A stretch of DNA of 64,000 bases from Nocardia farcinica (lineage in GTDB: Bacteria; Actinomycetota; Actinomycetes; Mycobacteriales; Mycobacteriaceae): contig NZ_LN868939.1 of NCBI RefSeq assembly GCF_001182745.1, forward strand, positions 1,736,001-1,800,000, written 5' to 3'. Positions 1 through 64,000 of this stretch are shown piece by piece. The first letter of the stretch is position 1; each line of letters starts with the position of its first letter. The notes under the pieces were generated by a model. That model was not told the DNA's origin. It did not search any database and saw nothing but the letters and a program-made list of their open reading frames with translations. The position numbers and the translations under genes are program-made.

Positions 1-108
1 AGGCCCCCGACGCGGTGTTCCGGCAGGTTCCGCCGCCGGAAAATCCGCGGGAACCGTCGGGCGGCATGTCGCGTCTATATCGATCAACTGCGACGCGAGG
101 GGGACGCG

Positions 109-2202
109 ATGGGCACGGCAGGTTTCGCGGGGGCGGAGAACCCGCACAGTTTCACCCACGCTCGGATCAGGACGGCGGCCGGCCAGCTACGGCCCGCGGA
201 GGTGGCGCACGCGGCCGACACCTGGTCCGGGGTGGCAGCGCTGGTCGCCACGGCGGCGGACCGACTCGCCGGGGTCGCGCGCCGGGTGTTCACGGATCAC
301 TGGGAGGGCGCCGCCGCGGCGGCCGCGCGCCGGTGGGTGCACGACTATCTCGCCCGGCTCGACGCACTGGTCACAGCGGTGGGGGCGCAGTCGGAGGCGG
401 TCCGGGCCGCGTCCGAGGCAGCCGCCCGCTTCCGCGCGGCGATACCCGAGGTCGGTGGCGACAGCGCAGACGCGCGGGAGCGTCAGCGTGCGGAGGAACA
501 GGCGCGGATCGACATGGGGGAGTTGTATGTGCGGGCGTACGCGGAGATCGCGAGGTCGTTTCCGGAACTGCCGATGACCGACTCCGGCGAGGCGCGGGGA
601 GCTGGCGCTTCCACAGCGGGCGCGGCGGCGGTCATCGACGGCGGCATCGAGGTCGGGGCGGTGCCGGATCCGGTCGCGTTGCCGGGGGAGGTGACGGATC
701 GGGTCGCCGCGGCGGACGTGGTGGCGGATCGCGTCGCCACGGTGTGGCCGGATCGGACGGCCGCCGGTCCGATGCCGGGTGGCGGTGAGCCGGCGGGGGA
801 GCCGACCGACACAAACCCTGCGACCGCGATCGACGCCCCGCCCCACCCGGGTGGGGCCGCCGACGGCTCGCCCGCTCCCGTGTGGCCCCACGACCGCGCG
901 GCTGTCGTCGACGCGGCCTGGCCCGGAACTTCGCCGGGCGCCGTCGCGGCCATCGGTGGCCTCGGCCAACACCACGACGGGATGCACGGGCGGTCGCCCC
1001 ACAGTCCCGGTGTCGACGTGCCGAGCGCCGGACGCACCGCGGGAACGTCGACGGTCGAGACCGTGACGGCGGGTACACCCGCCGCGACGGCACTGCCGAT
1101 AGCCGAACCGGCGACCGGAGCCGTGCCCGCGCCGCAGCCCGGCCAGACCCCGCCACAGGGAGCGATCCCGGTCGCGGGAGTGAATCCGGCGTCGACAACC
1201 GGGGCATCGGCACTCGTACCACCGAGCGACGGCGGATCACTCCGTCCCCTGACGGGATCGGGTCTACCCGCCGGATCGCCGTCGACCGGCGGTCCGGGAC
1301 GCCCTGCGGCGGCGGAACGCCCGCCGACACCGCCCCTCGCCATTCCCGCGAATTCCCCCGCGCCCGCGGCTTCCCCCGTACCGGTGGGTTCTGGTGTGCC
1401 GGTGGGTTCCGGTGTGCCTGCGAGTTCCGCCGTCCCCGCTGGTTCAGGTTCAGCCGCCTCCGAGAATTCCGGCGTCACGCCGACGACACCCCGCACCACG
1501 GATACGCCATCGCCTCCCGGCATGTCCGTTCCGTCCCACCCTGCCACCGGGCAGGACGCCCGTCAGCCCGCCAACCCGCCCCGCCCTGCTGCCGCCGACC
1601 ACCCGACCCACACCGGCGTCCTCACCTCGTTCCCGCCGCCCGTGCACGGGTCCCGGCCGGACCGCCGCCTACCCGACTACCTGCGCACCGCCGACCACGG
1701 GGCCGAACTTCTGGGCAAGCCGAGGAAGGCGTTGCCCCCGGCGCTCGGCGCCGACGACGCACCACCGCCGCCCGCCCGCCCCGCCGCACCCCGCCCTGTC
1801 CGGCGGCCCCGACCCGTACCGGCGACGTCGGCCTCACCCTCCCACCGGTCCGCCGCCACCGCCCGCACCCTGCCACCGAGGCCCACCGCAGCCGCCAAGG
1901 GAAGGAACTACTCGGGGAACCGCCCGCGACGGTTCCGCCGGTCCTCGGCGCCGAAACCGCTGAAGGCCGGTAACGCTCATCGACGGGGCACTCGTCTGCT
2001 GCCTCACTCGGACAGGAGCGCCGAATCGGTCGCAGGTCGGCGAAAATCAACCCGGCGCTACGGTTCTCAGCGCCCCTGGTCGTCGGGGATTACCTCAGGA
2101 GGTCGTCACCGGACAGACGACTGTCACACATGGGCCCGTGCCAGCCAACGGTTTCGGCGCCACAACCACATCCGTGCGCGGAGACCCAGCGGCACCATGT
2201 AA
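109..2202 (+). CDS. WXG/PPE-like helical protein with long Pro/Ala-rich tail
   Basis: Function unknown. Residues 1-150 are Ala-rich and helical with W65-E66-G67 in a turn between helices, as in WXG100/PPE-type substrates of type VII secretion. Residues 170-600 are low-complexity Pro/Ala/Gly/Ser. The ATG follows a GAGGGGG ribosome site six bases upstream. The tail looks frameshifted: in the ATG frame a segment near nt 1708 reads ELLGKPRKALPPALGA, and a related segment, ELLGEPPATVPPVLGAE, appears in another frame near nt 1908 and then stops at 1973. The last 100 residues as read are Arg/Ser-rich and unlike the rest. The true protein may therefore end at 1973. The type VII assignment is inference from shape and composition. 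Confidence 0.6.
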   Translation: MGTAGFAGAENPHSFTHARIRTAAGQLRPAEVAHAADTWSGVAALVATAADRLAGVARRVFTDHWEGAAAAAARRWVHDYLARLDALVTAVGAQSEAVRAASEAAARFRAAIPEVGGDSADARERQRAEEQARIDMGELYVRAYAEIARSFPELPMTDSGEARGAGASTAGAAAVIDGGIEVGAVPDPVALPGEVTDRVAAADVVADRVATVWPDRTAAGPMPGGGEPAGEPTDTNPATAIDAPPHPGGAADGSPAPVWPHDRAAVVDAAWPGTSPGAVAAIGGLGQHHDGMHGRSPHSPGVDVPSAGRTAGTSTVETVTAGTPAATALPIAEPATGAVPAPQPGQTPPQGAIPVAGVNPASTTGASALVPPSDGGSLRPLTGSGLPAGSPSTGGPGRPAAAERPPTPPLAIPANSPAPAASPVPVGSGVPVGSGVPASSAVPAGSGSAASENSGVTPTTPRTTDTPSPPGMSVPSHPATGQDARQPANPPRPAAADHPTHTGVLTSFPPPVHGSRPDRRLPDYLRTADHGAELLGKPRKALPPALGADDAPPPPARPAAPRPVRRPRPVPATSASPSHRSAATARTLPPRPTAAAKGRNYSGNRPRRFRRSSAPKPLKAGNAHRRGTRLLPHSDRSAESVAGRRKSTRRYGSQRPWSSGITSGGRHRTDDCHTWARASQRFRRHNHIRARRPSGTM

Positions 2203-2359
2203 TTCGGCACGAGAAGCGACCACGTGCGCGATCAAGATCACGGTGACCGAAGCCGCCATTCGAGGTTGCCGAGTTCGCACGCTGTTCCGGCCCAGGGGGT
2301 TCAGTGGAAAGCGGCACGGCCGCCGAGGAGTCCGACGCAGACGACCGTTTCGGCGAATA

Positions 2360-2560
2360 CCTGACTCGCGCAGAATTTCTCGCGTCGCCCCCTGGGTGAG
2401 GAGCTGCAGGGCGTCTGCGGAAGCGCTGTCGCCGGGGGCGTACATCTCGAGCCGGTGATCGGGGCTGTCCGGCTGGAGCCAGACCTGGTAGCGACGTGCA
2501 GCACGCCCACGGTGGGGTGGCGCATGTGCATGTCGCCGGTGGTGCGATGTGTCGACGCAA
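2360..2560 (-). pseudogene. C-terminal remnant of an XRE/MmyB-type regulator, frameshifted
   Basis: Two overlapping minus-strand frames together give the C-terminal end of an MmyB-like ligand-binding domain. One frame reads GDMHMRHPTVGVLHV, and the next frame continues with RYQVWLQPDSPDHRLEMY and then APGDSASADALQLL. This is the usual order in XRE regulators of this family: the hydrophobic strand, the PDSPDHRL-like stretch, then an SA-ADALRLL helix. The helix-turn-helix and most of the sensor domain are absent. The fragment begins directly beside the stop of the neighbouring membrane gene at 2573, so it is a decayed leftover. The rest of 2203-2572 shows nothing else recognisable. Confidence 0.6.
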
Positions 2561-2572
2561 GTCGCGGTTGGG

Positions 2573-3004
2573 TCAATCCTCGATCGCGGCGGGATTTGTG
2601 GTACAGCGCTCGTAGAGCGAATGCAGGCTGAAGATCAGTCCGGGATACAGGGGAAGCAGCCAAAGCCCCATGCTGGATGACTGTTCGTTCAAGCCTGCCA
2701 CAAGTGCTGCGATGCCAGCGATGGCGACCGCTGGATAGGCCACGGCGTAGAACCCTGCCTTGACCGCCAGTCTCGACCGTCCCACGGGTGGCCGCGTGGA
2801 ACATCCTACTGCGCACAGCGCCGCGACACCGATGGCGAGACCGATCGCCCATTGCTCAACTGGACCCACGCGGACGAGGAACATCAAGGTCCCCGCTAAA
2901 AGCGCAGCGGGAGCTGCGGCCACGAGCAAGCTCAGTATGCGGACGATCGCGTCGATAGCCGCTACTTTTTTCGGACTATGTGGTGTCGTCAGTTCAGCCT
3001 CCAC
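2573..3004 (-). CDS. small integral membrane protein
   Basis: A 143-residue protein with four predicted hydrophobic segments, near residues 22-48, 52-68, 82-106 and 110-130. It has no recognised domain. It starts at GTG 3004, inside the end of the upstream gene, so the two are probably translationally coupled. It is the last gene of a three-gene minus-strand set (3591 to 2573). Function is not assigned. The neighbouring protein resembles small type VII-associated proteins, and a role in that system is only a guess. Confidence 0.6.
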   Translation of the reverse strand: MEAELTTPHSPKKVAAIDAIVRILSLLVAAAPAALLAGTLMFLVRVGPVEQWAIGLAIGVAALCAVGCSTRPPVGRSRLAVKAGFYAVAYPAVAIAGIAALVAGLNEQSSSMGLWLLPLYPGLIFSLHSLYERCTTNPAAIED

Positions 3005-3467
3005 TTGGACTCGTTGTCGCCTTCGACAGACGCGTCCTCGAAGGTTGAGGCTTGTGACGCAGGCCAGGCCCCCCAGGGAAGGTGCCGTTGTCCGACAGGG
3101 TCGAGTTGATATCGCCGTATGCCTTGTACTGCAAGCCGAGGAATGCGGTCAGGGCAGTGACCGCAGCCCACAACTGCGCTGCGCCCACTCCAGAGGTCGC
3201 GGCGATGTCGGCGATGCTCACCCCCGCGTCGACACCCGAAGCCAATTCAGCGATTGCCCTCAGGAGCCCGATGAGGAAGTTGCCTGTGATCGCAAGGATG
3301 CCCGCATAGAACGCGAATCCACCGACCGCGCAGTCCATCAACGCACTGCGTGCTTTGTCGGAAATATCACCGAGGGTCTTCGCTGCACCGCTCTGCGCAG
3401 TACCCGTCTCGAGATACGAAAGCTGGGCCGCACCCTTCCACGTGCGGTTGGCCTCAGATCCAGCCAT
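2994..3467 (-). CDS. hypothetical protein, possible type VII-associated, 3' frameshift
   Basis: A 157-residue protein with a hydrophilic N-terminus, a hydrophobic centre (residues 45-75) and a helical segment to about residue 130. The sequence then reads SDNGTFPGG and passes into an unlikely tail. Adding one base to the C6 run at 3069-3074 gives FPGGAWPASQASTFEDASVEGD and a stop at 2989. FPGG-x-WP is a common ending in small Nocardia/Mycobacterium proteins of this kind, so I think the reading frame is broken by a homopolymer length change. The start ATG overlaps the end of the upstream small gene by 14 bases. Function is unknown. Confidence 0.55.
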   Translation of the reverse strand: MAGSEANRTWKGAAQLSYLETGTAQSGAAKTLGDISDKARSALMDCAVGGFAFYAGILAITGNFLIGLLRAIAELASGVDAGVSIADIAATSGVGAAQLWAAVTALTAFLGLQYKAYGDINSTLSDNGTFPGGPGLRHKPQPSRTRLSKATTSPSGG

Positions 3468-3591
3468 CGCACCGCACCGTGAATCGCAGATGAACCTGCG
3501 CGATCTCGCGGGCTGCGTCTCGGCTCATAGACAGCTCGCCCGAATCTGCCGCCTGCCGAAGCTGGGCTGCTGCCTGTTGTCCGCTCGCCAC
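3454..3591 (-). CDS. small hypothetical protein, first gene of a three-gene operon
   Basis: A 45-residue protein beginning ASGQQAAAQLRQAADSGEL and continuing with a helix ending QVHLRF. I chose GTG 3591 because a GGGAGGG ribosome site (3598-3604) sits about 7 bases upstream. An in-frame ATG at 3636 has no such site. The gene overlaps the next ORF by 14 bases. The compact all-helical shape resembles short partners encoded beside type VII substrates, but no family was recognised. Confidence 0.45.
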   Translation of the reverse strand: MASGQQAAAQLRQAADSGELSMSRDAAREIAQVHLRFTVRCDGWI

Positions 3592-3793
3592 CTCAACGCC
3601 CTCCCGTAGGTGTCCAGTCGGACACGATACCGGCATGCGTCTACCCCGTTCGTGGTCAGCTGCATCTGTCGAGCCGACGTGCTGTCGGATGGCGGAAACG
3701 GACTTTCGGATGGCGGACGATCTCGAACTCTATGAAGGCAAGGCGAGCTCGGCGTTCGTTCAGTGTTGGTTCGTCACGCGGGGTTAGCGGCGG

Positions 3794-4216
3794 GTGACGA
3801 GAAGTTCTCCTGCGCACCACCTCCTCGTTCGGCGTCTTGCGGTTTCGGTCCACCAGAGCCGTCCCAGCCGAGTCGACCCACCACAGGACGAGACCCTGCA
3901 CCTTCCCGCGCTGACCGACCTGGCGGCCGCCGACGCCGAGTCCGCGTTTCTCACCGGTATGCATGCGGCGGCCGTCGCCGCCGTCCTCCATCTGAGGCTC
4001 GCCCTGGCCGCCCACCGCTGCCCTTCGCGCACCGGCAGTCCCGAACCGAAGGCTGCGGAGGTGATGACCCGATCTCACTGGGCAGGGGGCCATATTTCGT
4101 CAGAAGTACCAGTATTCGGGCGGGAGGGTGCCGCGCCGCCGCCGCGGTTCGTACCGTCGATTGCGTTATCCGGTTCTGAGGCGACCTCGCCGCACGTCTC
4201 CGGCGACGTGCGGTGA
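3794..4216 (+). pseudogene. uncertain ORF, possible decayed transporter end
   Basis: Codons from about 3885 to 4020 have strongly G/C third positions, as in real genes here, and read LPALTDLAAADAESAFLTGM and then a short hydrophobic stretch. That phrase resembles the last helix of EmrB/QacA-type MFS exporters (AR-AF-DGM/L followed by Ala/Val), but only this end is present. The flanks do not look coding. The opposite strand is also open (3656-4093) but has poorer codon use. Treat this as a fragment of unknown status. Confidence 0.3.
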
Positions 4217-4258
4217 AATCGCGCCGGGGCCGGGGGCGCCCGCGACGGAGGTATTCGC

Positions 4259-4507
4259 ATGGACGTCATCGCACGCCGTCCCCCCGACGGTCAGCCGTGG
4301 GCACCTCCGCCGCCGCGCCCGGCGATGCGCCATATCCGGATCGTGCTCGGCACTCTCGTCCTCGACTTCCAGGCGTGCGCGGAACAGGCCAGGGATGTGG
4401 CCACCGAGATCGCCAGGCGCACGCGACTGGACCTGATCGTGACGGTCGACGACCACGTCAGCGCGGACCTGCCGCCCCTGCCGTGTGCCCGGCTGTGGGC
4501 ACAGTGA
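4259..4507 (+). CDS. hypothetical protein, 82 residues
   Basis: A short protein with a Pro-rich N-terminus (residues 1-22), then an alternating hydrophobic strand (RIVLGTLVLDF) and an amphipathic helix (AEQARDVATEIARRTRLDL). Codon third positions are G/C-rich throughout, supporting real translation. An ACGGAGG ribosome site at 4245-4251 lies 7 bases before the ATG. It ends 10 bases from the convergent regulator gene at 4518. No domain was recognised and no function is proposed. Confidence 0.5.
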   Translation: MDVIARRPPDGQPWAPPPPRPAMRHIRIVLGTLVLDFQACAEQARDVATEIARRTRLDLIVTVDDHVSADLPPLPCARLWAQ

Positions 4508-4517
4508 CGGCCGACCC

Positions 4518-5627
4518 TCAGCCCGTCATCAGCCCGGCCACCACTGCGAGCCGTCGCCGCACCCGGTCGGAGTCGATCTGGCCGGGTATCAGGGCGAGCA
4601 CCTCGCGCGCGTCGGCGAGCCTGCCCGCGCGCGCGAGCGCCTCCGCCAGCCACGTGCGATAGAGCGCCCGCTCCCGCTCGTGATGGGCCGGATACCGCTC
4701 GATCACGCGCGCCAGCAGCGGTTCGGCCCGCACGGGATCGCCGAGCTCGACGTGGCAGCGGCCCGCCATGACGTCGATCTCGTCTCGGTTCAGCCAGTAG
4801 ACCCAGTCCGGGTCCGGTTCCGTGCCGCGGTGATCGAAGGCGTCGTCCACGGCGTCCAAGGCGCGTCGGGTGGCGGCCGTGTCACGGGCTCGCGCCGCCG
4901 CCCACGCGACTCGTTCGAGCAGCAGCGCACGCACCGCCGGTGTCGCCCCCTCGGCACCGGCGACCGCGGTCTGCGCCAGAAGCAGCGCGTCGGCGGGATC
5001 GCCGACGTTGGCGATCTGGTAGCTCAGGGACGAGAGCAGTTGGGCGGCGAGGGTGCGCGCACCGGCCCGGCCGGCCGCCGACACACCCTCCAGGTAGGTC
5101 CGCTGCGCCTCGCCGTACCTACCCGCATCCGAGGCCACCCATCCGGCGAGTTGGCAGAGTTCGGCCACGACCGTGAAGAGACGCCGTCCCACCTCCGGTC
5201 CGTAGGTTGCTTCGCGGACAAGGGATTTCGCTCTGGACAACTCACCCGCCACCAGCGGGTACAGCGCGCCCGACCCGACCTCGTCGTCCAACCGCCGAAG
5301 CTGGGCCACCCGCCGCTCCATCGCCGCGGCGAGCCCGGCCCCCACCCGCCGCCCGGCCCGCCCCTCCGCGGATGCAGGCTGATCACGAACCAGCCATTCG
5401 TGCGCCGCACGCAGCGGGTCGTTCGGTGGCACATCGAGTGCGCCGATCGAGACCCCCAGCGCGCGCGAGTACGCCCGGACATGGTCGGCGTGAATGGTGC
5501 GCTTCCCGGTCTCCAGCAATGCGAGCAGTGACTTCGAGTAGTTGGTGCGCACGGCGAGCACCGACAGCGAGACACCTGCGGCCTCGCGCGCGGCACGCAA
5601 GGCGGCGCCATCGATTCCAGACCCCAT
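4518..5627 (-). CDS. XRE-family regulator with TPR-like C-terminal domain
   Basis: A 369-residue cytoplasmic protein. Residues 8-62 form a Cro/C1-type helix-turn-helix (ALRAAREAAGVSLSVLAVRT, then LALLETGKRTIHADHVRAYS). The rest, from about residue 95, is helical with repeated pairs such as LAGWVASDAGRYGEAQRTYL and HVELGDPVRAEPLLARVIER, typical of TPR-like sensor domains. Such proteins usually bind a small molecule or peptide through the repeat domain and control nearby genes. It stands alone here, convergent with the small ORF at 4259, so its target is not evident. Three regulators of similar plan lie at 40-44 kb. Confidence 0.8.
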   Translation of the reverse strand: MGSGIDGAALRAAREAAGVSLSVLAVRTNYSKSLLALLETGKRTIHADHVRAYSRALGVSIGALDVPPNDPLRAAHEWLVRDQPASAEGRAGRRVGAGLAAAMERRVAQLRRLDDEVGSGALYPLVAGELSRAKSLVREATYGPEVGRRLFTVVAELCQLAGWVASDAGRYGEAQRTYLEGVSAAGRAGARTLAAQLLSSLSYQIANVGDPADALLLAQTAVAGAEGATPAVRALLLERVAWAAARARDTAATRRALDAVDDAFDHRGTEPDPDWVYWLNRDEIDVMAGRCHVELGDPVRAEPLLARVIERYPAHHERERALYRTWLAEALARAGRLADAREVLALIPGQIDSDRVRRRLAVVAGLMTG

Positions 5628-5805
5628 ACGGCCACGCTACGCCTCATGGCCGTTACCCAAATGCTTTCGCGGGCAGTGGAATCCGTTGTGAACAGCTGTC
5701 AACACCACAGCGCCCGAATTCGCGAAATTCGCCCGGTAGCGTTCCGCACGGCCTCGGCGTCTGGTGGCTCATCCCCAGACGCCGGGAGCCTGCCGATAGA
5801 GGCGT

Positions 5806-6459
5806 TCAGTATTCGAGTTCCGACCAGGGGATGTCGATCGGGAAAGGGAATTCGATCCGCACACCCGCCGCGTCACCCGCCGCCCATTCGCCGACCAGCA
5901 GGTAGTTGGCCGGACGCAGCGGGCGCACGCCCTCGGGAATCCGGCCGTGTCCGGTCTCGAGGACATACGCCCGCACCGTCGCGATCGCGCTCGCGGTCCG
6001 CGCGATCGCCACTTCCCAGTACCAGGGAATACCGGCCCCGGCATAGCGGCCCTTTTTCGCCTCGATATCGGTGTGCGTGTCGGCGGGCGACAACACCTCA
6101 CCGACCAGCAGGGTGTCCGCGGCGCGAACGTCCTGGAACGGTGCACCCAGGCACCGGTGCACCAGGAAGTCGGGCGTCAGGAAGTCGGATTTGCCGCTGG
6201 TGCCGAGGAAGACATTCGTCTCCACGTTGACCTTCCAGCAGGTTTCCGGGTGCTCCGACATGCTCTTGCGCGCACAACGTTCGATCTCGTTGCGCATGCG
6301 GACGGTGAACATCTGGTGTTCGGTCGGGCCGCGTCGGACCCACACGACCCGGCCGTCCCACAATTCGATCTGGTCAGCGATCTCGGCCGGGAGCTGTTCC
6401 AGCTCCTCCCAGGTCATGTACTCGGGGAGGTCCGGTTCCTCGATCCTCGGACGGGACAT
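5806..6459 (-). CDS. Uma2 family (DUF820) restriction-endonuclease-fold protein
   Basis: A 217-residue protein with the PD-(D/E)xK-type core of the Uma2 family. It has TPDFLV (putative catalytic Asp, about residue 97), then VGEVLSPADTHTDIEAKKG (Glu and Lys) and YAGAGIPWYWEV. The N-terminal MTWEELEQLPAE and the IELWDGRVV strand are also usual for the family. Uma2 proteins are abundant in cyanobacteria and actinomycetes and their role is unsettled. The active-site residues appear intact. It is a single gene, upstream of and codirectional with fumC but probably not in its operon. Confidence 0.85.
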   Translation of the reverse strand: MSRPRIEEPDLPEYMTWEELEQLPAEIADQIELWDGRVVWVRRGPTEHQMFTVRMRNEIERCARKSMSEHPETCWKVNVETNVFLGTSGKSDFLTPDFLVHRCLGAPFQDVRAADTLLVGEVLSPADTHTDIEAKKGRYAGAGIPWYWEVAIARTASAIATVRAYVLETGHGRIPEGVRPLRPANYLLVGEWAAGDAAGVRIEFPFPIDIPWSELEY

Positions 6460-6503
6460 GAAGCCATCCTAGGCTGAAACCGGCTCGCCGACCTGGGACG
6501 GGA

Positions 6504-6524
6504 CGACCGGCTGGTTACCGGTCG
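6504..6524 (-). terminator. hairpin after fumC
   Basis: The arms CGACCGG and CCGGTCG are perfect complements separated by seven bases. They lie 17 bases past the fumC stop and before the Uma2 start region. There is no U-run, as is common for actinomycete terminators. Confidence 0.4.
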
Positions 6525-6540
6525 TTCCACCCGTCGCGCC

Positions 6541-7944
<1,404 letters not shown>

Positions 7945-8017
7945 GGTTTCGACCCTATGCCGCGAGTCCGACGCGTGGGGCCGCCACGCACGCCGGAATG
8001 GGCCACGACACACGACA

Positions 8018-8049
8018 GCGGCCGCGCCCGGGGAGCGGGACGCGGCCGC
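8018..8049 (-). terminator. GC-rich hairpin between glpX and fumC
   Basis: Arms at 8018-8030 and 8036-8049 (core GCGGCCGCG with CGCGGCCGC) pair with one interruption around a five-base loop. The hairpin lies just beyond the glpX stop at 8064. It may attenuate read-through into fumC. Confidence 0.45.
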
Positions 8050-8063
8050 CGTGTACGCACGGG

Positions 8064-9107
8064 TCAGGGCAGCGGCGGAACCGCGTCCTCGTCGCCGTGG
8101 AAGTCCACCGAGGAGTACTCGCGCAGCTTGGTGAGGCGGTGGTAGGCGTCGATCATGCGCACGGTGCCCGACTTGGAGCGCATCACGATCGACTGGGTGG
8201 AGGCGCCGCCGCCGTAGTAGCGGACGCCGCGCAGCAGGTCGCCGTCGGTGACGCCGGTGGCGCAGAAGAAGACGTTGTCGCCGGAGACGAGATCCTCGGT
8301 GCTGAGCACGCGGTCCAGGTCGTGCCCGGCGTCGATGGCCTTCTGCCGCTCCTCGTCGTCCTTGGGCGCCAGCATGCCCTGCAGCGCGCCGCCCATACAG
8401 CGCAGCGCGGCCGCGGCGATGATGCCCTCGGGCGTGCCGCCGATGCCGACCAGGATGTCGGTGCCCGATTCCGGCCGCGCGGTGGAGATGGCGCCGGCCA
8501 CGTCGCCGTCGGAGATGAGGCGGATGCGCGCGCCCGCGTCGCGGACCTGCTGGATCAGCTCCGCGTGGCGGGGACGGTCCAGGATGCACACGGTCACGTC
8601 GGAGACGCTCAGGCTCTTCGCCTTCGCCACCCGGCGGATGTTCTCGCCGATGGGGGCGGAGATGTCGATCACATCGGCGGCCTCCGGGCCGACGGCGATC
8701 TTGTGCATGTAGAACACGGCCGAGGGGTCGAACATCGCGCCGCGCTCGGCGACCGCGAGCACCGAGATGGCGCCCGGCGAGCCCTTCGACATCAGCGTGG
8801 TGCCGTCGATCGGGTCGACCGCGAAGTCGACCTCGGGCCCGGTGCCGTCACCGACCGCCTCGCCGTTGTACAGCATGGGCGCCTCGTCCTTCTCGCCCTC
8901 GCCGATCACCACGATGCCGCGCATGGACACCGAGCTGACCAGCTGCCGCATCGCGTCGACGGCGGCACCGTCGCCACCCTCCTTGTCACCGCGACCGACC
9001 CAGCGGCCCGCGGCCATCGCGCCCGCCTCGGTGACGCGGACGAGCTCGAGCGCAAGGTTGCGGTCCGGGGCCTCGCGGCGGCTGGGTGCTGGCGAAGATG
9101 CCGTCAT
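8064..9107 (-). CDS. glpX: class II fructose-1,6-bisphosphatase
   Basis: Hydrolyses fructose-1,6-bisphosphate to fructose-6-phosphate in gluconeogenesis. The protein has 347 residues. It shows the metal and phosphate motifs of the GlpX family: [13 protein letters not shown] (residues 68-79), VDPIDGTT (97-104) and [10 protein letters not shown]. In mycobacteria GlpX is the main FBPase and is required for growth on non-glycolytic carbon. The start is ATG 9107. It is divergent from the DUF4245 gene, so 9108-9235 must hold two promoters. Confidence 0.97.
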
Positions 9108-9235
9108 AGCGGGGTGCCTCCTCGGGTTGTGTGTTACCGGACAATTGTCTCATTACATGGCCGCCGGTCCGTGCACCCCTCCGGGCGGCCGGGGTGCGTG
9201 CCCGGGGCTCGCCCGCGGATGTGGATACTGGGAGC

Positions 9236-9802
9236 GTGTCCTACCAAAAGCCACGCATCCTGCACGACTACCGGGATCTGTTCTTCTCGCTGATCCCGCT
9301 CGTGCTGATCGCCGTGGTCTTCGCCGGACTGGCCAGCCAGTGCAGCTTCTCCGCGCAGGGACCGACACAGGGACAGATTCCCCACTTCGACGTCGACGCG
9401 GCACTGCAGTCGGACGCGCGCTCGCTGCCGTTCCCGATCCGCAACCCCGAGGTGCCCGACTCGTGGACGTCGAACTCCGGCAGCCGCGACACCATCACCG
9501 GCGAGGGCGGCGGCCCGGTCAGCACGGTCGGCTACATCACCGAGCAGGGCACCTACATGCGTTTGACGCAGAGCAGCGCCACCGAGGAATCGCTGGCCCG
9601 CTTCGTGCTCGGCTCCCGCTACGCCGGCGGAGCCCAGCAGATCGGCGACCAGAAGTGGATCGTCTACGCCGAACCGACCGAGGAAACCGCCTGGATCGCC
9701 GACTTCGGCGACGTGCGGGTGCTGATCACGGGCGCGGGCGACGAGGCGGCGTTCACCACGCTCGCGCGGGCGGTCACCGCCGCGCAGCCGCTCGCCCGCT
9801 GA
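9236..9802 (+). CDS. DUF4245 membrane-anchored protein (Rv1100-like)
   Basis: A 188-residue protein with an N-terminal membrane anchor (residues about 14-33, LFFSLIPLVLIAVVFAGLAS) and an extracytoplasmic domain of mixed strands. The neighbours glpX/fumC and xseBA match the position of M. tuberculosis Rv1100. I used GTG 9236 (VSYQKPRILHDYRDLFFSL). The 35-residue upstream extension from 9131 has no anchor or homology features. Function is unknown in any species as far as I know. Confidence 0.85.
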   Translation: MSYQKPRILHDYRDLFFSLIPLVLIAVVFAGLASQCSFSAQGPTQGQIPHFDVDAALQSDARSLPFPIRNPEVPDSWTSNSGSRDTITGEGGGPVSTVGYITEQGTYMRLTQSSATEESLARFVLGSRYAGGAQQIGDQKWIVYAEPTEETAWIADFGDVRVLITGAGDEAAFTTLARAVTAAQPLAR

Positions 9803-9834
9803 CGCCCGCCGGCCGGGACCGGGGGACTCGGCTC

Positions 9835-9898
9835 GGACTCGTCGGATTCAGGACTCGTCGGATTCAGGACTCGTCGGATTCAGGACTCGTCGGATTCG
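9835..9898. repeat. 16-bp tandem repeat, four copies, over the xseB 3' end
   Basis: The unit GGACTCGTCGGATTCA is repeated at 9835, 9851 and 9867 without change. A fourth copy at 9883 ends in G instead of A. The fourth copy encodes the ESDES end of XseB, and the xseB stop (9880-9882) is the last three bases of copy three. The other copies extend into the short gap before the convergent DUF4245 stop. No normal terminator is seen there. Confidence 0.9.
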
Positions 9899-10116
9899 GA
9901 TCCGGCGAGCGCGTCCTCGACCCGTTTACGCGCCCCGGCCAGATGCTCCTCGCACCGGTTGGCCAGCGCCTCGCCGCGCTCCCACAGCGCCAGCGACTCG
10001 TCCAGATCCATGCCGCCCTGTTCGAGCATCTTCACGACGTTGACCAGTTCGTCGCGGGCGCGTTCGTAGCCGAAGCCGGCGATCTCGGCCAGCTCGTCCT
10101 TGTCCGAGTCGGCCAA
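9880..10116 (-). CDS. xseB: exodeoxyribonuclease VII small subunit
   Basis: The small subunit of exonuclease VII, which with XseA degrades single-stranded DNA to oligonucleotides. The 78-residue protein has the family core [20 protein letters not shown] and [18 protein letters not shown]. The start is TTG 10116, with GGAGGGA seven bases upstream, two bases after the xseA stop, so the pair is coupled. The acidic SESDES tail is encoded by the last unit of a 16-bp tandem repeat, so copy-number change would alter only the tail. Confidence 0.93.
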
Positions 10117-10118
10117 GG

Positions 10119-11402
10119 TCAGTTCCCTCCTGTGTCGTCGGCGGTGCGGGTGCCCGCGGCGGTGGTGCCGAGCGCGGCCGCGGCGACCGCGCCGTCGGCG
10201 ACGCGGATGCGCAGCTGGCTGCCCGCGGGCGAGTCGGCGATGCTGCGCACCACGTGCCGCTCCGGGCCGGTGACCCGTTGCACCACAGCGTAACCGCGGG
10301 CCAGGGTGGCGGCCGGACCCACCGCCGTGAGCTTTTCCCGCAGGTGCGCGGTCGCGGTGGATTCGGTGCGGATCAGATGCCGCACGCAGCGCCTGGCGTC
10401 GGCGCGCAGCCGTTCGATCTCGGTGGCGCGCCGGTCGATCTCGCGCAGCGGGTCGGCCAGCACCGGGCGCGAGCGCAGTTGCGCCAGCGCCCTTGCCTCC
10501 CGGTCCACCCAGCCGCGCAGGGCCGCCGCCGAACGGGCGCGCAGCTCGCGCACGAGGGCGAGTTCGGCGGCGGCGTCGGGCACCACGCGCTTCGCCGCGT
10601 CGGTGGGGGTGGCCGCGCGCAGGTCGGCGACGTAGTCCGACAGCGGGTTGTCCGGTTCGTGGCCGATCGCGCTGACGATCGGGGTGGTCGCGGCGACGAT
10701 GGCCCGGCACAGCGCCTCGTCGGAGAAGGGCAGCAGGTCCTCCACGCTGCCGCCGCCGCGGGCGAGCACGATCACCTCGACCTCGGGATGCCGGTCGAGT
10801 TCGGCCAGCGCGGACAGGATCTGCGGCACCGCGGTCGGCCCCTGCACCGCGGTGTTGCGCACCTCGAAACGCACCGCGGGCCACCGGTTCCTCGCGACGG
10901 TGAGCACATCGTGCTCGGCTGCGCCGCCGCGGCCGGTGATCAGCCCGACCACCTTCGGCAGGAACGGGATCGGCCGTTTGAGCCGCTCGTCGAACAAGCC
11001 CTCGGCGGCCAGCAGCGCCTTCAGCCGCTCGATCCGGGCCAGCAGCTCCCCGACGCCCACCGGCCGGATCTCCAGCACCCGCAGCGAGATGCTGCCGCGG
11101 GCCGGGAAGAACACCAGCTTGCCGTAGACGACGACACGGCTGCCCTCCTGCAACGGCACCGGGCTGCGGCGGATGAGTTCGGGATCACAGGTGACCTGCA
11201 ACGACATGTCGGCAGACGGATCGCGCAGCACCAGGAACGCGGTGCGGGCGCCGGGGCGCAGGTTGATCTGGGTGATCTGGCCCTCCACCCAGATGCTGCC
11301 CAGGCGATCGATCCACTGCATCACCTTGACCGACACCGAGCGCACCGGCCACGGGTGCTCGGCGGAGTTGGCGGGCGCCGAACCGTCCTGTGTCATGCGC
11401 AC
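10119..11402 (-). CDS. xseA: exodeoxyribonuclease VII large subunit
   Basis: The catalytic subunit of exonuclease VII. The 427-residue protein has an N-terminal OB-fold ([24 protein letters not shown]...VTCDPELI), then the catalytic domain with [20 protein letters not shown] and [17 protein letters not shown], a helical region, and a C-terminal [10 protein letters not shown] segment. The start is ATG 11402 or ATG 11396. It is the first gene of the xseAB operon. The order ispH-Rv1109c-xseA-xseB is conserved in mycobacteria. Confidence 0.96.
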
Positions 11403-11466
11403 AGGTATACGCGCCGGGACCGACCGATACGCCGCACGGCCGGTCCACGGCGCGCCCGGCCGGGTG

Positions 11467-12180
11467 TCACTGGGCCTGGACGGTGGCGATCCGGTTGGTG
11501 AGCATCGTCACGAACGCCGCCCTGGCCTGGGTCCGCTGCTCGTAGTCGAGCAGAGCCTGCAGATCTTCCACCGTCAGCATGCGCAGGCGGGCCCGCAGCT
11601 GCGCCAGCGTCATGGTCGCGTAGTCGTACCGCTTGGCGACCTCCGGCTCGTCCACCTCCGGCTCGTCCACCTCGGGCTCGGCCGCCTCCGGCTCGGGCGC
11701 TTCGGCCTCGACAACTTCGGCCTCGGGGACAACGCTGAGCTGGGGTTCTTCGGATTCCGACGGCGCGTCCGCGGTATCGACGGCGGTCGCGGGCTTCTCG
11801 TCGGACCCGGCCCGCTGCGCGGTGGAATCGCTGCCGTTGTGATGGCCGTTACCGCTGGCGGGCTCGTCGGCGGTGTAGAGGTCGAAACGGCTGGCCCAGG
11901 CGGCGAACTCATTGCCGCCGGTTTGCTGATCGGTGAGGTCCTCGTCGAAGGTCGCCCATTCCGGCTGTTCCTGCGTGGTATGGGACAGTCGGTCGAAGAC
12001 CGCGTCACCCTTGAGAGCGAGGCTGGTCACGAACTGCTGGACGTGCATGCTGGTCTGCAGGATCTGGCTGATCGCGGTGATCGGGAAGTTCATCGCGGCG
12101 GTCGGTAGCCGACGGGTTTCTTCCAGGGCATAGACGGCGGCGCCGGCGGCCACCCGGGCCAGGAACGGTGGTCGAAACAT
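11467..12180 (-). CDS. Rv1109c-like, probable lipid-droplet-associated protein
   Basis: A 237-residue protein. Residues 1-60 ([21 protein letters not shown], then [20 protein letters not shown]) form an amphipathic or hydrophobic helix pair. Residues 85-190 are Glu/Pro-rich with repeated [13 protein letters not shown]. The C-terminal 50 residues form a helical domain ([20 protein letters not shown]). The position between xseA and ispH matches Rv1109c. Homologues in Rhodococcus and Nocardia are annotated, as I recall, as small lipid-droplet-associated proteins, so the name is from family knowledge. I used ATG 12180 rather than the longer upstream frame, which would overlap the ispH promoter. 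Confidence 0.8.
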
Positions 12181-12268
12181 GCTCCTAGCCTGCCCGATGG
12201 GCTGTGATCTGCAAAGACCGCACCGCCGCCGGACGACCCGGCACCGGATGCACACGTAAGCTGTGGGC

Positions 12269-13279
<1,011 letters not shown>

Positions 13280-13298
13280 CCCTGCCCATCCGCTCGAA

Positions 13299-13327
13299 CG
13301 GCCGCCCCGCATCCCGCGGGGCGGCCG
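13299..13327. terminator. perfect 12-bp hairpin between ispH and DUF6542 gene
   Basis: Arms at 13299-13310 and 13316-13327 are fully complementary, with a five-base loop (ATCCC). The hairpin sits between two convergent genes, so it can serve both. Confidence 0.75.
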
Positions 13328-13333
13328 TCGTCG

Positions 13334-14191
13334 TCACAGGCTCTCCGGCTTACGCCGCTGCGGGCGTCCCGGCTCGCGATCGCGGTACCGGACATTCGGC
13401 TGGGGATGCGGTGGCACCGAGCCGCGCGCCCGCGCCCGCGGAGCGGCCTCCGCCTCGGCGCGCGACATCGCCGCCGTCGGCCGCGCCGCACCACGCACCG
13501 GCGGCCTGCCCTCCCGCGGCGGCCTGCCGTTGACCCGCGGCGGCACGTCCGCGACATCGCGCGGCGGGCGCCTGCCCAGCAAGGGCGCCTCGTACTTGTC
13601 CGTCTCGGGCTCATCGACCTCGGGACGCGGTCGCCTGACCTTCTTCCGCGCCGACACCGGCTCGGGCGCCTTCCGGGCAGGCTTCTTCTTCGGGGCCGGC
13701 GTGCGTCCCCAACTGGTCGCCCGCTTCACCTCGTCGCGATGTCCGGCACCGGTCTCCCTGCGATAGCTCACGATCCGGTAGCCACCGATCAACAGCACCA
13801 GCACGGTGGCCAGCATCATCGTCGGGAAGCGGTTCACCAGCGGAATCGCCAGATTGAGCAGGATGTCCTTCAGCCCGGTCGACCCACCCCCGCTGAGCTG
13901 CTGATACGCCAGCGGCACCGCGACGAACAACAGCAACGGCGGCAACACCAAGGTGGTGAACAACCCCCGCATCCGCACCGCAAGCACCGCCGCCACGCAG
14001 CCGACGACATAGAGCACCGCGAACGTGGAAGTCAGGTCGACGGCGTCGCCGCGCGCGTCGAGCAGGAAGCCCAGGAGCGTGCAGCCGATCGCGATCAGGA
14101 CAGCCGACCATGCCGGCACACCCGGCACCGTCGGCAGGATCGAACGCTGCAGCGCGGGCACCCGGGATCGCACACGTTGGGAAGCAGCCAC
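13334..14191 (-). CDS. DUF6542 membrane protein (Rv1111c-like)
   Basis: A 285-residue protein. Residues 20-135 contain about four hydrophobic segments (AWSAVLIAIGCTLLGFLL, FAVLYVVGCVAAVLAV, FTTLVLPPLLLFVAVPLAY, MLATVLVLLIGGYRI). The C-terminal half is cytoplasmic, charged and rich in Arg/Pro/Lys. The start is GTG 14191. The location beside ispH matches Rv1111c. Function is unknown. Confidence 0.85.
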   Translation of the reverse strand: MAASQRVRSRVPALQRSILPTVPGVPAWSAVLIAIGCTLLGFLLDARGDAVDLTSTFAVLYVVGCVAAVLAVRMRGLFTTLVLPPLLLFVAVPLAYQQLSGGGSTGLKDILLNLAIPLVNRFPTMMLATVLVLLIGGYRIVSYRRETGAGHRDEVKRATSWGRTPAPKKKPARKAPEPVSARKKVRRPRPEVDEPETDKYEAPLLGRRPPRDVADVPPRVNGRPPREGRPPVRGAARPTAAMSRAEAEAAPRARARGSVPPHPQPNVRYRDREPGRPQRRKPESL

Positions 14192-14247
14192 ACAAAGACC
14201 CTAACTGTGTTGCTTTTGTGCCGTCGATCTGCCGCGCTGGGCTTGTT

Positions 14248-14991
14248 TTGCCGCTCCTTCGTCGCGGCGACCATTGTGTGCCGCCTCTCGCTTCGCTCGA
14301 ACCGCGATGGTGTCCTGCCCTCACGCCGGTGGGGCACGGCCGGCACGCCCTTGCCGGGCTGTGCCCGCGTCGCCCGTCGCCGTCGACTCGAGCCCGGCAC
14401 CGCACTTCCACAATCCCCGAAAGCAAGCTCACAGCGCACCGAGCCCACCATGTCCGACTCGGCCCCGTCCACCCTCCACGCCGCCCGGCCTCCGGATCAC
14501 CCGGCCTCCGCCACCGTCCGCGTTCGGGTCGTCCGGTCTGGGCGTCCGGCGCGTTTGGGGGCTGTCCAGCGTTCGGGTTGTCCGGTCTGGGCCTTCGGCG
14601 GGGTCTGTGGGCTGTCCAGCGTTCGGGTCGTCCGGCTTGGGCCTCTGGTGAGTCTGTGGGCTGTCCAGCGTTCGGGTCGTCCCGCCTCCGCCCCGGCCAG
14701 CCTTTGGGGCCGCCCGGCCTCCGCACCGTCCAGCCGTCGCACCGCCCGGCCTCTGGGCCGTCCGGGTCATCCAGCGCCGATGGGGCCTGGTTGCACTCGC
14801 CCCCACCCACCTCCCACCCCCGCCCACCTAAACGGAATACCTCCGTTTCGAGCGAAGCGAGAGACAACACACAACGGTCGCGGCTGTCTCGCGTGGGGGA
14901 GCCCGCGGCGCAAGCGACGAAGGAGCAAGCCGCGGGCTCCCCCACGCGAGACACCTGGGGGCCGCGACCCGCCGCGACGAAGGAGCGGCAA
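14248..14991. repeat. gene-free block of nested inverted repeats and a 50-bp tandem array
   Basis: There is no credible gene from 14192 to 15068. The outer arms at 14248-14268 and 14971-14991 are perfect 21-base reverse complements (core GCTCCTTCGTCGC). The inner arms at 14285-14301 and 14847-14863 are perfect 17-base reverse complements (CTCTCGCTTCGCTCGAA). Between them, at about 14519-14690, a unit of about 50 bases containing GCTGTCCAGCGTTCGGGT begins at 14561, 14611 and 14660, with decayed partial copies on both sides. The motif CGACGAAGGAG recurs at about 14915, 14975 and 15014. Confidence 0.8.
14885..14953. repeat. perfect 24-bp inverted repeat hairpin
   Basis: Arms 14885-14908 and 14930-14953 are exact reverse complements around a 21-base loop that itself contains CGACGAAGGAGC. 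It is the strongest hairpin in the window. It lies about 115 bases before sbcD and not next to any stop codon, so a simple terminator role is unlikely. Confidence 0.85.
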
Positions 14992-15068
14992 GAAGACACA
15001 GCCGCGACCCGCCCGACGAAGGAGGGCAAATCGAACCCTGTCGGTGGGAGGGCTTACGGTGTCGAATC

Positions 15069-16253
15069 ATGCGGCTGCTGCACACCTCGGATTGGCATGT
15101 GGGCCGGACGTTTCACGGCGTCGATCTGCTCGTCGATCAGGCGCGCTCGCTGGCGGCGATCGCGGAGCTGGTGGCCGAGGAGTCGGTGGACGTGGTGGTG
15201 GTGCCGGGTGACGTCTACGACCGCTCGATTCCCAGTGCGGACGCGATCGCGGTGTGCACCAGGGGTTTGGAGGCGATCAGGGCCGCGGGTGCGGTGATCG
15301 TGGCGACGTCGGGCAATCATGATTCGCCTGCTCGGCTCGGGGCGGGGGCGAGTTTCGCGGCGGCGGGCGGGTTGTATCTGCGGACGCGGTTGGCGGAGGC
15401 GGACCGGCCGATCGTGTTGCGTGACGATGCGGGTGAGGTGGCCTTCTACGGCATTCCGTATCTGGAGCCGGAGGTGGTGCGCGGGGAGTTGGGTGTGCCG
15501 CGGGCACGCTCGCACGCCGAGGTGCTGGATGTGGTGATGGATCGGGTGCGGGCGGATCTGGCGGGCAGACCGGGAGTGCGGTCGGTGGTACTCGCGCACG
15601 CGTTCGTGGTCGGTGGGGCGGCGACGGGGTCGGAGCGCTCGATTTCGGTGGGCGGCGTGGAGACGGTGCCGTTGTCGGCGTTCGACGGTGTCGATTACGT
15701 GGCGCTCGGGCATCTGCATTCGCCGCAGACGTTGTCGGCGTCGGTGCGGTATTCGGGTTCGCCGCTGCCGTATTCGTTCGGGGAGGCGTCGCACCGCAAG
15801 GCGGTGTGGATCATTGATCTGGACGAGTCGGGGGTGGCCGAGGTGCGGCGTCGGGATCTGCCGGTGGTGCGGGGTTTGAGCCGGTTGACCGGCACGCTCG
15901 AGGAGTTGCTGTCCGATCCGGCGCACGAGGACGCGGTGGCGCATTACGTGTCGGCGACGTTGACCGATACGGCGCGCCCGATCGACGCGATGCGCCGGCT
16001 GCGGAACCGGTTCCCGCACGCGGTCCACGTGGAATGGGTTCGGCCGGACGCCGATTCGGTGCTGCATTATCGGGAGCGGGTGCGCGGGCGCGATGACGCG
16101 GAGGTCGCGCGCAGTTTCCTCACCGATGTGCGGGGTGAGCCGTCGACGGCGGAATTGCGGTGGCTGGAGCGGGCGTTGGCCGCGGGTGTCACCGAGCCGG
16201 AGGGTGCCGCGGTGCTCGCCGGATCGGATGCGGCCGAGGAATTGTCGGCGTGA
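15069..16253 (+). CDS. sbcD: SbcD/Mre11-type DNA repair nuclease
   Basis: The nuclease subunit of the SbcCD complex, which cleaves hairpins and processes double-strand ends. The 394-residue protein has metallophosphoesterase motifs in order: HTSDWHVG (5-12), VPGDVYDRS, TSGNHDSPARL, VVLAHAFV and ALGHLHSPQ. ATG 15069 begins the conserved MRLLHTSDWHVG. The sbcC gene begins 28 bases downstream, so the two form an operon. The upstream repeat block probably contains the promoter. Confidence 0.95.
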   Translation: MRLLHTSDWHVGRTFHGVDLLVDQARSLAAIAELVAEESVDVVVVPGDVYDRSIPSADAIAVCTRGLEAIRAAGAVIVATSGNHDSPARLGAGASFAAAGGLYLRTRLAEADRPIVLRDDAGEVAFYGIPYLEPEVVRGELGVPRARSHAEVLDVVMDRVRADLAGRPGVRSVVLAHAFVVGGAATGSERSISVGGVETVPLSAFDGVDYVALGHLHSPQTLSASVRYSGSPLPYSFGEASHRKAVWIIDLDESGVAEVRRRDLPVVRGLSRLTGTLEELLSDPAHEDAVAHYVSATLTDTARPIDAMRRLRNRFPHAVHVEWVRPDADSVLHYRERVRGRDDAEVARSFLTDVRGEPSTAELRWLERALAAGVTEPEGAAVLAGSDAAEELSA

Positions 16254-16281
16254 GGGAGTCGGGGGTGGGTGAGGTGGCCGG

Positions 16282-19200
16282 GTGAGGCTGCATCGGCTGG
16301 AGATGACGGCGTTCGGCCCGTTCGCGCGGCCGACGGTGGTCGATTTCGACGCGCTCGGCGCCGACGGGCTGTTCCTGTTGCACGGCCAGACCGGCGCGGG
16401 CAAGACCACCGTGCTCGACGCCATCGCGTTCGCGCTGTACGGGCGGGTGCCCGGCGCGCGCGGGGAGAGCAAACGACTGCATTCCGACCACGCGCCCGCG
16501 CAGACGCCGCCGCGGGTGGTGCTGGAGGCGACGTTGGGTGGCCGGCGGCTGCGGCTGACCCGCTCGCCGGAGTTCGAGCGGCCCAAGCTGCGCGGCAGCG
16601 GCGTGCGCACCGAGCAGCCGAAGGCGACGTTGGAGTGGCTGGACGGGCGCGGGGAGAACCTGTCCCGCATCCCCGATATCGGTGAGGAGATCGTGCGGCT
16701 GCTCGGCATGAGCGCCGACCAGTTCTTCCAGGTGGTGCTGCTGCCGCAGGGCGATTTCGCGCGGTTCCTGCGCGCGGAGAACGAGGACCGCGAGAAGCTG
16801 CTGGAAAAGCTGTTCGACACCCGCCGTTTCGGCGTGGCCGAACAGTGGCTGGCCGAGCGGCGCCGCGCGTCGGCCGCCGATCTCGAACAGCGCAAGCAGG
16901 GCATCGAGCGGCTGATCGCCCAGATCCGCGGCGCGGCGGGGTTGAGCGTCACCGAATCGGTCGGGGTGCTCGAGTGCGTGGACTGGTCCCAGGAACTGCT
17001 CGCCACCGCCCGGGACGAGCTGGCCGCCGCCACCGCCGACGCCGCAGCGCGCGAACAGGAATGCGCCCATCTGCGCAAGGAAGCCGAGGAACTGCGCACC
17101 CTCGACGACCTGCGCCGCCGGATGGCCGCCGCGCACGACCAGCTCACCCGCTACCACGCCACCGCCGATCAGCGCGGCGCCCGCCGAGCGGAACTCGAGG
17201 CCGCCCGCCGCGCCCAGCCGGTCACCGAAGCCATCGACGAAGCCCGGGCCGCCGTCATGGAATCGCGCCACCGCGAGAACGAAGCCCGCACGGCCGCCCG
17301 AGCTCTCGCCACCGCGCTCGCCGTCCCCGAGGCCGCCGACCTCCGCGCCGACCTGCTGGTCTGGGATGATGGTGCGGTTGCGCGGGGTTCATCACGCGAA
17401 GGCGCGCCCGTCGCCGAAACCACCGGCATGGCTTCGGCTCTCGGCTCTCAGGAGCCGGAGGGCGCAGCGGCGGGACGTGCGGCGGGCTCGGAGATCACCG
17501 ACCCCCACCTGCGCGACGACGCCGACCTCGACGCCGCGGTGCGCAGGTGGAGCACCCTGATCGGCGCACTGGACGCCGTTCGTGCCGACGCGACGACCGC
17601 CGCCGAATCGAGGGCCGAGCTGGCGAACCTGCGGGCCGAGGACGACGACCTGGCACGTCGGACCGCGGAACTGATCGAGCGCCGGGCGGCCCTGCCGGAG
17701 TCGATCACCGCCGCGGACCGCCGGTTGCGGGAAGCGGGTGACGCGGCCGCCGCGCTGCCCGCACTGGCCGCCGAGTGCGAACGTCTGCAATCCGCCGCGA
17801 GCGCCGCGGTGGAGCTGGCCAAGCGCCGCACCGCGCTGGACGCGACCCGCGTGGAATTCGAGACGGCTCGTGCCGCGCACAACGACGCGCGCGAGCGGGT
17901 GCTCGAGGTGCGGGAGCGGCGACTGGCGGGGATGGCCGCCGAGCTGGCGAGCGCGCTGGTCGACGGGCAGCCCTGCGCGGTGTGTGGGTCGCATGAGCAT
18001 CCCGCCCCGGCCGAACCCGCCGACCGCGCGGTGTCGAAAGAGGCTGAGGACGCCGCCGTCGCCGCCGAACGGGCGGCCGAGCAGCGCCGCGACGAGATCG
18101 GCGCCCGCATCGCGGGATTGGAGCGCGAGATCGAAGCGCTCATCGCCCGGGGCGGCGACACCGACCGTGTCGAGCTGGCCGCCGCACTGCGCTCGGCCAC
18201 CGCCCGCTACGAGGATGCGGCCGACACGGCGGCGCAGCGCGAGGCCGCCCAGGCGGAGCTGGACCGGTTGCGTGGCGAGGAGGCCCGCAGCCACGACGAC
18301 CTGCGCGCGGCCGAGGCCCGGCGCAGCGCCGTGGCCGCCCGGATCGCCGCCACCGAGGATCGCCTGGCCCGGGCGACGGAAAGCCTGCGCCGGGCTGCGG
18401 GCGCGGACACCGATGTCGAGCGACGGCGCACGCGCCTGGAAGCGCTCATCGACACCGCGACCGTGTTGCTCCGGGCCCGCGCCGCCGTCGCCACGGCCCG
18501 CCAGCACGTCACCGTGGTCGCCAAGCGCGTCGAAAACCTCGCCGCCGCGGCGGGGTTCGTGCCGGATGCGGTGCCCGAGGACGAGGTCGCCCGGCTCACC
18601 GCGTTCGCTCGCGTGGTGAACGCGGCCGCCCGGCCCCGGCCGCGGCAGGACGAGATCGAGGCCGAACTGACTGCCGCCGACCGCGCCCGCGCCGCTGCCG
18701 AAGCGGTCTTGGCCGAGCCGGAGATCCAGGCCGCCGCCGCGGCCGAACCGGGCGACCTGGTCGCGGTCGAGCAGGCGCTGACCCACGCGCAGCAGCGCTC
18801 GAACGCCGCGGTGGCGGCCAAGGCGGAGGCGGGCAGGCGGGTGCAACTGCTCGAGGAACTCGGCACCCAGCTGTGGACCGAGGTCGACCGCCTCGCCCCG
18901 CTGCAACGCGCCCACGACGAACTCGACCGCCTCGCCGACGTGGTCGCCGGGCGCGGCGAGAACAACCGCCGCATGTCGCTGCGCTCCTATGTGCTGGCGG
19001 CCCGGCTCGAGGAGGTCGCGCTCGCCGGCTCGGTGCGGTTGCGCCGGATGTCGGGCGGGCGTTACGAATTCGTGCATTCCGACAAGGCGGGCCCGCGTGG
19101 CCGCCGCGGCGGGTTGGGCCTGGACATCCGCGACGACTACACCGGCGCGGTCCGCCCGGCCAAGACCCTGTCCGGCGGCGAGACCTTCATGGCCTCCCTG

Positions 19201-19461
19201 GCGCTGGCCCTCGGCCTGGCCGACACCGTCGCCGCCGAATCCGGCGGCGTCGTGCTGGACACCCTGTTCATCGACGAGGGTTTCGGCAGTCTCGACGCCG
19301 ACACCCTGGACGCCGTCATGGGCGTCCTCGACGAACTGCGGGCGGGCGGCCGGGTGGTCGGCATCGTCAGCCACGTGGACGAGATGCGCCAGCGCATCCC
19401 CAGCCGCTTGCACGTCATCCGCGGACGTGACGGTTCGCGGCTGGAGACGACGGTCGCCTGA
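16282..19461 (+). CDS. sbcC: SbcC/Rad50-type SMC ATPase
   Basis: The ATPase subunit of SbcCD. The 1059-residue protein has Walker A GQTGAGKTT at 35-43, the Q-loop FFQVVLLPQGDFARFLRA, two long Ala/Glu/Arg-rich coiled coils, a zinc hook C565-A-V-C568, the ABC signature LSGGETFMASLALALGLAD and Walker B VVLDTLFIDEGFGSLD. The start is GTG 16282 (MRLHRLEMTAFGPFA). Residues about 365-410 (nt 17375-17500) are Gly/Ala/Ser-rich, break the coiled coil and contain a small inverted repeat at DNA level. They look like an insertion that stays in frame. Confidence 0.95.
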   Translation: MRLHRLEMTAFGPFARPTVVDFDALGADGLFLLHGQTGAGKTTVLDAIAFALYGRVPGARGESKRLHSDHAPAQTPPRVVLEATLGGRRLRLTRSPEFERPKLRGSGVRTEQPKATLEWLDGRGENLSRIPDIGEEIVRLLGMSADQFFQVVLLPQGDFARFLRAENEDREKLLEKLFDTRRFGVAEQWLAERRRASAADLEQRKQGIERLIAQIRGAAGLSVTESVGVLECVDWSQELLATARDELAAATADAAAREQECAHLRKEAEELRTLDDLRRRMAAAHDQLTRYHATADQRGARRAELEAARRAQPVTEAIDEARAAVMESRHRENEARTAARALATALAVPEAADLRADLLVWDDGAVARGSSREGAPVAETTGMASALGSQEPEGAAAGRAAGSEITDPHLRDDADLDAAVRRWSTLIGALDAVRADATTAAESRAELANLRAEDDDLARRTAELIERRAALPESITAADRRLREAGDAAAALPALAAECERLQSAASAAVELAKRRTALDATRVEFETARAAHNDARERVLEVRERRLAGMAAELASALVDGQPCAVCGSHEHPAPAEPADRAVSKEAEDAAVAAERAAEQRRDEIGARIAGLEREIEALIARGGDTDRVELAAALRSATARYEDAADTAAQREAAQAELDRLRGEEARSHDDLRAAEARRSAVAARIAATEDRLARATESLRRAAGADTDVERRRTRLEALIDTATVLLRARAAVATARQHVTVVAKRVENLAAAAGFVPDAVPEDEVARLTAFARVVNAAARPRPRQDEIEAELTAADRARAAAEAVLAEPEIQAAAAAEPGDLVAVEQALTHAQQRSNAAVAAKAEAGRRVQLLEELGTQLWTEVDRLAPLQRAHDELDRLADVVAGRGENNRRMSLRSYVLAARLEEVALAGSVRLRRMSGGRYEFVHSDKAGPRGRRGGLGLDIRDDYTGAVRPAKTLSGGETFMASLALALGLADTVAAESGGVVLDTLFIDEGFGSLDADTLDAVMGVLDELRAGGRVVGIVSHVDEMRQRIPSRLHVIRGRDGSRLETTVA

Positions 19462-19480
19462 CGCCGCGCCGGGAACGTTC

Positions 19481-19996
19481 TCACCGTCGGCCGCGCGCCT
19501 CGTGGTCGAGCAGCCACCGCTTGGCGGGCAGTCCCCACCGGAAGCCGCCCAGCGCACCGCCGATCCGCAGGACCCGGTGGCACGGGACGAACAGGGCGGC
19601 GGCGTTGCGGGCGCAGGCGTTGGCGGCGGCGCGGGTGGCGGCGGGGCGTCCGGCGAGGGCGGCGAACTCGGTGTAGGTCACCGGGTCGCCGGCGGGGATC
19701 TTGCGCAGGACGTCCCAGGCGTGGGTGAGGAATTCGCCGGAGCGCTGGCGGACGGGCACCGGGTCGATCGCGGCGGTGTCGCCGCCGTGGTAGGCCAGCA
19801 CCGCGCGGGTGATCTCGCCGAGGTCGTCGCGTTCGCACAGCTCGGCGGGGCGCAGCGCCGGATGCACGAGCAGGCGCAGCTCCGCCGGGTCGGCGGTCCA
19901 GCCCGCGGCCAGGACGGCGCCGTCGCGATCGGCGAGTGCGGTGAACGGCCCGATGGGGGTGTCGGTGATGGCGTAGTCGGCTGTGGTGATGGACAT
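19481..19996 (-). CDS. ogt: methylated-DNA--protein-cysteine methyltransferase
   Basis: Repairs O6-alkylguanine by transferring the alkyl group to its own cysteine. The 171-residue protein has the active-site PCHRV with C139, the preceding Asn/Arg DNA-binding segment (RAAANACARN) and the C-terminal GFRWGLPAKRWLLDHE. The start is ATG 19996. It lies 31 bases downstream of the Ada/AlkA fusion gene on the same strand, the pairing seen in M. tuberculosis (alkA-ogt), so the two form an alkylation-damage operon. Confidence 0.95.
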   Translation of the reverse strand: MSITTADYAITDTPIGPFTALADRDGAVLAAGWTADPAELRLLVHPALRPAELCERDDLGEITRAVLAYHGGDTAAIDPVPVRQRSGEFLTHAWDVLRKIPAGDPVTYTEFAALAGRPAATRAAANACARNAAALFVPCHRVLRIGGALGGFRWGLPAKRWLLDHEARGRR

Positions 19997-20027
19997 GGGA
20001 GGGGCTCGCTTTCGTCGGGAGTTCGGG

Positions 20028-21470
20028 TCAGCCCGCGCGGCGGCCGGGAACGCGGGCGGCCAGCGCGGTCTTCCACAGGTGCATGGACAGGTAGGACCGC
20101 CACGGCGCCCAGCGGGCGGTGTCGGCGAGGTCGAGGCCGAGCAGGTCGGCGCCCTGCCGGACGACCAGGTCGGTGCTGAGCAGGATGTCGGGGTCGGCGA
20201 GCAATCGCATGGTGACGTAGTCGGCGGTCCAGGGGCCCACGCCGTCGAGCGCCAACAGGTCGGCTCGCAGGTCGGTGGCCGTGCGGCCCTGATGCAACGC
20301 CAGTTCACCGGAGGCGACGGCGTCGGCGGCCCGCACGATCGACCGCACCCGGCGGGCGGGTCCGGTGAGCACGTCGGCGCCGTGTTCGGCGAGGGTGGCG
20401 GCGGTGGGGAACAGCCGCAGCGCGGCCCCGTCCACGGGCTCGCCCAGCGCCGCCACCAGCCGCGCGGTGTGCGTGGCCGCCGCACCCACCGAGATCTGCT
20501 GCCCGATCATGGTGCGCAGCAACAACTCCGCCGGTTCCAGGCAGCCGGGCACCCGGATGCCCGGCGCGACCCCCAGCACTTCGTCGATCCCCATCGGGTC
20601 GGCATCGAGGTCGAGCAGGTGCCGCACCCGCGCCACCGTCGGCGCCAGATCGCGCATGTCGTGCAGCGCGAGCTGGGCCCGCACATGGTCGTCGCGGAAC
20701 CCGAGCCGCACGATCGCGTGCCCGTGCGGTGTCCGCAGGGCGCGGGTGTAGGTGCCGTCCGCCCACGACTCCATGCCGGGTGCCGCGTGCGCGCTCAGGA
20801 ACCACTCCAGCCAGGCGCGGTCCAGGGGTTCCCGGAACGGCAGCCGCAGCGTCAGCGTGCCGTTGGTGGCCGGTGCGCTGCGCCGGGACCGCTTGGCCTC
20901 GGCGCGCATCACCGTCGGGCTGACGGCGAACACCTCGCGCACCGTGTCGTTGAACTGGCGGATGCTTGCGAATCCGGCCGCGAACGCGACATCCGACATC
21001 GGCATGTCGGTGGTCTGGATCAGCAGCCGCGCGGTGTGGGCGCGGTGGGCGCGCGCCAACGCCAGCGGGCCCGCGCCGAGTTCGGTGGTCAGCACCCGGG
21101 TCAGCTGCCGCTGGGAGTAGCCCAGTGCCGCCGCCAGCGCGGGCACGCCGCCGCGTTCGATCACGCCGTCGCCGATCAGCCGCATCGCCCGCGCGGCCAG
21201 GTCGGCGCGCGTGTTCCACAGCGGGGAGCCCGGCGCGGCATCGGGCAGGCAGCGGCGGCAGGCGCGGTAGCCCGCCTGCTGCGCGGCCGCGGCGGTCGGC
21301 AGGAACGTCACGTTGGCGCGCTTGGGGGTGATCGCCGGGCAGGACGGCCGACAGTAGATCCCCGTGGTGCGCACCGCCGTGAAGAACTGGCCGTCGAAGC
21401 GGGAGTCCCTGGTGGAGACCGCTCGATAGCAGCGTTCGAAATCCAGCGCGGTGATCGTCACGCAGTCCAC
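20028..21470 (-). CDS. alkA: Ada-AlkA fusion: adaptive-response regulator and 3-methyladenine glycosylase
   Basis: A 480-residue protein in three parts. Residues 1-80 are the Ada metal-binding domain with Cys40, Cys44, Cys71 and Cys74 (GIYCRPSCP, ACRRC), which senses methylphosphotriesters. Residues 85-190 are an AraC-type helix-turn-helix (LAAALGYSQRQLTRVL, DVAFAAGFASIRQFND). Residues 200-480 are an AlkA domain with the HhH-GPD hairpin LDGVGPWTADY and a likely catalytic Asp in STDLVVRQG. It should both activate the adaptive response and excise alkylated bases. The start is GTG or ATG near 21470; GTG 21461 is an alternative. Confidence 0.95.
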   Translation of the reverse strand: MDCVTITALDFERCYRAVSTRDSRFDGQFFTAVRTTGIYCRPSCPAITPKRANVTFLPTAAAAQQAGYRACRRCLPDAAPGSPLWNTRADLAARAMRLIGDGVIERGGVPALAAALGYSQRQLTRVLTTELGAGPLALARAHRAHTARLLIQTTDMPMSDVAFAAGFASIRQFNDTVREVFAVSPTVMRAEAKRSRRSAPATNGTLTLRLPFREPLDRAWLEWFLSAHAAPGMESWADGTYTRALRTPHGHAIVRLGFRDDHVRAQLALHDMRDLAPTVARVRHLLDLDADPMGIDEVLGVAPGIRVPGCLEPAELLLRTMIGQQISVGAAATHTARLVAALGEPVDGAALRLFPTAATLAEHGADVLTGPARRVRSIVRAADAVASGELALHQGRTATDLRADLLALDGVGPWTADYVTMRLLADPDILLSTDLVVRQGADLLGLDLADTARWAPWRSYLSMHLWKTALAARVPGRRAG

Positions 21471-21541
21471 GATCGCACCTGCCCGACGGCGGTGCTAGCG
21501 GAAATCGGACGCGACGACCCCCGCGCTCGACGCCTACGCGC

Positions 21542-21742
21542 TCAGCAGCAGCGGCTGGCCGGATTGCGCTCGGCCTCGGCGTGCCGGGTGCGCCAGTACT
21601 CCCGTTCGCTGGGGACCGGCCGATCCGGGTGCCTGCGGCGCAGGTGCGCGACGTAGCGCTGGTAGTCCTGCCCGCCGACCACCGAATCACACCACCAGAG
21701 CACCGCGCGCACCCCGTCGCGCAGCCGCTGCCCCGCGCCCAT
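21542..21742 (-). CDS. YbdD/YjiX family protein (DUF466), CstA partner
   Basis: A 66-residue protein with the family pattern VVGGQDYQRYVAHLRRRHPDRP and YWRTRHAE, ending in RCC. In enterobacteria the YbdD/YjiX proteins are encoded directly after CstA/BtsT and support pyruvate uptake. Here ATG 21742 overlaps the cstA stop by one base (TGATG), indicating translational coupling. Confidence 0.92.
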   Translation of the reverse strand: MGAGQRLRDGVRAVLWWCDSVVGGQDYQRYVAHLRRRHPDRPVPSEREYWRTRHAEAERNPASRCC

Positions 21743-24018
21743 CACGCCCTCGATTCGGTCTTGTCGGGTGCCTGGTGCGCCGCGCCGGGCGCGCGCACCT
21801 TGCCCGCCGCGATCAGCGCGTCCCACTCCTTCTGCACCTCCCGCTCGGCGGGTGTGGCGATGAAGCCGCTGGGCGCGAAGATCTTCGACGGCTCCTCCGG
21901 CGACTCGGTGGTCGGACTCTCCCCGGCCCGCCAGGCCCGCAGGCACACGATGGTGCCGACGACGGCCACCACCAGCACCAGCACCGCGAACACGATCGAG
22001 AGCGTGCCCTGGATGAAGGTGTTGCGCACCACCACGTCCACCTCCTGCGGCGTCTTGGCCGTCAGGCAGAGTGTGCCCGCCTCCTGCGCCTGCTGGCACA
22101 GGCTGTGCTGCTTCCAATAGCCGACCTTCGGGTCGGCGGAGAAGATCTTCTGCCAGGAGGCCGTCATCGTCACCAGCAGATCCCACACCAGCGGGATGCC
22201 GGGAATCCAGGCCCATTTCACCAGGCCCTTCTTCACGATGATGGTCAGCACGACGGTCAACGCCACCGCGGCCAGCAGCTGGTTGGCGATGCCGAACAGC
22301 GGGTAGAGGGCGTTGATGCCGCCCAGCGGATCGTTCACGCCCATCAGCAGGATCGAGCCCCACGCGGCGACCACGACCACCGAGCAGACCCAGGCGCCCA
22401 CCCGCCACGACGGGTCCTTGAACTTGCGCAGCGGACCACCGAAGTTGCCCAACGCGTCCGAGACCATGAACCGCGCGACGCGGGTGCCCGCGTCGATGGT
22501 GGTGAGGATGAACAGCGCCTCGAACATGATCGCGAAGTGGTACCAGAACGACTTCATGCTCTCCCCGCCGAGGAAGCGGTGGAACACCTCGGAGATGCCG
22601 ACGGCCAGGGTCGGCGCGCCGCCGGTGCGGGAGATGATGGTGTTCTCACCGACGTCGGCGGCCGCTCCCGCGAAGGCCTCCGCGGTGGCGGGCGGACCGG
22701 ACAGGCCGAGCGAGTTGGTGTATTGGGCCGCCTTCTCGGGGGTGCCGCCGGTGAGCCCGAGCGGCGCGTTCATGCCGAAGTAGAGGTGCTGGTCGATGAT
22801 GGTGGCGGTGATGATGGCCATCACCGCGACGAACGACTCCATCAGCATGCCGCCGTAGCCGATCATCTTCGCGTGCGATTCCTTCTCCAGCAGTTTGGGA
22901 GTGGTGCCGGAGGAGATCAGCGCGTGGAAGCCCGAGAGCGCGCCGCAGGCGATGGTGATGAACAGGAACGGGAACAGGCTGCCCGCGAAGGCGGGACCGG
23001 TACCACTGGTGGCGAATTCGGAGATCGCGGGCGCCTTCAGCACCGGCATGGTGACCAGGATGCCGATGGCCAGCAGGCCGATGGTGCCGATCTTCATGAA
23101 CGTCGACAGGTAGTCGCGCGGCGCCAGCAGCAGCCACACCGGCAGCACCGAGGCGAGGAAGCCGTAGCCGATCAGCAGCCAGGCGATGGTGGTGCGCGAG
23201 AGCGTGAACCAGTCGGTGCCCCAGTCGGTTTCCGACACCCAGCCACCGGCGACGATGGCCAGCAGCAGCAGCGCGATGCCGATCACCGACACCTCGCCCA
23301 CCTTGCCCGGCCGCAGGAACCGCAGGTAGATGCCCATGAACAGGGCGATGGGGATGGTCATGGCGATGGAGAACACACCCCATGGGCTCTCGCCGAGCGC
23401 GTTCACGACGACCAGCGCCAGCACCGCCAGCAGGATCATCATGATCACGATGATCGCGGCGATGGCCGCGACACCGCCGACCACGCCGAGCTCGTCGCGC
23501 GCCATCTGCCCGAGGCTGCGCCCGCGCCGTTTCGTCGAAGCCCACAGCACCAGGTAGTCCTGCACCGCACCGGCCAGACATACGCCGACCACGATCCAGA
23601 TGGTGCCCGGCAGATACCCCATCTGCGCCGCCAGCACCGGACCGACCAGCGGGCCCGCGCCCGCGATGGCCGCGAAGTGGTGGCCGTAGAGGACCCGGCG
23701 GTCCATCGGCATGAAATCCTTGCCGTTCTCCAGGATTTCGGCCGGGGTGGCGAGGTCGTCGCGCGGCTTGGTGATCTTCCATTCGATGAACCGCGCGTAG
23801 AGGCGGTAGGCGATCACATACGTACACACCGCCGCGATGACGATCCACACCGCGTTGACGTTCTCGCCGCGCGCGAGGGCGAGGATCGACCAGGCGACGG
23901 CGCCGAGTATCGCGATCCCGGCGAGGACGGCCTTCTTGGCCGGGGTCATGGGGGATCGGTCGACCACGCCCACCGGGGGCAGGTCGGGGTCGGTCCGCAG
24001 ATATTCGATTGTCGCCAT
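21742..24018 (-). CDS. cstA: CstA family pyruvate/peptide transporter
   Basis: A 758-residue integral membrane protein with about 16-18 hydrophobic segments. Family motifs are GHHFAAIAGAGPLVGPVLAAQ, ACGALSGFHALISSGTTPK and GINALYPLFGIANQLLAA. CstA proteins take up pyruvate or peptides on carbon limitation. Compared with E. coli, the periplasmic loop with Cys pairs (HSLCQQAQEAGTLCL) near the C-terminus is typical of the longer form. The start is ATG 24018. The YbdD gene is coupled downstream. Confidence 0.94.
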   Translation of the reverse strand: MATIEYLRTDPDLPPVGVVDRSPMTPAKKAVLAGIAILGAVAWSILALARGENVNAVWIVIAAVCTYVIAYRLYARFIEWKITKPRDDLATPAEILENGKDFMPMDRRVLYGHHFAAIAGAGPLVGPVLAAQMGYLPGTIWIVVGVCLAGAVQDYLVLWASTKRRGRSLGQMARDELGVVGGVAAIAAIIVIMMILLAVLALVVVNALGESPWGVFSIAMTIPIALFMGIYLRFLRPGKVGEVSVIGIALLLLAIVAGGWVSETDWGTDWFTLSRTTIAWLLIGYGFLASVLPVWLLLAPRDYLSTFMKIGTIGLLAIGILVTMPVLKAPAISEFATSGTGPAFAGSLFPFLFITIACGALSGFHALISSGTTPKLLEKESHAKMIGYGGMLMESFVAVMAIITATIIDQHLYFGMNAPLGLTGGTPEKAAQYTNSLGLSGPPATAEAFAGAAADVGENTIISRTGGAPTLAVGISEVFHRFLGGESMKSFWYHFAIMFEALFILTTIDAGTRVARFMVSDALGNFGGPLRKFKDPSWRVGAWVCSVVVVAAWGSILLMGVNDPLGGINALYPLFGIANQLLAAVALTVVLTIIVKKGLVKWAWIPGIPLVWDLLVTMTASWQKIFSADPKVGYWKQHSLCQQAQEAGTLCLTAKTPQEVDVVVRNTFIQGTLSIVFAVLVLVVAVVGTIVCLRAWRAGESPTTESPEEPSKIFAPSGFIATPAEREVQKEWDALIAAGKVRAPGAAHQAPDKTESRA

Positions 24019-24146
24019 CTGCTACTCCTGGTGACGCAGGACATGAAACAGATGACAGCGTATCGGATGGTCCGGGCGCGCTGAGCGGTTTGGGGGCATC
24101 GTCGCCGCAGCGTTGTGCGGGGCCGGGTGGTGCCCGGCCCCGGCGC

Positions 24147-24575
24147 TCAGTCGCCCCAGTAGGTGCCGAAACTCCAGATGTTGCCCTCCGGGTCGCGCAC
24201 GGTGAAGCCGCGCGATCCGTAGTCCTCGTCGCGGAGCCCGAGCACCACCTCGGCGCCGGCGGCGGTGGCGCGGGCGAACAGCCCGTCGGGGTCGTCGCAG
24301 ACGAGGTAGATCGAGTCGTTGCCCGGTGTGCGCTGTCCGAAGACGGAGTCGTCCTTGCCCGCCGAGCCGTACATGACGCCGCCGCCGAGCGGCCAGCGCA
24401 GTTCGCCGTGCTCGACGATCGAGGGGTCGTCGGCGCGGGTGTAGGCGGCGGTCTGCTCGAAGCCGAAGGCGTTCACCAGGAACGCGCTCATGGCGTTGGC
24501 ATCGCGGAAGGTCAGGCACGGCCAGACGGCGGTGCGGGTGCGGGTTGCTGCCGGAGTGGTCGTCGAATCGGTCAT
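24147..24575 (-). CDS. VOC family (glyoxalase/bleomycin-resistance fold) protein
   Basis: A 142-residue protein with the beta-alpha-beta-beta-beta repeats of the vicinal oxygen chelate superfamily: WPCLTFRDANAMSAFLVNAFGFE, then SIYLVCDDPDGLFARATAAG and FTVRDPEGNIWSFGTYWGD. The substrate is unknown. It lies 10 bases downstream of an AraC regulator on the same strand, and the two are probably one transcription unit. The start is ATG 24575. Confidence 0.88.
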   Translation of the reverse strand: MTDSTTTPAATRTRTAVWPCLTFRDANAMSAFLVNAFGFEQTAAYTRADDPSIVEHGELRWPLGGGVMYGSAGKDDSVFGQRTPGNDSIYLVCDDPDGLFARATAAGAEVVLGLRDEDYGSRGFTVRDPEGNIWSFGTYWGD

Positions 24576-24585
24576 GACTCCAGGG

Positions 24586-25422
24586 TCATCCGCGCGCGGT
24601 GTTCTCGTCTTGGACGGATGGAACCTCCTGCGCCAGCCAGGTGGTCGGGCTGCACCCGGCCAGTTCGGCGAAATCACGGTTCAGGTGCGCCTGGTCGTAG
24701 TAGCCGCAGGCCGCCGCGACCTGGGCGATCGTCACGAACGACGGCGTGCGCTCCAGCATCCGCCTGGCTCGCTCGAAGCGGGTGATGCGCGCGGCCAGCT
24801 TCGGGCCGAGGCCGAACTCCGTGGCGAACCGCCGGGTGAGGTGCTGGCGGCTCCACCCGATCCGCTCGGCCAACGCGCCCACGTGCACCGCGCCGCCGCT
24901 GTCGACCACCGCCCGCCAGGCCCACGCCAGCTCCGGCACCACCAGCCGGTCCGGGCAGGCGAGCCTGGTCAGCACCTCGTCGCACACCGCGAACCGCTCC
25001 CGCCACGACGCGGGCCCCTGCAACCGCTCCCACAGCTCGTCCGCGGCCGGTCCCGCGATCTCCGCGCATTCCAGCGTCGTGTTCCACAGCGCTCCCGCCG
25101 GCAGCCCGAACAGCACCCGGCACCCCAGCGGGGTCAACTCGATCCCGACACCCTCTTGGTGCCCGTTGTGCGCGATCGCCGCCGCGCTCGCCTGGAGTCC
25201 GCTGAGCACGCAGCGGTAGTCGCCCGGGCTCTGGGTGCGGTCGGTCTGCTCGACCACGTCGATGGTCGGGCCGATGGCGACGATGAAGGTGAGGTGCCGC
25301 GACGGCAGCCCCCGGTGCAGGCCGGGCGCGTACCCGGTCATCCGGTAGCCGGTGTAGTGATCGATGAATCCCGCCAGCGCGGGGGCGGGCCGCGCGGTCA
25401 CCACCTCGGTGGTCGGCTCCAT
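24586..25422 (-). CDS. AraC family transcriptional regulator
   Basis: A 278-residue protein. Residues 1-165 are a sensor region. Residues 175-265 carry the double helix-turn-helix (GALAERIGWSRQHLTRRFAT and IAQVAAACGYYDQAHLNRDF), ending in the AraC signature. Its partner is the VOC gene downstream. The start is ATG 25422. The divergent neighbour is ychF, 85 bases away. Confidence 0.92.
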   Translation of the reverse strand: MEPTTEVVTARPAPALAGFIDHYTGYRMTGYAPGLHRGLPSRHLTFIVAIGPTIDVVEQTDRTQSPGDYRCVLSGLQASAAAIAHNGHQEGVGIELTPLGCRVLFGLPAGALWNTTLECAEIAGPAADELWERLQGPASWRERFAVCDEVLTRLACPDRLVVPELAWAWRAVVDSGGAVHVGALAERIGWSRQHLTRRFATEFGLGPKLAARITRFERARRMLERTPSFVTIAQVAAACGYYDQAHLNRDFAELAGCSPTTWLAQEVPSVQDENTARG

Positions 25423-25507
25423 GCGTTCACGCTACGCCCGCCCACCGACCGGCACGAGCGACGGCGCCGCTCGGCGCCCGCGGCCCGGCGCGTAGACTTT
25501 CCGACCT

Positions 25508-26584
25508 GTGAGTCTCACCCTCGGAATCGTCGGCCTGCCCAACGTCGGAAAGTCGACGCTGTTCAACGCGCTGACCAAGAACGACGTGCTGGCCGCGAAC
25601 TACCCGTTCGCGACCATCGAACCCAACGTCGGCGTGGTCCCGCTGCCGGACCCGAGGCTGGAGAAGCTGGCCGAGATCTTCGGCTCCGAGCGCATCGTGC
25701 CCGCCACCGTGTCGTTCGTCGACATCGCCGGCATCGTCAAGGGCGCCTCCGAGGGCGCGGGTCTGGGCAACAAGTTCCTCGCCAACATCCGCGAAGCCGA
25801 CGCCATCTGCCAGGTGGTGCGCGTGTTCGCCGACGACGACGTGGTGCACGTCGACGGCCGCGTCGACCCCGCCGCCGACATCGAGGTCATCGAAACCGAG
25901 CTCATCCTCGCCGACCTGCAGACCCTGGAGAAGGCCGTCGTCCGTCTCGACAAGGAAGCCAAGGTCAAGAAGGACCGCAAGCCCGTCGCCGACGCCGCCA
26001 AGGCCGCCCAGGAGATCCTCAACAGCGGAAAGACCCTGTTCGCCGCCCGGAACGAGGTCGACACCGACCTGCTCAAGGAACTGTCGCTGCTGACCATCAA
26101 GCCGTTCCTGTACGTCTTCAACGCCGACGAGTCCGTGCTCACCGACGAGGCACGCAAGGAGTCGCTGAAGGCCTCCGTGGCCCCCGCCGACGCGGTGTTC
26201 CTCGACGCCAAGGTGGAAGCCGAGCTCCTCGAACTCGACGACGAATCCGCCGCCGAACTGCTCGAATCCATCGGCCAGACCGAACCGGGCCTGCACGCCC
26301 TCGCTCGCGCCGGCTTCCACACCCTCGGCCTGCAGACCTACCTGACCGCCGGGCCCAAGGAAGCGCGGGCGTGGACCATCCACCAGGGCGACACCGCCCC
26401 GAAGGCCGCAGGCGTCATCCACACCGACTTCGAGCGCGGCTTCATCAAGGCCGAGATCGTGGCGTTCGACGACCTGGTCGAGGCGGGGTCGATGGCGGCC
26501 GCCAAGGCCGCGGGCAAGGTGCGGATGGAAGGTAAGGACTACGTCATGGCCGACGGCGACGTCGTGGAGTTCCGGCACTCGTAG
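25508..26584 (+). CDS. ychF: redox-regulated ATPase YchF, 3' end altered by integration
   Basis: An Obg-family P-loop ATPase that associates with ribosomes. The 358-residue protein has GLPNVGKSTLFNALTK (P-loop), the G2/G3 region DIAGIVKGASEGAGLGNKFL, NADE in place of NKxD as expected for ATP preference, and a TGS domain ending in GDVVEF. GTG 25508 lies nine bases after TAGACT (25493-25498), a likely -10 box, so the message may be leaderless. The protein ends VVEFRHS, whereas the usual actinobacterial ending, VVEFRFNV, occurs as intergenic repeats downstream. The gene is therefore probably an integration target whose last codons came from an inserted element. Confidence 0.96.
   Translation: MSLTLGIVGLPNVGKSTLFNALTKNDVLAANYPFATIEPNVGVVPLPDPRLEKLAEIFGSERIVPATVSFVDIAGIVKGASEGAGLGNKFLANIREADAICQVVRVFADDDVVHVDGRVDPAADIEVIETELILADLQTLEKAVVRLDKEAKVKKDRKPVADAAKAAQEILNSGKTLFAARNEVDTDLLKELSLLTIKPFLYVFNADESVLTDEARKESLKASVAPADAVFLDAKVEAELLELDDESAAELLESIGQTEPGLHALARAGFHTLGLQTYLTAGPKEARAWTIHQGDTAPKAAGVIHTDFERGFIKAEIVAFDDLVEAGSMAAAKAAGKVRMEGKDYVMADGDVVEFRHS
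26552..26584 (+). other. putative attachment site, copy A (3' end of ychF)
   Basis: The codons for DGDVVEFRHS and the stop. GTGGAGTTCCG is shared with downstream copies B and D; after it the sequence diverges (CACTCGTAG rather than CTTCAACGTGTAG). This is the expected look of a left junction, where the resident gene joins element-borne DNA. Confidence 0.7.
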
Positions 26585-26771
26585 AACAGCGAAAGGACGG
26601 GCTCGCAGTCCCGGCCGCACTCGGCGCAGGCCCGGTACGCCTCCCCGGGCCGCGCGGACCGCTCGGTCATGCACTCCAGTCCCGCCCCGAGCGCGTCTCG
26701 CAGCCATCTCCTTCGCAAAGACGCGACGAGTCCCCGCCGAGCGGGCAGGCACCCGCTAAGGAAAGCCGTTG

Positions 26772-26781
26772 TTTGCGCAAA
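26772..26781. promoter_or_regulatory. palindrome upstream of arsR-like gene
   Basis: TTTGCGCAAA is a perfect 10-bp palindrome 28 bases before the chosen GTG of the ArsR-family gene. It is placed where an autoregulatory operator would be. The binding is inferred. Confidence 0.4.
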
Positions 26782-26808
26782 GGACTGTTTGGAGGTACGG
26801 CGGGCCTC

Positions 26809-27156
26809 GTGACTCGAAGCGCACTCCCCGACCAGGATCTCGATGCGGCGTTCGCCGCGCTGGGCGATTCCACGCGCCGCCAGATCGTCGCTCGCCTGGC
26901 ACGCGGCGACGCCTCCGTACGCGAACTGGCAGCGCCGTTCGACATGACGCCGCAGGCGGTGTCGCATCACGTCGGGATTCTCCGGCGCTGCGGTCTCATC
27001 GAGCAGCGCATCGAGGCGCAGCGAAGGCCCTGTCGGCTGAACGTGCAGCGCATGCAGGAGCTCGCCGGGTGGATTTCCGAGCAGCAGCGCGAATGGCACT
27101 CACGGCTCGACCGGCTCGAAGAGCACATCGCGTCGATGACGAGGACCGACCGATGA
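26809..27156 (+). CDS. ArsR family winged-helix regulator
   Basis: A 115-residue protein. LDAAFAALGDSTRRQIVARL and the recognition region MTPQAVSHHVGILRRCGLIE are the ArsR pattern. There are no metal-binding Cys pairs, so it is of the type that sits with AHSA1/SRPBCC genes. The start is GTG 26809; a TTG at 26773 would extend it. Its stop overlaps the next start (ATGA). It is the first gene of a three-gene operon inside the ychF cassette region. Confidence 0.88.
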   Translation: MTRSALPDQDLDAAFAALGDSTRRQIVARLARGDASVRELAAPFDMTPQAVSHHVGILRRCGLIEQRIEAQRRPCRLNVQRMQELAGWISEQQREWHSRLDRLEEHIASMTRTDR

Positions 27157-27612
27157 CGTCTTGGTCGCGCCTCGACGGCGCGGAGCTGATCGCGACGCGT
27201 CACCTCGATGCGGATATCGCGCTGGTGTGGGAGGCCTTCACGACCCCGGCGCATCTTGCGGCCTTCTGGGGTGGGCGCCACGCCGCCGTTCCGGCGGACT
27301 CGGTGAGTGTCGACCTCCGCGTGGGCGGCCGCTTCGAGCTCCGCACGGTCGGGGGCCGACGGCGCGAGTGAGCTGATGTTCGTCTACGAAGCGATCGACG
27401 CGCCCCGGCGACTGGTGCTCACGGAACCACGGTCGGGAATCCAAACCGAGATCCGCCTCGACTCCACCGACGGCGGGACCAGCGTGAGGATCCGCCAACG
27501 GCGGCTACCGCCCCCGCTGCAGGCCGACAGCGCACGCGAGGGCCTGGCCGGAGTTCTCGACCAACTCGACGTTGTGACCAAACGAATCGCTGAATCCAGG
27601 AAGGGACGCTGA
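27153..27612 (+). pseudogene. SRPBCC/AHSA1-domain protein, broken by a one-base frameshift
   Basis: The first part (27153-27371) reads LDADIALVWEAFTTPAHLAA and WGGRHAAVPADSVSVDLRVG, then GGRFELRTVG before running out of frame. The second part continues in another frame with ADGASELMFVYEAIDAPRRL and on to ESRKGR at 27612. Removing one G from the G5 run at 27351-27355 joins them as RTVGADGASELMFVYE, a normal AHSA1 domain of about 152 residues. Either the gene is inactive or the run length is a sequencing error. Its flanks overlap arsR (ATGA) and the SnoaL gene (TGATG), so the operon structure is intact. Confidence 0.85.
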
Positions 27613-27965
27613 TGAGCGACCACGTACGCACTGTCGACCGCTACATGAAGGGATTTCGCCAGAGCGATCACGAGATGATCCTCGACTGCCTCACCGAGGA
27701 CGTCGTCTGGCGCATCCACGGCGTGCGCACCACCCGCGGCAAGGCCGAGTTTGACGACGAGATCGAAAACCCCGCTTTCGACGGCAGCTCCCGACTCACC
27801 TTGGAGCGCACCATCGAGAGCGGCGACGTCGTCGTGGCGACCGGCACGGGCGTCGCGCGCCACCGCGAAGCCGGGCCCTTCCACTTCGCCTTCAACGACA
27901 ACTTCACGTTACGTGGCGACTCGATCGCTGAGGTCGACTCCTACGTCGTTCCACTCAACACGTAG
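27612..27965 (+). CDS. SnoaL/NTF2-like domain protein
   Basis: A 117-residue cone-fold protein: VDRYMKGFRQSDHEMILDCL, TEDVVWRIHG, then strands ending GDSIAEVDSYVVPLNT. Such proteins are small cyclases, isomerases or ligand binders, and the substrate here is unknown. ATG 27612 overlaps the preceding stop (TGATG). Its last codons, GTTCCACTCAACACGTAG, resemble the ychF-end repeat (about 14 of 18 positions), which may be chance. No gene is seen between 27966 and 28254. Confidence 0.85.
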   Translation: MSDHVRTVDRYMKGFRQSDHEMILDCLTEDVVWRIHGVRTTRGKAEFDDEIENPAFDGSSRLTLERTIESGDVVVATGTGVARHREAGPFHFAFNDNFTLRGDSIAEVDSYVVPLNT

Positions 27966-28254
27966 CCATCCGCCAGGCCAGCTGCCTCCCTGGAAGCGGG
28001 AAGCCCGCGAGACCGGCAGCTGTCCACCGCTCAGGCACCGCTCTTGACCGGCCCGATCGCCTCGTCCAGCTCCCCGCGCAGACCGAGCGCCGACACCGGC
28101 CCGCCCCGGCCTCCACACCGGCCGCGGCCGCCGATCGATCCGGGTCTGATCCGACGCCCTCGCGGCGTGCGGCTCAATCCGCTGACGCGTAGAGCGCGGG
28201 GTCGACGTCCGTCCCCGACTCGCCGTTCCTCCGCCTTCGCCGCCCGTCTCGCCC

Positions 28255-28941
28255 TCAGGAGGGCGGGATCACCCGGTACTGCTGCTTGTTGTCACGGTCG
28301 CGGACGGCGACGCCCAGCGCCCGCAGCTCGTCGAGCGCGTCGTCGGCGGCACCGGTCCGCCGGTCCGCGAGGGCGCGCCCCCGGGCGCGGAGCAGGCCGT
28401 GCGCCCGGCTGTCGAGGTCGCCGCTGCCGTCGACCCACGTGCGGTACGCGCGCTCGTAAGGATCAACCTCCCCCTGCCACGGGTACCCGAATCCCTCGAA
28501 CGCCTGCCGCAGCCGCTTCACCAGCACTCGATCGGTCCGCGTGCGCGACACCTCGCCGCCCCGACCATCGGTGATGACGAGGTCGCGGCCGTCGGTGAAC
28601 ACTCCGGCGATCCGGTCCCGATCGATCAGCCGGCGCACGCCCTCCCGCTCGACCGTGACGCCCGTCTTGGCCACCTCGACGACGCCCACGTCGGTGCGCC
28701 AATGGCGGACGATCCAGATCCCGACGCCCAGACCAGCCAGTGTGAGCACCGGGATCGCCCACATCAGCGGCAGGCCGGCGGCCAGACGCAGCGGACCGGG
28801 GGCATCGCCGACCAGGGACAGCAGTCCGCTCACGGCCGGGTCGACCAGGAAAGCCGCGCCGAGCCCGGCTGCGGCACCGGCGACGCAGATGCCGACGATC
28901 CACGCGTTCGGGAGCGTGACCGTCGTGCGCTCCTCAACCAT
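28255..28941 (-). CDS. YqeB family membrane protein
   Basis: A 228-residue protein with two hydrophobic segments (residues about 12-40 and 58-82), then a PH-like domain (VAKTGVTVEREGVRRLIDRD, RIAGVFTDGRDLVITD) and a C-terminal helical part ending ALGVAVRDRDNKQQYRV, as in YqeB family proteins. I chose ATG 28941 because AAGGAG sits six bases upstream; a further ATG at 28962 is possible. It overlaps the end of the TetR gene, so the two are co-translated. Role unknown. Confidence 0.8.
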   Translation of the reverse strand: MVEERTTVTLPNAWIVGICVAGAAAGLGAAFLVDPAVSGLLSLVGDAPGPLRLAAGLPLMWAIPVLTLAGLGVGIWIVRHWRTDVGVVEVAKTGVTVEREGVRRLIDRDRIAGVFTDGRDLVITDGRGGEVSRTRTDRVLVKRLRQAFEGFGYPWQGEVDPYERAYRTWVDGSGDLDSRAHGLLRARGRALADRRTGAADDALDELRALGVAVRDRDNKQQYRVIPPS

Positions 28942-29548
28942 CGATGTCTCCTTGCCGTTCATGTGCGCCGAGGTATCGGAGAACGGTGCGCCGCAGCTCA
29001 GGCAGCGGCGAGTATCCCGACCTGGCGTTCAGATAGGCCGCGTCCACGATCGCTTGCAGCCACCTCGCCGTCTCGACCGGGTCGAGCTCGGCATCGATCT
29101 CGCCGTCGGCGATGCCTCGTGCGATCAGGGCCGCGAGACCGCCGGTGACCACCTCGGCCGTCTGCGCGACCACCGCAACCAGCTCAGGATCATGCTCGGC
29201 GCGCCGCAGCAGCTCGACGACCATTCCCGGTGCGCTCGCGTCGGCGGCGTCCTTGGCCAGCTCGTCGACCACTTCGAAGATTGCCGGCACTGGTGTGCGG
29301 CTGTGGACGTGCTTCGCGATCAGCGACTCCACGACGGGCAGATCGCGTTCGAAGACCGCCCGGAACACCGCCGCCTTGTCGGTGAAGTAGTAGAAGACAC
29401 TCGCCGCGCTGACACCGGCCGCCCGGGCGATGTCCGCCACGCTCGTCCGCTCATACCCCCGCGTTCCGAACAACCGGGCGGCCTCGACGACGATCTGCTC
29501 GCGCTTGCGCGCTACCCGCTCAGGGTCGACTCGCCGCACCGATACCAC
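28934..29548 (-). CDS. TetR family regulator
   Basis: A 204-residue protein. The N-terminal helix-turn-helix is REQIVVEAARLFGTRGYERT followed by SVADIARAAGVSAASVFYYF. The C-terminal two-thirds is the all-helical ligand domain. It starts at GTG 29548 or GTG 29539. A near-perfect palindrome lies at 29559-29572, directly upstream. It probably controls itself and the downstream YqeB gene. Confidence 0.9.
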   Translation of the reverse strand: MVSVRRVDPERVARKREQIVVEAARLFGTRGYERTSVADIARAAGVSAASVFYYFTDKAAVFRAVFERDLPVVESLIAKHVHSRTPVPAIFEVVDELAKDAADASAPGMVVELLRRAEHDPELVAVVAQTAEVVTGGLAALIARGIADGEIDAELDPVETARWLQAIVDAAYLNARSGYSPLPELRRTVLRYLGAHERQGDIDG

Positions 29549-29558
29549 CTACAATCAT

Positions 29559-29572
29559 TGACTGATCAATCA
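29559..29572. promoter_or_regulatory. TetR operator candidate
   Basis: TGACTGATCAATCA matches its own reverse complement at 12 of 14 positions. It begins 11 bases upstream of the TetR start codon, where autoregulatory TetR operators usually lie. Confidence 0.6.
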
Positions 29573-29931
29573 GACAGAGATTACCAGATGCCGGACCGCA
29601 CTCCGCCCGGAGTCCTCACGAGCGCAGCCTCCCCGACGGAGCGGCAGAGAATGCGGGGCGGTCCCTCCCCGGGCGGCGACCGCCGGCCGCAGACCGGCAG
29701 CCGGACAGTTCGAGCCCCGGTCCGTGCTCGACGTGATCGCCTCGCTCGACGACATGGCCGCCCGCGGCTACGTTGCCGACCCGCTTCTTCCTCGGCTCGT
29801 CCGATCACGCGCGCGACTCCGCGTTCTGACAGGGGCTGGCTCGCCCGCAGAGCCCGCGCGATCACAGTCGTGACACGCCCTGAGCTTCTACTGAAGCGTA
29901 CGTGCGCGAATCGTGTGGCATACTGAAGTTA
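29573..29931. other. intergenic stretch with a possible gene fragment
   Basis: No complete gene is recognised. From 29709 the plus strand reads FEPRSVLDVIASLDDMAARG and then YVADPLLPRL in a frame with G/C-rich third positions, without a start codon or homologue I know. It looks like the tail of a lost gene. The promoter of the next gene is at the right end: CATACT about seven bases before ATG 29932. Confidence 0.4.
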
Positions 29932-30690
29932 ATGTCCTTTCCGAATCCGCGGCTCCGGACGCGGATTCAGGAAGTCACAGTGATCCCAGACTCACCCACC
30001 GACGCGTTCGGCTCATACGCGGCGACGCTCAACGAAATCATCGTCGACGTCGTGCGGACCCGGCACGGCTACGCCGCCGACGCTCACCAGGCCGCGCATA
30101 CGCGGAACACACGCGGATACTCGACACTGTGGCAGGACCTGCTCGTTGACGTGCAGGACGCTTTCGTAGACCGAGGCCACGACCTGCACCGGCTTCCTCC
30201 GGCCGGCCACAAGGTGCCGGTCGTCAACGTCTGCATCGTTTACGTGTGGCGCGTTCCCGCTTCGGGTGATCCCGTGCACTTCGCGGCGAGCCCGATGAAG
30301 ATGGCCTGCTTCAACGCGCCGCTCCCGGAGCCGACGCTGTTCGGCCTCGATTTCATGGGCCCATCGACGCCGACCGCCGTGCAGTCCGGCTCGGAACCTG
30401 AGCAGTCGGCTGGCCTGGAGGCAGTGATGGGCGCGGTGGACGGCAAGATGCCGGTCGTGCTCGTCAAGGTCTACTCCTCGCCGTGGCAGCTGCAGGCGAT
30501 CGATTGGGCAGTTGCCGAGCTCGACCGAGAGACAGGCGAGGTCAGTTACCGCGGTGAGGAGACCATCTGGCAGGCAGAACCTGCGACCGAATCCGACGCG
30601 TCCGACGTCGAGTCGTTCAGCGACGGTGAGCCGATCGAGCCCGTCGTCGAGCCGCGCAAGCAGGAGGGCTTGGATCCGGATGCGCGATGA
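29932..30690 (+). CDS. hypothetical partner of an ImmA/IrrE-type regulator
   Basis: A 252-residue soluble protein with no recognised domain. The centre has hydrophobic strands (VPVVNVCIVYVWRVPA, MPVVLVKVYSSPWQL), with a Trp-rich helix at WAVAELDRETGE and an acidic tail. ATG 29932 follows CATACT by seven bases, suggesting a leaderless transcript. Its end overlaps the downstream XRE-peptidase gene by 11 bases, so the two make a coupled pair of the size and order common in toxin-antitoxin or phage-defence pairs. By position it would be the effector of such a pair. Confidence 0.65.
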   Translation: MSFPNPRLRTRIQEVTVIPDSPTDAFGSYAATLNEIIVDVVRTRHGYAADAHQAAHTRNTRGYSTLWQDLLVDVQDAFVDRGHDLHRLPPAGHKVPVVNVCIVYVWRVPASGDPVHFAASPMKMACFNAPLPEPTLFGLDFMGPSTPTAVQSGSEPEQSAGLEAVMGAVDGKMPVVLVKVYSSPWQLQAIDWAVAELDRETGEVSYRGEETIWQAEPATESDASDVESFSDGEPIEPVVEPRKQEGLDPDAR

Positions 30691-31801
30691 AACGCCGAGC
30701 CTGTTCGACCTATCCGGCTCCGGGCAGACCCACGGTCGCTTCGAGCCGGCGCGCCTGACCCAGGCCCGGGTCCGCAAATCGGTGACCAAGACGGAGCTCG
30801 CCACCGAAGTCGGCGTCTCCGCTGCGGCGATCGGGCAGTACGAGGCCGGCGTCAACTCCCCCCGTGCGGACGTCGTCGAGCGTTTGGCTAAGGCGCTGGA
30901 CGTCCGCCCGGGGTTCTTCAGTGTCGGTCGCCCGCTCGCGCGCATCGACACGGTGAACGCCCACTTCCGCAGCCTGCGCTCGGCCCGGGTGAGCGATCGG
31001 CAGAAGGCGCTGGCCACGGCGACGCTGGTGTGGGAACTGACCTTCGCGCTCGAGCGCCACGTCCGGCTCCCCGAGGTCGATCTACCCGAGGTCCCCACGG
31101 GCAGCTCGCCTGCCGAGGCCGCCGCGGTTCTGCGACGTCACTGGGGTCTGCCGGATGGCCCGGTCAAGCACTTGGTCGCCACAGCCGAGTCGCGCGGCAT
31201 CGTCGTCGCGGTCCGCCCGCTCGCCGAGATCGACGCAGTGGACGCCTTCTCCGTCGTCATCGTCGACCGTCCGATCGTCATCACGACACCGCGTCGGACC
31301 GAGAACGTGTTCAAGCACCGGTTCTCGATCGCGCACGAGATCGGGCACTTACTCTTGCACTCCGACTCCGGCGAGCACCGCGCTGCAGTCGAGAACGAAG
31401 CAGATGAGTTCGCCGCGGCGTTCCTCACTCCCGCTGCGTCCATGGACGCGGCGCTCCCGCAACGGCTCGACCTCGCTGCGCTCGATCGGCTGGGCCGGAC
31501 GTGGGGCGTCTCGCCGCACTCATTGGTTCGCCGGATGGTCGAGCGCGGACGCACTACCGAGTCCTCTGCTCGGAGGGCTTACCAGCGCCTGGCGATGGTG
31601 GATGACCCGGTGGCCGATCCGTCGAGCGCCTACCCGGGCGAGGTGCCGACGCTGCTGAGGAAGGCGGCCGAACTCGCTGCTGACCACGGTGCGGGCGTAT
31701 CCGCGCTGGCCGAAGCGCTCAAGATCAGCCCTCCGCAGGTCCGCGACCTCCTCGGGGAGGTTGATCAGCGCCCGGTGCTGCGGCTCGTCGCCGACGGGTG
31801 A
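30680..31801 (+). CDS. XRE regulator with ImmA/IrrE (M78) metallopeptidase domain
   Basis: A 373-residue protein. Residues 26-80 are a Cro/C1-type helix-turn-helix (TKTELATEVGVSAAAIGQYE). Residues 170-285 are a zinc peptidase with HEIGH (H219, E220, H223) in HRFSIAHEIGHLLLH and a downstream Glu-rich EVENEADEFAA-like segment (here ENEADEFAAAFLTP). Family members cleave repressors or act as antitoxins; RosmerTA is one phage-defence pair I recall using such a protein. ATG 30680 lies inside the end of the preceding gene. It is in the first segment of the ychF cassette region. Confidence 0.88.
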   Translation: MRDETPSLFDLSGSGQTHGRFEPARLTQARVRKSVTKTELATEVGVSAAAIGQYEAGVNSPRADVVERLAKALDVRPGFFSVGRPLARIDTVNAHFRSLRSARVSDRQKALATATLVWELTFALERHVRLPEVDLPEVPTGSSPAEAAAVLRRHWGLPDGPVKHLVATAESRGIVVAVRPLAEIDAVDAFSVVIVDRPIVITTPRRTENVFKHRFSIAHEIGHLLLHSDSGEHRAAVENEADEFAAAFLTPAASMDAALPQRLDLAALDRLGRTWGVSPHSLVRRMVERGRTTESSARRAYQRLAMVDDPVADPSSAYPGEVPTLLRKAAELAADHGAGVSALAEALKISPPQVRDLLGEVDQRPVLRLVADG

Positions 31802-31892
31802 GGGCCCGCACTTCGGGATCGCCCGAAGCCGTCGTCTGCGTGGTTGGATGGGCGGATCCGGCGACCTTCCATCCAGAACGTTCGCTAACCGC

Positions 31893-31925
31893 GGCGACGT
31901 GGTGGAGTTCCGATTTAACGTCTAG
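31893..31925 (+). other. putative attachment site, copy B
   Basis: Reads GDVVEFRFNV and stop, the canonical end of actinobacterial YchF, but 5.3 kb beyond ychF and not part of any gene. It has the same orientation as ychF. Confidence 0.8.
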
Positions 31926-31958
31926 CGTTAATGACGCGGACCGTTATACGATGGTGTC

Positions 31959-32240
31959 GTGATCAGATCGTTCGGCGACAAGGAGACCGAACGGCTGTGG
32001 CGTCGTGAGCGGGTGCGGTCACTCGATCCGAGGATCCATAGGGTTGCACTTCGCAAACTTCGTCAGGTGGGATCCGCTGGGTCTCTTGAGGACCTTCGCA
32101 TCCCGCCTGGCAACCGACTCGAAGCACTCAAGGGTGATCGGGTGGGGCAGCACAGCATTAGGATCAACGACCAGTGGCGGATCTGTTTCCGATGGACGGA
32201 CGCCGGACCGGAGGAGGTGGAGATCGTTGACTACCACTGA
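31959..32240 (+). CDS. higB: HigB/RelE-type toxin
   Basis: A 93-residue protein with the RelE/HigB fold pattern: MIRSFGDKETERLWRRERV, LRKLRQVGSAGSLEDLRIPP and GQHSIRINDQWRICFRW, ending VEIVDYH. HigB toxins are ribosome-dependent mRNA nucleases. It starts at GTG 31959, nine bases after the -10-like TTATAC (31944-31949). The promoter therefore begins only 18 bases after attachment copy B, and the segment carries its own promoter. The gene overlaps higA. Confidence 0.92.
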   Translation: MIRSFGDKETERLWRRERVRSLDPRIHRVALRKLRQVGSAGSLEDLRIPPGNRLEALKGDRVGQHSIRINDQWRICFRWTDAGPEEVEIVDYH

Positions 32241-32529
32241 CAAGATCGCGCCGATTCACCCCGGAGAAGTCCTCATGGAGGATTTCATCGAGGGCTTCGG
32301 GATCACGCAGAACAAACTCGCCGTGTCGATCGGAGTGCCACCTCGGCGGATCAACGAGATCGTGCACGGCAAGCGGGGGGTCACCGCAGACACCGCGCTG
32401 CGGCTTGCGAAGTACTTCGGTACCTCGGCGGAGTTCTGGCTCAACCTGCAGAGTCACTACGAGCTGGATCGTGCTGAGGACATCGCTGGGGAACAGATTG
32501 CTGCAATCGTTCCACTGGGTGCTGCGTGA
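32227..32529 (+). CDS. higA: HigA family antitoxin
   Basis: A 100-residue XRE protein with IHPGEVLMEDFIEGFGITQN, the helix-turn-helix KLAVSIGVPPRRINEIVHGK and RLAKYFGTSAEFWLNLQSHY, the standard HigA layout. The start is TTG 32227, 14 bases inside higB, with a GGAGGAGG-type purine run just upstream. It should neutralise HigB and repress the operon. Confidence 0.93.
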   Translation: MTTTDKIAPIHPGEVLMEDFIEGFGITQNKLAVSIGVPPRRINEIVHGKRGVTADTALRLAKYFGTSAEFWLNLQSHYELDRAEDIAGEQIAAIVPLGAA

Positions 32530-32628
32530 GTGTCATCCTCTCGGGTCGTTTGATCTGCGCCTCGGAGGAGCAATCGGCAGTGGTCCGGCGGCACCTGCCT
32601 CGGCATGTGGAACTGACAAGGGCTGAAC

Positions 32629-32655
32629 TCGGTGGAGTTCAGGTTCAATGTATAA
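32629..32655 (+). other. putative attachment site, copy C
   Basis: Reads SVEFRFNV and stop (TCG GTG GAG TTC AGG TTC AAT GTA TAA). Third positions differ from the other copies while the coded residues are kept. It lies 100 bases after higA. Confidence 0.8.
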
Positions 32656-32694
32656 ATGACCCTGGTCAGAAGGGTGTCTGAGTCGTTCTCCCGT

Positions 32695-32721
32695 GTGGGT
32701 GAGTTTCACTTCAACATCTGA
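32695..32721 (+). other. putative attachment site, degenerate copy C2
   Basis: Reads VGEFHFNI and stop (GTG GGT GAG TTT CAC TTC AAC ATC TGA). It lies only 39 bases after copy C and in the same orientation. The spacer between the two holds no gene, so it may be an emptied or very small segment. Confidence 0.6.
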
Positions 32722-32792
32722 GCGCCGCGTTTCCGGCTGGAACGAAACGACCCATGCTGCCGAGCGGATTCTGGCACGTAGCCTTCACTGAT

Positions 32793-33575
32793 ATGGACGA
32801 TCTGATCCGGACTGTTCTCGACAGAGTGCTCGCAATCGACCCCGGCGGGATCGTCGGGGTGTACCTCTACGGCTCCAGTACGTCGACGGGTCTCGGCCCG
32901 GAGAGCGATGTAGATCTGCTGCTGGTGACGCGCAGATCGTTGACGCCTCAAGATCGGGCATCGTTGATCTCCACGTTGCTCGGGCTCTCGGGGTGGAAGG
33001 GGCATGCCGAGGCGTTCCCGGAAGTCGCGAGCCGTCGCCCGCTTGAGGTGACGAGCTTGGTCACGGCTGACCTCAAGCCGTTGGTCGCTGCGCCGTGGCG
33101 TGACTTCCAGTTCGGGGAGTGGCTCAGGGGCGACTTCGTCCAGGGCTATGTGTCCGAGCCGGAGCGCGATCCGGATGTGGTGATCCTGCTGGCGACAGCT
33201 TTGGCATCGCACCGGGTGCTGCACGGGGCGGCGCTGGACACTCTGGTCACTGATGTGCCCTTCGCGCTCCTGAAGGACGCGCAACTGGCTGCACTGCCGG
33301 CGCTCGTCGACGATCTGGATGGCGAGCCGCGCAATGTTCTTCTGACGCTGGCGCGTGCGCTTCATACCGTGGAGACCGGAGCGATAGTCGCCAAGGATCA
33401 GGCGGCAGCTGTTGCGGCGAGGCGCGTCGATCCCGCTGGGGCGGATCTGCTTCTTGCTGCCGCTCGAGAGTACCTAGGCGAGGGGCAGGTCGACTGGGAT
33501 CGTGAAGCGAGTCAGGTGTCGTCTCTGGCGCAGTCGTTGATCACGCTGATCCAGCGAACATCTGCGGAGGCGTGA
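32793..33575 (+). CDS. AadA-like aminoglycoside nucleotidyltransferase
   Basis: A 260-residue protein, the length of ANT(3'')-type enzymes. The nucleotidyltransferase motif is YLYGSSTSTGLGPESDVDLL (Gly27-Ser28, Asp39, Asp41). The C-terminal AadA helical domain has FGEWLRG, DPDVVILLATALASHR, RNVLLTLARALHTVETGAIV and AKDQAA. It would adenylylate an aminoglycoside such as streptomycin or spectinomycin; the substrate cannot be told from sequence. The start is ATG 32793 (MDDLIRTVLDRV); an upstream in-frame ATG at 32754 is less likely. It is the only complete gene between attachment copies C2 and D. Confidence 0.88.
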   Translation: MDDLIRTVLDRVLAIDPGGIVGVYLYGSSTSTGLGPESDVDLLLVTRRSLTPQDRASLISTLLGLSGWKGHAEAFPEVASRRPLEVTSLVTADLKPLVAAPWRDFQFGEWLRGDFVQGYVSEPERDPDVVILLATALASHRVLHGAALDTLVTDVPFALLKDAQLAALPALVDDLDGEPRNVLLTLARALHTVETGAIVAKDQAAAVAARRVDPAGADLLLAAAREYLGEGQVDWDREASQVSSLAQSLITLIQRTSAEA

Positions 33576-33635
33576 ACGTACACACGGACATCACCGGGCA
33601 ACCAGCTGTGCGGATCCGGTGACAGAGGTTGGAAC

Positions 33636-33815
33636 GTGCCTGAACGTGGTTGTTTGCGGTTCGACGTTGAATCGTCGAGTGACCCGCTCGTCTGGACGGT
33701 AATAGAGGAGTTCGTGGACCGAGCAGCGCTGGATGCGCATCAAGTGCGTGTTCGCTCGAGCGAATGGGGGAATGCTACCGCGGGCATCGCCCGAGATTGT
33801 GTGATCGAGGACTGA
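33636..33815 (+). pseudogene. C-terminal half of an antibiotic-biosynthesis-monooxygenase (ABM) domain protein
   Basis: The plus strand reads VPERGCLRFDVESSSDPLVW, then TVIEEFVDRAALDAHQVRVR and SSEWGNATAGIARD, the second half of a YgiN/ABM domain (EPGCLRFDV, EEF-D-AALDAH). The N-terminal strand and helix are missing and the piece is 59 residues, against about 100 for the family. GTG 33636 could start it, but the fold would be incomplete. It is probably a remnant trapped in the segment before copy D. Confidence 0.7.
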
Positions 33816-33881
33816 CCGTGACGGGCAAAGCACCTGCACTGATTCCATTTTCGGTGCGCTGACAGCCTTACGTGTGGGCAC

Positions 33882-33908
33882 GTGGTGGAGTTCCGCTTCA
33901 ATGTGTGA
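33882..33908 (+). other. putative attachment site, copy D
   Basis: Reads VVEFRFNV and stop (GTG GTG GAG TTC CGC TTC AAT GTG TGA) outside any gene. It is one of the two copies closest to the expected ychF sequence. Confidence 0.8.
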
Positions 33909-33944
33909 GGCGATTGGCTGCCTATCGCGTTGACCAGCGGGGGT

Positions 33945-34529
33945 TCAGTCGTCCAAGAGTGGGTTGTATCTCATGCTCAGCCCTCGTTCGATCGCCGCGA
34001 GGCCTCCGGCGATGATGACGAGGAGGTGCTGCCAACCCGCGAGGCGGATCGCCGGGATCTCGAATACTGGGAGCCCGACGTACGACGTCAGCAGACCGAC
34101 GAGGTTGATCAGCTGAGGAAGCTCGAGCAGAAGCACCCCCACGACGATGAGGGTGGCGACGATTCCGACTGCTCGACTGGTTGCGGGGTGCTGTCGGTCG
34201 AGGTTCGCTCGCCAAGCCTCGGCGGTGCCCGCAGCAGGGGTCAGCGGCTGGGTCTCCCGTGCCTTCGCCTCGCGGATGCGTACGTACTTCATCCCGAGCT
34301 TTGCGACAGCTGCCTCGATGTGCGCGCCGTCTTCGATGGCGAAGGAGGCCTTGCGTCGCGTTGTGTCGACGAGGCGACCGTCGCGGTACAGGGAGATGCG
34401 CTCATCGAGATCGAGGTACCCGGAGTCGACGACGTAGTGATGTCCGTTCCGGTGCACCTCGAATCTCCCCCGGATGAGGCCGGCTCCCCACCGGAGGGGC
34501 CTCAGCGTCGTTGATGATTGCGTGGTCAC
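33945..34529 (-). CDS. membrane protein with two C-terminal transmembrane helices
   Basis: A 194-residue protein. Residues 1-110 are soluble (WGAGLIRGRFEVHRNGHHYV, ERISLYRDGRLVDTTRR). Two hydrophobic segments follow, at about 118-150 (AVGIVATLIVVGVLLLELPQ) and 165-180. The start is GTG 34529, which overlaps the TetR stop as GTGA, so the pair is co-translated. No family was recognised. It is the likely target of the adjacent TetR regulator and the main cargo of the segment between copies D and E. Confidence 0.75.
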   Translation of the reverse strand: MTTQSSTTLRPLRWGAGLIRGRFEVHRNGHHYVVDSGYLDLDERISLYRDGRLVDTTRRKASFAIEDGAHIEAAVAKLGMKYVRIREAKARETQPLTPAAGTAEAWRANLDRQHPATSRAVGIVATLIVVGVLLLELPQLINLVGLLTSYVGLPVFEIPAIRLAGWQHLLVIIAGGLAAIERGLSMRYNPLLDD

Positions 34530-35122
34530 GATGCGACTCCTCGAAACATGTCGTCGATGGATGTCTGCAGCAGCGCGAGCGCCCGATCGGGCGAGGACTG
34601 GCCGAGGAGAACCTGCCCGCTGAGCCCTTCGGCCGTAGCAAGGAGTCCCTGAAGAGTGCCTTCGGTGTTGTTCGAGTCGAGGCGGATCCTGCTGGATTCC
34701 AGGAGGCGTTCGAGGAAGGCGAGAAGTTCGGCGTGCCCCTCGCGGATCCTCGTCGCCAGGATGTCCTCCGTGAGCGCCAGCGACTCGAACTGCGCCACCA
34801 CCCGCAGTCGTCGCATCGCTGTGTCGTCGGTGGGAATCATCGCGCGCAGGACGGCGGTCAACACCTGTTCCGGCGCGGCGGCTTCCCCGACGGCCGTGGC
34901 CACCTCTGCGGCAACGGCGTGCTGTACCGAGTCGAAGGCCGCGAGCATCAGAGCAGTGCGGTCGGGGAAGTAGTGCTGAACCCGGCCGGGCGAGACCCCA
35001 GCAGCGGCAGCAACTCGTCGCACCGTCAACGCGCCGGCACCTTCCTCCGCCACCAGTACGCACGCTGCGGCAGCGATAGCGCCGCGCACTGTCTCGTGGT
35101 CCCGCCCCACACCTCGGCTCAC
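34526..35122 (-). CDS. TetR family regulator
   Basis: A 198-residue protein with a helix-turn-helix at residues 10-55 (ALTVRRVAAAAGVSPGRVQH, YFPDRTALMLAAFDS) and a helical ligand domain. AGGAGG lies five bases before GTG 35122, which I prefer to the in-frame GTG at 35128, where spacing would be too short. A palindrome at 35137-35152 probably serves as its operator. It controls itself and the coupled membrane protein gene. Confidence 0.9.
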   Translation of the reverse strand: MSRGVGRDHETVRGAIAAAACVLVAEEGAGALTVRRVAAAAGVSPGRVQHYFPDRTALMLAAFDSVQHAVAAEVATAVGEAAAPEQVLTAVLRAMIPTDDTAMRRLRVVAQFESLALTEDILATRIREGHAELLAFLERLLESSRIRLDSNNTEGTLQGLLATAEGLSGQVLLGQSSPDRALALLQTSIDDMFRGVAS

Positions 35123-36417
35123 TGGCACCTCCTAATCGATACGAGTGTATCGGATTGCGAGGCAGGTGTGCCAGATGTTCGTCCGTGCCGGAACTCGGTC
35201 GAGTTCCGCTTCAACGTGTAGTCCGATGGTGCGGTGAATCGGGCGATTGCCCACAGGAGCAGCCCCGACGCCGCATAGCCCGCGCCGAGCCAGCACGACG
35301 CCGCCCAGCCCCACGCGCTGTATGCCCAGGTCGTGGTGATCGCGCCCAGGGCGGATCCGAGGGAGTAGAACGCCATGTACGCCCCGATGACGGCGGTGGC
35401 GCGGTCGGGATGGGCGGTGGTCAGCAGGTGTTGGCTGCTGACATGGACTGTTTGGACGGCGAAGTCGAGCAGGATGACGCCGAGGACGAGCAGCCACAGC
35501 GTTCCTTCGATCCGGGCGGTGAGCGCCCAGGACGCGGTGAGCAGTGCGAGTGCGCACCCGGTGCTCGCCTGCGCGTGACCTGAGTCTGCCCATCGGCCGG
35601 CGCGGGCCGCGCCGAGCGCTCCGGCCAAACCGGCCAAGCCGAACATGCCGATCTGCGTGGTGCCGAGGTTCCACGGCTCCGCGCCGAGCGGGAGGGCGAG
35701 CCCGCTCCACAGGGTGCCGAAGGATGCGAACAGGAAGAAGGCGATCAGCCCTCGGCTCAGGAACAGCCGGTCGGTGCTCGCGAGTCGCACCATCGAGCCG
35801 ACCACCTGCCGGTATCGCCGGCCGGGCGTTCTGTGATCCGGGTCGAGTGTGGCGTGGACGGTGTAGGCGAGGACCGCGCACGACAGGGCGAGCAGGGCGT
35901 AGCCGACGCGCCAGCCGACCGTGTCGCCCAGCACGCCTGCCAGGACGCGAACGCCCAGGATGCCGAGCACCACACCGGAGGTGACGGCGCCGATGGTGCG
36001 CCCTCGCTCGCTCGGTGCGGACACGGCCGCGGCATAGGCGACGGTCACCTGGACAACGACCGCGAACAGCCCCGCGATCGCCAATCCGGCCACGGCCACG
36101 ACACTGTTCGGGGCGGCGGCGACGACCGCGGCGCCCCCGCCGGTCAGCACCAGATGCGTGCTGATGAGCCGACGCCGATTCATCACGTCGCCGAGCGGAG
36201 TGAGCAGGACGAGGCCGATGAAGTAGCCGACCTGACCGGCGGCGGCCAGCACACCCAGCGTCTCGTGCGCGACCGCCAAGTCGGCTCCGACCGCCGCCAG
36301 TACCGGCTGCACCGCGTAGACCGTCGACACCGCGACGGCGCAGACCAACGCCAAGACGAATCGCTGCGTTCCCGCCACTTCGGTCACCGTGCCCTTCGAA
36401 TCGGTAGCAAAATGCAA
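35119..36417 (-). CDS. MFS transporter with an altered C-terminal tail
   Basis: A 432-residue protein with 12 hydrophobic segments and the MFS loop motif GDVMNRRR after helix 2, of the drug-efflux (arabinose-efflux-like) type. After helix 12 the tail reads TLKRNSTEFRHGRTSGTPAS, which is the antisense of attachment copy E plus the edge of the neighbouring segment. The last 20-30 residues are therefore not native to the family. It is divergent from an HxlR regulator with a 51-base gap, so the two share control. The start is ATG 36417; a GTG at 36387 is possible. Confidence 0.9.
   Translation of the reverse strand: MHFATDSKGTVTEVAGTQRFVLALVCAVAVSTVYAVQPVLAAVGADLAVAHETLGVLAAAGQVGYFIGLVLLTPLGDVMNRRRLISTHLVLTGGGAAVVAAAPNSVVAVAGLAIAGLFAVVVQVTVAYAAAVSAPSERGRTIGAVTSGVVLGILGVRVLAGVLGDTVGWRVGYALLALSCAVLAYTVHATLDPDHRTPGRRYRQVVGSMVRLASTDRLFLSRGLIAFFLFASFGTLWSGLALPLGAEPWNLGTTQIGMFGLAGLAGALGAARAGRWADSGHAQASTGCALALLTASWALTARIEGTLWLLVLGVILLDFAVQTVHVSSQHLLTTAHPDRATAVIGAYMAFYSLGSALGAITTTWAYSAWGWAASCWLGAGYAASGLLLWAIARFTAPSDYTLKRNSTEFRHGRTSGTPASQSDTLVSIRRCQ
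35137..35152. promoter_or_regulatory. TetR operator candidate
   Basis: CGATACGAGTGTATCG has perfect six-base arms around a four-base centre. It begins 15 bases upstream of the TetR start codon. Confidence 0.65.
35195..35221 (+). other. putative attachment site, copy E (right end of array)
   Basis: Reads SVEFRFNV and stop (TCG GTC GAG TTC CGC TTC AAC GTG TAG). It is the most G/C-like copy in codon use and the one farthest from ychF, so it may be the original chromosomal 3' end displaced by insertions. The convergent MFS gene reads through it in antisense. Confidence 0.8.
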
Positions 36418-36438
36418 CTATTCGACGGTAGGGCATAA

Positions 36439-36457
36439 TGGTTTCGAATTGCAACCA
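36439..36457. promoter_or_regulatory. operator candidate between MFS and HxlR genes
   Basis: TGGTT and AACCA arms flank a nine-base A/T-rich centre (TCGAATTGC) in the only gap between the divergent genes. An HxlR dimer could bind here to control both. Confidence 0.5.
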
Positions 36458-36468
36458 ATGGAGGGCTG

Positions 36469-36939
36469 ATGGCCGTGGTGCCTACTGCGCGGGAGTGGAC
36501 CGATCCCACCTGCCCCGTGGCGCGCACCATCGATCTCGTGGGTGATCGGTGGAGCCTGCTGATCGTGCGCGACGCCATGGACGGCGCGGGAACCTTCACC
36601 GAGTTCCAGCAGCGGCTCGGGATCGCCCGGAACATCCTGTCGGATCGACTGCGCCGATTGGTCGACAACGGCATTCTCACCACCAGCACGCCGCCCGGCG
36701 GCAAGCGGCACACCTATGCCCTCACCGAAGCAGGTCAAGACCTCTTCGCCGCCATCGTGGCGTTACGGCAGTGGGGTGAGCGCCACGCCTTCGTGGCGAA
36801 CGAACCGCGCTCGGTCCTGGTGGATCGGGACGGCAGCCCCGTCGCGCCGCTGCGTATCGAAAACCGGGAAGGGCAGCCGGTCACCGCGGTGACGGCCCGG
36901 GTGCGCAAGGTTCCCGACGCGGCGATCCGGCACCGATGA
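36469..36939 (+). CDS. HxlR family winged-helix regulator
   Basis: A 156-residue protein with the HxlR signature CPVARTIDLVGDRWSLLIVR, FTEFQQRLGIARNILSDRL and the wing GGKRHTYALTEAGQDL. There is a GGAGG site just upstream of ATG 36469. It is divergent from the MFS gene and 30 bases before a DHFR-like gene on the same strand. Its targets are probably both. Confidence 0.92.
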   Translation: MAVVPTAREWTDPTCPVARTIDLVGDRWSLLIVRDAMDGAGTFTEFQQRLGIARNILSDRLRRLVDNGILTTSTPPGGKRHTYALTEAGQDLFAAIVALRQWGERHAFVANEPRSVLVDRDGSPVAPLRIENREGQPVTAVTARVRKVPDAAIRHR

Positions 36940-36969
36940 GTTCTCCGGCCGGCGGGCGTCAGTAGTCCC

Positions 36970-37533
36970 ATGGGAACTCTGATCTTTGTCGCAACCATCT
37001 CCCTCGACGGCTATGTCAACGACGCGACCGGTGACTTCAACTGGTCGGGTCCGAGCGATGAGGTCTTCGCGGTCCATGTCGATCGGATGGGCGAGGTGTC
37101 GACCGAGGTGCTGGGCCGCAAGACCTACGGGCTGATGCAGTACTGGGAGACCTATCCCGACGACGAGGACCGGCCGGCGGCCGAGCGGGAGTTCGCCCGG
37201 CGGTGGCGGGGGATCGAGAAGGTCGCCGTGTCGACGACGTTGACCCGCGGAGAACTCGGTTCCGATCGCGATCGCCTCGTGCCCCACCTGAGCCTGGATG
37301 AGCTGCGACGGATCGTCGACGCCGCGCCGGGGGTGGTCGAGATCTTCGGGCCGACGACCGCCGCCGAGGCCATTCGGGCGGGACTGGTCGAGGAGTTCCG
37401 GTTCTTCGTGGTGCCGAAACTGGTCGGCGGCGGTGTGCGTGCCCTGCCCGACGGCGTTCATCTCGACGTGACGCTCGTCGAGCACCGGATTTTCGACAAC
37501 GGCATGGCGTATCTGCGGTATCGGGCTCGCTGA
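36970..37533 (+). CDS. dihydrofolate reductase family (RibD C-terminal-like) protein
   Basis: A 187-residue protein: MGTLIFVATISLDGYVNDAT, VLGRKTYGLMQYWETYP, then VVEIFGPTTAAEAIRAGLVE and FRFFVVPKLVGGGVRALPDG. This is the NADPH-binding fold of YyaP/YwjB-type proteins, not classical DHFR. The substrate is unknown. It probably forms an operon with the HxlR gene. Confidence 0.9.
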   Translation: MGTLIFVATISLDGYVNDATGDFNWSGPSDEVFAVHVDRMGEVSTEVLGRKTYGLMQYWETYPDDEDRPAAEREFARRWRGIEKVAVSTTLTRGELGSDRDRLVPHLSLDELRRIVDAAPGVVEIFGPTTAAEAIRAGLVEEFRFFVVPKLVGGGVRALPDGVHLDVTLVEHRIFDNGMAYLRYRAR

Positions 37534-37576
37534 CTCGACCCTCCCGGTGTCGGCCCGCGCAAGGCCGTCAGCCGAC

Positions 37577-37636
37577 TTACTAACACCAACGTTACTAACA
37601 CCAACGTTACTAACATCAGGGTTACTGACATTGCTG
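37577..37636. repeat. four tandem copies of a 15-bp unit
   Basis: TTACTAACACCAACG occurs at 37577 and 37592, TTACTAACATCAGGG at 37607 and TTACTGACATTGCTG at 37622. Each junction recreates GTTAC(T)AAC, itself nearly palindromic. The A/T content is well above the surroundings. The array lies between the ends of two convergent genes. Confidence 0.8.
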
Positions 37637-37650
37637 TTGGTGAAGTGCGG

Positions 37651-38352
37651 TCAGTCCGAGGGCGGCGCTGACAGGTTCGATGCACGTTCGGTTTTCGCTG
37701 ACGCTGCCGCTGCGGCAACACGATCCCGCAGAGTGGTCACACCCGCCCCGCCGAGGTCGTCGCAGTAGCTGACCCGCCCCGCCATGACCATCACCAACGC
37801 GACCGTGGTCCCCGTGACGAGCGGGCCCGTTCCCGTGGCGAACGGCCCGTCGGTGGCCTCCAGCCGCAACCCCTCGATGCTCTTCTTGCTCGGCACGGTG
37901 AAATTCGTGGTGGCGAAGAAGCGGGCGACGTCGGTGGCCGCTTCCATCGACGGCGTGGTGGTCAGGCCGAGTGGTTGCCGGATGTCCTGGGCGTGCACGA
38001 CCACTTCGCCGAGCCAGGCGGCGGTGTGCCCGGAGGCGGCGGTGGTGCTGGGAACGATCGACCGGAAGCGCGCGAGGGTTTCGGCCGGTGTGGCACCGCG
38101 GTTTTCGGTCAGGCGCCGGTCGTTGTGTTTGTCGAAGTCGAAGCGGGCGGACAGGACGCTGGCGATCCAGCGGAAGCGGCCGGTGCTCGCGGCGGCGGTG
38201 AGGTGGGCGACGACTTCCTCGACGGTCCAGCGGCCGCACAGGGTTTGGTGCGCCCACTGGTCGTCGGTGAGGGTGGCCAGGTCGTCGGCCAGCGCGGCGC
38301 GTTCGGCGTGTGCCAGGGTCCAGAGGCGGGCGCGGGAGTTGTCCTTCGGCAC
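37651..38352 (-). CDS. maleylpyruvate isomerase family, mycothiol-dependent (DinB-like) protein
   Basis: A 233-residue protein. LAHAERAALADDLATLTDDQ, WAHQTLCGRWTVEEVVAHLT and the later GEVVVHAQDIRQPLG are the pattern of the DinB/maleylpyruvate isomerase N-terminal domain, with metal-binding His residues. Members use mycothiol as cofactor, in keeping with mshB at 59.6 kb. GTG 38352 (VPKDNSRARLW) has a GGAGG site ten bases upstream; a longer frame reaches 38400. Confidence 0.85.
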   Translation of the reverse strand: MPKDNSRARLWTLAHAERAALADDLATLTDDQWAHQTLCGRWTVEEVVAHLTAAASTGRFRWIASVLSARFDFDKHNDRRLTENRGATPAETLARFRSIVPSTTAASGHTAAWLGEVVVHAQDIRQPLGLTTTPSMEAATDVARFFATTNFTVPSKKSIEGLRLEATDGPFATGTGPLVTGTTVALVMVMAGRVSYCDDLGGAGVTTLRDRVAAAAASAKTERASNLSAPPSD

Positions 38353-38497
38353 GGGGCGGTGACCTCCAGTTCGTGCGGGGCGTGCCCGGGGTCGGGTCAC
38401 GATTTCGTCGTTCCCGGTGTAGACGGGGTGGGTCGGGTGAACTCATCGTCCCGTCGAGTTCGCCGTACCCGAGGTGCGCCCGCCGTGGTCGCTCGGG

Positions 38498-39070
38498 TCA
38501 ACTCAGCGCGCCGCGCACGGTTTGCGCCGTGACGGCGGGCAGGTCGTCGGGGATGGGCGTTCCCGATACGAGGTAGCGGCGGACCGCGGCGGTCGGCAGG
38601 TCCACCGCTGCCAGAAGTACGGCGGTGCGGCTGCGTCCGGTCCGGTCGCAGAGCCGGCGGATCAGGTCGCGGATCGCGGCGTTCCATCGTTCGTTCTCGG
38701 CCTCGCGTTCCGCCCGCACGGCCTCGGGCCACGCGTCGGCGCCGAACCGTGCCGCGCCCGTGAGCAGGACGTGCGCGTCGAGTGGGTTGTCCGCGCACCA
38801 GCGCACGGTGTACTCGGCCAGCGCTGTTGCCGCCTCGACCGGGTCGCCGTCGAACAGGGGATAGGCCGCGCCGTGATAGCGCGCGAGGGTGCGCGTCCAC
38901 AGCGCGCCGAGCAGGGCCGCGCGGTCGGGGAAGCGGTGATAGACCGAACCGCTCGACACCCCGGCCGCCCGGACCACCGCGCTGACGGTCACCCCGGCCG
39001 GTCCGGTGTCGCGGAGCAGTCGGGCGGCGGTGTCCAGGATGTGGTCGGTGTCGTGAACCAGGCGGGCCAT
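38498..39070 (-). CDS. TetR family regulator
   Basis: A 190-residue protein. DHILDTAARLLRDTGPAGVT, VSAVVRAAGVSSGSVYHRFP and DRAALLGALW form the DNA-binding domain. The start is ATG 39070. It is divergent from a thioesterase gene, with a perfect palindrome between them, so it probably represses both. Confidence 0.92.
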   Translation of the reverse strand: MARLVHDTDHILDTAARLLRDTGPAGVTVSAVVRAAGVSSGSVYHRFPDRAALLGALWTRTLARYHGAAYPLFDGDPVEAATALAEYTVRWCADNPLDAHVLLTGAARFGADAWPEAVRAEREAENERWNAAIRDLIRRLCDRTGRSRTAVLLAAVDLPTAAVRRYLVSGTPIPDDLPAVTAQTVRGALS

Positions 39071-39105
39071 GCCTGGACACTACTGGGCACCACGCTCTAG
39101 AGTCA

Positions 39106-39119
39106 CCTCTCTAGAGAGG
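39106..39119. promoter_or_regulatory. perfect 14-bp palindrome, TetR operator candidate
   Basis: CCTCTCTAGAGAGG is self-complementary. Flanking TCTAGA-like half-sites lie at about 39095 and 39125, so more than one dimer may bind. It is in the gap between divergent TetR and thioesterase genes. Confidence 0.7.
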
Positions 39120-39141
39120 GTTATCTAGAAGGGATTCGATC

Positions 39142-39543
39142 ATGACCGTGACCGCGGAGGACATCTACGCACTCGCGCCATACGTGCGCACCCTGGGAGT
39201 GCGCTTCGATCGGATCGCGCCGGACCGGGTGGTCGCTCGGTTGGCGCACTCCGCCGCGCTCTCGACCACCGGCGGCGGACTGCACGGAGGAGCGGTGATG
39301 GGACTGGCCGACGCCACCGCCGCCGTGTGCGCGGCCTTGAACGGCAGCCCCGGCGTGGCGCCCGCGACGGCCGACTCGACCACCCACTTCCTGCGCCCGA
39401 TCACCGATTCCGCCACCGCCACGGCGGTCCCGATGCGGGTGAGCGCCCGGCAGGTCGTCGTGACCGTCGAGGTGCGCGACGCGAGCGGTGAGCTCTGCGC
39501 GCACGTTGTTCAGACCGTGCGGTTGTTGCCCCCGGGCACATAG
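39142..39543 (+). CDS. PaaI-type hotdog-fold thioesterase
   Basis: A 133-residue protein: TTGGGLHGGAVMGLADATAA with the HGG motif of PaaI thioesterases, then STTHFLRPITDSATATAVPM and a final strand VVVTVEVRDASGELCAHVVQ. It would hydrolyse an acyl-CoA. It is divergent from, and probably controlled by, the TetR gene. Confidence 0.9.
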   Translation: MTVTAEDIYALAPYVRTLGVRFDRIAPDRVVARLAHSAALSTTGGGLHGGAVMGLADATAAVCAALNGSPGVAPATADSTTHFLRPITDSATATAVPMRVSARQVVVTVEVRDASGELCAHVVQTVRLLPPGT

Positions 39544-39625
39544 GGTCGCGAGGTAGCCGTGCGTACTCCGGGCGAACTGACCAGGCCGTCGCCGCCCGCC
39601 TGATGACCCGTCGATGTGCATTCGG

Positions 39626-39748
39626 CTAATCCCCGTAGTCCGACGGCCAGAAGATCATCGCGAGCACAACCGCCAGCGGCAGAGCGATCACGAACACGAG
39701 GCCGAGTTGTGCGCCCGTCACCGGTGCAGCCCGCCGAAGAGCGTCCAT
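39626..39748 (-). CDS. small single-pass membrane protein
   Basis: A 40-residue protein, MDALRRAAPVTGAQLGLVFV then IALPLAVVLAMIFWPSDYGD. It has one transmembrane helix preceded by two Arg. ATG 39748 lies inside the end of the upstream gene (31-base overlap), so it is probably co-translated. No homologue was recognised. Confidence 0.45.
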   Translation of the reverse strand: MDALRRAAPVTGAQLGLVFVIALPLAVVLAMIFWPSDYGD

Positions 39749-40110
39749 CGAGCGAATGACACACGGGGAGCGGCGCATTCGACATCGACCACGGCCAGCA
39801 GGCGGTCCAACGTGATCGCGTCGACGTGGGCGGAGGACGGCAGGATCACGGCATCGGCGCCGGACGCCTCGACTTGTTCCGCCAGACCCAGGGCCGAGGA
39901 AGGATCGGCCCATCTGAGCGGGTAACCCAATCGACGAGCAACCCGCCGCACCTGGGCCGCATCCCATTCCGGTGTCGGTGATGACGGATCTATCCATCCC
40001 AACGCGTGCACCTGATCCCCTCCGTCCCCTCGCAGTGGCGTAACCGATCCCAGCCGGAGAACCGCAATCGAACCGGCGGCGGTACCGCCCCAGATTCGTG
40101 GGCTGTTCAT
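39718..40110 (-). CDS. hypothetical protein, partly duplicated at 41.4 kb
   Basis: A 130-residue soluble protein with HALGWIDPSSPTPEWDAAQV, RRVARRLGYPLRWADPSS, VEASGADAVILPSSAHVDAI and VDVECAAPRVSFARW. The alternating strand/helix plan and the phrase ASGADAVILPS resemble the nucleotide or resolvase-like folds of serine recombinase N-termini, but no catalytic Ser is evident. A shorter copy lies at 41320-41526. Both flank XRE/TPR regulators, and this one is divergent from the XRE gene at 40154. Confidence 0.6.
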   Translation of the reverse strand: MNSPRIWGGTAAGSIAVLRLGSVTPLRGDGGDQVHALGWIDPSSPTPEWDAAQVRRVARRLGYPLRWADPSSALGLAEQVEASGADAVILPSSAHVDAITLDRLLAVVDVECAAPRVSFARWTLFGGLHR

Positions 40111-40153
40111 CGATGAAGGGCCAAGCCGGGGCCAGTCCGCCTATCGTGGATGC

Positions 40154-41329
40154 ATGGGTGCTCTCCACGCCGGTCAGCGCGTCGCGGCGGAGCGAAAGCT
40201 CGCCGGCCTCACACAGCGCCAACTCGCAAGTCGTGCAAACTATTCGCTCGGTTTGGTGAAGGCGGTCGAGCAAGGCCGGGAACCTGCGAGCCCCGCCTTT
40301 CTGGCCGCCGCTGCAAGGGTCCTGCGCGTCGAACCCGAGCGGCTGACCGGCGAGCCCTACCGGGATCTGATCGAGACCGACGGACCGCTGGAAGGCGTGA
40401 CGGAGCTACGCGCGATCCTCACGGAGGGGCCCTACCTGGCCGCACTCGAGCCCGCGCCGCTCGACGAACTGCAAAGGGAACTCGACGAGGTCGACCAGGC
40501 GTATCTGCAGGACCGGGGCCGGGATGCGTTGGCGCGGCTGCCCGAGCTGATCCGCCAACTGCACGGAGCGCTGCGGGAAACCAGGGACACCACCAGGGTG
40601 TGGACGATGCTCGCGCAGGCGTGGGCCGCCGTGGACCGGTCGACGCTGCAATACAACCTGGCAGGCTTCGGTCCCACGGTCCTCGACCGCCTCGATCATG
40701 CTGCCGAACGCGGCGACGACCCTCTCTACCGGACTCAAGCGCTCGTCAAGCGCGCTAGACGGTTGATGTACTTGGACCAGCACGTTGTCAGCCTGGATCT
40801 GATCGAACGTGCGCTCGACAGTGTGCACGGTGACGGCGCGGGAGAGCGGGCTTTGCGCGGGTCCGCCCATCTGACCGGCGCGGTCATTGCCGCCCGGGGT
40901 TTCCGTCCTGACGTGGCCGAGGAACACTTGCGCGAAGCGCGTCGCCTCGCTGCGCCCATGCGTAGCGAAACCAGCTTGTACGGAACTCTTTTCGGGCCGG
41001 TGAATGTCGGTATCCACACCACGGCAGTCGCCCTGGATTCCGGCGATCCCGGACGAGCTGCCCGTGAAGGCGCGTCACTGGTGATTCCGGACGCTGCGGT
41101 GGCACGCCCCCGAATCGGCCATCACTGGCAGGACGTTGCACGCGCCTGGCTGCTCACCGGGAAACCCGACCTCGCATTGGATGCCCTCAACCGGGCGCGC
41201 CGGGTCGCGCCCCAACAGACGAGAATGCACCCGAGCGTCCGTGAGACTGTTTTCGGAATCGCTGCAGCTCAGCGTCGACAGAAGAACAGCGTTTCGAGCT
41301 TCGCCAGTTGGCTCGGCGTTCAGTTGTGA
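40154..41329 (+). CDS. XRE family regulator with TPR-like domain
   Basis: A 391-residue protein. Residues 5-62 are helix-turn-helix (GQRVAAERKLAGLTQRQLAS, SLGLVKAVEQGREPASPAFL). The rest is helical with TPR-like pairs (DVAEEHLREARRLAAPM, KPDLALDALNRARRVAPQQ). It is divergent from the 39718 gene, only 43 bases apart, which suggests mutual control. It is related in plan to the two regulators at 41.7-44.1 kb. Confidence 0.85.
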   Translation: MGALHAGQRVAAERKLAGLTQRQLASRANYSLGLVKAVEQGREPASPAFLAAAARVLRVEPERLTGEPYRDLIETDGPLEGVTELRAILTEGPYLAALEPAPLDELQRELDEVDQAYLQDRGRDALARLPELIRQLHGALRETRDTTRVWTMLAQAWAAVDRSTLQYNLAGFGPTVLDRLDHAAERGDDPLYRTQALVKRARRLMYLDQHVVSLDLIERALDSVHGDGAGERALRGSAHLTGAVIAARGFRPDVAEEHLREARRLAAPMRSETSLYGTLFGPVNVGIHTTAVALDSGDPGRAAREGASLVIPDAAVARPRIGHHWQDVARAWLLTGKPDLALDALNRARRVAPQQTRMHPSVRETVFGIAAAQRRQKNSVSSFASWLGVQL

Positions 41330-41526
41330 TCTTCGAGGACGTGCCGCCCGCTCGTGCGGGCGGCTTGGACCGATGGATCGGCCCAGTGCAGCGCATATCC
41401 CAACCGTCGGGCGAGCCGCCGCACCTGCGCGGCATCCCACGCCGATGTCGGCGATGACGGATCGATCCAACCGAGCGCGTGCATCTCGAGCCCCTCCCTG
41501 ACCGCGTGCGTTTGGCTGGCGCCCAC
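41320..41526 (-). pseudogene. truncated duplicate of the 39718-40110 gene
   Basis: Reads HALGWIDPSSPTSAWDAAQV, RRLARRLGYALHWADPSV, nearly the same as residues 36-75 of the 39718 protein, then ends in an unrelated tail. The second half (the ASGADAVILP region) is missing. It is convergent with the XRE gene ending at 41329. Confidence 0.7.
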
Positions 41527-41670
41527 CGCCGAGGAGTCAGGCCGGAGAGACCTGTGTCGACCCGGCGGCGAGGCCGAGCCCGAGCATCACAGTCGGGGGC
41601 GTCGCGTGCCATGGCACTGGCGGGCGCGGTGTGCCCGAAGTGTCACGCCAGGCGAATCGATTGTGTTGCT

Positions 41671-42846
41671 TCAGTATTCGAGACGAATGAAGTCGGCCAG
41701 TTCGCGCATGTCGGCGGTGAGAGTTCGTCGGCCCTCGACAACGGCGCCGAGGATGTCGCGGGCGTAGCGTTGCTGGACCAGCCATTCCGGGGCGGTGGCG
41801 CGCACCTCACGCAGGATGGCGACGGCCTCGGTGTATTGACGAAGCTGGGTGTGGGCCAGGGCGATGTCCAGGCGGTGTCGCAGGCGGCCCGCCGCGGTCG
41901 GCGAGAGAACCGCAGTCGGAAGTCCCTCCGCGATCGACAACGCCTGGCGAGGTTGTTCGGCGATGACCGCGCATTCGGCACTGGCCTGTGCGACGGTCAC
42001 CGGACCGAAGAGCCGGTTCGGGTTCGGGTCGTAGAGCACCTCACGCCCGACTCGCGCCGCAGCCGCCCGCGCCAGAGACAGGGCGTCGGCTGTGGCGCCC
42101 GGCGAGTTGTCGCGGACGCCGACGTTCGCGACGTACAACCACAGGCGACCCCACAGGGCGAGCTGACTCGACGTCGCGGTCGAGAAGCGTGGTTCGATGT
42201 CGTCGGCCCATCTCACCGCCAGCTCGCGAGCTGGCGCCAGATCGCCCTGCCGCAGCAGCGACCAGACTCCGACGTTCACCGCGGCTGCCGCGATTCCGCG
42301 CTCCGGCGCGGTGTCCACTGCTCGGTCCACCGTCAAGCTCGCGACCTCGAACTGCCGGTTCTGGACCAGCATCCAGGCGACCAGGCTCAGCAGGCGCGCA
42401 CGAATGGCGCGGCCTTCGTGGTCGTCTAGGGTTTCGGCGTCGTTGAGAAGGCCCGGTAGAACCGCCGCGATGTCGTGATAGCGGTGCGCGTCGGCCATCG
42501 GCATGAGTGCGCGATAGGCCGCCTCCACACCGCTGACGGTCGGTTGATCATCGACGTCGTCGGCACGGGTGGGTGTGACGAGCGCGCGCCGCACGGGTTC
42601 CCACAGGTTCGATGTGTTCGGGTCGGCGTGCTCGGTATCGGTCTGCCCGGCCTGCAACAACGAGGTTCGAACACCCAGGGCGACCGCGAGCTTGCGCATC
42701 GTGTCGAGCCGTGCCGATGGGCGCTCGCCCTGCTCGAGCTTGCGGATGAGCGACACCGACAATCCCGCGCAGTCGGCGAGTTCGCGTTGTGTCAGACCGC
42801 GCCGCTTACGAACCGATCGCAGTCGCTCCCCGAGGTCCTGGCCCAT
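41671..42846 (-). CDS. XRE family regulator, paralogue 1
   Basis: A 391-residue protein. Residues 5-60 are the helix-turn-helix (RLRSVRKRRGLTQRELADCA, GLSVSLIRKLEQGERPSA). The remainder is an all-helical TPR-like domain. It is strikingly similar along its whole length to the next gene upstream (both end ARDILGAVVEGRRTLTADMR, ELADFI-LEY), so the two arose by tandem duplication. Such regulators in Streptomyces and Nocardia often respond to signalling peptides or butenolides; no ligand can be named. Confidence 0.85.
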   Translation of the reverse strand: MGQDLGERLRSVRKRRGLTQRELADCAGLSVSLIRKLEQGERPSARLDTMRKLAVALGVRTSLLQAGQTDTEHADPNTSNLWEPVRRALVTPTRADDVDDQPTVSGVEAAYRALMPMADAHRYHDIAAVLPGLLNDAETLDDHEGRAIRARLLSLVAWMLVQNRQFEVASLTVDRAVDTAPERGIAAAAVNVGVWSLLRQGDLAPARELAVRWADDIEPRFSTATSSQLALWGRLWLYVANVGVRDNSPGATADALSLARAAAARVGREVLYDPNPNRLFGPVTVAQASAECAVIAEQPRQALSIAEGLPTAVLSPTAAGRLRHRLDIALAHTQLRQYTEAVAILREVRATAPEWLVQQRYARDILGAVVEGRRTLTADMRELADFIRLEY

Positions 42847-42947
42847 GTTTCGAGGCTACGACTATGCGGACTCCTGCGCGCTTGATCCGCGAACGCCGAC
42901 GGGCTCAGGGCGAGATGAACGCGAATCGCCCTTGCTGTAGCGGCGAT

Positions 42948-44126
42948 TCAGTATTCGAGATGAATGAAGTCGGCCAGTTCGCGCATGTCGGCGGTGAGGG
43001 TTCGTCGGCCCTCGACGACGGCGCCGAGAATGTCGCGGGCATAACGTTGCTGGACAATCCATTCCGGGGCGATCGCGCGAACCTCGCGCAGGACGGCGAC
43101 GGCTTCGCCGTAATGACGGAGCTGGGTGTGGACGTTCGCGACGTCCAACCGGTGTCGCAGGCGATTGCCGATGGTCGCCGCCGGGACGGCGGTCGGGAGA
43201 GCTTCGGCGATCGTCAGAACCTGCCGGGGTTGCTGGGCTGTGACGGCGCATTCGGCGGTGGCCTGGGCGACGGTGATCGGTCCGAAGGTTCGATGGGGCA
43301 GGCGGTCGTAGATCATCTCCCGGCCGATCCGCACGGCTGCCGAACGAGCCAGCGACAACGCGTCGGCGGTGGCGCCCGGGGAGTTGTCACGGACACAGAC
43401 GTTGGCAACGTACAACCAGAACCGGCCCCACGGCGCCAGCCGGCCCGGCGTCGCGGTGGAAAATCGGGCGGGTTCGAGGTCGTCGGCCCACTCGACCGCC
43501 AGGTCGCGAGCCGCCGCGAGGTTGCCCTGGCGCAGGTGCGACCAGATCAGCGAGTTGATCGCGCCGACCGCGATGCCGCGTTCCGGCGCGGCGTCCACCG
43601 CGCGATCCACTGTCATCGCCGCGACGTCGAACTGGCGGTTGCCCACCAAGAGGAACGCGGCGAGGCTCAGCAGGCGGGCGCGGATGACTCGGCCCTCGTG
43701 ATCGTCGAGCGTCTCCGCGTCGGCGAGCAGGCCCGGCAGCACCTGGGCGATGTCGCGGTAGCGGTGGGCATCCACCAGCGGCGCCAGCGCTCGAACGGCC
43801 GCCTCGACACCCCGGCTGGTCGGAGGATCGTCGGCGTCGTCGGTGCGGACCGGGACAACCAGTGCTCGCCGCACCGGCTCCCACAGGTTCGAGGTCTCCG
43901 CGTCGGCGTGCTCGGCGTCGGTGTGCCCGGCCTGCAGGGCCGAGGTTCGCACGCGCAGTGCCACTGCGAGCTTGCGCGCCGTCTCCACCCGCACGTTCGG
44001 CCGGTCCCCCTGCTCGAGTTTGCGGATCAGCGACACCGACAGACCTGACGCGTCAGCGAGTTCCCGTTGCGTCAATCCGCGCCGTTTGCGAACCGAACGC
44101 ACCCGCTCCCCGAGATCACCGCCCAT
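42948..44126 (-). CDS. XRE family regulator, paralogue 2
   Basis: A 392-residue protein with the same plan as the downstream paralogue (RVRSVRKRRGLTQRELADAS, GLSVSLIRKLEQGDRPNV). The TPR-like phrases AAFLLVGNRQFDVAAMTVDR and WLYVANVCVRDNSPGATADA are shared almost word for word. The start is ATG 44126. The 101-base gap to paralogue 1 contains a short repeat of the 3' end pattern (GATTCAGTATTCGAGATGAA), consistent with recent duplication. Confidence 0.85.
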   Translation of the reverse strand: MGGDLGERVRSVRKRRGLTQRELADASGLSVSLIRKLEQGDRPNVRVETARKLAVALRVRTSALQAGHTDAEHADAETSNLWEPVRRALVVPVRTDDADDPPTSRGVEAAVRALAPLVDAHRYRDIAQVLPGLLADAETLDDHEGRVIRARLLSLAAFLLVGNRQFDVAAMTVDRAVDAAPERGIAVGAINSLIWSHLRQGNLAAARDLAVEWADDLEPARFSTATPGRLAPWGRFWLYVANVCVRDNSPGATADALSLARSAAVRIGREMIYDRLPHRTFGPITVAQATAECAVTAQQPRQVLTIAEALPTAVPAATIGNRLRHRLDVANVHTQLRHYGEAVAVLREVRAIAPEWIVQQRYARDILGAVVEGRRTLTADMRELADFIHLEY

Positions 44127-44304
44127 GCTTCGAGGCTACGGCCGCGGTGCCGGGGCCGCACCCGATCTTCCTGCACTGCTTGGTTCTTCGAATTACGGGG
44201 TTGTGGTTCTGTTCTAATGGCGGAATCGGTGTCGGGGCCGGATCGGTACCTCGGTTGCGCCGGACGGGCGCAATCGATCAGCTACGGAGTCGATAGGAGT
44301 CGCC

Positions 44305-44775
44305 ATGGCGACAAGCCGATACCGAATCGTTCGTCAGCTGCTGATCTGCGGTGCCGCGATCACCGCGTTCGCCGCGACCGCCCTCGGGGTGGCCGGGGCG
44401 TCACCGGGCAGTGGGTCTGCGGCGCCGGTGCAGGGGCCGCCCGGTCCGCTGGTCGAGTTGAACGCGTACTGCCGGGATCATGGCGGGGTGGGGCACGTGG
44501 CGAACGGTCGCACAGTTTATTGCGTGCAGGTCTTTCAGACCGATGCCTTCGTCTGGTCGTACAGTCCCCGGCCCATGGCGTTCGATCCGAATCAGCGGGG
44601 ATATTCCTGCACCGATGTATGCCGTTGGCCGGACGGGTCGATCGTGCCGAATTATCAACGGTGTGGCGTGCTGTGCGGGGAGCCGCCGACCAGTGGGGAT
44701 GTCCAGAGTGGGCTGAACGACTGCCTGGAATCCGGCGTGGATTTCGTGGAGTGTGAGCGGCGGATCGGGGGCTGA
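44305..44775 (+). CDS. secreted cysteine-rich protein
   Basis: A 156-residue protein. Residues 1-33 are a Sec signal peptide (RYRIVRQLLICGAAITAFAA then ALGVAGASP). The mature part has eight Cys (AYC, VYC, YSC, DVC, QRC, VLC, NDC, VEC), suggesting four disulfides and a compact extracellular domain. No family was recognised. It stands alone; the nearest neighbours are the XRE cluster and the roadblock operon. Confidence 0.75.
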   Translation: MATSRYRIVRQLLICGAAITAFAATALGVAGASPGSGSAAPVQGPPGPLVELNAYCRDHGGVGHVANGRTVYCVQVFQTDAFVWSYSPRPMAFDPNQRGYSCTDVCRWPDGSIVPNYQRCGVLCGEPPTSGDVQSGLNDCLESGVDFVECERRIGG

Positions 44776-45305
44776 GAACAGCGGCCCGGCAGCCCGGACA
44801 AACGATTGTGTGCCCACAATTCTCGGGGCGTGGAAATGGTGTCCGGGTATTGATCTGGGTCGGGCCGACCCGCCTACGAGGGCGCGCCGTGACCGGGTGC
44901 GGGGAGGTGCTGTGCGACGGAGTGCGGCCGATCGTCCGCTCACCAGGGGCGGCTCGCTCCTGGACGACGGCGTTCGCGAGTGCTGGTGCTCCCCGGTGGT
45001 GCGGTAGGGAATAAGTACCCTATTCGTTGTTGCCGGCTTGTGATATGTGCCGACGTCTCGCCGACCACCGCTGGATCGTGCATTGTGAAACTTTCAATCT
45101 GTGCTCGGCGAACCCGCCCGCAAACAACACCGAAAGGTATGGAATACCACCCGGTTTAAATACCGCTAGGTATAGTTTGTTGCGCGAGCGGGGAAAACGC
45201 GTGATCGCTCAGATTTTCCTGGCGTTCGCCGTGCAACTTTCGCCCGCCGTGTGTAGCGTCTGGCACCTGTAAGCCCTTGTGCGACAAGCGGGGGCAAATC
45301 CTCGG
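44776..45305. other. 530-base intergenic region, A/T-rich on the right side
   Basis: No gene is supported. The right half (45000-45290) is clearly richer in A/T than the genome average here and contains the paired inverted repeats listed separately, so it is the promoter and leader of the roadblock operon. Confidence 0.6.
45136..45173. promoter_or_regulatory. two inverted repeats of GGTAT/ATACC upstream of the roadblock operon
   Basis: GGTATGGAATACC (45136-45148) and ATACCGCTAGGTAT (45160-45173) are each made of the same five-base arms in opposite arrangement, 11 bases apart, in an A/T-rich segment. They lie 133 bases before the operon start and look like a two-site operator. Confidence 0.55.
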
Positions 45306-45716
45306 ATGACAAGCGGTGACGCGGTGCTCGGTATTGACGGCTGCCTGAAACGCATCATGGACATTCCCGGTGCGCGCAGCGTGACGATGGTGGATGGTGC
45401 GAGCGGTCTGGCGATCGCGGCGGCGGGTCGGCACGATCTGGTGGATCAGCACGAAGACGCCGCGGGCACAACGGATGTGGTGCGGGCGGTGCTGGGCTGT
45501 CCGGCGCTGGCGAGCGGGCCGGGCGGCGACGACGTGTGCGAGATCATCGTGTGCGGCAGCAGCGGATATCACCTGTTGTATCTGGTCAACGGGGATTTCG
45601 ACGGGCGAATCTTCGTGCACGTGGTGTGTGACGAGGCTACCGGGAATCTGGGGCTCGCGCGCTATCAGCTGACGACGATTCTCACCCGATTCGTCGAGGG
45701 CGACGATGAGCGCTGA
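45306..45716 (+). CDS. roadblock/LC7-like protein 1
   Basis: A 136-residue protein: GIDGCLKRIMDIPGARSVTM, VDGASGLAIAAAG, then CEIIVCGSSGYHLLYLVNGD and FVHVVCDEATGNLGLARYQL. This matches the alpha-beta-beta-alpha-beta order of roadblock domains, which usually regulate small GTPases. ATG 45306 begins the unit. It overlaps the next gene by 11 bases. It is the first gene of a four-gene operon. Confidence 0.75.
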   Translation: MTSGDAVLGIDGCLKRIMDIPGARSVTMVDGASGLAIAAAGRHDLVDQHEDAAGTTDVVRAVLGCPALASGPGGDDVCEIIVCGSSGYHLLYLVNGDFDGRIFVHVVCDEATGNLGLARYQLTTILTRFVEGDDER

Positions 45717-46779
45717 CCTCGCCGTCGCGCTGCGCCGACTGGAACAGGAGGGACGCACCGGCGTGTTGCGGGCGGGGGACGGCGAATTCCACCTCGCCGA
45801 CGGGGTCATCGCCTCGGCCCACTGCCGTCGCGCCACCGGGCTGGACCGGCTGGTGGTGGCGGCGGGCGTCGCCACTCCGGAGGACTGGCAGCGGGCGGGG
45901 GCGGGCGATCCGAGCCGGGTGCTGGCGCGACCGCAACTGGAAACCCTTGCGCTGCTGTCGGTTTACGACGCCGCCTATTTCCTGCTCGCCTCGACCGCGG
46001 AACCGGAGTTCCGGCCCGCGCCCCCGCACTGGCTGGCCGGGGTCTGCCATGTGCGGCCGCGCGAACTGGTGCGCGAGTGTGCCCGGCGCGGTGATCCGGA
46101 GTCGGGGCCGTGGCCCGCCGAACTGGTCGACCGGGTGCCGGTGGTCCCGGTGCGCCGGGTGCACCGCCGCCGGGTGGTGCTCACCGCGGGACAGGTGGAG
46201 GTGCTCGCGGCCGCCGACGCCCGCCGCAGCATCACCGACATCGCGCGGGATCTCGGGCGCACGACCTACGGGTGTCTCGCGGCGGTGCGCGAGCTGACCG
46301 CCGCGGGACTACTCGAAGCCCCCGGGGCGCGATCGGAAACGGCATCCGCCGATGCCGGGCCGGAGCTCCGGCCTGGCGGGCAGGTCAGCGGTGAGCAGCC
46401 TCCTGGCCGGGGCACCGAGCGGTCCACCGGACGGCACTCGATCGATCGGGTCCGGACGGGCTCGCCCCGCGCGACGGCACTGTCCCCGGTCGCCGCCGAG
46501 CGGGCCGCCGAGGAGACGGTCCGGAACGCCGTCGCGGCGGCGATGGAGGCCGCCCGTCATGCCCCACCGCGCGTGCGGCTGCCCGGCGGCGACTCTCGTC
46601 GCGCCCGGACCGCACCGGACACCGCCGCCGACAGCCCGATCGGACCGAAATCCGCACCGCCGCCACCACTTCGACGCCGGGTGCGGCAGCCGGTACCCGC
46701 TCCCGGCCCGGACCGATGGGAGCCGGTGGATGTGAACGTGCTCGTCCGCGTGCGGGCGGCATTGGAGGAGCTTGCGTGA
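45706..46779 (+). CDS. DUF4388-like protein with winged helix and disordered tail
   Basis: A 357-residue protein. Residues 1-120 resemble DUF4388/PatA-type N-terminal domains (LRRLEQEGRTGVLRAGDGEF, HLADGVIASAHCRRATGLD). Residues 155-205 are a winged helix (VLAAADARRSITDIARDLGR, TTYGCLAAVRELTAAGLLE) like the DUF742 proteins of Streptomyces conservons. The tail is Arg/Pro-rich and disordered. Its stop overlaps the next start (GTGA). It may link the roadblock proteins to transcription or to a surface complex; that is inference. Confidence 0.7.
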   Translation: MSADLAVALRRLEQEGRTGVLRAGDGEFHLADGVIASAHCRRATGLDRLVVAAGVATPEDWQRAGAGDPSRVLARPQLETLALLSVYDAAYFLLASTAEPEFRPAPPHWLAGVCHVRPRELVRECARRGDPESGPWPAELVDRVPVVPVRRVHRRRVVLTAGQVEVLAAADARRSITDIARDLGRTTYGCLAAVRELTAAGLLEAPGARSETASADAGPELRPGGQVSGEQPPGRGTERSTGRHSIDRVRTGSPRATALSPVAAERAAEETVRNAVAAAMEAARHAPPRVRLPGGDSRRARTAPDTAADSPIGPKSAPPPPLRRRVRQPVPAPGPDRWEPVDVNVLVRVRAALEELA

Positions 46780-47252
46780 CCGCGCGGAAGAAACTGCTCG
46801 GCGATTGGATGGGAAGGTTGACCAAGGTGGCGATGTCCGGACCCGAACCGTACGCGGTGGTGCTGGCGGAGCTGAAGGCGCTGCGTGAACGCGTCCCACG
46901 GCTGACCGGCGCCCTGGTGGCGTCGGGTGACGGGTTGCTCATCACACACGATCTGCCGGGCCACATCGAGCCCGACGGCATGGCGGCGCTGACCGCCTCG
47001 CACCTTGCGCTGTCGTATCGCCTGGCCACCACCGCGCACGGGGGCGGCTTCGACGAGGTCGTGGTGCACGGCACCGGTGGCTACGTCGTCATCTACACCG
47101 CGGGCTGGGCGTCGCTGACCGTGCTCGCGGACTCCGCGGTGAACGTCGGCCGCCTCCACCTGGAGTCGCGGCCGGTGGCCCGCGCCATCGCCGACCACCT
47201 GGCCGTGCTGGCGAACGGGCCGAGACACAAGCAGCCGACGAAAACAGATTGA
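46776..47252 (+). CDS. roadblock/LC7 protein 2
   Basis: A 158-residue protein: VLAELKALRERVPRLTGALV, ASGDGLLITHDLPGHIEPDG and AGWASLTVLADSAVNVGRLH, a standard roadblock domain with the LV-S-DGLL strand pair. GTG 46776 overlaps the previous stop. It is the third gene of the operon. Confidence 0.85.
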   Translation: MTARKKLLGDWMGRLTKVAMSGPEPYAVVLAELKALRERVPRLTGALVASGDGLLITHDLPGHIEPDGMAALTASHLALSYRLATTAHGGGFDEVVVHGTGGYVVIYTAGWASLTVLADSAVNVGRLHLESRPVARAIADHLAVLANGPRHKQPTKTD

Positions 47253-47263
47253 AAGGAACGGAA

Positions 47264-47635
47264 GTGACCAATATGGATCTGGCCCTCAAGGACATGATGG
47301 TGATCGACGGGGCCGTGGGCGCCGCGGTGGTCGACTACAACTCCGGCATGGCGCTCGGCATGCTCGGCAGCTCCAAATCGCTGGACCTGCAGATCGCCGC
47401 GGCGGGCAACACCGAGGTGATGCGCGCGAAGATGCGCACCATGGACCAGCTCGGCCTCAGCGACGAGATCGAGGACATCCTCATCACCCTCTCCGGCCAG
47501 TACCACATCATCCGGCCCATGACCGGGCGCAAATCCAAGGGCCTGTTCCTCTACCTCGCGCTCGATCGCGGCCGGGCCAACCTGGCGCTGGCCCGGCACC
47601 GGCTCAAGGGGATCGAAGAAGATCTCGAAATCTAG
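47264..47635 (+). CDS. roadblock-like protein 3
   Basis: A 123-residue protein: DLALKDMMVIDGAVGAAVVD, YNSGMALGMLGSSKSLDLQI, DILITLSGQYHIIRPMTG and LALDRGRANLALARHRLK. The start is GTG 47264 with AAGGA six bases upstream; ATG 47273 is the alternative. It is the last gene of the operon. No small GTPase or histidine kinase follows, unlike Streptomyces conservons. Confidence 0.8.
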   Translation: MTNMDLALKDMMVIDGAVGAAVVDYNSGMALGMLGSSKSLDLQIAAAGNTEVMRAKMRTMDQLGLSDEIEDILITLSGQYHIIRPMTGRKSKGLFLYLALDRGRANLALARHRLKGIEEDLEI

Positions 47636-47651
47636 TGCTCACCGGTAGCGC

Positions 47652-48722
47652 TCACGCCGACAGGCGGTAGAAACGCCAGAAGCCGAAATCCTCGATCGGC
47701 AGGATCTCCACCTCCGCGAAACCGGCCTCGCGCGCGTAACGGCGCAGGGTGTCGTAGCGCATCACCGTGCCGGTGCCCGCGGAGCCGGGGTGCGAGAGGC
47801 CGTCGGGCAGGCAGATCAGCAGGCTGAACCCGTACATCAGCCGGTCGATGTCGCTCGCGGGCGCGTCGAAGGTGGCGGCGACGGCCTCGTCCATGACGAT
47901 CGCCGCCCCACCCGGGCGCAACGCCCGGCGCATCCCCTCCAACACCCGCACGGGATGCGGCATGTCGTGCAGGCACTCGAAGGCGAAGACGGCGTCGTAA
48001 GCGTGTTCCGTGAGCGCCGTGGCGGCGTCGGCGAGGTGGAACCGCACCCGGTCGCCGACGCCCGCCGCGGCGGCGTGCTCGGTCGCCATCCGCACCGAGG
48101 GGCCGTCGACGTCGAAACCGTCGACGATCAGCTCCGGGAAGGCTTGGGCGAGGGCGATGCTCGACCAGCCCCCGCCGAATCCGACGTCGGCGACGCGCGC
48201 GCCCGGCCTGCTCAGCAGGTCTGTCATCGTGGTGACCTCGCCCAAAGCGGCGGCCAGCCGCTGCCGGAACCAGGGGCGGTTCATGTCCGACTGCGCCTCG
48301 CGCATGTCGGTGCCGAACTCCGCCCAGCTCACCCCGCCGCCGGTGCGGTACGCGTCGAGCAGCGCGGGCAGCTGGACGGCCGCGGCGGCGAACATCCGCG
48401 CCAGCGGCGCCAGGTAATTCAGGCTGTCCCGGTCGGTGAGCACCTCCGCCACGCCCGCGGGCAGGGCGAACCGGCCGTCCAGGTGGGTCAGGATGCCCGC
48501 GGCGGCCTGCTGCTCCAGCCACTCCCGGGCATACCGTGGTCCGCCGCCCGCGCGGGCCACGAGTTCGGCCGGGTCGGCCGGACCGTGCTCGGCGAGCGCG
48601 CGATACCAGCCCATCCGGTCGCCGAGGTGGACCGCGAGCAGGTCGACCGCACCCAGCGCGGCGGTGAGCATGCGCTCGGCGAATCGGTCGGCGTCGAGTG
48701 GCGGTGCGGGAATGGTGGTCAC
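47652..48722 (-). CDS. class I SAM-dependent methyltransferase
   Basis: A 356-residue protein with an N-terminal winged-helix dimerisation region (residues 25-90), then the Rossmann core: motif I VADVGFGGGWSSIALAQAFP, motif II VDGFDVDGPS, FHLADAATAL and AFECLHDMPHPVRVLEGMRR. The plan is that of small-molecule O/N-methyltransferases. The substrate is unknown. The TetR gene lies 129 bases upstream on the same strand. Confidence 0.9.
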   Translation of the reverse strand: MTTIPAPPLDADRFAERMLTAALGAVDLLAVHLGDRMGWYRALAEHGPADPAELVARAGGGPRYAREWLEQQAAAGILTHLDGRFALPAGVAEVLTDRDSLNYLAPLARMFAAAAVQLPALLDAYRTGGGVSWAEFGTDMREAQSDMNRPWFRQRLAAALGEVTTMTDLLSRPGARVADVGFGGGWSSIALAQAFPELIVDGFDVDGPSVRMATEHAAAAGVGDRVRFHLADAATALTEHAYDAVFAFECLHDMPHPVRVLEGMRRALRPGGAAIVMDEAVAATFDAPASDIDRLMYGFSLLICLPDGLSHPGSAGTGTVMRYDTLRRYAREAGFAEVEILPIEDFGFWRFYRLSA

Positions 48723-48851
48723 GGGGCGTCCTTCCGTCGATGCTCGTCCGGCCGGGAACGCCCGGCGCGGGCCTGCATCCGGATCGCGCGCGGCGCGCGG
48801 GAGGTTAACGAGCGACGCCTCGACCTCGGGCGGATGGCCCGACGGGTTCGA

Positions 48852-49406
48852 TCAGTCCAGCAGCCCGTGCAGCAGCAGTGCCCACGCGTGCTCGGCGGTG
48901 GTCTGCCGGGATGCGACGTCGGTGCGCGCCAGCACCGCGGCCAGCATGGCGACCGCGAGCACGAGATCGGTGGCGCCCAGCCCGGCGCGGATGCCGCCGC
49001 GCTGCGCCGGGTCGGCGAGCTTGGTGTCGAGCAGGGTCAGCAGGCGACAGGCGGGCTCCAATACGCGCGGATCGTCGCTGGTCGGATCCAGCATCGCGAT
49101 GAAGGCGGCCGAGGCGGTGACTTGATCGACGATGACGGCCAGCACATCCGCCACGGTGGTACCCGGATCGGCGGCCAGCGTCTCGACCTCGGTCAGGTTC
49201 TCCTCGAACACGGCCAGCGCGAGCGCCGCCCTGGTGGGGAAGTGCCGGTAGAGCACGCCCTGCCCGACCCCGGCGGTGCGGGCGATGAGGCTCAGTGGTG
49301 CGTCGAAACCGTTGGTGGCGAAGACTTCTCGTGCCGCGGCGATCAGCGCGGCGCGGTTGCCCGCGGCGGCGCTCGGACCTCGGTTGGCGCGGCGGGTTGC
49401 ACTCAC
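48852..49406 (-). CDS. TetR family regulator
   Basis: A 184-residue protein with the helix-turn-helix AALIAAAREVFATNGFDAPL, SLIARTAGVGQGVLYRHFPT. GTG 49406 is the best start; the frame is open far upstream but without homology. It is upstream of, and codirectional with, the methyltransferase gene, its likely target. Confidence 0.9.
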   Translation of the reverse strand: MSATRRANRGPSAAAGNRAALIAAAREVFATNGFDAPLSLIARTAGVGQGVLYRHFPTRAALALAVFEENLTEVETLAADPGTTVADVLAVIVDQVTASAAFIAMLDPTSDDPRVLEPACRLLTLLDTKLADPAQRGGIRAGLGATDLVLAVAMLAAVLARTDVASRQTTAEHAWALLLHGLLD

Positions 49407-49520
49407 CCACACCACTCTAATTCCGGCCGATCCCGTGCTCGCCGGATCGCCCCGATGACGGGAACCGGATCGCCGCCCCGTGCGTCTATAGAGGAGAAGA
49501 CGGCGGCGTGGAGGTGGGGG

Positions 49521-50120
49521 ATGACGGTACGACACTCGGGAACCAAGGCCGGGCGGTGGCTGGTGGCCGCGCTGGCGCTGGCGGTGGTGGCCGGGCTCGC
49601 GGTGGTCGGGGTGCGCTGGTGGCAGGGCGGTGAACCGGCCGTGGTGGGCGAACGGCTGAGCGCCTTCCCCGCGATCGACCACACCGTGCTCGACGCCGAT
49701 CAGCGCGCGCTGCTCGCCGTGCTGGAGCGGGAATTCGCCGACCCACGGCCGGGGACGGCGTATGCCGAGGGGGTGCGCGAGTCCTGGTGCGCCGACTTCG
49801 TCAGCTGGACCATGCGCGAAGCCGGCCGCCCGCTGGCCAACCCGAACTCCGGCTCGTGGCGCATTCCCGGGGTGTATACGCTCCAGGAGTACTACGAGAG
49901 CGTCGGCCGATTCGTCCCCGCCACCGACGGCTACCGGCCGCGCACCGGCGACGTGCTGCTCTACGGCCCGTCGAGCCAGTTCGGCCAGCACACCAACATC
50001 GTGCTCGCCGCCGCCGACGGGGAGGTGACGACCATCGGCGGCAACGAGTTCGACCGGGTGGCGGTGCACCGCTTCCGCCTCGCGGACGTGCGGGATGTGG
50101 TCGGCTACGGACGATTCTGA
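49521..50120 (+). CDS. membrane-anchored CHAP domain peptidase
   Basis: A 199-residue protein. Residues 12-33 are an uncleaved signal or anchor (RWLVAALALAVVAGLAVVGV). The CHAP domain follows with catalytic Cys90 in SWCADFVSW and His157 in GQHTNIVLA. CHAP enzymes cut peptidoglycan crosslinks or stems, so it should act at the outer face of the membrane. The start is ATG 49521. It is a single gene. Confidence 0.88.
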   Translation: MTVRHSGTKAGRWLVAALALAVVAGLAVVGVRWWQGGEPAVVGERLSAFPAIDHTVLDADQRALLAVLEREFADPRPGTAYAEGVRESWCADFVSWTMREAGRPLANPNSGSWRIPGVYTLQEYYESVGRFVPATDGYRPRTGDVLLYGPSSQFGQHTNIVLAAADGEVTTIGGNEFDRVAVHRFRLADVRDVVGYGRF

Positions 50121-50342
50121 AAATCATTGTTGTTCAGCTGAAATGGCCGGTGCGGGCGCGGGTCCGCGGGTGACCTCGCCGTACTATGGAATCGACAGTG
50201 CCCGGCAGCGCTGTCGACAGGGACCCTGTCCTGCTCTCCCCTCATCGGCAGGACAGGGTTCCGCCGATCGTGCCGTTCTCCCGAAATCCCCGTCGCGTAG
50301 CGTGTCGGATGTCCGTGGAGAGGTGAGGGTTGGCGAGAGCTG

Positions 50343-51473
50343 ATGCAGCCGAGTGAGGAAGGCCCGCAGGAACCGGGCTGGATCGAGTACGCGCAGTTCG
50401 GCGAGCGGTTCGTCACCCACGCGGTGACCGAGGACCGCATCATCGCCGCCGTGTCGGGCATGGTGGGCCAGGGCGTCAGCATCGGGCCGGTGAACCTGGC
50501 GCCCGGCGGAATGGCGGGCTTCCTGGCCGAAGGCAAGGTCGGCACGCCCGCGGTGTCCCGCCACGAACGCAATCTCGTCTTCCACGTCACCGTCCCGGTG
50601 ACGCTGGCGCTGAAGATCCTGCTGGGCGGCAAGCCGTTGCGGTTGGAGGCGATCGTGGAGATCGACCTGACCTTGCATGCCCGCACCGCCGAGCCGGTGC
50701 TCATCGTCATAGACGTGCCACCCATCGCCGCCGAGAACGTGAGCTTCGTGCTGCGCGCCTCCGCCGTCGACTCCGCCTGGGAGTGGATGCTCGACCCGAT
50801 CGCGGGCCTGGTGCAGCGCGAGGTCGCCAATCGGGTCAACGCCATCCTCGCCGAACCGGCGGCGCGGCGCGGGCGGGTCTTCGACATCGAGGCGATGGTG
50901 GCGGGCACGCGCTCCGAACACCGGGGCCGGGAGCGCTTCGACTGGATCGACTACGGCGAATTCGGTCACCGCTTCTTCGAGCGGGTGGTCACCCGGCAGC
51001 GGATCGAGGAGGTGGTCGGCCGGATGGCGGGCCGGCCGATCGAGATCGGGCCGCTGCGCACCGGGCCGCGCGACCGCGCGACGGTGACCGTGCGCGGCGC
51101 GATCGGCACGCCACTGTTGAGCGAACGCGAGGCGGTGACGCCGCGCCGATTCGGCCTGCTGCTGCCGGTCGGGCTCGACATCACCGTGGAGGTGTTCAAG
51201 GCCAACCGCTACCGCGCCGACGTCGAGATCCCGCTCGAACTGACCGCCCGCGCCGCGGACCCGCTGCGGGTGGTGATCGACGTGACTCCGCCCGAACCGG
51301 AAGATCTGCGCTTGCGATTCAAGGCGCACGGCGTGCGGGCCGCGACGCTGGGCGCGCTGGCCGGTATCAAGAAGCAGGTGATCGCCCAGGTGCTCGCCGT
51401 GGTGCGGCAGGAACTCGCGCGTGGGGAGGGGCGCATCATCGACGTCGCAGCCCGCATCGACAGCCTGGTGTGA
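50343..51473 (+). CDS. conserved hypothetical protein with an internal duplication
   Basis: A 376-residue protein made of two similar halves. Residues 13-190 begin WIEYAQFGERFVTHAVTEDR and contain KVGTPAVSRHE. Residues 203-376 begin WIDYGEFGHRFFERVVTRQR and contain AIGTPLLSERE. Both halves are strand-rich with a final helix. No catalytic motif was recognised. The fold may be lipid-binding, which is a guess from the tandem beta-rich layout. The start is ATG 50343. Confidence 0.75.
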   Translation: MQPSEEGPQEPGWIEYAQFGERFVTHAVTEDRIIAAVSGMVGQGVSIGPVNLAPGGMAGFLAEGKVGTPAVSRHERNLVFHVTVPVTLALKILLGGKPLRLEAIVEIDLTLHARTAEPVLIVIDVPPIAAENVSFVLRASAVDSAWEWMLDPIAGLVQREVANRVNAILAEPAARRGRVFDIEAMVAGTRSEHRGRERFDWIDYGEFGHRFFERVVTRQRIEEVVGRMAGRPIEIGPLRTGPRDRATVTVRGAIGTPLLSEREAVTPRRFGLLLPVGLDITVEVFKANRYRADVEIPLELTARAADPLRVVIDVTPPEPEDLRLRFKAHGVRAATLGALAGIKKQVIAQVLAVVRQELARGEGRIIDVAARIDSLV

Positions 51474-51645
51474 ACGCGCGCTGTGATCAGTGGGATCAGT
51501 GGTGTTCCTGGGGCCTAGCGGTTCCAGTGTGAATGTGGTGAAATGTGATCACGTTCGAGGCTCCCGGCGCGCAGATCGACCTGGGGAAGGTGCGCCGGGC
51601 ACGCTGCATGTCGGTCCGGGGGAATTCGTCGAAGGAGCCCTGCGA

Positions 51646-52362
51646 ATGCGTTCTCATCGGATGTCCCGGCGCGCCCTGTTCGCCTACTCCGCCGCCGCGG
51701 CCGCCCTGGGCGTCACCGCCTCCGCCACCCCCGCCGCCGCCGCGCCCCGCTACGGCACACTGCTCGACTACGCCGCGGGCGTGCCCTCGGCCGCGGCCAT
51801 TCGCGAGGCCGGCCATGCGGGGGTCATCCGCTACGTCTCCGACCGGCGGCCCGGCGCGGAATGGATGGCGGGCAAACCGCTGCTCGCCGGAGAGGTCGAG
51901 GCGCTGCGGGAGCAGGGCCTGAGCATCGTCAGCTGCTACCAATTCGGCAAGGGACCGACGGCAGACTGGCGCGGCGGACTCGAAGCGGGCAAGAAGCACG
52001 CCGAGCGCGGTCTGGAACTGCACCTGGCCGCGGGCGGCCCCGACGACGCCCCGATCTACGCCTCCATCGACGACAACCCCACCCCGGTGGAATTCGCCAC
52101 CATGATCGCGCCCTACCTGGTCGGCTGGCAGACCGTGCTCGGCAAGCAGAACGTCGGCGTCTACGCCAACGCGCCCACCATCGAACTGGCGCGGGTCGCC
52201 GGACTCGGCGCCTGGTACTGGCAGCACAACTGGGGAACGCCCAAGGGTTTCGTGCATCCCGGCGCCCACCTGCACCAGTTCGAGATCGACAAGCGCACCG
52301 TCGACGGCATCGGCGTCGACGTCAACGACATCCTGAAGCCCCAGTACGGGCAGTGGAGCTAG
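51646..52362 (+). CDS. Tat-exported DUF1906 glycoside-hydrolase-like protein (Rv2525c type)
   Basis: A 238-residue protein. The twin-arginine signal SRRALFAYSAAAAALGVTAS is followed by an Ala-rich cleavage region. The mature domain has GTLLDYAAGVPSAAAIREAG, GVIRYVSDRR, SIVSCYQFGKGP and APIYASIDDNP, ending VDVNDILKPQYGQWS, the TIM-barrel pattern of DUF1906. M. tuberculosis Rv2525c is a known Tat substrate linked to cell-wall properties. ATG 51646 has AAGGAG eight or nine bases upstream. Its stop shares CTAG with the convergent gene. Confidence 0.88.
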   Translation: MRSHRMSRRALFAYSAAAAALGVTASATPAAAAPRYGTLLDYAAGVPSAAAIREAGHAGVIRYVSDRRPGAEWMAGKPLLAGEVEALREQGLSIVSCYQFGKGPTADWRGGLEAGKKHAERGLELHLAAGGPDDAPIYASIDDNPTPVEFATMIAPYLVGWQTVLGKQNVGVYANAPTIELARVAGLGAWYWQHNWGTPKGFVHPGAHLHQFEIDKRTVDGIGVDVNDILKPQYGQWS

Positions 52363-52718
52363 GTCTGACAGTGCGCGGCGGGGGTGATCCGCAGGTCCGG
52401 CTCGTCGTCGGGCACCACCCGCAGGCTCGGGCGCGAGTCCGGCGCCTCGTGATCGCCGCGCCAGGAGAACAGCGACCAGCGTGACAGGCCCGAGAACGCG
52501 GAACCCAGACTCGCGAACGAGCTGGTGGAGATGATCGACCCGAACGAGCCGATCGACCCGATCGACAGCACCGAGCCCACGCTGCCGATGGACAGGATCG
52601 AATAGGCCGAGCCGATCGAGAGGATCGAGCCCTCCGAACGGATGGACAGGATCGAGCGGCGAGAGCGCCTGCTCCGGATCGAGCGGGTCGTGCGTGCCGT
52701 GAGTTCGACAGTCGCCAT
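52359..52718 (-). CDS. Ser-Ile-Gly repeat protein
   Basis: A 119-residue protein. Residues 12-75 consist of near-regular repeats of the form S-I-L-S-I-G-S (ILSIRSEGSILSIGSAYSIL, SIGSVGSVLSIGSIGSFGSI), about 10 residues each. The C-terminal 40 residues are charged (FSWRGDHEAPDSRPSLRVVP). Regular Ser/Ile spacing suggests a beta-solenoid or fibre-like stack. The stop codon overlaps the DUF1906 stop at a shared CTAG. No family was recognised. Confidence 0.65.
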   Translation of the reverse strand: MATVELTARTTRSIRSRRSRRSILSIRSEGSILSIGSAYSILSIGSVGSVLSIGSIGSFGSIISTSSFASLGSAFSGLSRWSLFSWRGDHEAPDSRPSLRVVPDDEPDLRITPAAHCQT

Positions 52719-52850
52719 GGTCCCGGTCTACCACAGTCGCGCGTGCCCCGGAGGGGTTCGCGGCATCGCCGTGCGTGTCGGGGAACGACGAAGCCCGGCC
52801 GCCGGAATCGGCGACCGGGCCTCGAATGCTCGGTGGTGTCGGCCGGACGC

Positions 52851-53633
52851 TCAGGCGACGGTGAAGAAGCCGAGGGTCGGCAGGAACGAGCAGGTGCGCG
52901 GCGCGGCATCGGGTGCCTGGGTGGTCAGCGAACCGCCGACGACCGCCACGATCCGGCCGCGGCCGGTGTCCACGATGGCCGACAGGGTGGCCGGGCCGTC
53001 CGGGTTGATCTTGGCCTCGTCGGTGAGCGGCACGACGCCCGACTGACGGGTGTCGAGGTTGAGCCACTGCACCGTCATCGGCGGGTTCTGTACGGGGGTC
53101 GGCGACTTGGTGCCGAGCGCGGTGAACACGAAACCGGTCTGCCCCGCGGCCGGGCCGGGCGGCGGCAGCTGGGCCGGGCCGGGCACGGCGAGGGCGGTGC
53201 CGACCGAGTCGCTGGAATCGCCGATGCAGCCCTTGCCGATGGTCGGGTAGAGGAACTGCGCGATGGCGGGGCCGTCCTCGGGCAGGTCGGGGCCACCGCC
53301 GCCGCTGCCGTCGAGGAAGGTGATGATCCGCTCGAGCGTCGCCTTGATCTGCGGGGGCAGGTTCAGCGTCGCGAGCAGGGTGCGCGCCTGGGCGAGGATG
53401 CCCGCCTGCGGGCCCTCGGCGATGTCGGCCGGACCCGCGATGGCGCCGACGATGGCGGGGGTCAGCGCGGCGATCGCGTCGACCGGCACACCCTCGGGCA
53501 CCATCGGGACGCTGTTCGGAACGGCGGCGGGAGCGGGGGCCGGTGCCGCTACTGCGGTCGGCATGGCGAGCGAAGCGCTCGCCGCCAGGGCGAGTGCGGT
53601 CAAGGCGATCCGCGATCCTCGGGTGCGAAGCAC
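52851..53633 (-). CDS. secreted protein, Rv1158c-like position
   Basis: A 260-residue protein with a Sec signal peptide (residues 1-29, ending AVAAP), a Pro/Ala/Val linker, a helical segment (LAQARTLLATLNLPPQIKAT) and a strand-rich C-terminal domain with one Cys pair (KGCIGDSS, RTCSFLP). It is divergent from pimE, as the Ala/Pro-rich Rv1158c is from Rv1159 in M. tuberculosis. Function is unknown. Confidence 0.8.
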   Translation of the reverse strand: MLRTRGSRIALTALALAASASLAMPTAVAAPAPAPAAVPNSVPMVPEGVPVDAIAALTPAIVGAIAGPADIAEGPQAGILAQARTLLATLNLPPQIKATLERIITFLDGSGGGGPDLPEDGPAIAQFLYPTIGKGCIGDSSDSVGTALAVPGPAQLPPPGPAAGQTGFVFTALGTKSPTPVQNPPMTVQWLNLDTRQSGVVPLTDEAKINPDGPATLSAIVDTGRGRIVAVVGGSLTTQAPDAAPRTCSFLPTLGFFTVA

Positions 53634-53977
53634 TGGTCTAGCCGTCCTTACCTCGGGTACATCTGGTCAACGGGAGCGGACCCGTTGGTATCGGGGGTCA
53701 CTCTAAGGACATGGGGACCGGCTTGTACAGCCGCCGTAGTCCTTTGTTGGTGCTGTGGACGATCAGTGTTACCAGACAGTACTGCGATTCGATGTTACTG
53801 GAGTGAAAGTTGATGCAAACGTTACCGGTGTGCCGACGCCGATGGCGCCGGTCCACCGACTGCCCTGCGCGGCACTCCGGTTAATCTAGTCATCACCTTC
53901 GGCTCGCGTGCGCCGAACACTCCGAAACACCCCCGGCCGCGCCGGCGACCCGCACACCACCTCCGAAAGCCTGCGAT
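53634..53977. promoter_or_regulatory. divergent promoter region with spaced GTTAC repeats
   Basis: No gene was found. The core GTTAC occurs at 53768, 53794 and 53821 in the same orientation (26 and 27 bases apart), within a relatively A/T-rich stretch. It presumably holds the promoters for the secreted protein and for pimE. Confidence 0.4.
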
Positions 53978-55222
53978 TTGAACCGAGAGAGCGCTCGGAC
54001 GGACGCACGTCCGGCCGCTGCCCCCCTGCGAACGGCGCTGGCGTTGCTCGGCCTCTCGGTGCTGGCCCGGCTGCTGTGGATGCTGTTGTCCGACAACGGG
54101 ATGAATCTGGTCGACCTGCACGTCTACGTGGACGGCTCGGCCTCGGTGCTCACCGACCGGCTCTACGACTTCACCTATGCGGAGAAGACGCCCGACTTCC
54201 CGCTGCCCTTCACGTATCCGCCGTTCGCCGCGCTGGTGTTCTCGCCGCTGCACTTCCTGCCCTTCACCGTCATCGCGGTCGGCTGGCTGCTGGCCACGGT
54301 GGCCGCGCTGTACGGGGTGGTGCGGATCTCGCTGGAGTTGCTGCTCGGTCGCGAGCGGTTGCGCGAGCCGGGCTGGCGCACCGCGACGGTGGCCTGGACG
54401 GCGGTCGGGGTGTGGCTGGAGCCGGTGCGCACCACCCTGGACTACGGGCAGGTGAACGTCTTCCTGGTGCTCGGGGCGATGCTCGCGGTGCGCAGCTCGC
54501 GCTGGTGGGTCTCCGGCGGGCTCGTCGGGCTGATCGCCGGTATCAAGCTGACACCGGCGATCACGGGGCTGTACTTCGTGGCGCGCAGGCGCTGGGGCGC
54601 CGCGGTGTTCTCCGCGGTGGCCTTCGGCGGCACCGTGGCAATCAGTTATCTGCTCAACAATCACGAGGCCACCCGCTACTTCGGCACCCTGCTCGGCGAC
54701 GCGGACCGCATCGGACCGGTGGCCTCGGTGTGGAATCAGTCGCTGCGCGGGACGCTGAGCCGGATCCTCGGCTACGACGTGGAGACCGGGCCGATCTGGA
54801 TCGCGGCGGTGCTGCTGGTCGCGGTGCCGGCGTTCTTCGCGTGGCGGGCGCTCGGCCCCGACGACCTGCTCGGCACGCTGCTCGTGGTGCAGCTGTTCGG
54901 GCTGCTGGTCTCGCCGATCTCGTGGTCGCACCACTGGGTGTGGTTGCTGCCGCTGGTGCTGTGGCTGGTGTACGGGCCACTGCGGCAGGCGCCCGGCGCG
55001 CGGGTGCTGGCCGGTTACTGGCTGCTGACCATGCTGGTCGGCGTGCCGTGGGTGCTGTCGTTCTTCCAGCCGACGATCTGGGAGATCTCCCGGCCCGGCC
55101 TGCTGTCCTGGCTGGGTGCGGTGGACGTGCTCGGCGTGCTGGCCTGCTACGTCTGGGTGATCGTGGCGGGCAGGCGCGCGCGGGCCACCGCGCCCGAGCC
55201 GGAGCGGGCCGGGCTGCGCTGA
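53978..55222 (+). CDS. pimE: polyprenol-phosphate-mannose-dependent mannosyltransferase
   Basis: A GT87/GT-C integral membrane enzyme that adds an alpha-1,2-mannose in higher PIM synthesis, using polyprenyl-phosphomannose on the periplasmic side. The 414-residue protein has about ten hydrophobic segments. The first extracytoplasmic loop has the conserved acidic motif NLVDLHVYVDG (Asp46), corresponding to the catalytic Asp of mycobacterial PimE. Context (Rv1158c-like gene upstream, pterin dehydratase downstream) matches Rv1159. The TTG start at 53978 is uncertain. Confidence 0.9.
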   Translation: MNRESARTDARPAAAPLRTALALLGLSVLARLLWMLLSDNGMNLVDLHVYVDGSASVLTDRLYDFTYAEKTPDFPLPFTYPPFAALVFSPLHFLPFTVIAVGWLLATVAALYGVVRISLELLLGRERLREPGWRTATVAWTAVGVWLEPVRTTLDYGQVNVFLVLGAMLAVRSSRWWVSGGLVGLIAGIKLTPAITGLYFVARRRWGAAVFSAVAFGGTVAISYLLNNHEATRYFGTLLGDADRIGPVASVWNQSLRGTLSRILGYDVETGPIWIAAVLLVAVPAFFAWRALGPDDLLGTLLVVQLFGLLVSPISWSHHWVWLLPLVLWLVYGPLRQAPGARVLAGYWLLTMLVGVPWVLSFFQPTIWEISRPGLLSWLGAVDVLGVLACYVWVIVAGRRARATAPEPERAGLR

Positions 55223-55510
55223 CTAGCGCGCGAGTTCGTCGATCTGCCGGGCGAGATCGATGTCGCGACCGGTGAGTCCGCCGGCGGAATGGGTGGACAA
55301 GGTGAAGGTGACGGTGCGCCAGCGGATGTCGATGTCGGGGTGGTGGCCGGCCCGCTCGGCGGCCTCGGCGACCCGGTCGACCAGGGCGATGGCGGCGGGG
55401 AAGGACTCGGCCTGCACGGTGCGGGAGATCTCGTCGCCGGAGCGCGTCCAGTCGGGCAGGTCCTGCAGCGCGGTGGCGATCTGTTCGTCGGAGAGCAGCT
55501 CGGTGGTCAT
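55223..55510 (-). CDS. 4a-hydroxytetrahydrobiopterin dehydratase (PCD)
   Basis: A 95-residue protein: LSDEQIATALQDLPDWTRSG, then AEAAERAGHHPDIDIRWRTV and TFTLSTHSAGGLTGRDIDLA, with the catalytic pattern AGHHPDI...STHSAGGLT. It corresponds to Rv1159A. Its stop directly abuts the pimE stop, with no spacer. Confidence 0.95.
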   Translation of the reverse strand: MTTELLSDEQIATALQDLPDWTRSGDEISRTVQAESFPAAIALVDRVAEAAERAGHHPDIDIRWRTVTFTLSTHSAGGLTGRDIDLARQIDELAR

Positions 55511-55563
55511 GTACCGGTACTACCCGATCGAGGCGGGAGACACCGGCCCATCGCCGCGCGGGC

Positions 55564-55740
55564 CTATGCCGCGCGTGCCTGCTTGAGCGCCTTCTTCAGA
55601 TCCTTGCCGCACACGCCCGCGGCCTCGGCCTTCTTCATCCGCATGATGACGACAGGGCATTTCACGCAGCGCGTCTTCTTACGGCAGCACTTCTTCTTCG
55701 GTTTGAGGCTGGAAACCTTCTTCGCCTTGACCTTGCCCAT
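55564..55740 (-). CDS. 58-residue Lys/Cys-rich protein behind an iron box
   Basis: The protein begins [20 protein letters not shown], continues [20 protein letters not shown] and ends with an Arg/Lys/Ala helix. Five Cys (CC, C-x2-C, VC) and 19 Lys/Arg suggest metal and nucleic-acid binding. The start codon (55738-55740) directly abuts an inverted repeat matching the IdeR/DtxR box at 15 of 19 positions, so the gene is probably leaderless and iron-repressed. It is too short for most gene callers. No homologue was recognised. Confidence 0.7.
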
Positions 55741-55759
55741 ATTGGTTAGCGTAACCTAA
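55741..55759 (-). promoter_or_regulatory. IdeR/DtxR-type iron box
   Basis: ATTGGTTAGCGTAACCTAA against the consensus TTAGGTTAGGCTAACCTAA has 15 of 19 matches, including perfect GGTTA and TAACC arms. Its position overlaps the expected promoter of the small Cys-rich gene, as in iron-repressed mycobacterial genes. It is also 133 bases upstream of typA on the other strand. Confidence 0.65.
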
Positions 55760-55892
55760 CTCGTGGCTGGGGAATGCGGGCCCTCGGATTGCCGGTAGTG
55801 TGTGCGATGGCCGCGATGCCCGGTGAGTTTCCATTCTCCACCTGTTTGCAGGGGTCGGCCGGCACCAATACCTATCAGCAGGAGGATCCAGC

Positions 55893-57791
55893 GTGTCGTC
55901 TGCACGCGATTTTCGCAACGTCGCCATCGTGGCGCACGTCGACCACGGTAAGACGACACTTGTCGACGCCATGCTCCGCCAGTCCGGCGCCTTCGCCGAA
56001 CGCGCCGAACCCGTCGACCGGGTGATGGACTCCGGTGATCTCGAGCGCGAGAAGGGCATCACCATTCTCGCCAAGAACACCGCGGTGCACCGGCACCACC
56101 CGGACGGCTCGGTCACCGTCATCAACGTCATCGACACCCCGGGGCACGCCGATTTCGGCGGCGAGGTCGAGCGCGGCCTGTCCATGGTCGACGGCGTCGT
56201 GCTGCTCGTGGACGCCTCCGAGGGGCCGCTGCCGCAGACCCGCTTCGTGCTGCGCAAGGCGCTGGCCGCCTCGCTGCCGGTGATCCTGGTGGTCAACAAG
56301 ACCGACCGCCCCGACGCCCGCATCGCCGAGGTCGTCGAGGAGAGCCACGATCTGCTGCTCGACCTGGCCTCCGACCTCGACGACGAGGCCGCCGAAGCCG
56401 CCGAGCTGGCCCTGGACCTGCCGGTCCTCTACGCCTCCGGCCGCGAGGGCAAGGCCTCCACCGAGCGCCCCGAGAACGGCAACGCCCCCGACGCCCCGAA
56501 CCTGGACGCGCTGTTCGACGTGCTGCTGAAGCACGTGCCCGCGCCCAAGGGCGACGCGCAGGCGCCGCTGCAGGCCCATGTCACCAACCTCGACGCCTCG
56601 CCGTTCCTGGGCAGGCTGGCGCTGGTCCGCATCCACAACGGCACCCTGAAGAAGGGGCAGAACGTGGCGTGGATGAGTGCCGAGGGCACCACGACGGTGA
56701 AGATCACCGAGCTGCTCGCCACCGTCGGCGTGGAGCGCAACCCGGCGGAGGAGGCCGAGGCCGGCGACATCGTCGCCGTGGCGGGCATCCCGGACATCAT
56801 GATCGGCGACACCCTCGCCGACCCGGACAACCCGGTCGCGCTGCCCCGCATCACCGTCGACGAGCCCGCCATCTCGGTGACCATCGGCATCAACACCTCG
56901 CCGCTGGCCGGCCGCAACGGCGGCACCAAGCTCACCGCCCGGCTGCTCAAGGCGCGCCTGGACCAGGAGCTGGTCGGCAACGTCTCGCTGCGGGTGCTCA
57001 ACACCGACCGCCCCGACACCTGGGAGGTGCAGGGCCGCGGTGAGCTGGCGCTGGCGATCCTGGTGGAGACCATGCGCCGGGAAGGCTTCGAGCTCACCGT
57101 CGGCAAGCCGCAGGTGGTCACCCGGATGGTCGACGGCAAGGTGCACGAGCCGTTCGAGGAACTGACCATCGACGTGCCCGAGGAGCACCTGGGCGCGGTC
57201 ACCCAGCTGCTGGCCGCCCGCAAGGGCAAGATGGTGCAGATGACCAATCAGGGTCACGGCTGGGTGCGGATGGAGTTCATCGTGCCCTCGCGCGGCCTGA
57301 TCGGCTTCCGCACCGACTTCCTCACCGAGACCCGCGGCACCGGCATCGCCAACGCCGTCGCGCACGGCTACGCGCCGTGGGCGGGCGAGATCCGCTCCCG
57401 GCACACCGGCTCGCTGGTGTCCGACCGCGCGGGCAGCGTCACCGCCTACGCGATGTTGCAGCTGGCCGACCGCGGCACTTTCTTCGTGGAGCCGGGCGCG
57501 GAGACCTACGAGGGCATGGTCGTCGGCATCAATCCGCGCGCGGAAGACCTCGACATCAACGTCACCCGCGAGAAGAAGCTGACCAACATGCGCTCCTCCA
57601 CCGGTGACGTGCTCGAGACCCTGGCGCGGCCGCTGGTGCTGGATCTGGAAGGCGCGCTGGAGTTCTGCGCGGCCGACGAGTGCGTCGAGGTCGGCCCCGA
57701 CGTGGTGCGGGTGCGCAAGGTCATCCTCAACGCCAACGAGCGCGCCCGCGAGCTGTCGCGGCGGAAGGCACGGGACCGGGCCGCGTTGTAG
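55893..57791 (+). CDS. typA: translational GTPase TypA/BipA
   Basis: A ribosome-associated GTPase of the EF-G class. The 632-residue protein has the G1 motif AHVDHGKTT (14-22), G2/switch region [13 protein letters not shown]3 [13 protein letters not shown]4 NKTDRPDAR, then beta-barrel and EF-G-like domains and the C-terminal TypA domain ([19 protein letters not shown]). GTG 55893 is preceded by GGAGG. The order typA-lpqW-mshB matches Rv1165-Rv1166-Rv1170. Confidence 0.97.
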
Positions 57792-57801
57792 AGTGCGGGA
57801 C

Positions 57802-59574
57802 GTGAATTCGGGGGCGAGACGACGCGCGATGCTGCGCGTGCTGCAGATCCTGCTGGCGGCCTCCGTCCTGGTGGTGGCCGGATGCACCGCGAATCCGCCC
57901 CCGCCGATCGAGAGCACCGACAGCCCGAAGACGACACCGGCCAAACCGGGCAAGAACACCGTCGTGGTGGCGATCGACGACATCGGCATCGGGTTCAACC
58001 CGCATCTGCGCGCCGATCAGTCGCCCGCCACCTCGGCGGTCAGCGCCATGGTGCTGCCCAGCCCGTTCCGCCCGGTGCCGGATCCGGCGGTACCGGGTGC
58101 GACGCAGTGGGTGCCGGACACAGCGCTGGTGTCGGCGGCCGAGGTCACCGCGCAGGAGCCGTTCACCATCACCTACACGCTGCGCAACCAGGCCAACTGG
58201 TCCGACGGCGCACCCATCGCCGCGGAGGACTTCCGGTTCCTGTGGCAGCAGATGATCACCCAGCCCGGGGTGGTGGATTCGGCGGCCTACCGGCTGATCT
58301 CCGATGTCAGCTCCTCCGGCGGCGGCAAGACGGTGACGGTCGTGCTGACCCAGCCGTATCCGGCGTGGCGGGAACTGTTCGCCAACCTGCTGCCCTCGCA
58401 CCTGATCAAGGACCAGCCGGGCGGGTTCGTCAACGGGCTGGCCGAGGGCATTCCGGTCTCCGGCGGCAACTTCTCGATCAAGTCGGTGGACCCCGGCCGC
58501 GACGAGATCCTGCTCGAACGCAACGACCGCTACTGGGGCACCCCGGCCGCGCCGGACCAGATCCTGTTGCGGCGCGGCGGGACTCCCGCGCAGCTGGCCG
58601 ACTCGCTGCGCACCGGCGACGCCCAGATGGCGCTGGTGCACGGTGGCGTCGCCACCCAGGCGCAGCTGGCGGCGATCCCGTCGGTGCGGACCGCGATCAT
58701 GCCGCAGTCGCGCACGTTGCAGCTGGTGCTCAACGGCCGCAACCCGGACCTGGCCGACCCGCGGGTGCGTCGCGGCGTGCTGGCGCTGCTCGATCCGGCG
58801 CTGCTGGCGACGGTGGGCGCGCAGACCGGCGGCTGGGTGGAACCGGTACGCGCCCAGATCCTCTCGCCCTCCGACCCCGGCTACACCCCCACCCAGCCGC
58901 CGCGGCCGAGCCCGGAGGAGGCGTTCGCGCTGCTGGCCGAGGCCGGGTTCGCGCGGGCGCCGGAGCCGCCGCAGGCGGTCTCGCCGACCTCACCCGCGCC
59001 GCAGCCGCGTCCGCTGGCCCGTGACGGCCGGTCGCTGGCGGTGCGGATCGGGGCCGTGGTGGGCGATGCCACCGCGCACGCCGTCGCCAGCACCGCCGCC
59101 GACCAACTGCGCAGCGCGGGCATCGATGCGAGCGTGCGCACCCTCACCGCCGACGCGCTCTACGGCAAGGAACTGGTCGACGGCGGCGTGGACGCCGTCG
59201 TCGGCTGGGAGGTCGCCGGCGGTGATCCGGCCACCGTGCTGGCCTCGCGGTACGGCTGCCCGCCCAGCGGCGCGCCGGTGCCGGACGGCGAGGCGGAGGC
59301 GGTGCTGGAGGCGGCGCGCCGGGCGCCGAGCAATCTGTCCGGACTGTGCGACGTGGCGTTGCAGCCCGCCATCGACGCGGCCCTGCGCGGCATCGATGTG
59401 CCCAAGGTGCTCGCCGACGCGGAACCGGCGCTGTGGGGCCTGTCGACGGTGCTGCCGATCGTGCAGGACAACCTGGTGGCCGCCGCCGGGCCCGGCGTCG
59501 ACGGCGCCGCGCTGAACGGAGCGATCCAGGTCGGCATCTTCGGGGACGCGGCGATGTGGCGGAGGATCCCGTGA
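57802..59574 (+). CDS. lpqW: LpqW-like lipoprotein, ABC-transporter substrate-binding fold
   Basis: A 590-residue lipoprotein. The signal peptide ends in the lipobox VVAGC with the lipidated Cys at about residue 28. The mature part is a peptide/nickel-type substrate-binding protein (ITYTLRNQANWSDGAPIAAE, DFRFLWQQMITQPG, RNDRYWGTPAAPDQILLRRG). In mycobacteria LpqW controls flux from PIM to lipoarabinomannan at the step involving PimE, fitting the nearby pimE. GTG 57802 lies ten bases after the typA stop. The stop overlaps the mshB start. Confidence 0.92.
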   Translation: MNSGARRRAMLRVLQILLAASVLVVAGCTANPPPPIESTDSPKTTPAKPGKNTVVVAIDDIGIGFNPHLRADQSPATSAVSAMVLPSPFRPVPDPAVPGATQWVPDTALVSAAEVTAQEPFTITYTLRNQANWSDGAPIAAEDFRFLWQQMITQPGVVDSAAYRLISDVSSSGGGKTVTVVLTQPYPAWRELFANLLPSHLIKDQPGGFVNGLAEGIPVSGGNFSIKSVDPGRDEILLERNDRYWGTPAAPDQILLRRGGTPAQLADSLRTGDAQMALVHGGVATQAQLAAIPSVRTAIMPQSRTLQLVLNGRNPDLADPRVRRGVLALLDPALLATVGAQTGGWVEPVRAQILSPSDPGYTPTQPPRPSPEEAFALLAEAGFARAPEPPQAVSPTSPAPQPRPLARDGRSLAVRIGAVVGDATAHAVASTAADQLRSAGIDASVRTLTADALYGKELVDGGVDAVVGWEVAGGDPATVLASRYGCPPSGAPVPDGEAEAVLEAARRAPSNLSGLCDVALQPAIDAALRGIDVPKVLADAEPALWGLSTVLPIVQDNLVAAAGPGVDGAALNGAIQVGIFGDAAMWRRIP

Positions 59575-60467
59575 GTACGGCGACCGGCGGGCTGCTGCTG
59601 GTGCACGCGCACCCCGACGACGAGACCATCACCACCGGTGGCACCATCGCCCGCTACCGCGCCCGCGGCGTCCCGGTGACCGTGGTGACCTGCACGCTCG
59701 GCGAAGAGGGCGAGGTCATCGGCGAGCAGTGGGCGCAGCTGGCCGCGGATCGGGCCGACCAGCTGGGCGGCTACCGCATCCTCGAACTCACCAGGGCGCT
59801 CGACGCGTTGGACGCCGGACCGCCGCGGTTCCTCGGCGGTGCCGGGCGGTGGCGCGACTCGGGGATGGCGGGCACCCCGTCGGCCGAGCATCCGCGCGCC
59901 TTCGTCAACTCCGGTCCGGAGGCGGTCGAGGCACTCGTCGAGGTGCTGCTCGACCTGCGGCCGCGGGTGGTGGTGGGGTACGACCCGAACGGCGGCTACG
60001 GCCATCCCGACCACATCCGCGCGCACCGGGTGACCACCGAGGCGGTGCGGGCAGCCGCCGAGCGCGGCTGGGACGTGCCGAAGTTCTACTGGACCGTCAC
60101 CGACGCCGACATGCTGCGCCTGCACACCGAGGCACTCGCCCGGCGCACCGCCGCGGGCCTGCCGGGCGCACTGCCGCGCGGCTGGCGGCTGCCCGCGGCG
60201 GACGAGCTGGCCTGCGTCGCCAGCGACACCGTCACCACCACCGTCGACGTCGCGGAGGTGCTGGCGGCCAAGCGGGCCGCGCTGCGCGCGCACGCCACCC
60301 AGATCACCGTCGCGCCCTCGGGCCGGGAGTTCGCGCTGTCGAACAACATCGCCCAGCCGGTGCTGCCCGAGGAGCACTACGTGCTGGTGCGCGGCAGGCG
60401 CGGTCCCGCCGGGCCGGACGGGCGCGAACACGATCTGTTCGCCGGGCTGGACGGCGACGCCGCCTAG
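59571..60467 (+). CDS. mshB: GlcNAc-Ins deacetylase of mycothiol synthesis
   Basis: Removes the acetyl group from 1-O-(2-acetamido-glucopyranosyl)-inositol, the second committed step of mycothiol synthesis. The 298-residue protein has the zinc motif HAHPDDE (residues 12-18), the later GHPDHIRAHR-type motif (GYGHPDHIRAHRVTTEAV) and the conserved NSGPEAVEAL. GTG 59571 overlaps the lpqW stop as GTGA, so the two are co-translated. Confidence 0.96.
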   Translation: MSTATGGLLLVHAHPDDETITTGGTIARYRARGVPVTVVTCTLGEEGEVIGEQWAQLAADRADQLGGYRILELTRALDALDAGPPRFLGGAGRWRDSGMAGTPSAEHPRAFVNSGPEAVEALVEVLLDLRPRVVVGYDPNGGYGHPDHIRAHRVTTEAVRAAAERGWDVPKFYWTVTDADMLRLHTEALARRTAAGLPGALPRGWRLPAADELACVASDTVTTTVDVAEVLAAKRAALRAHATQITVAPSGREFALSNNIAQPVLPEEHYVLVRGRRGPAGPDGREHDLFAGLDGDAA

Positions 60468-60477
60468 ACTCCATGAC

Positions 60478-60636
60478 GTGTACAACTGGGATCTCCAGAA
60501 CGCCATCGTGGCCTTCGTCGACAGCCTGCGCCCGAGCGCGCAGCAGCAGCACGAGCTGTACATGTCGGTGCTCTACGCGTTCGTCGACATGCAGAGCCAT
60601 CTGTTGACGCTGCTCGGCTACCCGCCGGTGCCGTGA
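60478..60636 (+). CDS. 52-residue conserved small protein
   Basis: Reads MYNWDLQNAIVAFVDSLRPS, AQQQHELYMSVLYAFVDMQS and HLLTLLGYPPVP, two amphipathic helices rich in aromatic residues. GTG 60478 lies ten bases after mshB. The stop overlaps the next start (GTGA), placing it firmly in the mshB operon. It is too short for many callers. Function is unknown. Confidence 0.65.
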   Translation: MYNWDLQNAIVAFVDSLRPSAQQQHELYMSVLYAFVDMQSHLLTLLGYPPVP

Positions 60637-61115
60637 CGGCCCTCGACAAGCGCGCCGATGCGCCGGCCGAACCCACCCGCATCGGCGCGATCGCCCGCGT
60701 GGGCACGATGGTGGTGTTGATCCTGGCGGCGCTGTTCACACTCGCGGTCGAAGTGCTGTATCTGCCGATCTACCTGGGCAGTTCGCAGCTGGCCGGCGCG
60801 GGACCGGAGCTGGTCGCGGCGCCGCTGGCGGCGCAGCCGGGGTCGGGAGCGGTCCCGGTGCCGATCACGGCGGTGCTCGCCGCGGTCGTCAACATCGCGC
60901 TGGTGGCGGCCATGCGCACGCTCACCGACAGCGTCCGGGTGGCGATGCTGCCGGTGATGGCGTGGACGCTCGGGTTCCTGGTGTGCACGTTCCCCGGGCC
61001 CGGCGGCGACCTGGTGCTCATGAGCGAATGGCCGACCCTGCTGCTGCTCGTCTGCGGTGTGGGCGCGCCGCTGATCTACGTGTTCCAGCGGGCGACGGGG
61101 GTCGCGGGGCGTTGA
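60633..61115 (+). CDS. small membrane protein, Rv1171-like
   Basis: A 160-residue protein with four hydrophobic segments (about 22-50, 76-92, 105-121, 133-150) and a charged N-terminus. It lies between mshB and fbiC, where M. tuberculosis has Rv1171. GTG 60633 is coupled to the small upstream gene. Function is unknown. Confidence 0.8.
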   Translation: MTALDKRADAPAEPTRIGAIARVGTMVVLILAALFTLAVEVLYLPIYLGSSQLAGAGPELVAAPLAAQPGSGAVPVPITAVLAAVVNIALVAAMRTLTDSVRVAMLPVMAWTLGFLVCTFPGPGGDLVLMSEWPTLLLLVCGVGAPLIYVFQRATGVAGR

Positions 61116-61175
61116 GCGCGTGAGGGTGCCGCTCGGCGACGGCATCGGTCGTCGCCGGCGCGCGAACCCGCTTCG

Positions 61176-62819
61176 TCAGCCCGGGTTCCGCGCGGTGGCT
61201 CCGCCCGGTCCCGACCTCGACCGGCCCGGCGCGGTTCCCTCGACGTGGGTCGGATCGTCCCGGCTCCCGAGCGCGCCCGGTGTCGCGGCCTCGATGATCG
61301 CCCACGCCCGGGCGAGCGGGACGTCGACGACCTGGTAGGCCTTCTTGCCGGCCGCCGTGGCGGCGACCACGGTGGCGATCCCGGCCCGGCGTTGCCAGAA
61401 GGTCTGGCGCACCGTCCAGCCGATGATGCCCGGCGCTTCGAGGCAGTCGCGGTCGCGGTCGAGGGAACCGGATCGGGTGATGAGCCAGGCCGGGCCGGTA
61501 CCGGAGCGGGGGAGCACGGTGTGCCCGAGCCCGCGATACCGATCCTCCGCCAAGGCCAGCGCGAGGAGGAAGAGCACGGCGGGCACCAGCCACCACCAGG
61601 CCCCGGCCGCCCAGCCGAAGGTCGGCAGGGCGAACAGCGCCGCCGCCAGTCCGGCGACCGGAGCGATCGCGCGCACGTAGCGACGGCGGCGGGCCACGGG
61701 GCCGTGCGGGGTGAGCGGCGCCGACAACTGCGCCGTGCCGGGCGATGCCACCTCCGGTGCGGGCGTTTTCGCCGGGGCAGCGGGCGTCTCGGCCGACATC
61801 GTCGACAGGTGCCTGCTGCCCAGCAGTTCGGCCAGGGTGCGTTCGACCGCCGCGCGCGGCGCCTGCGGCAGGATCTTCTGGCGCGGGTTCTCGCCCACCA
61901 TGATGGCTTCGAGTTCGGCCGCGCCCGCCAGCCGCAGCAGTAGCGGCTCGTTCACGGTGGCGCCGCGGAATCGGGCCAGGTCCAGGGTGATCTGGCGGGT
62001 GGTGAACAGCCCGTGGCTCAGGTGCAGGGTGCGGCCGGTGTCGAGCACCCGCAGGCCGAAATAGGTGCTCAGGTAGCGGGCGCAGGCGGCCAGGCTGACC
62101 AGCACGACCACGCAGGCCAGCACCGCGAGTCCGATCAGCACGACGACGGCGACGGCGCGGCCCTCCACCGCGTGCGCGGTCTCGGAGGTGATCACCACCT
62201 CGCCGAGGCCGAACTGGAAGGCCAGGCCGACGATCGGCGCGACGACGGCGAATCCGGTCAGCGACAGCGGCGCGTACCGCACCCAGGCGGGCTGCCAGTG
62301 CCCGATCTCGCGGCCCTGCGGCGCGCGGGTCGTCGGCACGGCCGAATCACCTTCGGCGGGAACCTGTTCGGCGGTGTGCGCGAGCAGTTCGGCGCGCAAC
62401 GCGGGTGCGGTTCCGGCGGCCAGCGAGTCGAGCCGGAACTTCTCGCCGCTGTCGGCGGCCTGCCCGGTGCCGACGACCACCACGGCCAGCCCGAGCACCC
62501 GGTGCAGCAGGTCGGCTTCGATGTCGACCGAGCGGATGCGCGACCGCGGCACCGACAGCGTGCGGCGTTGCAGCAGCCCGGTGCGCAACTCGACATGCGT
62601 CGGCCCGACCCGGTAGGTGGTGGTGAACCAGCGGCTCAGCGCGTATCCGACGATCAGCGCCAGCGGCACCAGGCTCCAGCCGTGGTTGCCGCTGCTCGTG
62701 CCGAGGATGACCGAACCGATCAACACCGGGATGAACTTGACGACCTCGTTCACCGGATGCACCAACAGCATTCGCCGATCCAACCGCGACCACGGCCGAT
62801 CGGTCTGCGGTGCGTTCAC
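61176..62819 (-). CDS. PH-domain (bPH2, YdbT-like) membrane protein
   Basis: A 547-residue protein with several transmembrane pairs (residues 20-60, 195-260, 410-445). Three bacterial PH-like domains follow the hydrophobic pairs: TYRVGPTHVELRTGLLQRRT, LSVPRSRIRSVDIEADLLHR; YFGLRVLDTGRTLHLSHGLF; and a degenerate C-terminal one. GTG 62819 overlaps the stop of the upstream PH-domain gene (GTGA), the YdbS-YdbT arrangement. Function is unknown. Confidence 0.88.
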   Translation of the reverse strand: MNAPQTDRPWSRLDRRMLLVHPVNEVVKFIPVLIGSVILGTSSGNHGWSLVPLALIVGYALSRWFTTTYRVGPTHVELRTGLLQRRTLSVPRSRIRSVDIEADLLHRVLGLAVVVVGTGQAADSGEKFRLDSLAAGTAPALRAELLAHTAEQVPAEGDSAVPTTRAPQGREIGHWQPAWVRYAPLSLTGFAVVAPIVGLAFQFGLGEVVITSETAHAVEGRAVAVVVLIGLAVLACVVVLVSLAACARYLSTYFGLRVLDTGRTLHLSHGLFTTRQITLDLARFRGATVNEPLLLRLAGAAELEAIMVGENPRQKILPQAPRAAVERTLAELLGSRHLSTMSAETPAAPAKTPAPEVASPGTAQLSAPLTPHGPVARRRRYVRAIAPVAGLAAALFALPTFGWAAGAWWWLVPAVLFLLALALAEDRYRGLGHTVLPRSGTGPAWLITRSGSLDRDRDCLEAPGIIGWTVRQTFWQRRAGIATVVAATAAGKKAYQVVDVPLARAWAIIEAATPGALGSRDDPTHVEGTAPGRSRSGPGGATARNPG

Positions 62820-63322
62820 GTCGCGTCCCCGCGGTGGCGCGCGGCGATCTCGGTGAGCCTGCGCACCGTCTCCTCGGCCACCGGCAGATCCAGACCGGTG
62901 ATGGTGACCGCCCCGGCGGAGGAGGCGGTCGTGACGGTGACGGTGGCCAGGCCGAGCAGCCGCTCGAGCGGTCCGCGTTCGATGTCGACCGTCTGCACCC
63001 GCGAGATGGGCGCGACCCGGCTCTCCTGGGAGAGCCAGCCGACCCGGGTGTAGACGGCCTCGTCGGTGATCTCCCAGCGGTGCACCGCGTAGCGCCACCA
63101 CGGGACGATCAGCGCGCTGAACACCGCCAGCGCCAGCCCGGCGCAGAGCGCGAGCACCTGCAGTGTGCGCCGCTCCGAATCGACGGCCGCCCAGACGATC
63201 AGCGCGACGAACGGGATCACCCACCCGAGCACCGATTGCGCGGTCCAGAGCAGTTTCGCCCGTGGGCTGGGACGCCAGGCCGGATCGGCCATGATCGTGC
63301 GCGGCTGCGACATGCCTGTCAT
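62816..63322 (-). CDS. PH-domain (bPH2, YdbS-like) membrane protein
   Basis: A 168-residue protein. Two hydrophobic helices (residues 24-48 and 56-78) are followed by a bPH2 domain, WEITDEAVYTRVGWLSQESR, VAPISRVQTVDIERGPLERL, LGLATVTVTTASSAGAVTIT. It is the first gene of a coupled pair. The start is ATG 63322 or ATG 63313. It is divergent from fbiC. Confidence 0.9.
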   Translation of the reverse strand: MTGMSQPRTIMADPAWRPSPRAKLLWTAQSVLGWVIPFVALIVWAAVDSERRTLQVLALCAGLALAVFSALIVPWWRYAVHRWEITDEAVYTRVGWLSQESRVAPISRVQTVDIERGPLERLLGLATVTVTTASSAGAVTITGLDLPVAEETVRRLTEIAARHRGDAT

Positions 63323-63508
63323 CGTCGCACGAGGCCGGAAACCGGCGGGTCGCCCACACGGGTGGAATAGGCCACGCGGCGGCGAGGTTGTGAACGCTCA
63401 CGACGAGTCCGTGACCGGCCGGTCGTGAGCGCCGCCCCCACCCCGGGGATCGGCACCGCTAGGCTCGGTCGGACGCACTGGAGGGAGACAGTCCAGGATG
63501 GTTAGCGC

Positions 63509-64000
63509 ATGATCGAGGGCGTGACCGAGCTAGCGACCCCGAACGTCCCGCCCGCTCCGCCCTCCCCGTCGGCGATGCGCCGGGCGTTGCGCCGGGCCCG
63601 CGACGGGGTGAGCCTCAATCTCGACGAAGCCGTCGTGCTGCTGCACGCCCGCGGCGACGACCTGGCCGACCTGTGCCGCAGCGCCGCCCGGGTACGCGAC
63701 GCCGGGCTCGAGTCGGCGGGCCGGCCCGGCACCATCACCTATTCGCGCAACGTCTTCATCCCGCTGACCCGGCTGTGCCGGGACCGCTGTCACTACTGCA
63801 CCTTCGTCACGGTGCCGGGCAAGCTGCGGGCCGAGGGCAAGGGCATGTTCCTCGAGCCCGACGAGGTGCTCGACATCGCCCGCCGCGGCGCCGCCCTCGG
63901 CTGCAAGGAGGCGCTGTTCACCCTCGGCGACCGGCCCGAGGACCGCTGGCCGGAGGCCGCGCAGTGGCTCGACGAACGCGGCTACGACTCCACGCTGGAC
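63509..64000 (+). CDS. fbiC: 7,8-didemethyl-8-hydroxy-5-deazariboflavin synthase FbiC (5' part)
   Basis: A fused CofG/CofH radical-SAM enzyme making the deazaflavin core of coenzyme F420. The 164 residues present include the N-terminal linker and the first radical-SAM cluster motif, CRDRCHYC (C-x3-C-x2-C) in [20 protein letters not shown], followed by [15 protein letters not shown]. The gene continues past the window. ATG 63509 overlaps (ATGA) a four-codon leader ORF at 63498-63512, which has a GGAGGGAGA ribosome site; a GTG at 63521 is an alternative start. Confidence 0.94.

Follow-up and report, generated by a model that had tools for sequence, protein, structure and literature searches.

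In Nocardia farcinica, the 3′ end of ychF is followed by what is very probably a tandem cassette array, which covers positions 26564-35221 of the 64,000-nucleotide stretch of DNA analysed here (the window) and would have been built by successive site-specific insertions catalysed by an enzyme of a large serine recombinase (LSR) family. Four copies of a ychF end lie within 8.6 kb, all in the same (+) orientation and each closed by a stop codon (Table 1). The pattern GTSGAGTTCMGNTTYAAYGT has four forward and no reverse matches in the whole 6.46-Mb genome, all of them confined to the array behind ychF, and a control pattern has none. Three copies in the window differ from the genus-typical ychF end at 3 positions and the fourth at 7. 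The original prediction held that the resident gene also ends in VVEFRFNV, which proved incorrect: its tail is VVEFRHS-stop, unlike the genus-typical VVEFRFNV-stop, only about GTSGTGGAGTTCCG is common to the resident end and the downstream copies, and nothing in the following 9 kb matches the last 27 bases of the resident gene at 6 mismatches or fewer. The four direct copies on one strand with their stops kept were correctly listed, whereas a fifth, degenerate copy at 32695 is not secure, since it is no better than a match internal to higA at 32425; shuffled sequence gave 0.005 such matches. As a control, 3 of 110 ORF ends in the window (ORFs of at least 200 aa, spurious overlapping ORFs and ychF's own end included) recur in the 9 kb behind them at no more than 6/27 mismatches, and the sole close case (1 mismatch) reflects ordinary tandem duplication of a gene. 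A second repeated gene end, at 41671-44126, was rejected as a tandem gene duplicate.

Table 1. Features of ychF and of the putative cassette array behind it (window coordinates).
Feature	Position	Strand	Basis or remark
ychF (target gene)	25508..26584	+	YchF-GTPase_C Pfam match
Resident junction, attL-like	26564..26584	+	GT core + GGAGTTCCG, non-FNV ending after it
Segment 1, 5.3 kb: ArsR, AHSA1/SRPBCC, SnoaL, YqeB-like, TetR, unknown protein + HTH-IrrE module	26585..31901	+	
Remnant like the end of the Abi_2 gene of a related L137 cassette	29696..29875	+	70% match
HTH-ImmA/IrrE protein	30680..31801	+	PF06114 + PF01381
ychF-end copy 1, HigBA cassette start	31902..31925	+	whole-genome pattern + locus scans
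HigB-like toxin gene	31959..32240	+	PF05015
HigA antitoxin gene	32239..32529	+	TIGR02607, above cut-off
ychF-end copy 2, AadA-like cassette start	32632..32655	+	whole-genome pattern + locus scans
Possible degenerate copy, not secure	32695..32721	+	8/27 mismatches
Aminoglycoside nucleotidyltransferase-like gene (AadA/ANT(9)-like)	32754..33575	+	PF13427
ychF-end copy 3, TetR/membrane-protein cassette start	33885..33908	+	whole-genome pattern + locus scans
Protein without Pfam or NCBIfam match	33945..34529	-	membrane protein by eye
TetR-family regulator	34526..35128	-	PF00440
ychF-end copy 4, last junction	35198..35221	+	dyad CGGAACTCG-GT-CGAGTTCCG with left arm

The first segment is probably not a single unit and is better read as several fused or decayed cassettes, because its ImmA/IrrE module (29890-31788) is 74% identical to the stretch 246-2138 bp behind ychF at locus L137 of another Nocardia; the order of this module and the Abi_2-end remnant is swapped relative to that locus. 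The HTH-ImmA/IrrE protein has a below-cut-off match to a spr1629-type repressor/antitoxin, and the AadA-like protein scores 195.5 bits against an ANT(9) model with a cut-off of 340. As first noted, the units carry no recognisable recombinase: none was found in the 15 reading frames of the scanned region or by tblastn with the LSR, and the PF00589 (17) and PF07508 (2) matches of the genome all lie outside the window.

Comparison of loci across the genus and its family shows insertion at the ychF end and delimits the units. Downstream junctions occur at 41 of 140 Nocardia ychF loci, the window included, and the 140 downstream regions (2.435 Mb; five of these loci have less than 1 kb downstream, and the misaligned L054 was omitted) contain 50 forward copies at up to 3 mismatches, 29 of them exact, against two on the reverse strand, both at 3 mismatches, and none of the reversed pattern. 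In the family, 37 of 401 genomes have at least two copies, all on one strand, and the copies are neighbours on one contig in all 20 of these 37 for which positions were listed; one further genome has one copy per strand. Variable cargo bounded by the repeat, which had been put forward as a supporting observation, was indeed found among relatives. Recombinase-free cassettes are common to different species with differing flanks, one of 2.1 kb that carries HxlR (L095/L110, 96.5% over 1-2139) and one of 2.4 kb (L111/L148, 98.0% over 1-2410), and in both pairs homology stops at the junction. Empty sites, likewise anticipated, were found in part: some species have a cassette-free join (sequence past the junction in L137 equals that of L095 from the ychF stop +4, 93% over 1344 bp), but for the distal flank of the window itself the Nocardia locus sample offers no cassette-free counterpart. 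The HigBA cassette start was found at seven places in six records, including Phycicoccus and Propioniferax from other families; loci with this start sequence are L173, L196, L200, L252 and L268. The count excludes L185, where the match is a resident ychF end with no HigBA, and L001 and L002, which repeat the window. Among 47 segments in the Nocardia loci, 13 are shorter than 1.5 kb, and these contain no LSR matches.

The same comparison links a recombinase to the site. In 48 of 73 relatives' loci (two of which, L211 and L212, are apparent mirror-image copies on one MAG contig), an LSR adjoins ychF or a ychF-end copy; of the 25 loci without this link, six have lost the side before the LSR start at a contig end, and in genome G256 the LSR is located away from ychF. 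The LSRs of L099 and L064 combine PF00239 catalytic and PF07508 domains, and elements bounded by an attL inside the target gene and by a distal attR were found in L064, L069, L099, L202, L209, L252, L272 and others. At LSR loci 34 of 35 ychF genes end in a non-FNV tail; the tail census (window included; the truncated L130 and L145 left out) gave an FNV tail in 112 of 138 readable ychF ends and a non-FNV tail in 26. In the LSR tree (69 of 78 rows, nine fragments of less than 380 aa having been dropped), linkage to ychF is clustered and needs ten changes; it is therefore not one clean clade. The expectation that carriers would share one recombinase family is thus borne out by the LSR in relatives and fails for the window's genome, which has no member of the family, its two PF07508 matches lying elsewhere. 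Site-specific integration at a gene 3′ end, the core of the original prediction, is supported by variable cargo, cassette-free joins and this site-linked LSR.

The junctions themselves look like serine-integrase sites. Dyad symmetry around the GT averages 4.99 of 10 at 87 unique junctions, compared with 2.71 at local controls. On the reading that we prefer, an LSR (PF00239 + PF07508) would cross over at the GT inside ...GACGTS-GT-SGAGTTCCG...; we infer the exact crossover base, as we do the order of insertion. Each cassette would open with its own form of the final ychF codons and a stop (FNV-stop, or tails of the SGLASGKK-stop type) and finish with an arm that partly mirrors this start. Because every cassette would supply a terminus and a stop, ychF would always receive an end, and because FNV-type cassettes would rebuild the target site, insertion could be repeated. 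The recombinase would travel on large elements, and the small cassettes (about 0.7-2.4 kb) that lack it would be moved in trans or left behind. Since no cognate recombinase was found in this genome, the window's array is probably immobile at present unless a helper element arrives.

Two other accounts deserve weight, each of them improbable to a similar degree. The first is that only large LSR elements ever inserted and that the small segments are leftovers of internal deletion that do not move themselves. It gains from the composite appearance of segment 1 with its fragments, from the existence of composite cassettes elsewhere (of the L095 cassette, L139 contains just the initial 1373 bp) and from the absence of the LSR from many array genomes. 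Identical units are not, however, expected from independent deletions, and the recombinase-free cassettes of L095/L110 and L111/L148 are whole, with both ends exact, across species with differing flanks, while the HigBA start is found in several families in different neighbourhoods. The second is that the small cassettes owe their movement to some other, unrecognised recombinase and that the LSR merely uses the same gene end. Many recombinase-free cassettes have end arms unlike those of the LSR elements in L064, L069 and L099 and could therefore be served by another enzyme, and most arrays lack the LSR (carriers number 9 of 150 Nocardia, far fewer than the junction-bearing loci). Against this, the junctions have the GT core in common and show dyad symmetry, as serine-integrase sites would, and LSR elements stand in one row with LSR-free segments in L064, as they do in L268, where the LSR frame is incomplete. 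A tyrosine integrase was rejected as the agent: queries drawn from 17 integrase loci in the window's genome, one cut short, matched only 1 of 137 ychF downstream regions (L172, which has no junction).

Much less plausible is shuffling of segments by homologous recombination at short repeats, or by natural transformation, with no site-specific enzyme. Locus L153, where the downstream copy is preceded by 45 bp or more of ychF sequence, is what homologous duplication would leave, but at most joins the shared identity extends over about 11-24 bp only, the same breakpoint is seen repeatedly and many families show linkage of the LSR to the site. That the copies are decayed ychF duplicates, or the array a vertically inherited block, both named beforehand as readings that could overturn the prediction, can practically be dismissed: the copies do resemble a ychF end and keep its stop codon, yet no ychF sequence is visible upstream of the downstream copies listed other than L153 and L160 (a degenerate stretch), cargo and copy number vary among relatives, cassette-free joins exist, and cassettes are shared between species with homology ending at the repeats.

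Site-specific insertion behind ychF has its closest known counterparts in the SCC/ECC cassettes at rlmH, which are described as having an LSR, a site in the 3′ end of that conserved gene, attR direct repeats with dyad symmetry, several attR sites per locus, variable cargo and, for ECC, sizes of 21-78 kb (PMC6222049). The ychF arrays share with SCC/ECC (ccrAB) the LSR, the conserved-gene 3′ end, the dyad-symmetric direct repeats, the multiple sites and the variable cargo, and they depart from ECC in segment size, with segments below 1.5 kb that have no LSR match inside. Dyad-symmetric distal att sites, by which SCC/ECC are recognised, are present at the ychF junctions (4.99 vs 2.71). The target, ychF, and the phylum, Actinomycetota, are different, and the L099 LSR scores only 68.9 bits against CcrB (cut-off 900), 31.8 against CcrC (900) and 27 against CcrA (700). 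The serine integrases of actinophages (for example of Microbacterium and Mycobacterium phages) belong to the same superfamily, with partial-length identities of up to 49%; the five phage rows of the LSR tree fall in a weakly supported group of 16 rows, none of which is linked to ychF. A phage origin of the cassettes was considered and rejected: 17 phage records contain relatives of the LSR, yet the five integrase regions inspected lack the exact half-motif GTSGARTTYMGN, one of them having a 1-mismatch match. Carriage on plasmids was rejected too, since 72,556 plasmid records gave no match to the LSR (E 1e-40).

Integrons contain rows of small units that lack a recombinase and are joined at repeats pointing the same way, toxin-antitoxin cassettes among them. 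The ychF array is similar in having small recombinase-free cassettes at one site with toxin-antitoxin cargo, but its site is the end of a protein gene and not attI/attC, its genes lie in both orientations, and the ychF-linked enzyme is a serine recombinase, not IntI, with none of the genome's PF00589 matches in the window. The original characterisation, integron-like in logic and not in att sequence, stands. Cis-mobilisable elements and tandem accretions of integrative elements involve non-autonomous att-flanked segments moved with a helper, and known cases are islands of many kb. The ychF cassettes resemble them in being non-autonomous, between att-like sites and, we infer, moved in trans; unlike these islands, the ychF units that recur in different species measure only about 0.7-2.4 kb. 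Among open-access papers, none of those naming ychF is about a recombinase aimed at the ychF end, nor is any of the broader matches listed, in agreement with the earlier statement that no such system was known at ychF. A pneumococcal prophage site is said to adjoin ychF, in a passage that does not state which gene end (PMC8637289), and ychF is used as an MLSA gene (PMC5726852).

On balance we lean towards a wider interpretation, that Actinomycetota possess a phylum-wide serine-recombinase cassette system in which ychF is the single platform, cassettes bring replacement termini, FNV types rebuild the target and tiny cassettes without a recombinase (toxin-antitoxin pairs, regulators, single enzymes) cross families in trans, as a functional counterpart of integrons. 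If the cassette reading is right, small cassettes in Nocardia and its family, and LSR elements in many other actinobacterial families, would share one housekeeping gene end as their landing platform. This would account for the unrelated toxin-antitoxin pairs and single enzymes directly behind ychF, provide a serine-recombinase counterpart of the integron, give a precise rule for locating cassettes in genomes together with a new LSR/target pair, and make the movement of recombinase-free cassettes in trans testable. In Mycobacterium tuberculosis, vapBC32 presumably follows ychF (Rv1112), an arrangement that would fit the cassette reading.

The last codons of ychF and their stop recur behind the gene as plus-strand copies of GTSGARTTYMGNTTYAAYGTNTRR, four in number, which divide the DNA that follows into segments (see table). 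A search with a slightly shorter pattern through the whole 6.46-Mb genome, in which the window occupies positions 1,736,001-1,800,000 of contig 2, found no further ychF-end copies. The original prediction of repeated ychF ends in a single orientation thus stands for these copies, while an additional one that it placed at 32695 is not secure. It had also read the resident gene as ending in VVEFRFNV; the actual tail (see table) means that gene and copies have no more than the first half of the repeat in common, and the last 27 bases of the resident gene have no copy with six or fewer mismatches.

Features of the window at and behind the ychF gene
Feature	Position (strand)	Size	Content or remark
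Resident ychF	25508-26584		tail VVEFRHS
Segment 1		5.3 kb	content probably composite
AHSA1/SRPBCC gene	27153-27612		Pfam match to profile positions 52-123 of 125 only; seemingly split across two overlapping frames
Abi_2 remnant and IrrE module	29696-31788		order swapped relative to the Nocardia locus L137
ychF-end copy	31902 (+)
Segment 2		730 bp	HigBA cassette
ychF-end copy	32632 (+)
Segment 3		1253 bp	AadA/ANT(9)-like gene, score below curated cut-offs
ychF-end copy	33885 (+)
Segment 4		1313 bp	TetR gene; protein without assigned identity
ychF-end copy	35198 (+)
MFS transporter frame	35119-36417 (-)		crosses the last ychF-end copy antisense (TLKRNSTEFR)
Helix-turn-helix genes	41671-42846 and 42948-44126 (-)	391 and 392 aa	neighbouring and similar, ends nearly identical; XRE-type by eye

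The ychF end with up to 19.7 kb of downstream DNA was collected from 140 of 149 other sampled Nocardia genomes; one of the remaining nine gave no match to ychF. Two types of tail are found: 112 of 138 readable ychF loci end in the genus-typical RFNV and stop, and 26, the window included, in other codons (for example SGLASGKK, SGVASPSKNK or HGGASGSGGKK). Several of the latter have a displaced FNV end kilobases downstream (17,072 bp in L064, 4,661 bp in L080 and 9,195 bp in L090). The start arm is carried along with the cassette: loci L111 and L148 have the same tail codons, CAGGTTCAACGTCTAG, at ychF and differ at the downstream junction, the ychF-end copy bounding the cassette, and beyond.

When 140 loci were scanned (2.435 Mb, window included, the misaligned L054 excluded), 50 forward copies with at most three mismatches were found, 29 of them exact, including those of the window, against two on the reverse strand, each with three mismatches, and no matches to a reversed control pattern. 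At least one junction, counting the SGLASGKK type too, is present in 41 of the 140. Across the family, 37 of 401 genomes (our tally; genera g1, g3, g4, g9, g14, g23, g27 and g29 of the sample) have at least two copies, all on the same strand, and one further genome has one copy per strand; for the 20 of the 37 with positions among the matches listed, the copies always sit side by side, within 7 kb on a single contig. The same layout recurs, with spacings of for example 204, 835 and 626 bp, in ten short stretches of other genera picked for having ychF-end copies.

The cassettes recur as whole units. L095 and L110 are 96.5% identical over 1-2139, a stretch reaching from the ychF stop up to and including the final base of the junction, with no adjacent match beyond, and L111 and L148 are 98.0% identical over 1-2410, likewise ending with the junction; neither shared unit has an LSR (large serine recombinase) match inside. 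Genes in L095 or L148 include HxlR, RibD_C, MerR and VapBC. Cassette-free joins, in which DNA from behind a junction in one locus follows ychF in another, also exist: L137 matches L095 from stop +4 (93%, 1344 bp), L111 beyond the second of its junctions matches L095 from +1 (92.8%, 1385 bp), L094 L066 from +12 (93%, 811 bp), L114 L115 from +78 (95%, 621 bp) and L148 L132 from +204 (96%, 2056 bp), with others at larger offsets. It may be that some of these flanks are cassettes as well.

Six records contain the HigBA cassette start, at seven places in all (window, L173, L200, L196, L252 from Phycicoccus elongatus, and twice in L268 from Propioniferax innocua), with one mismatch at one place and two at two; L173 and L200 have ychF upstream of it, the other places different DNA. 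By eye, L252 has only a HigA-like frame behind this start, L196 a HigB lacking its beginning, and one L268 site no usual GT arm. In L268, ychF is followed by genes that by eye resemble a type I restriction-modification system, by an LSR frame that lacks its first part, and by six ychF-end copies that delimit further segments, among them HigBA and a pair that by eye is RelBE-like. Of 137 downstream regions, 16 (that of L183 among them) encode a VapC at least 86% identical to the L183 one; if there is a junction behind it, the gap between the VapC end and that junction is 26-30 bp (seven loci) or 106-109 bp (three loci). VapBC pairs at the extreme cassette end, with two preferred distances to the junction, were seen in L093, L095, L110, L111, L118, L121, L140, L148, L151 and L183.

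In relatives, an LSR family (PF00239 and PF07508 domains in L099 and L064) is found at the ychF end, starting directly before the far junction in L069 and L099. Among 150 Nocardia genomes it occurs in nine, of which the window's is not one. In G164, G205, G219 and G288 it lies no more than about 50 bp from a ychF-end copy, and in another two, G158 and G184, within 20 kb downstream of ychF; in G224 and G225, where ychF is at a contig end, it is on another contig, and in G256 it is elsewhere (contig 8, 173148-174584, without ychF). Other LSRs occur in 124 of the 150, the window's genome having two PF07508 matches, neither of them in the window; among the matches listed, only the ychF-linked family lies behind ychF. 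With no cognate LSR found in its genome, the window's array is probably at rest.

A search of one genome per species (84,980 species) gave 73 LSR loci, some from MAGs. ychF lies within 35, a ychF-end copy at most 160 bp before the LSR start in 21, and one or the other beside the LSR in 48; the tail is non-FNV in 34 of the 35, although some of these tails may be native to their families. Of the 69 LSRs placed in a tree, 42 rows form one group, 34 of them with the ychF link; a second group, of 16 rows and with weak support, includes the five phage LSRs and shows no such link. The link requires 10 changes compared with 21.4 in shuffles: it is clustered, yet does not make up a single clean clade. 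Near-identical LSRs in different actinobacterial families (L222/L223, L231/L238, L233/L241/L245) suggest their recent transfer.

Serine-integrase sites typically show partial mirror symmetry. Around the GT of 87 unique junctions, a mean of 4.99 of 10 positions are symmetric, compared with 2.71 in nearby sequence and 3.46 at resident ychF ends, and the window's last copy is symmetric across nine bases per side. PMC6222049 describes ECC sites in the same way. We infer that crossover would occur at the GT and exchange the terminal ychF codons for those of the incoming unit, with further insertions possible when the new terminus is once more FNV; recombinase-free cassettes, to judge from their exact shared ends, would move in trans. 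Against a single enzyme for all cassettes, the end arms of LSR elements are unlike those of many small cassettes. SCC and ECC work on the same principle, with another target gene, another recombinase family and units of another size. Integrons have the array logic in common with the ychF cassettes but use a different enzyme. Among the matches listed from open-access full texts, a body with most subscription papers and all of bioRxiv outside it, no paper concerned a ychF-end recombinase.

Within segment 1, the Abi_2/IrrE order looks as if circularly permuted, or as if two cassettes had fused. The helix-turn-helix pair was rejected as an att repeat, being an ordinary tandem duplication. The last junction of the window also codes the end of the MFS protein, whose frame crosses it, and antisense frames of this sort are seen in several loci.
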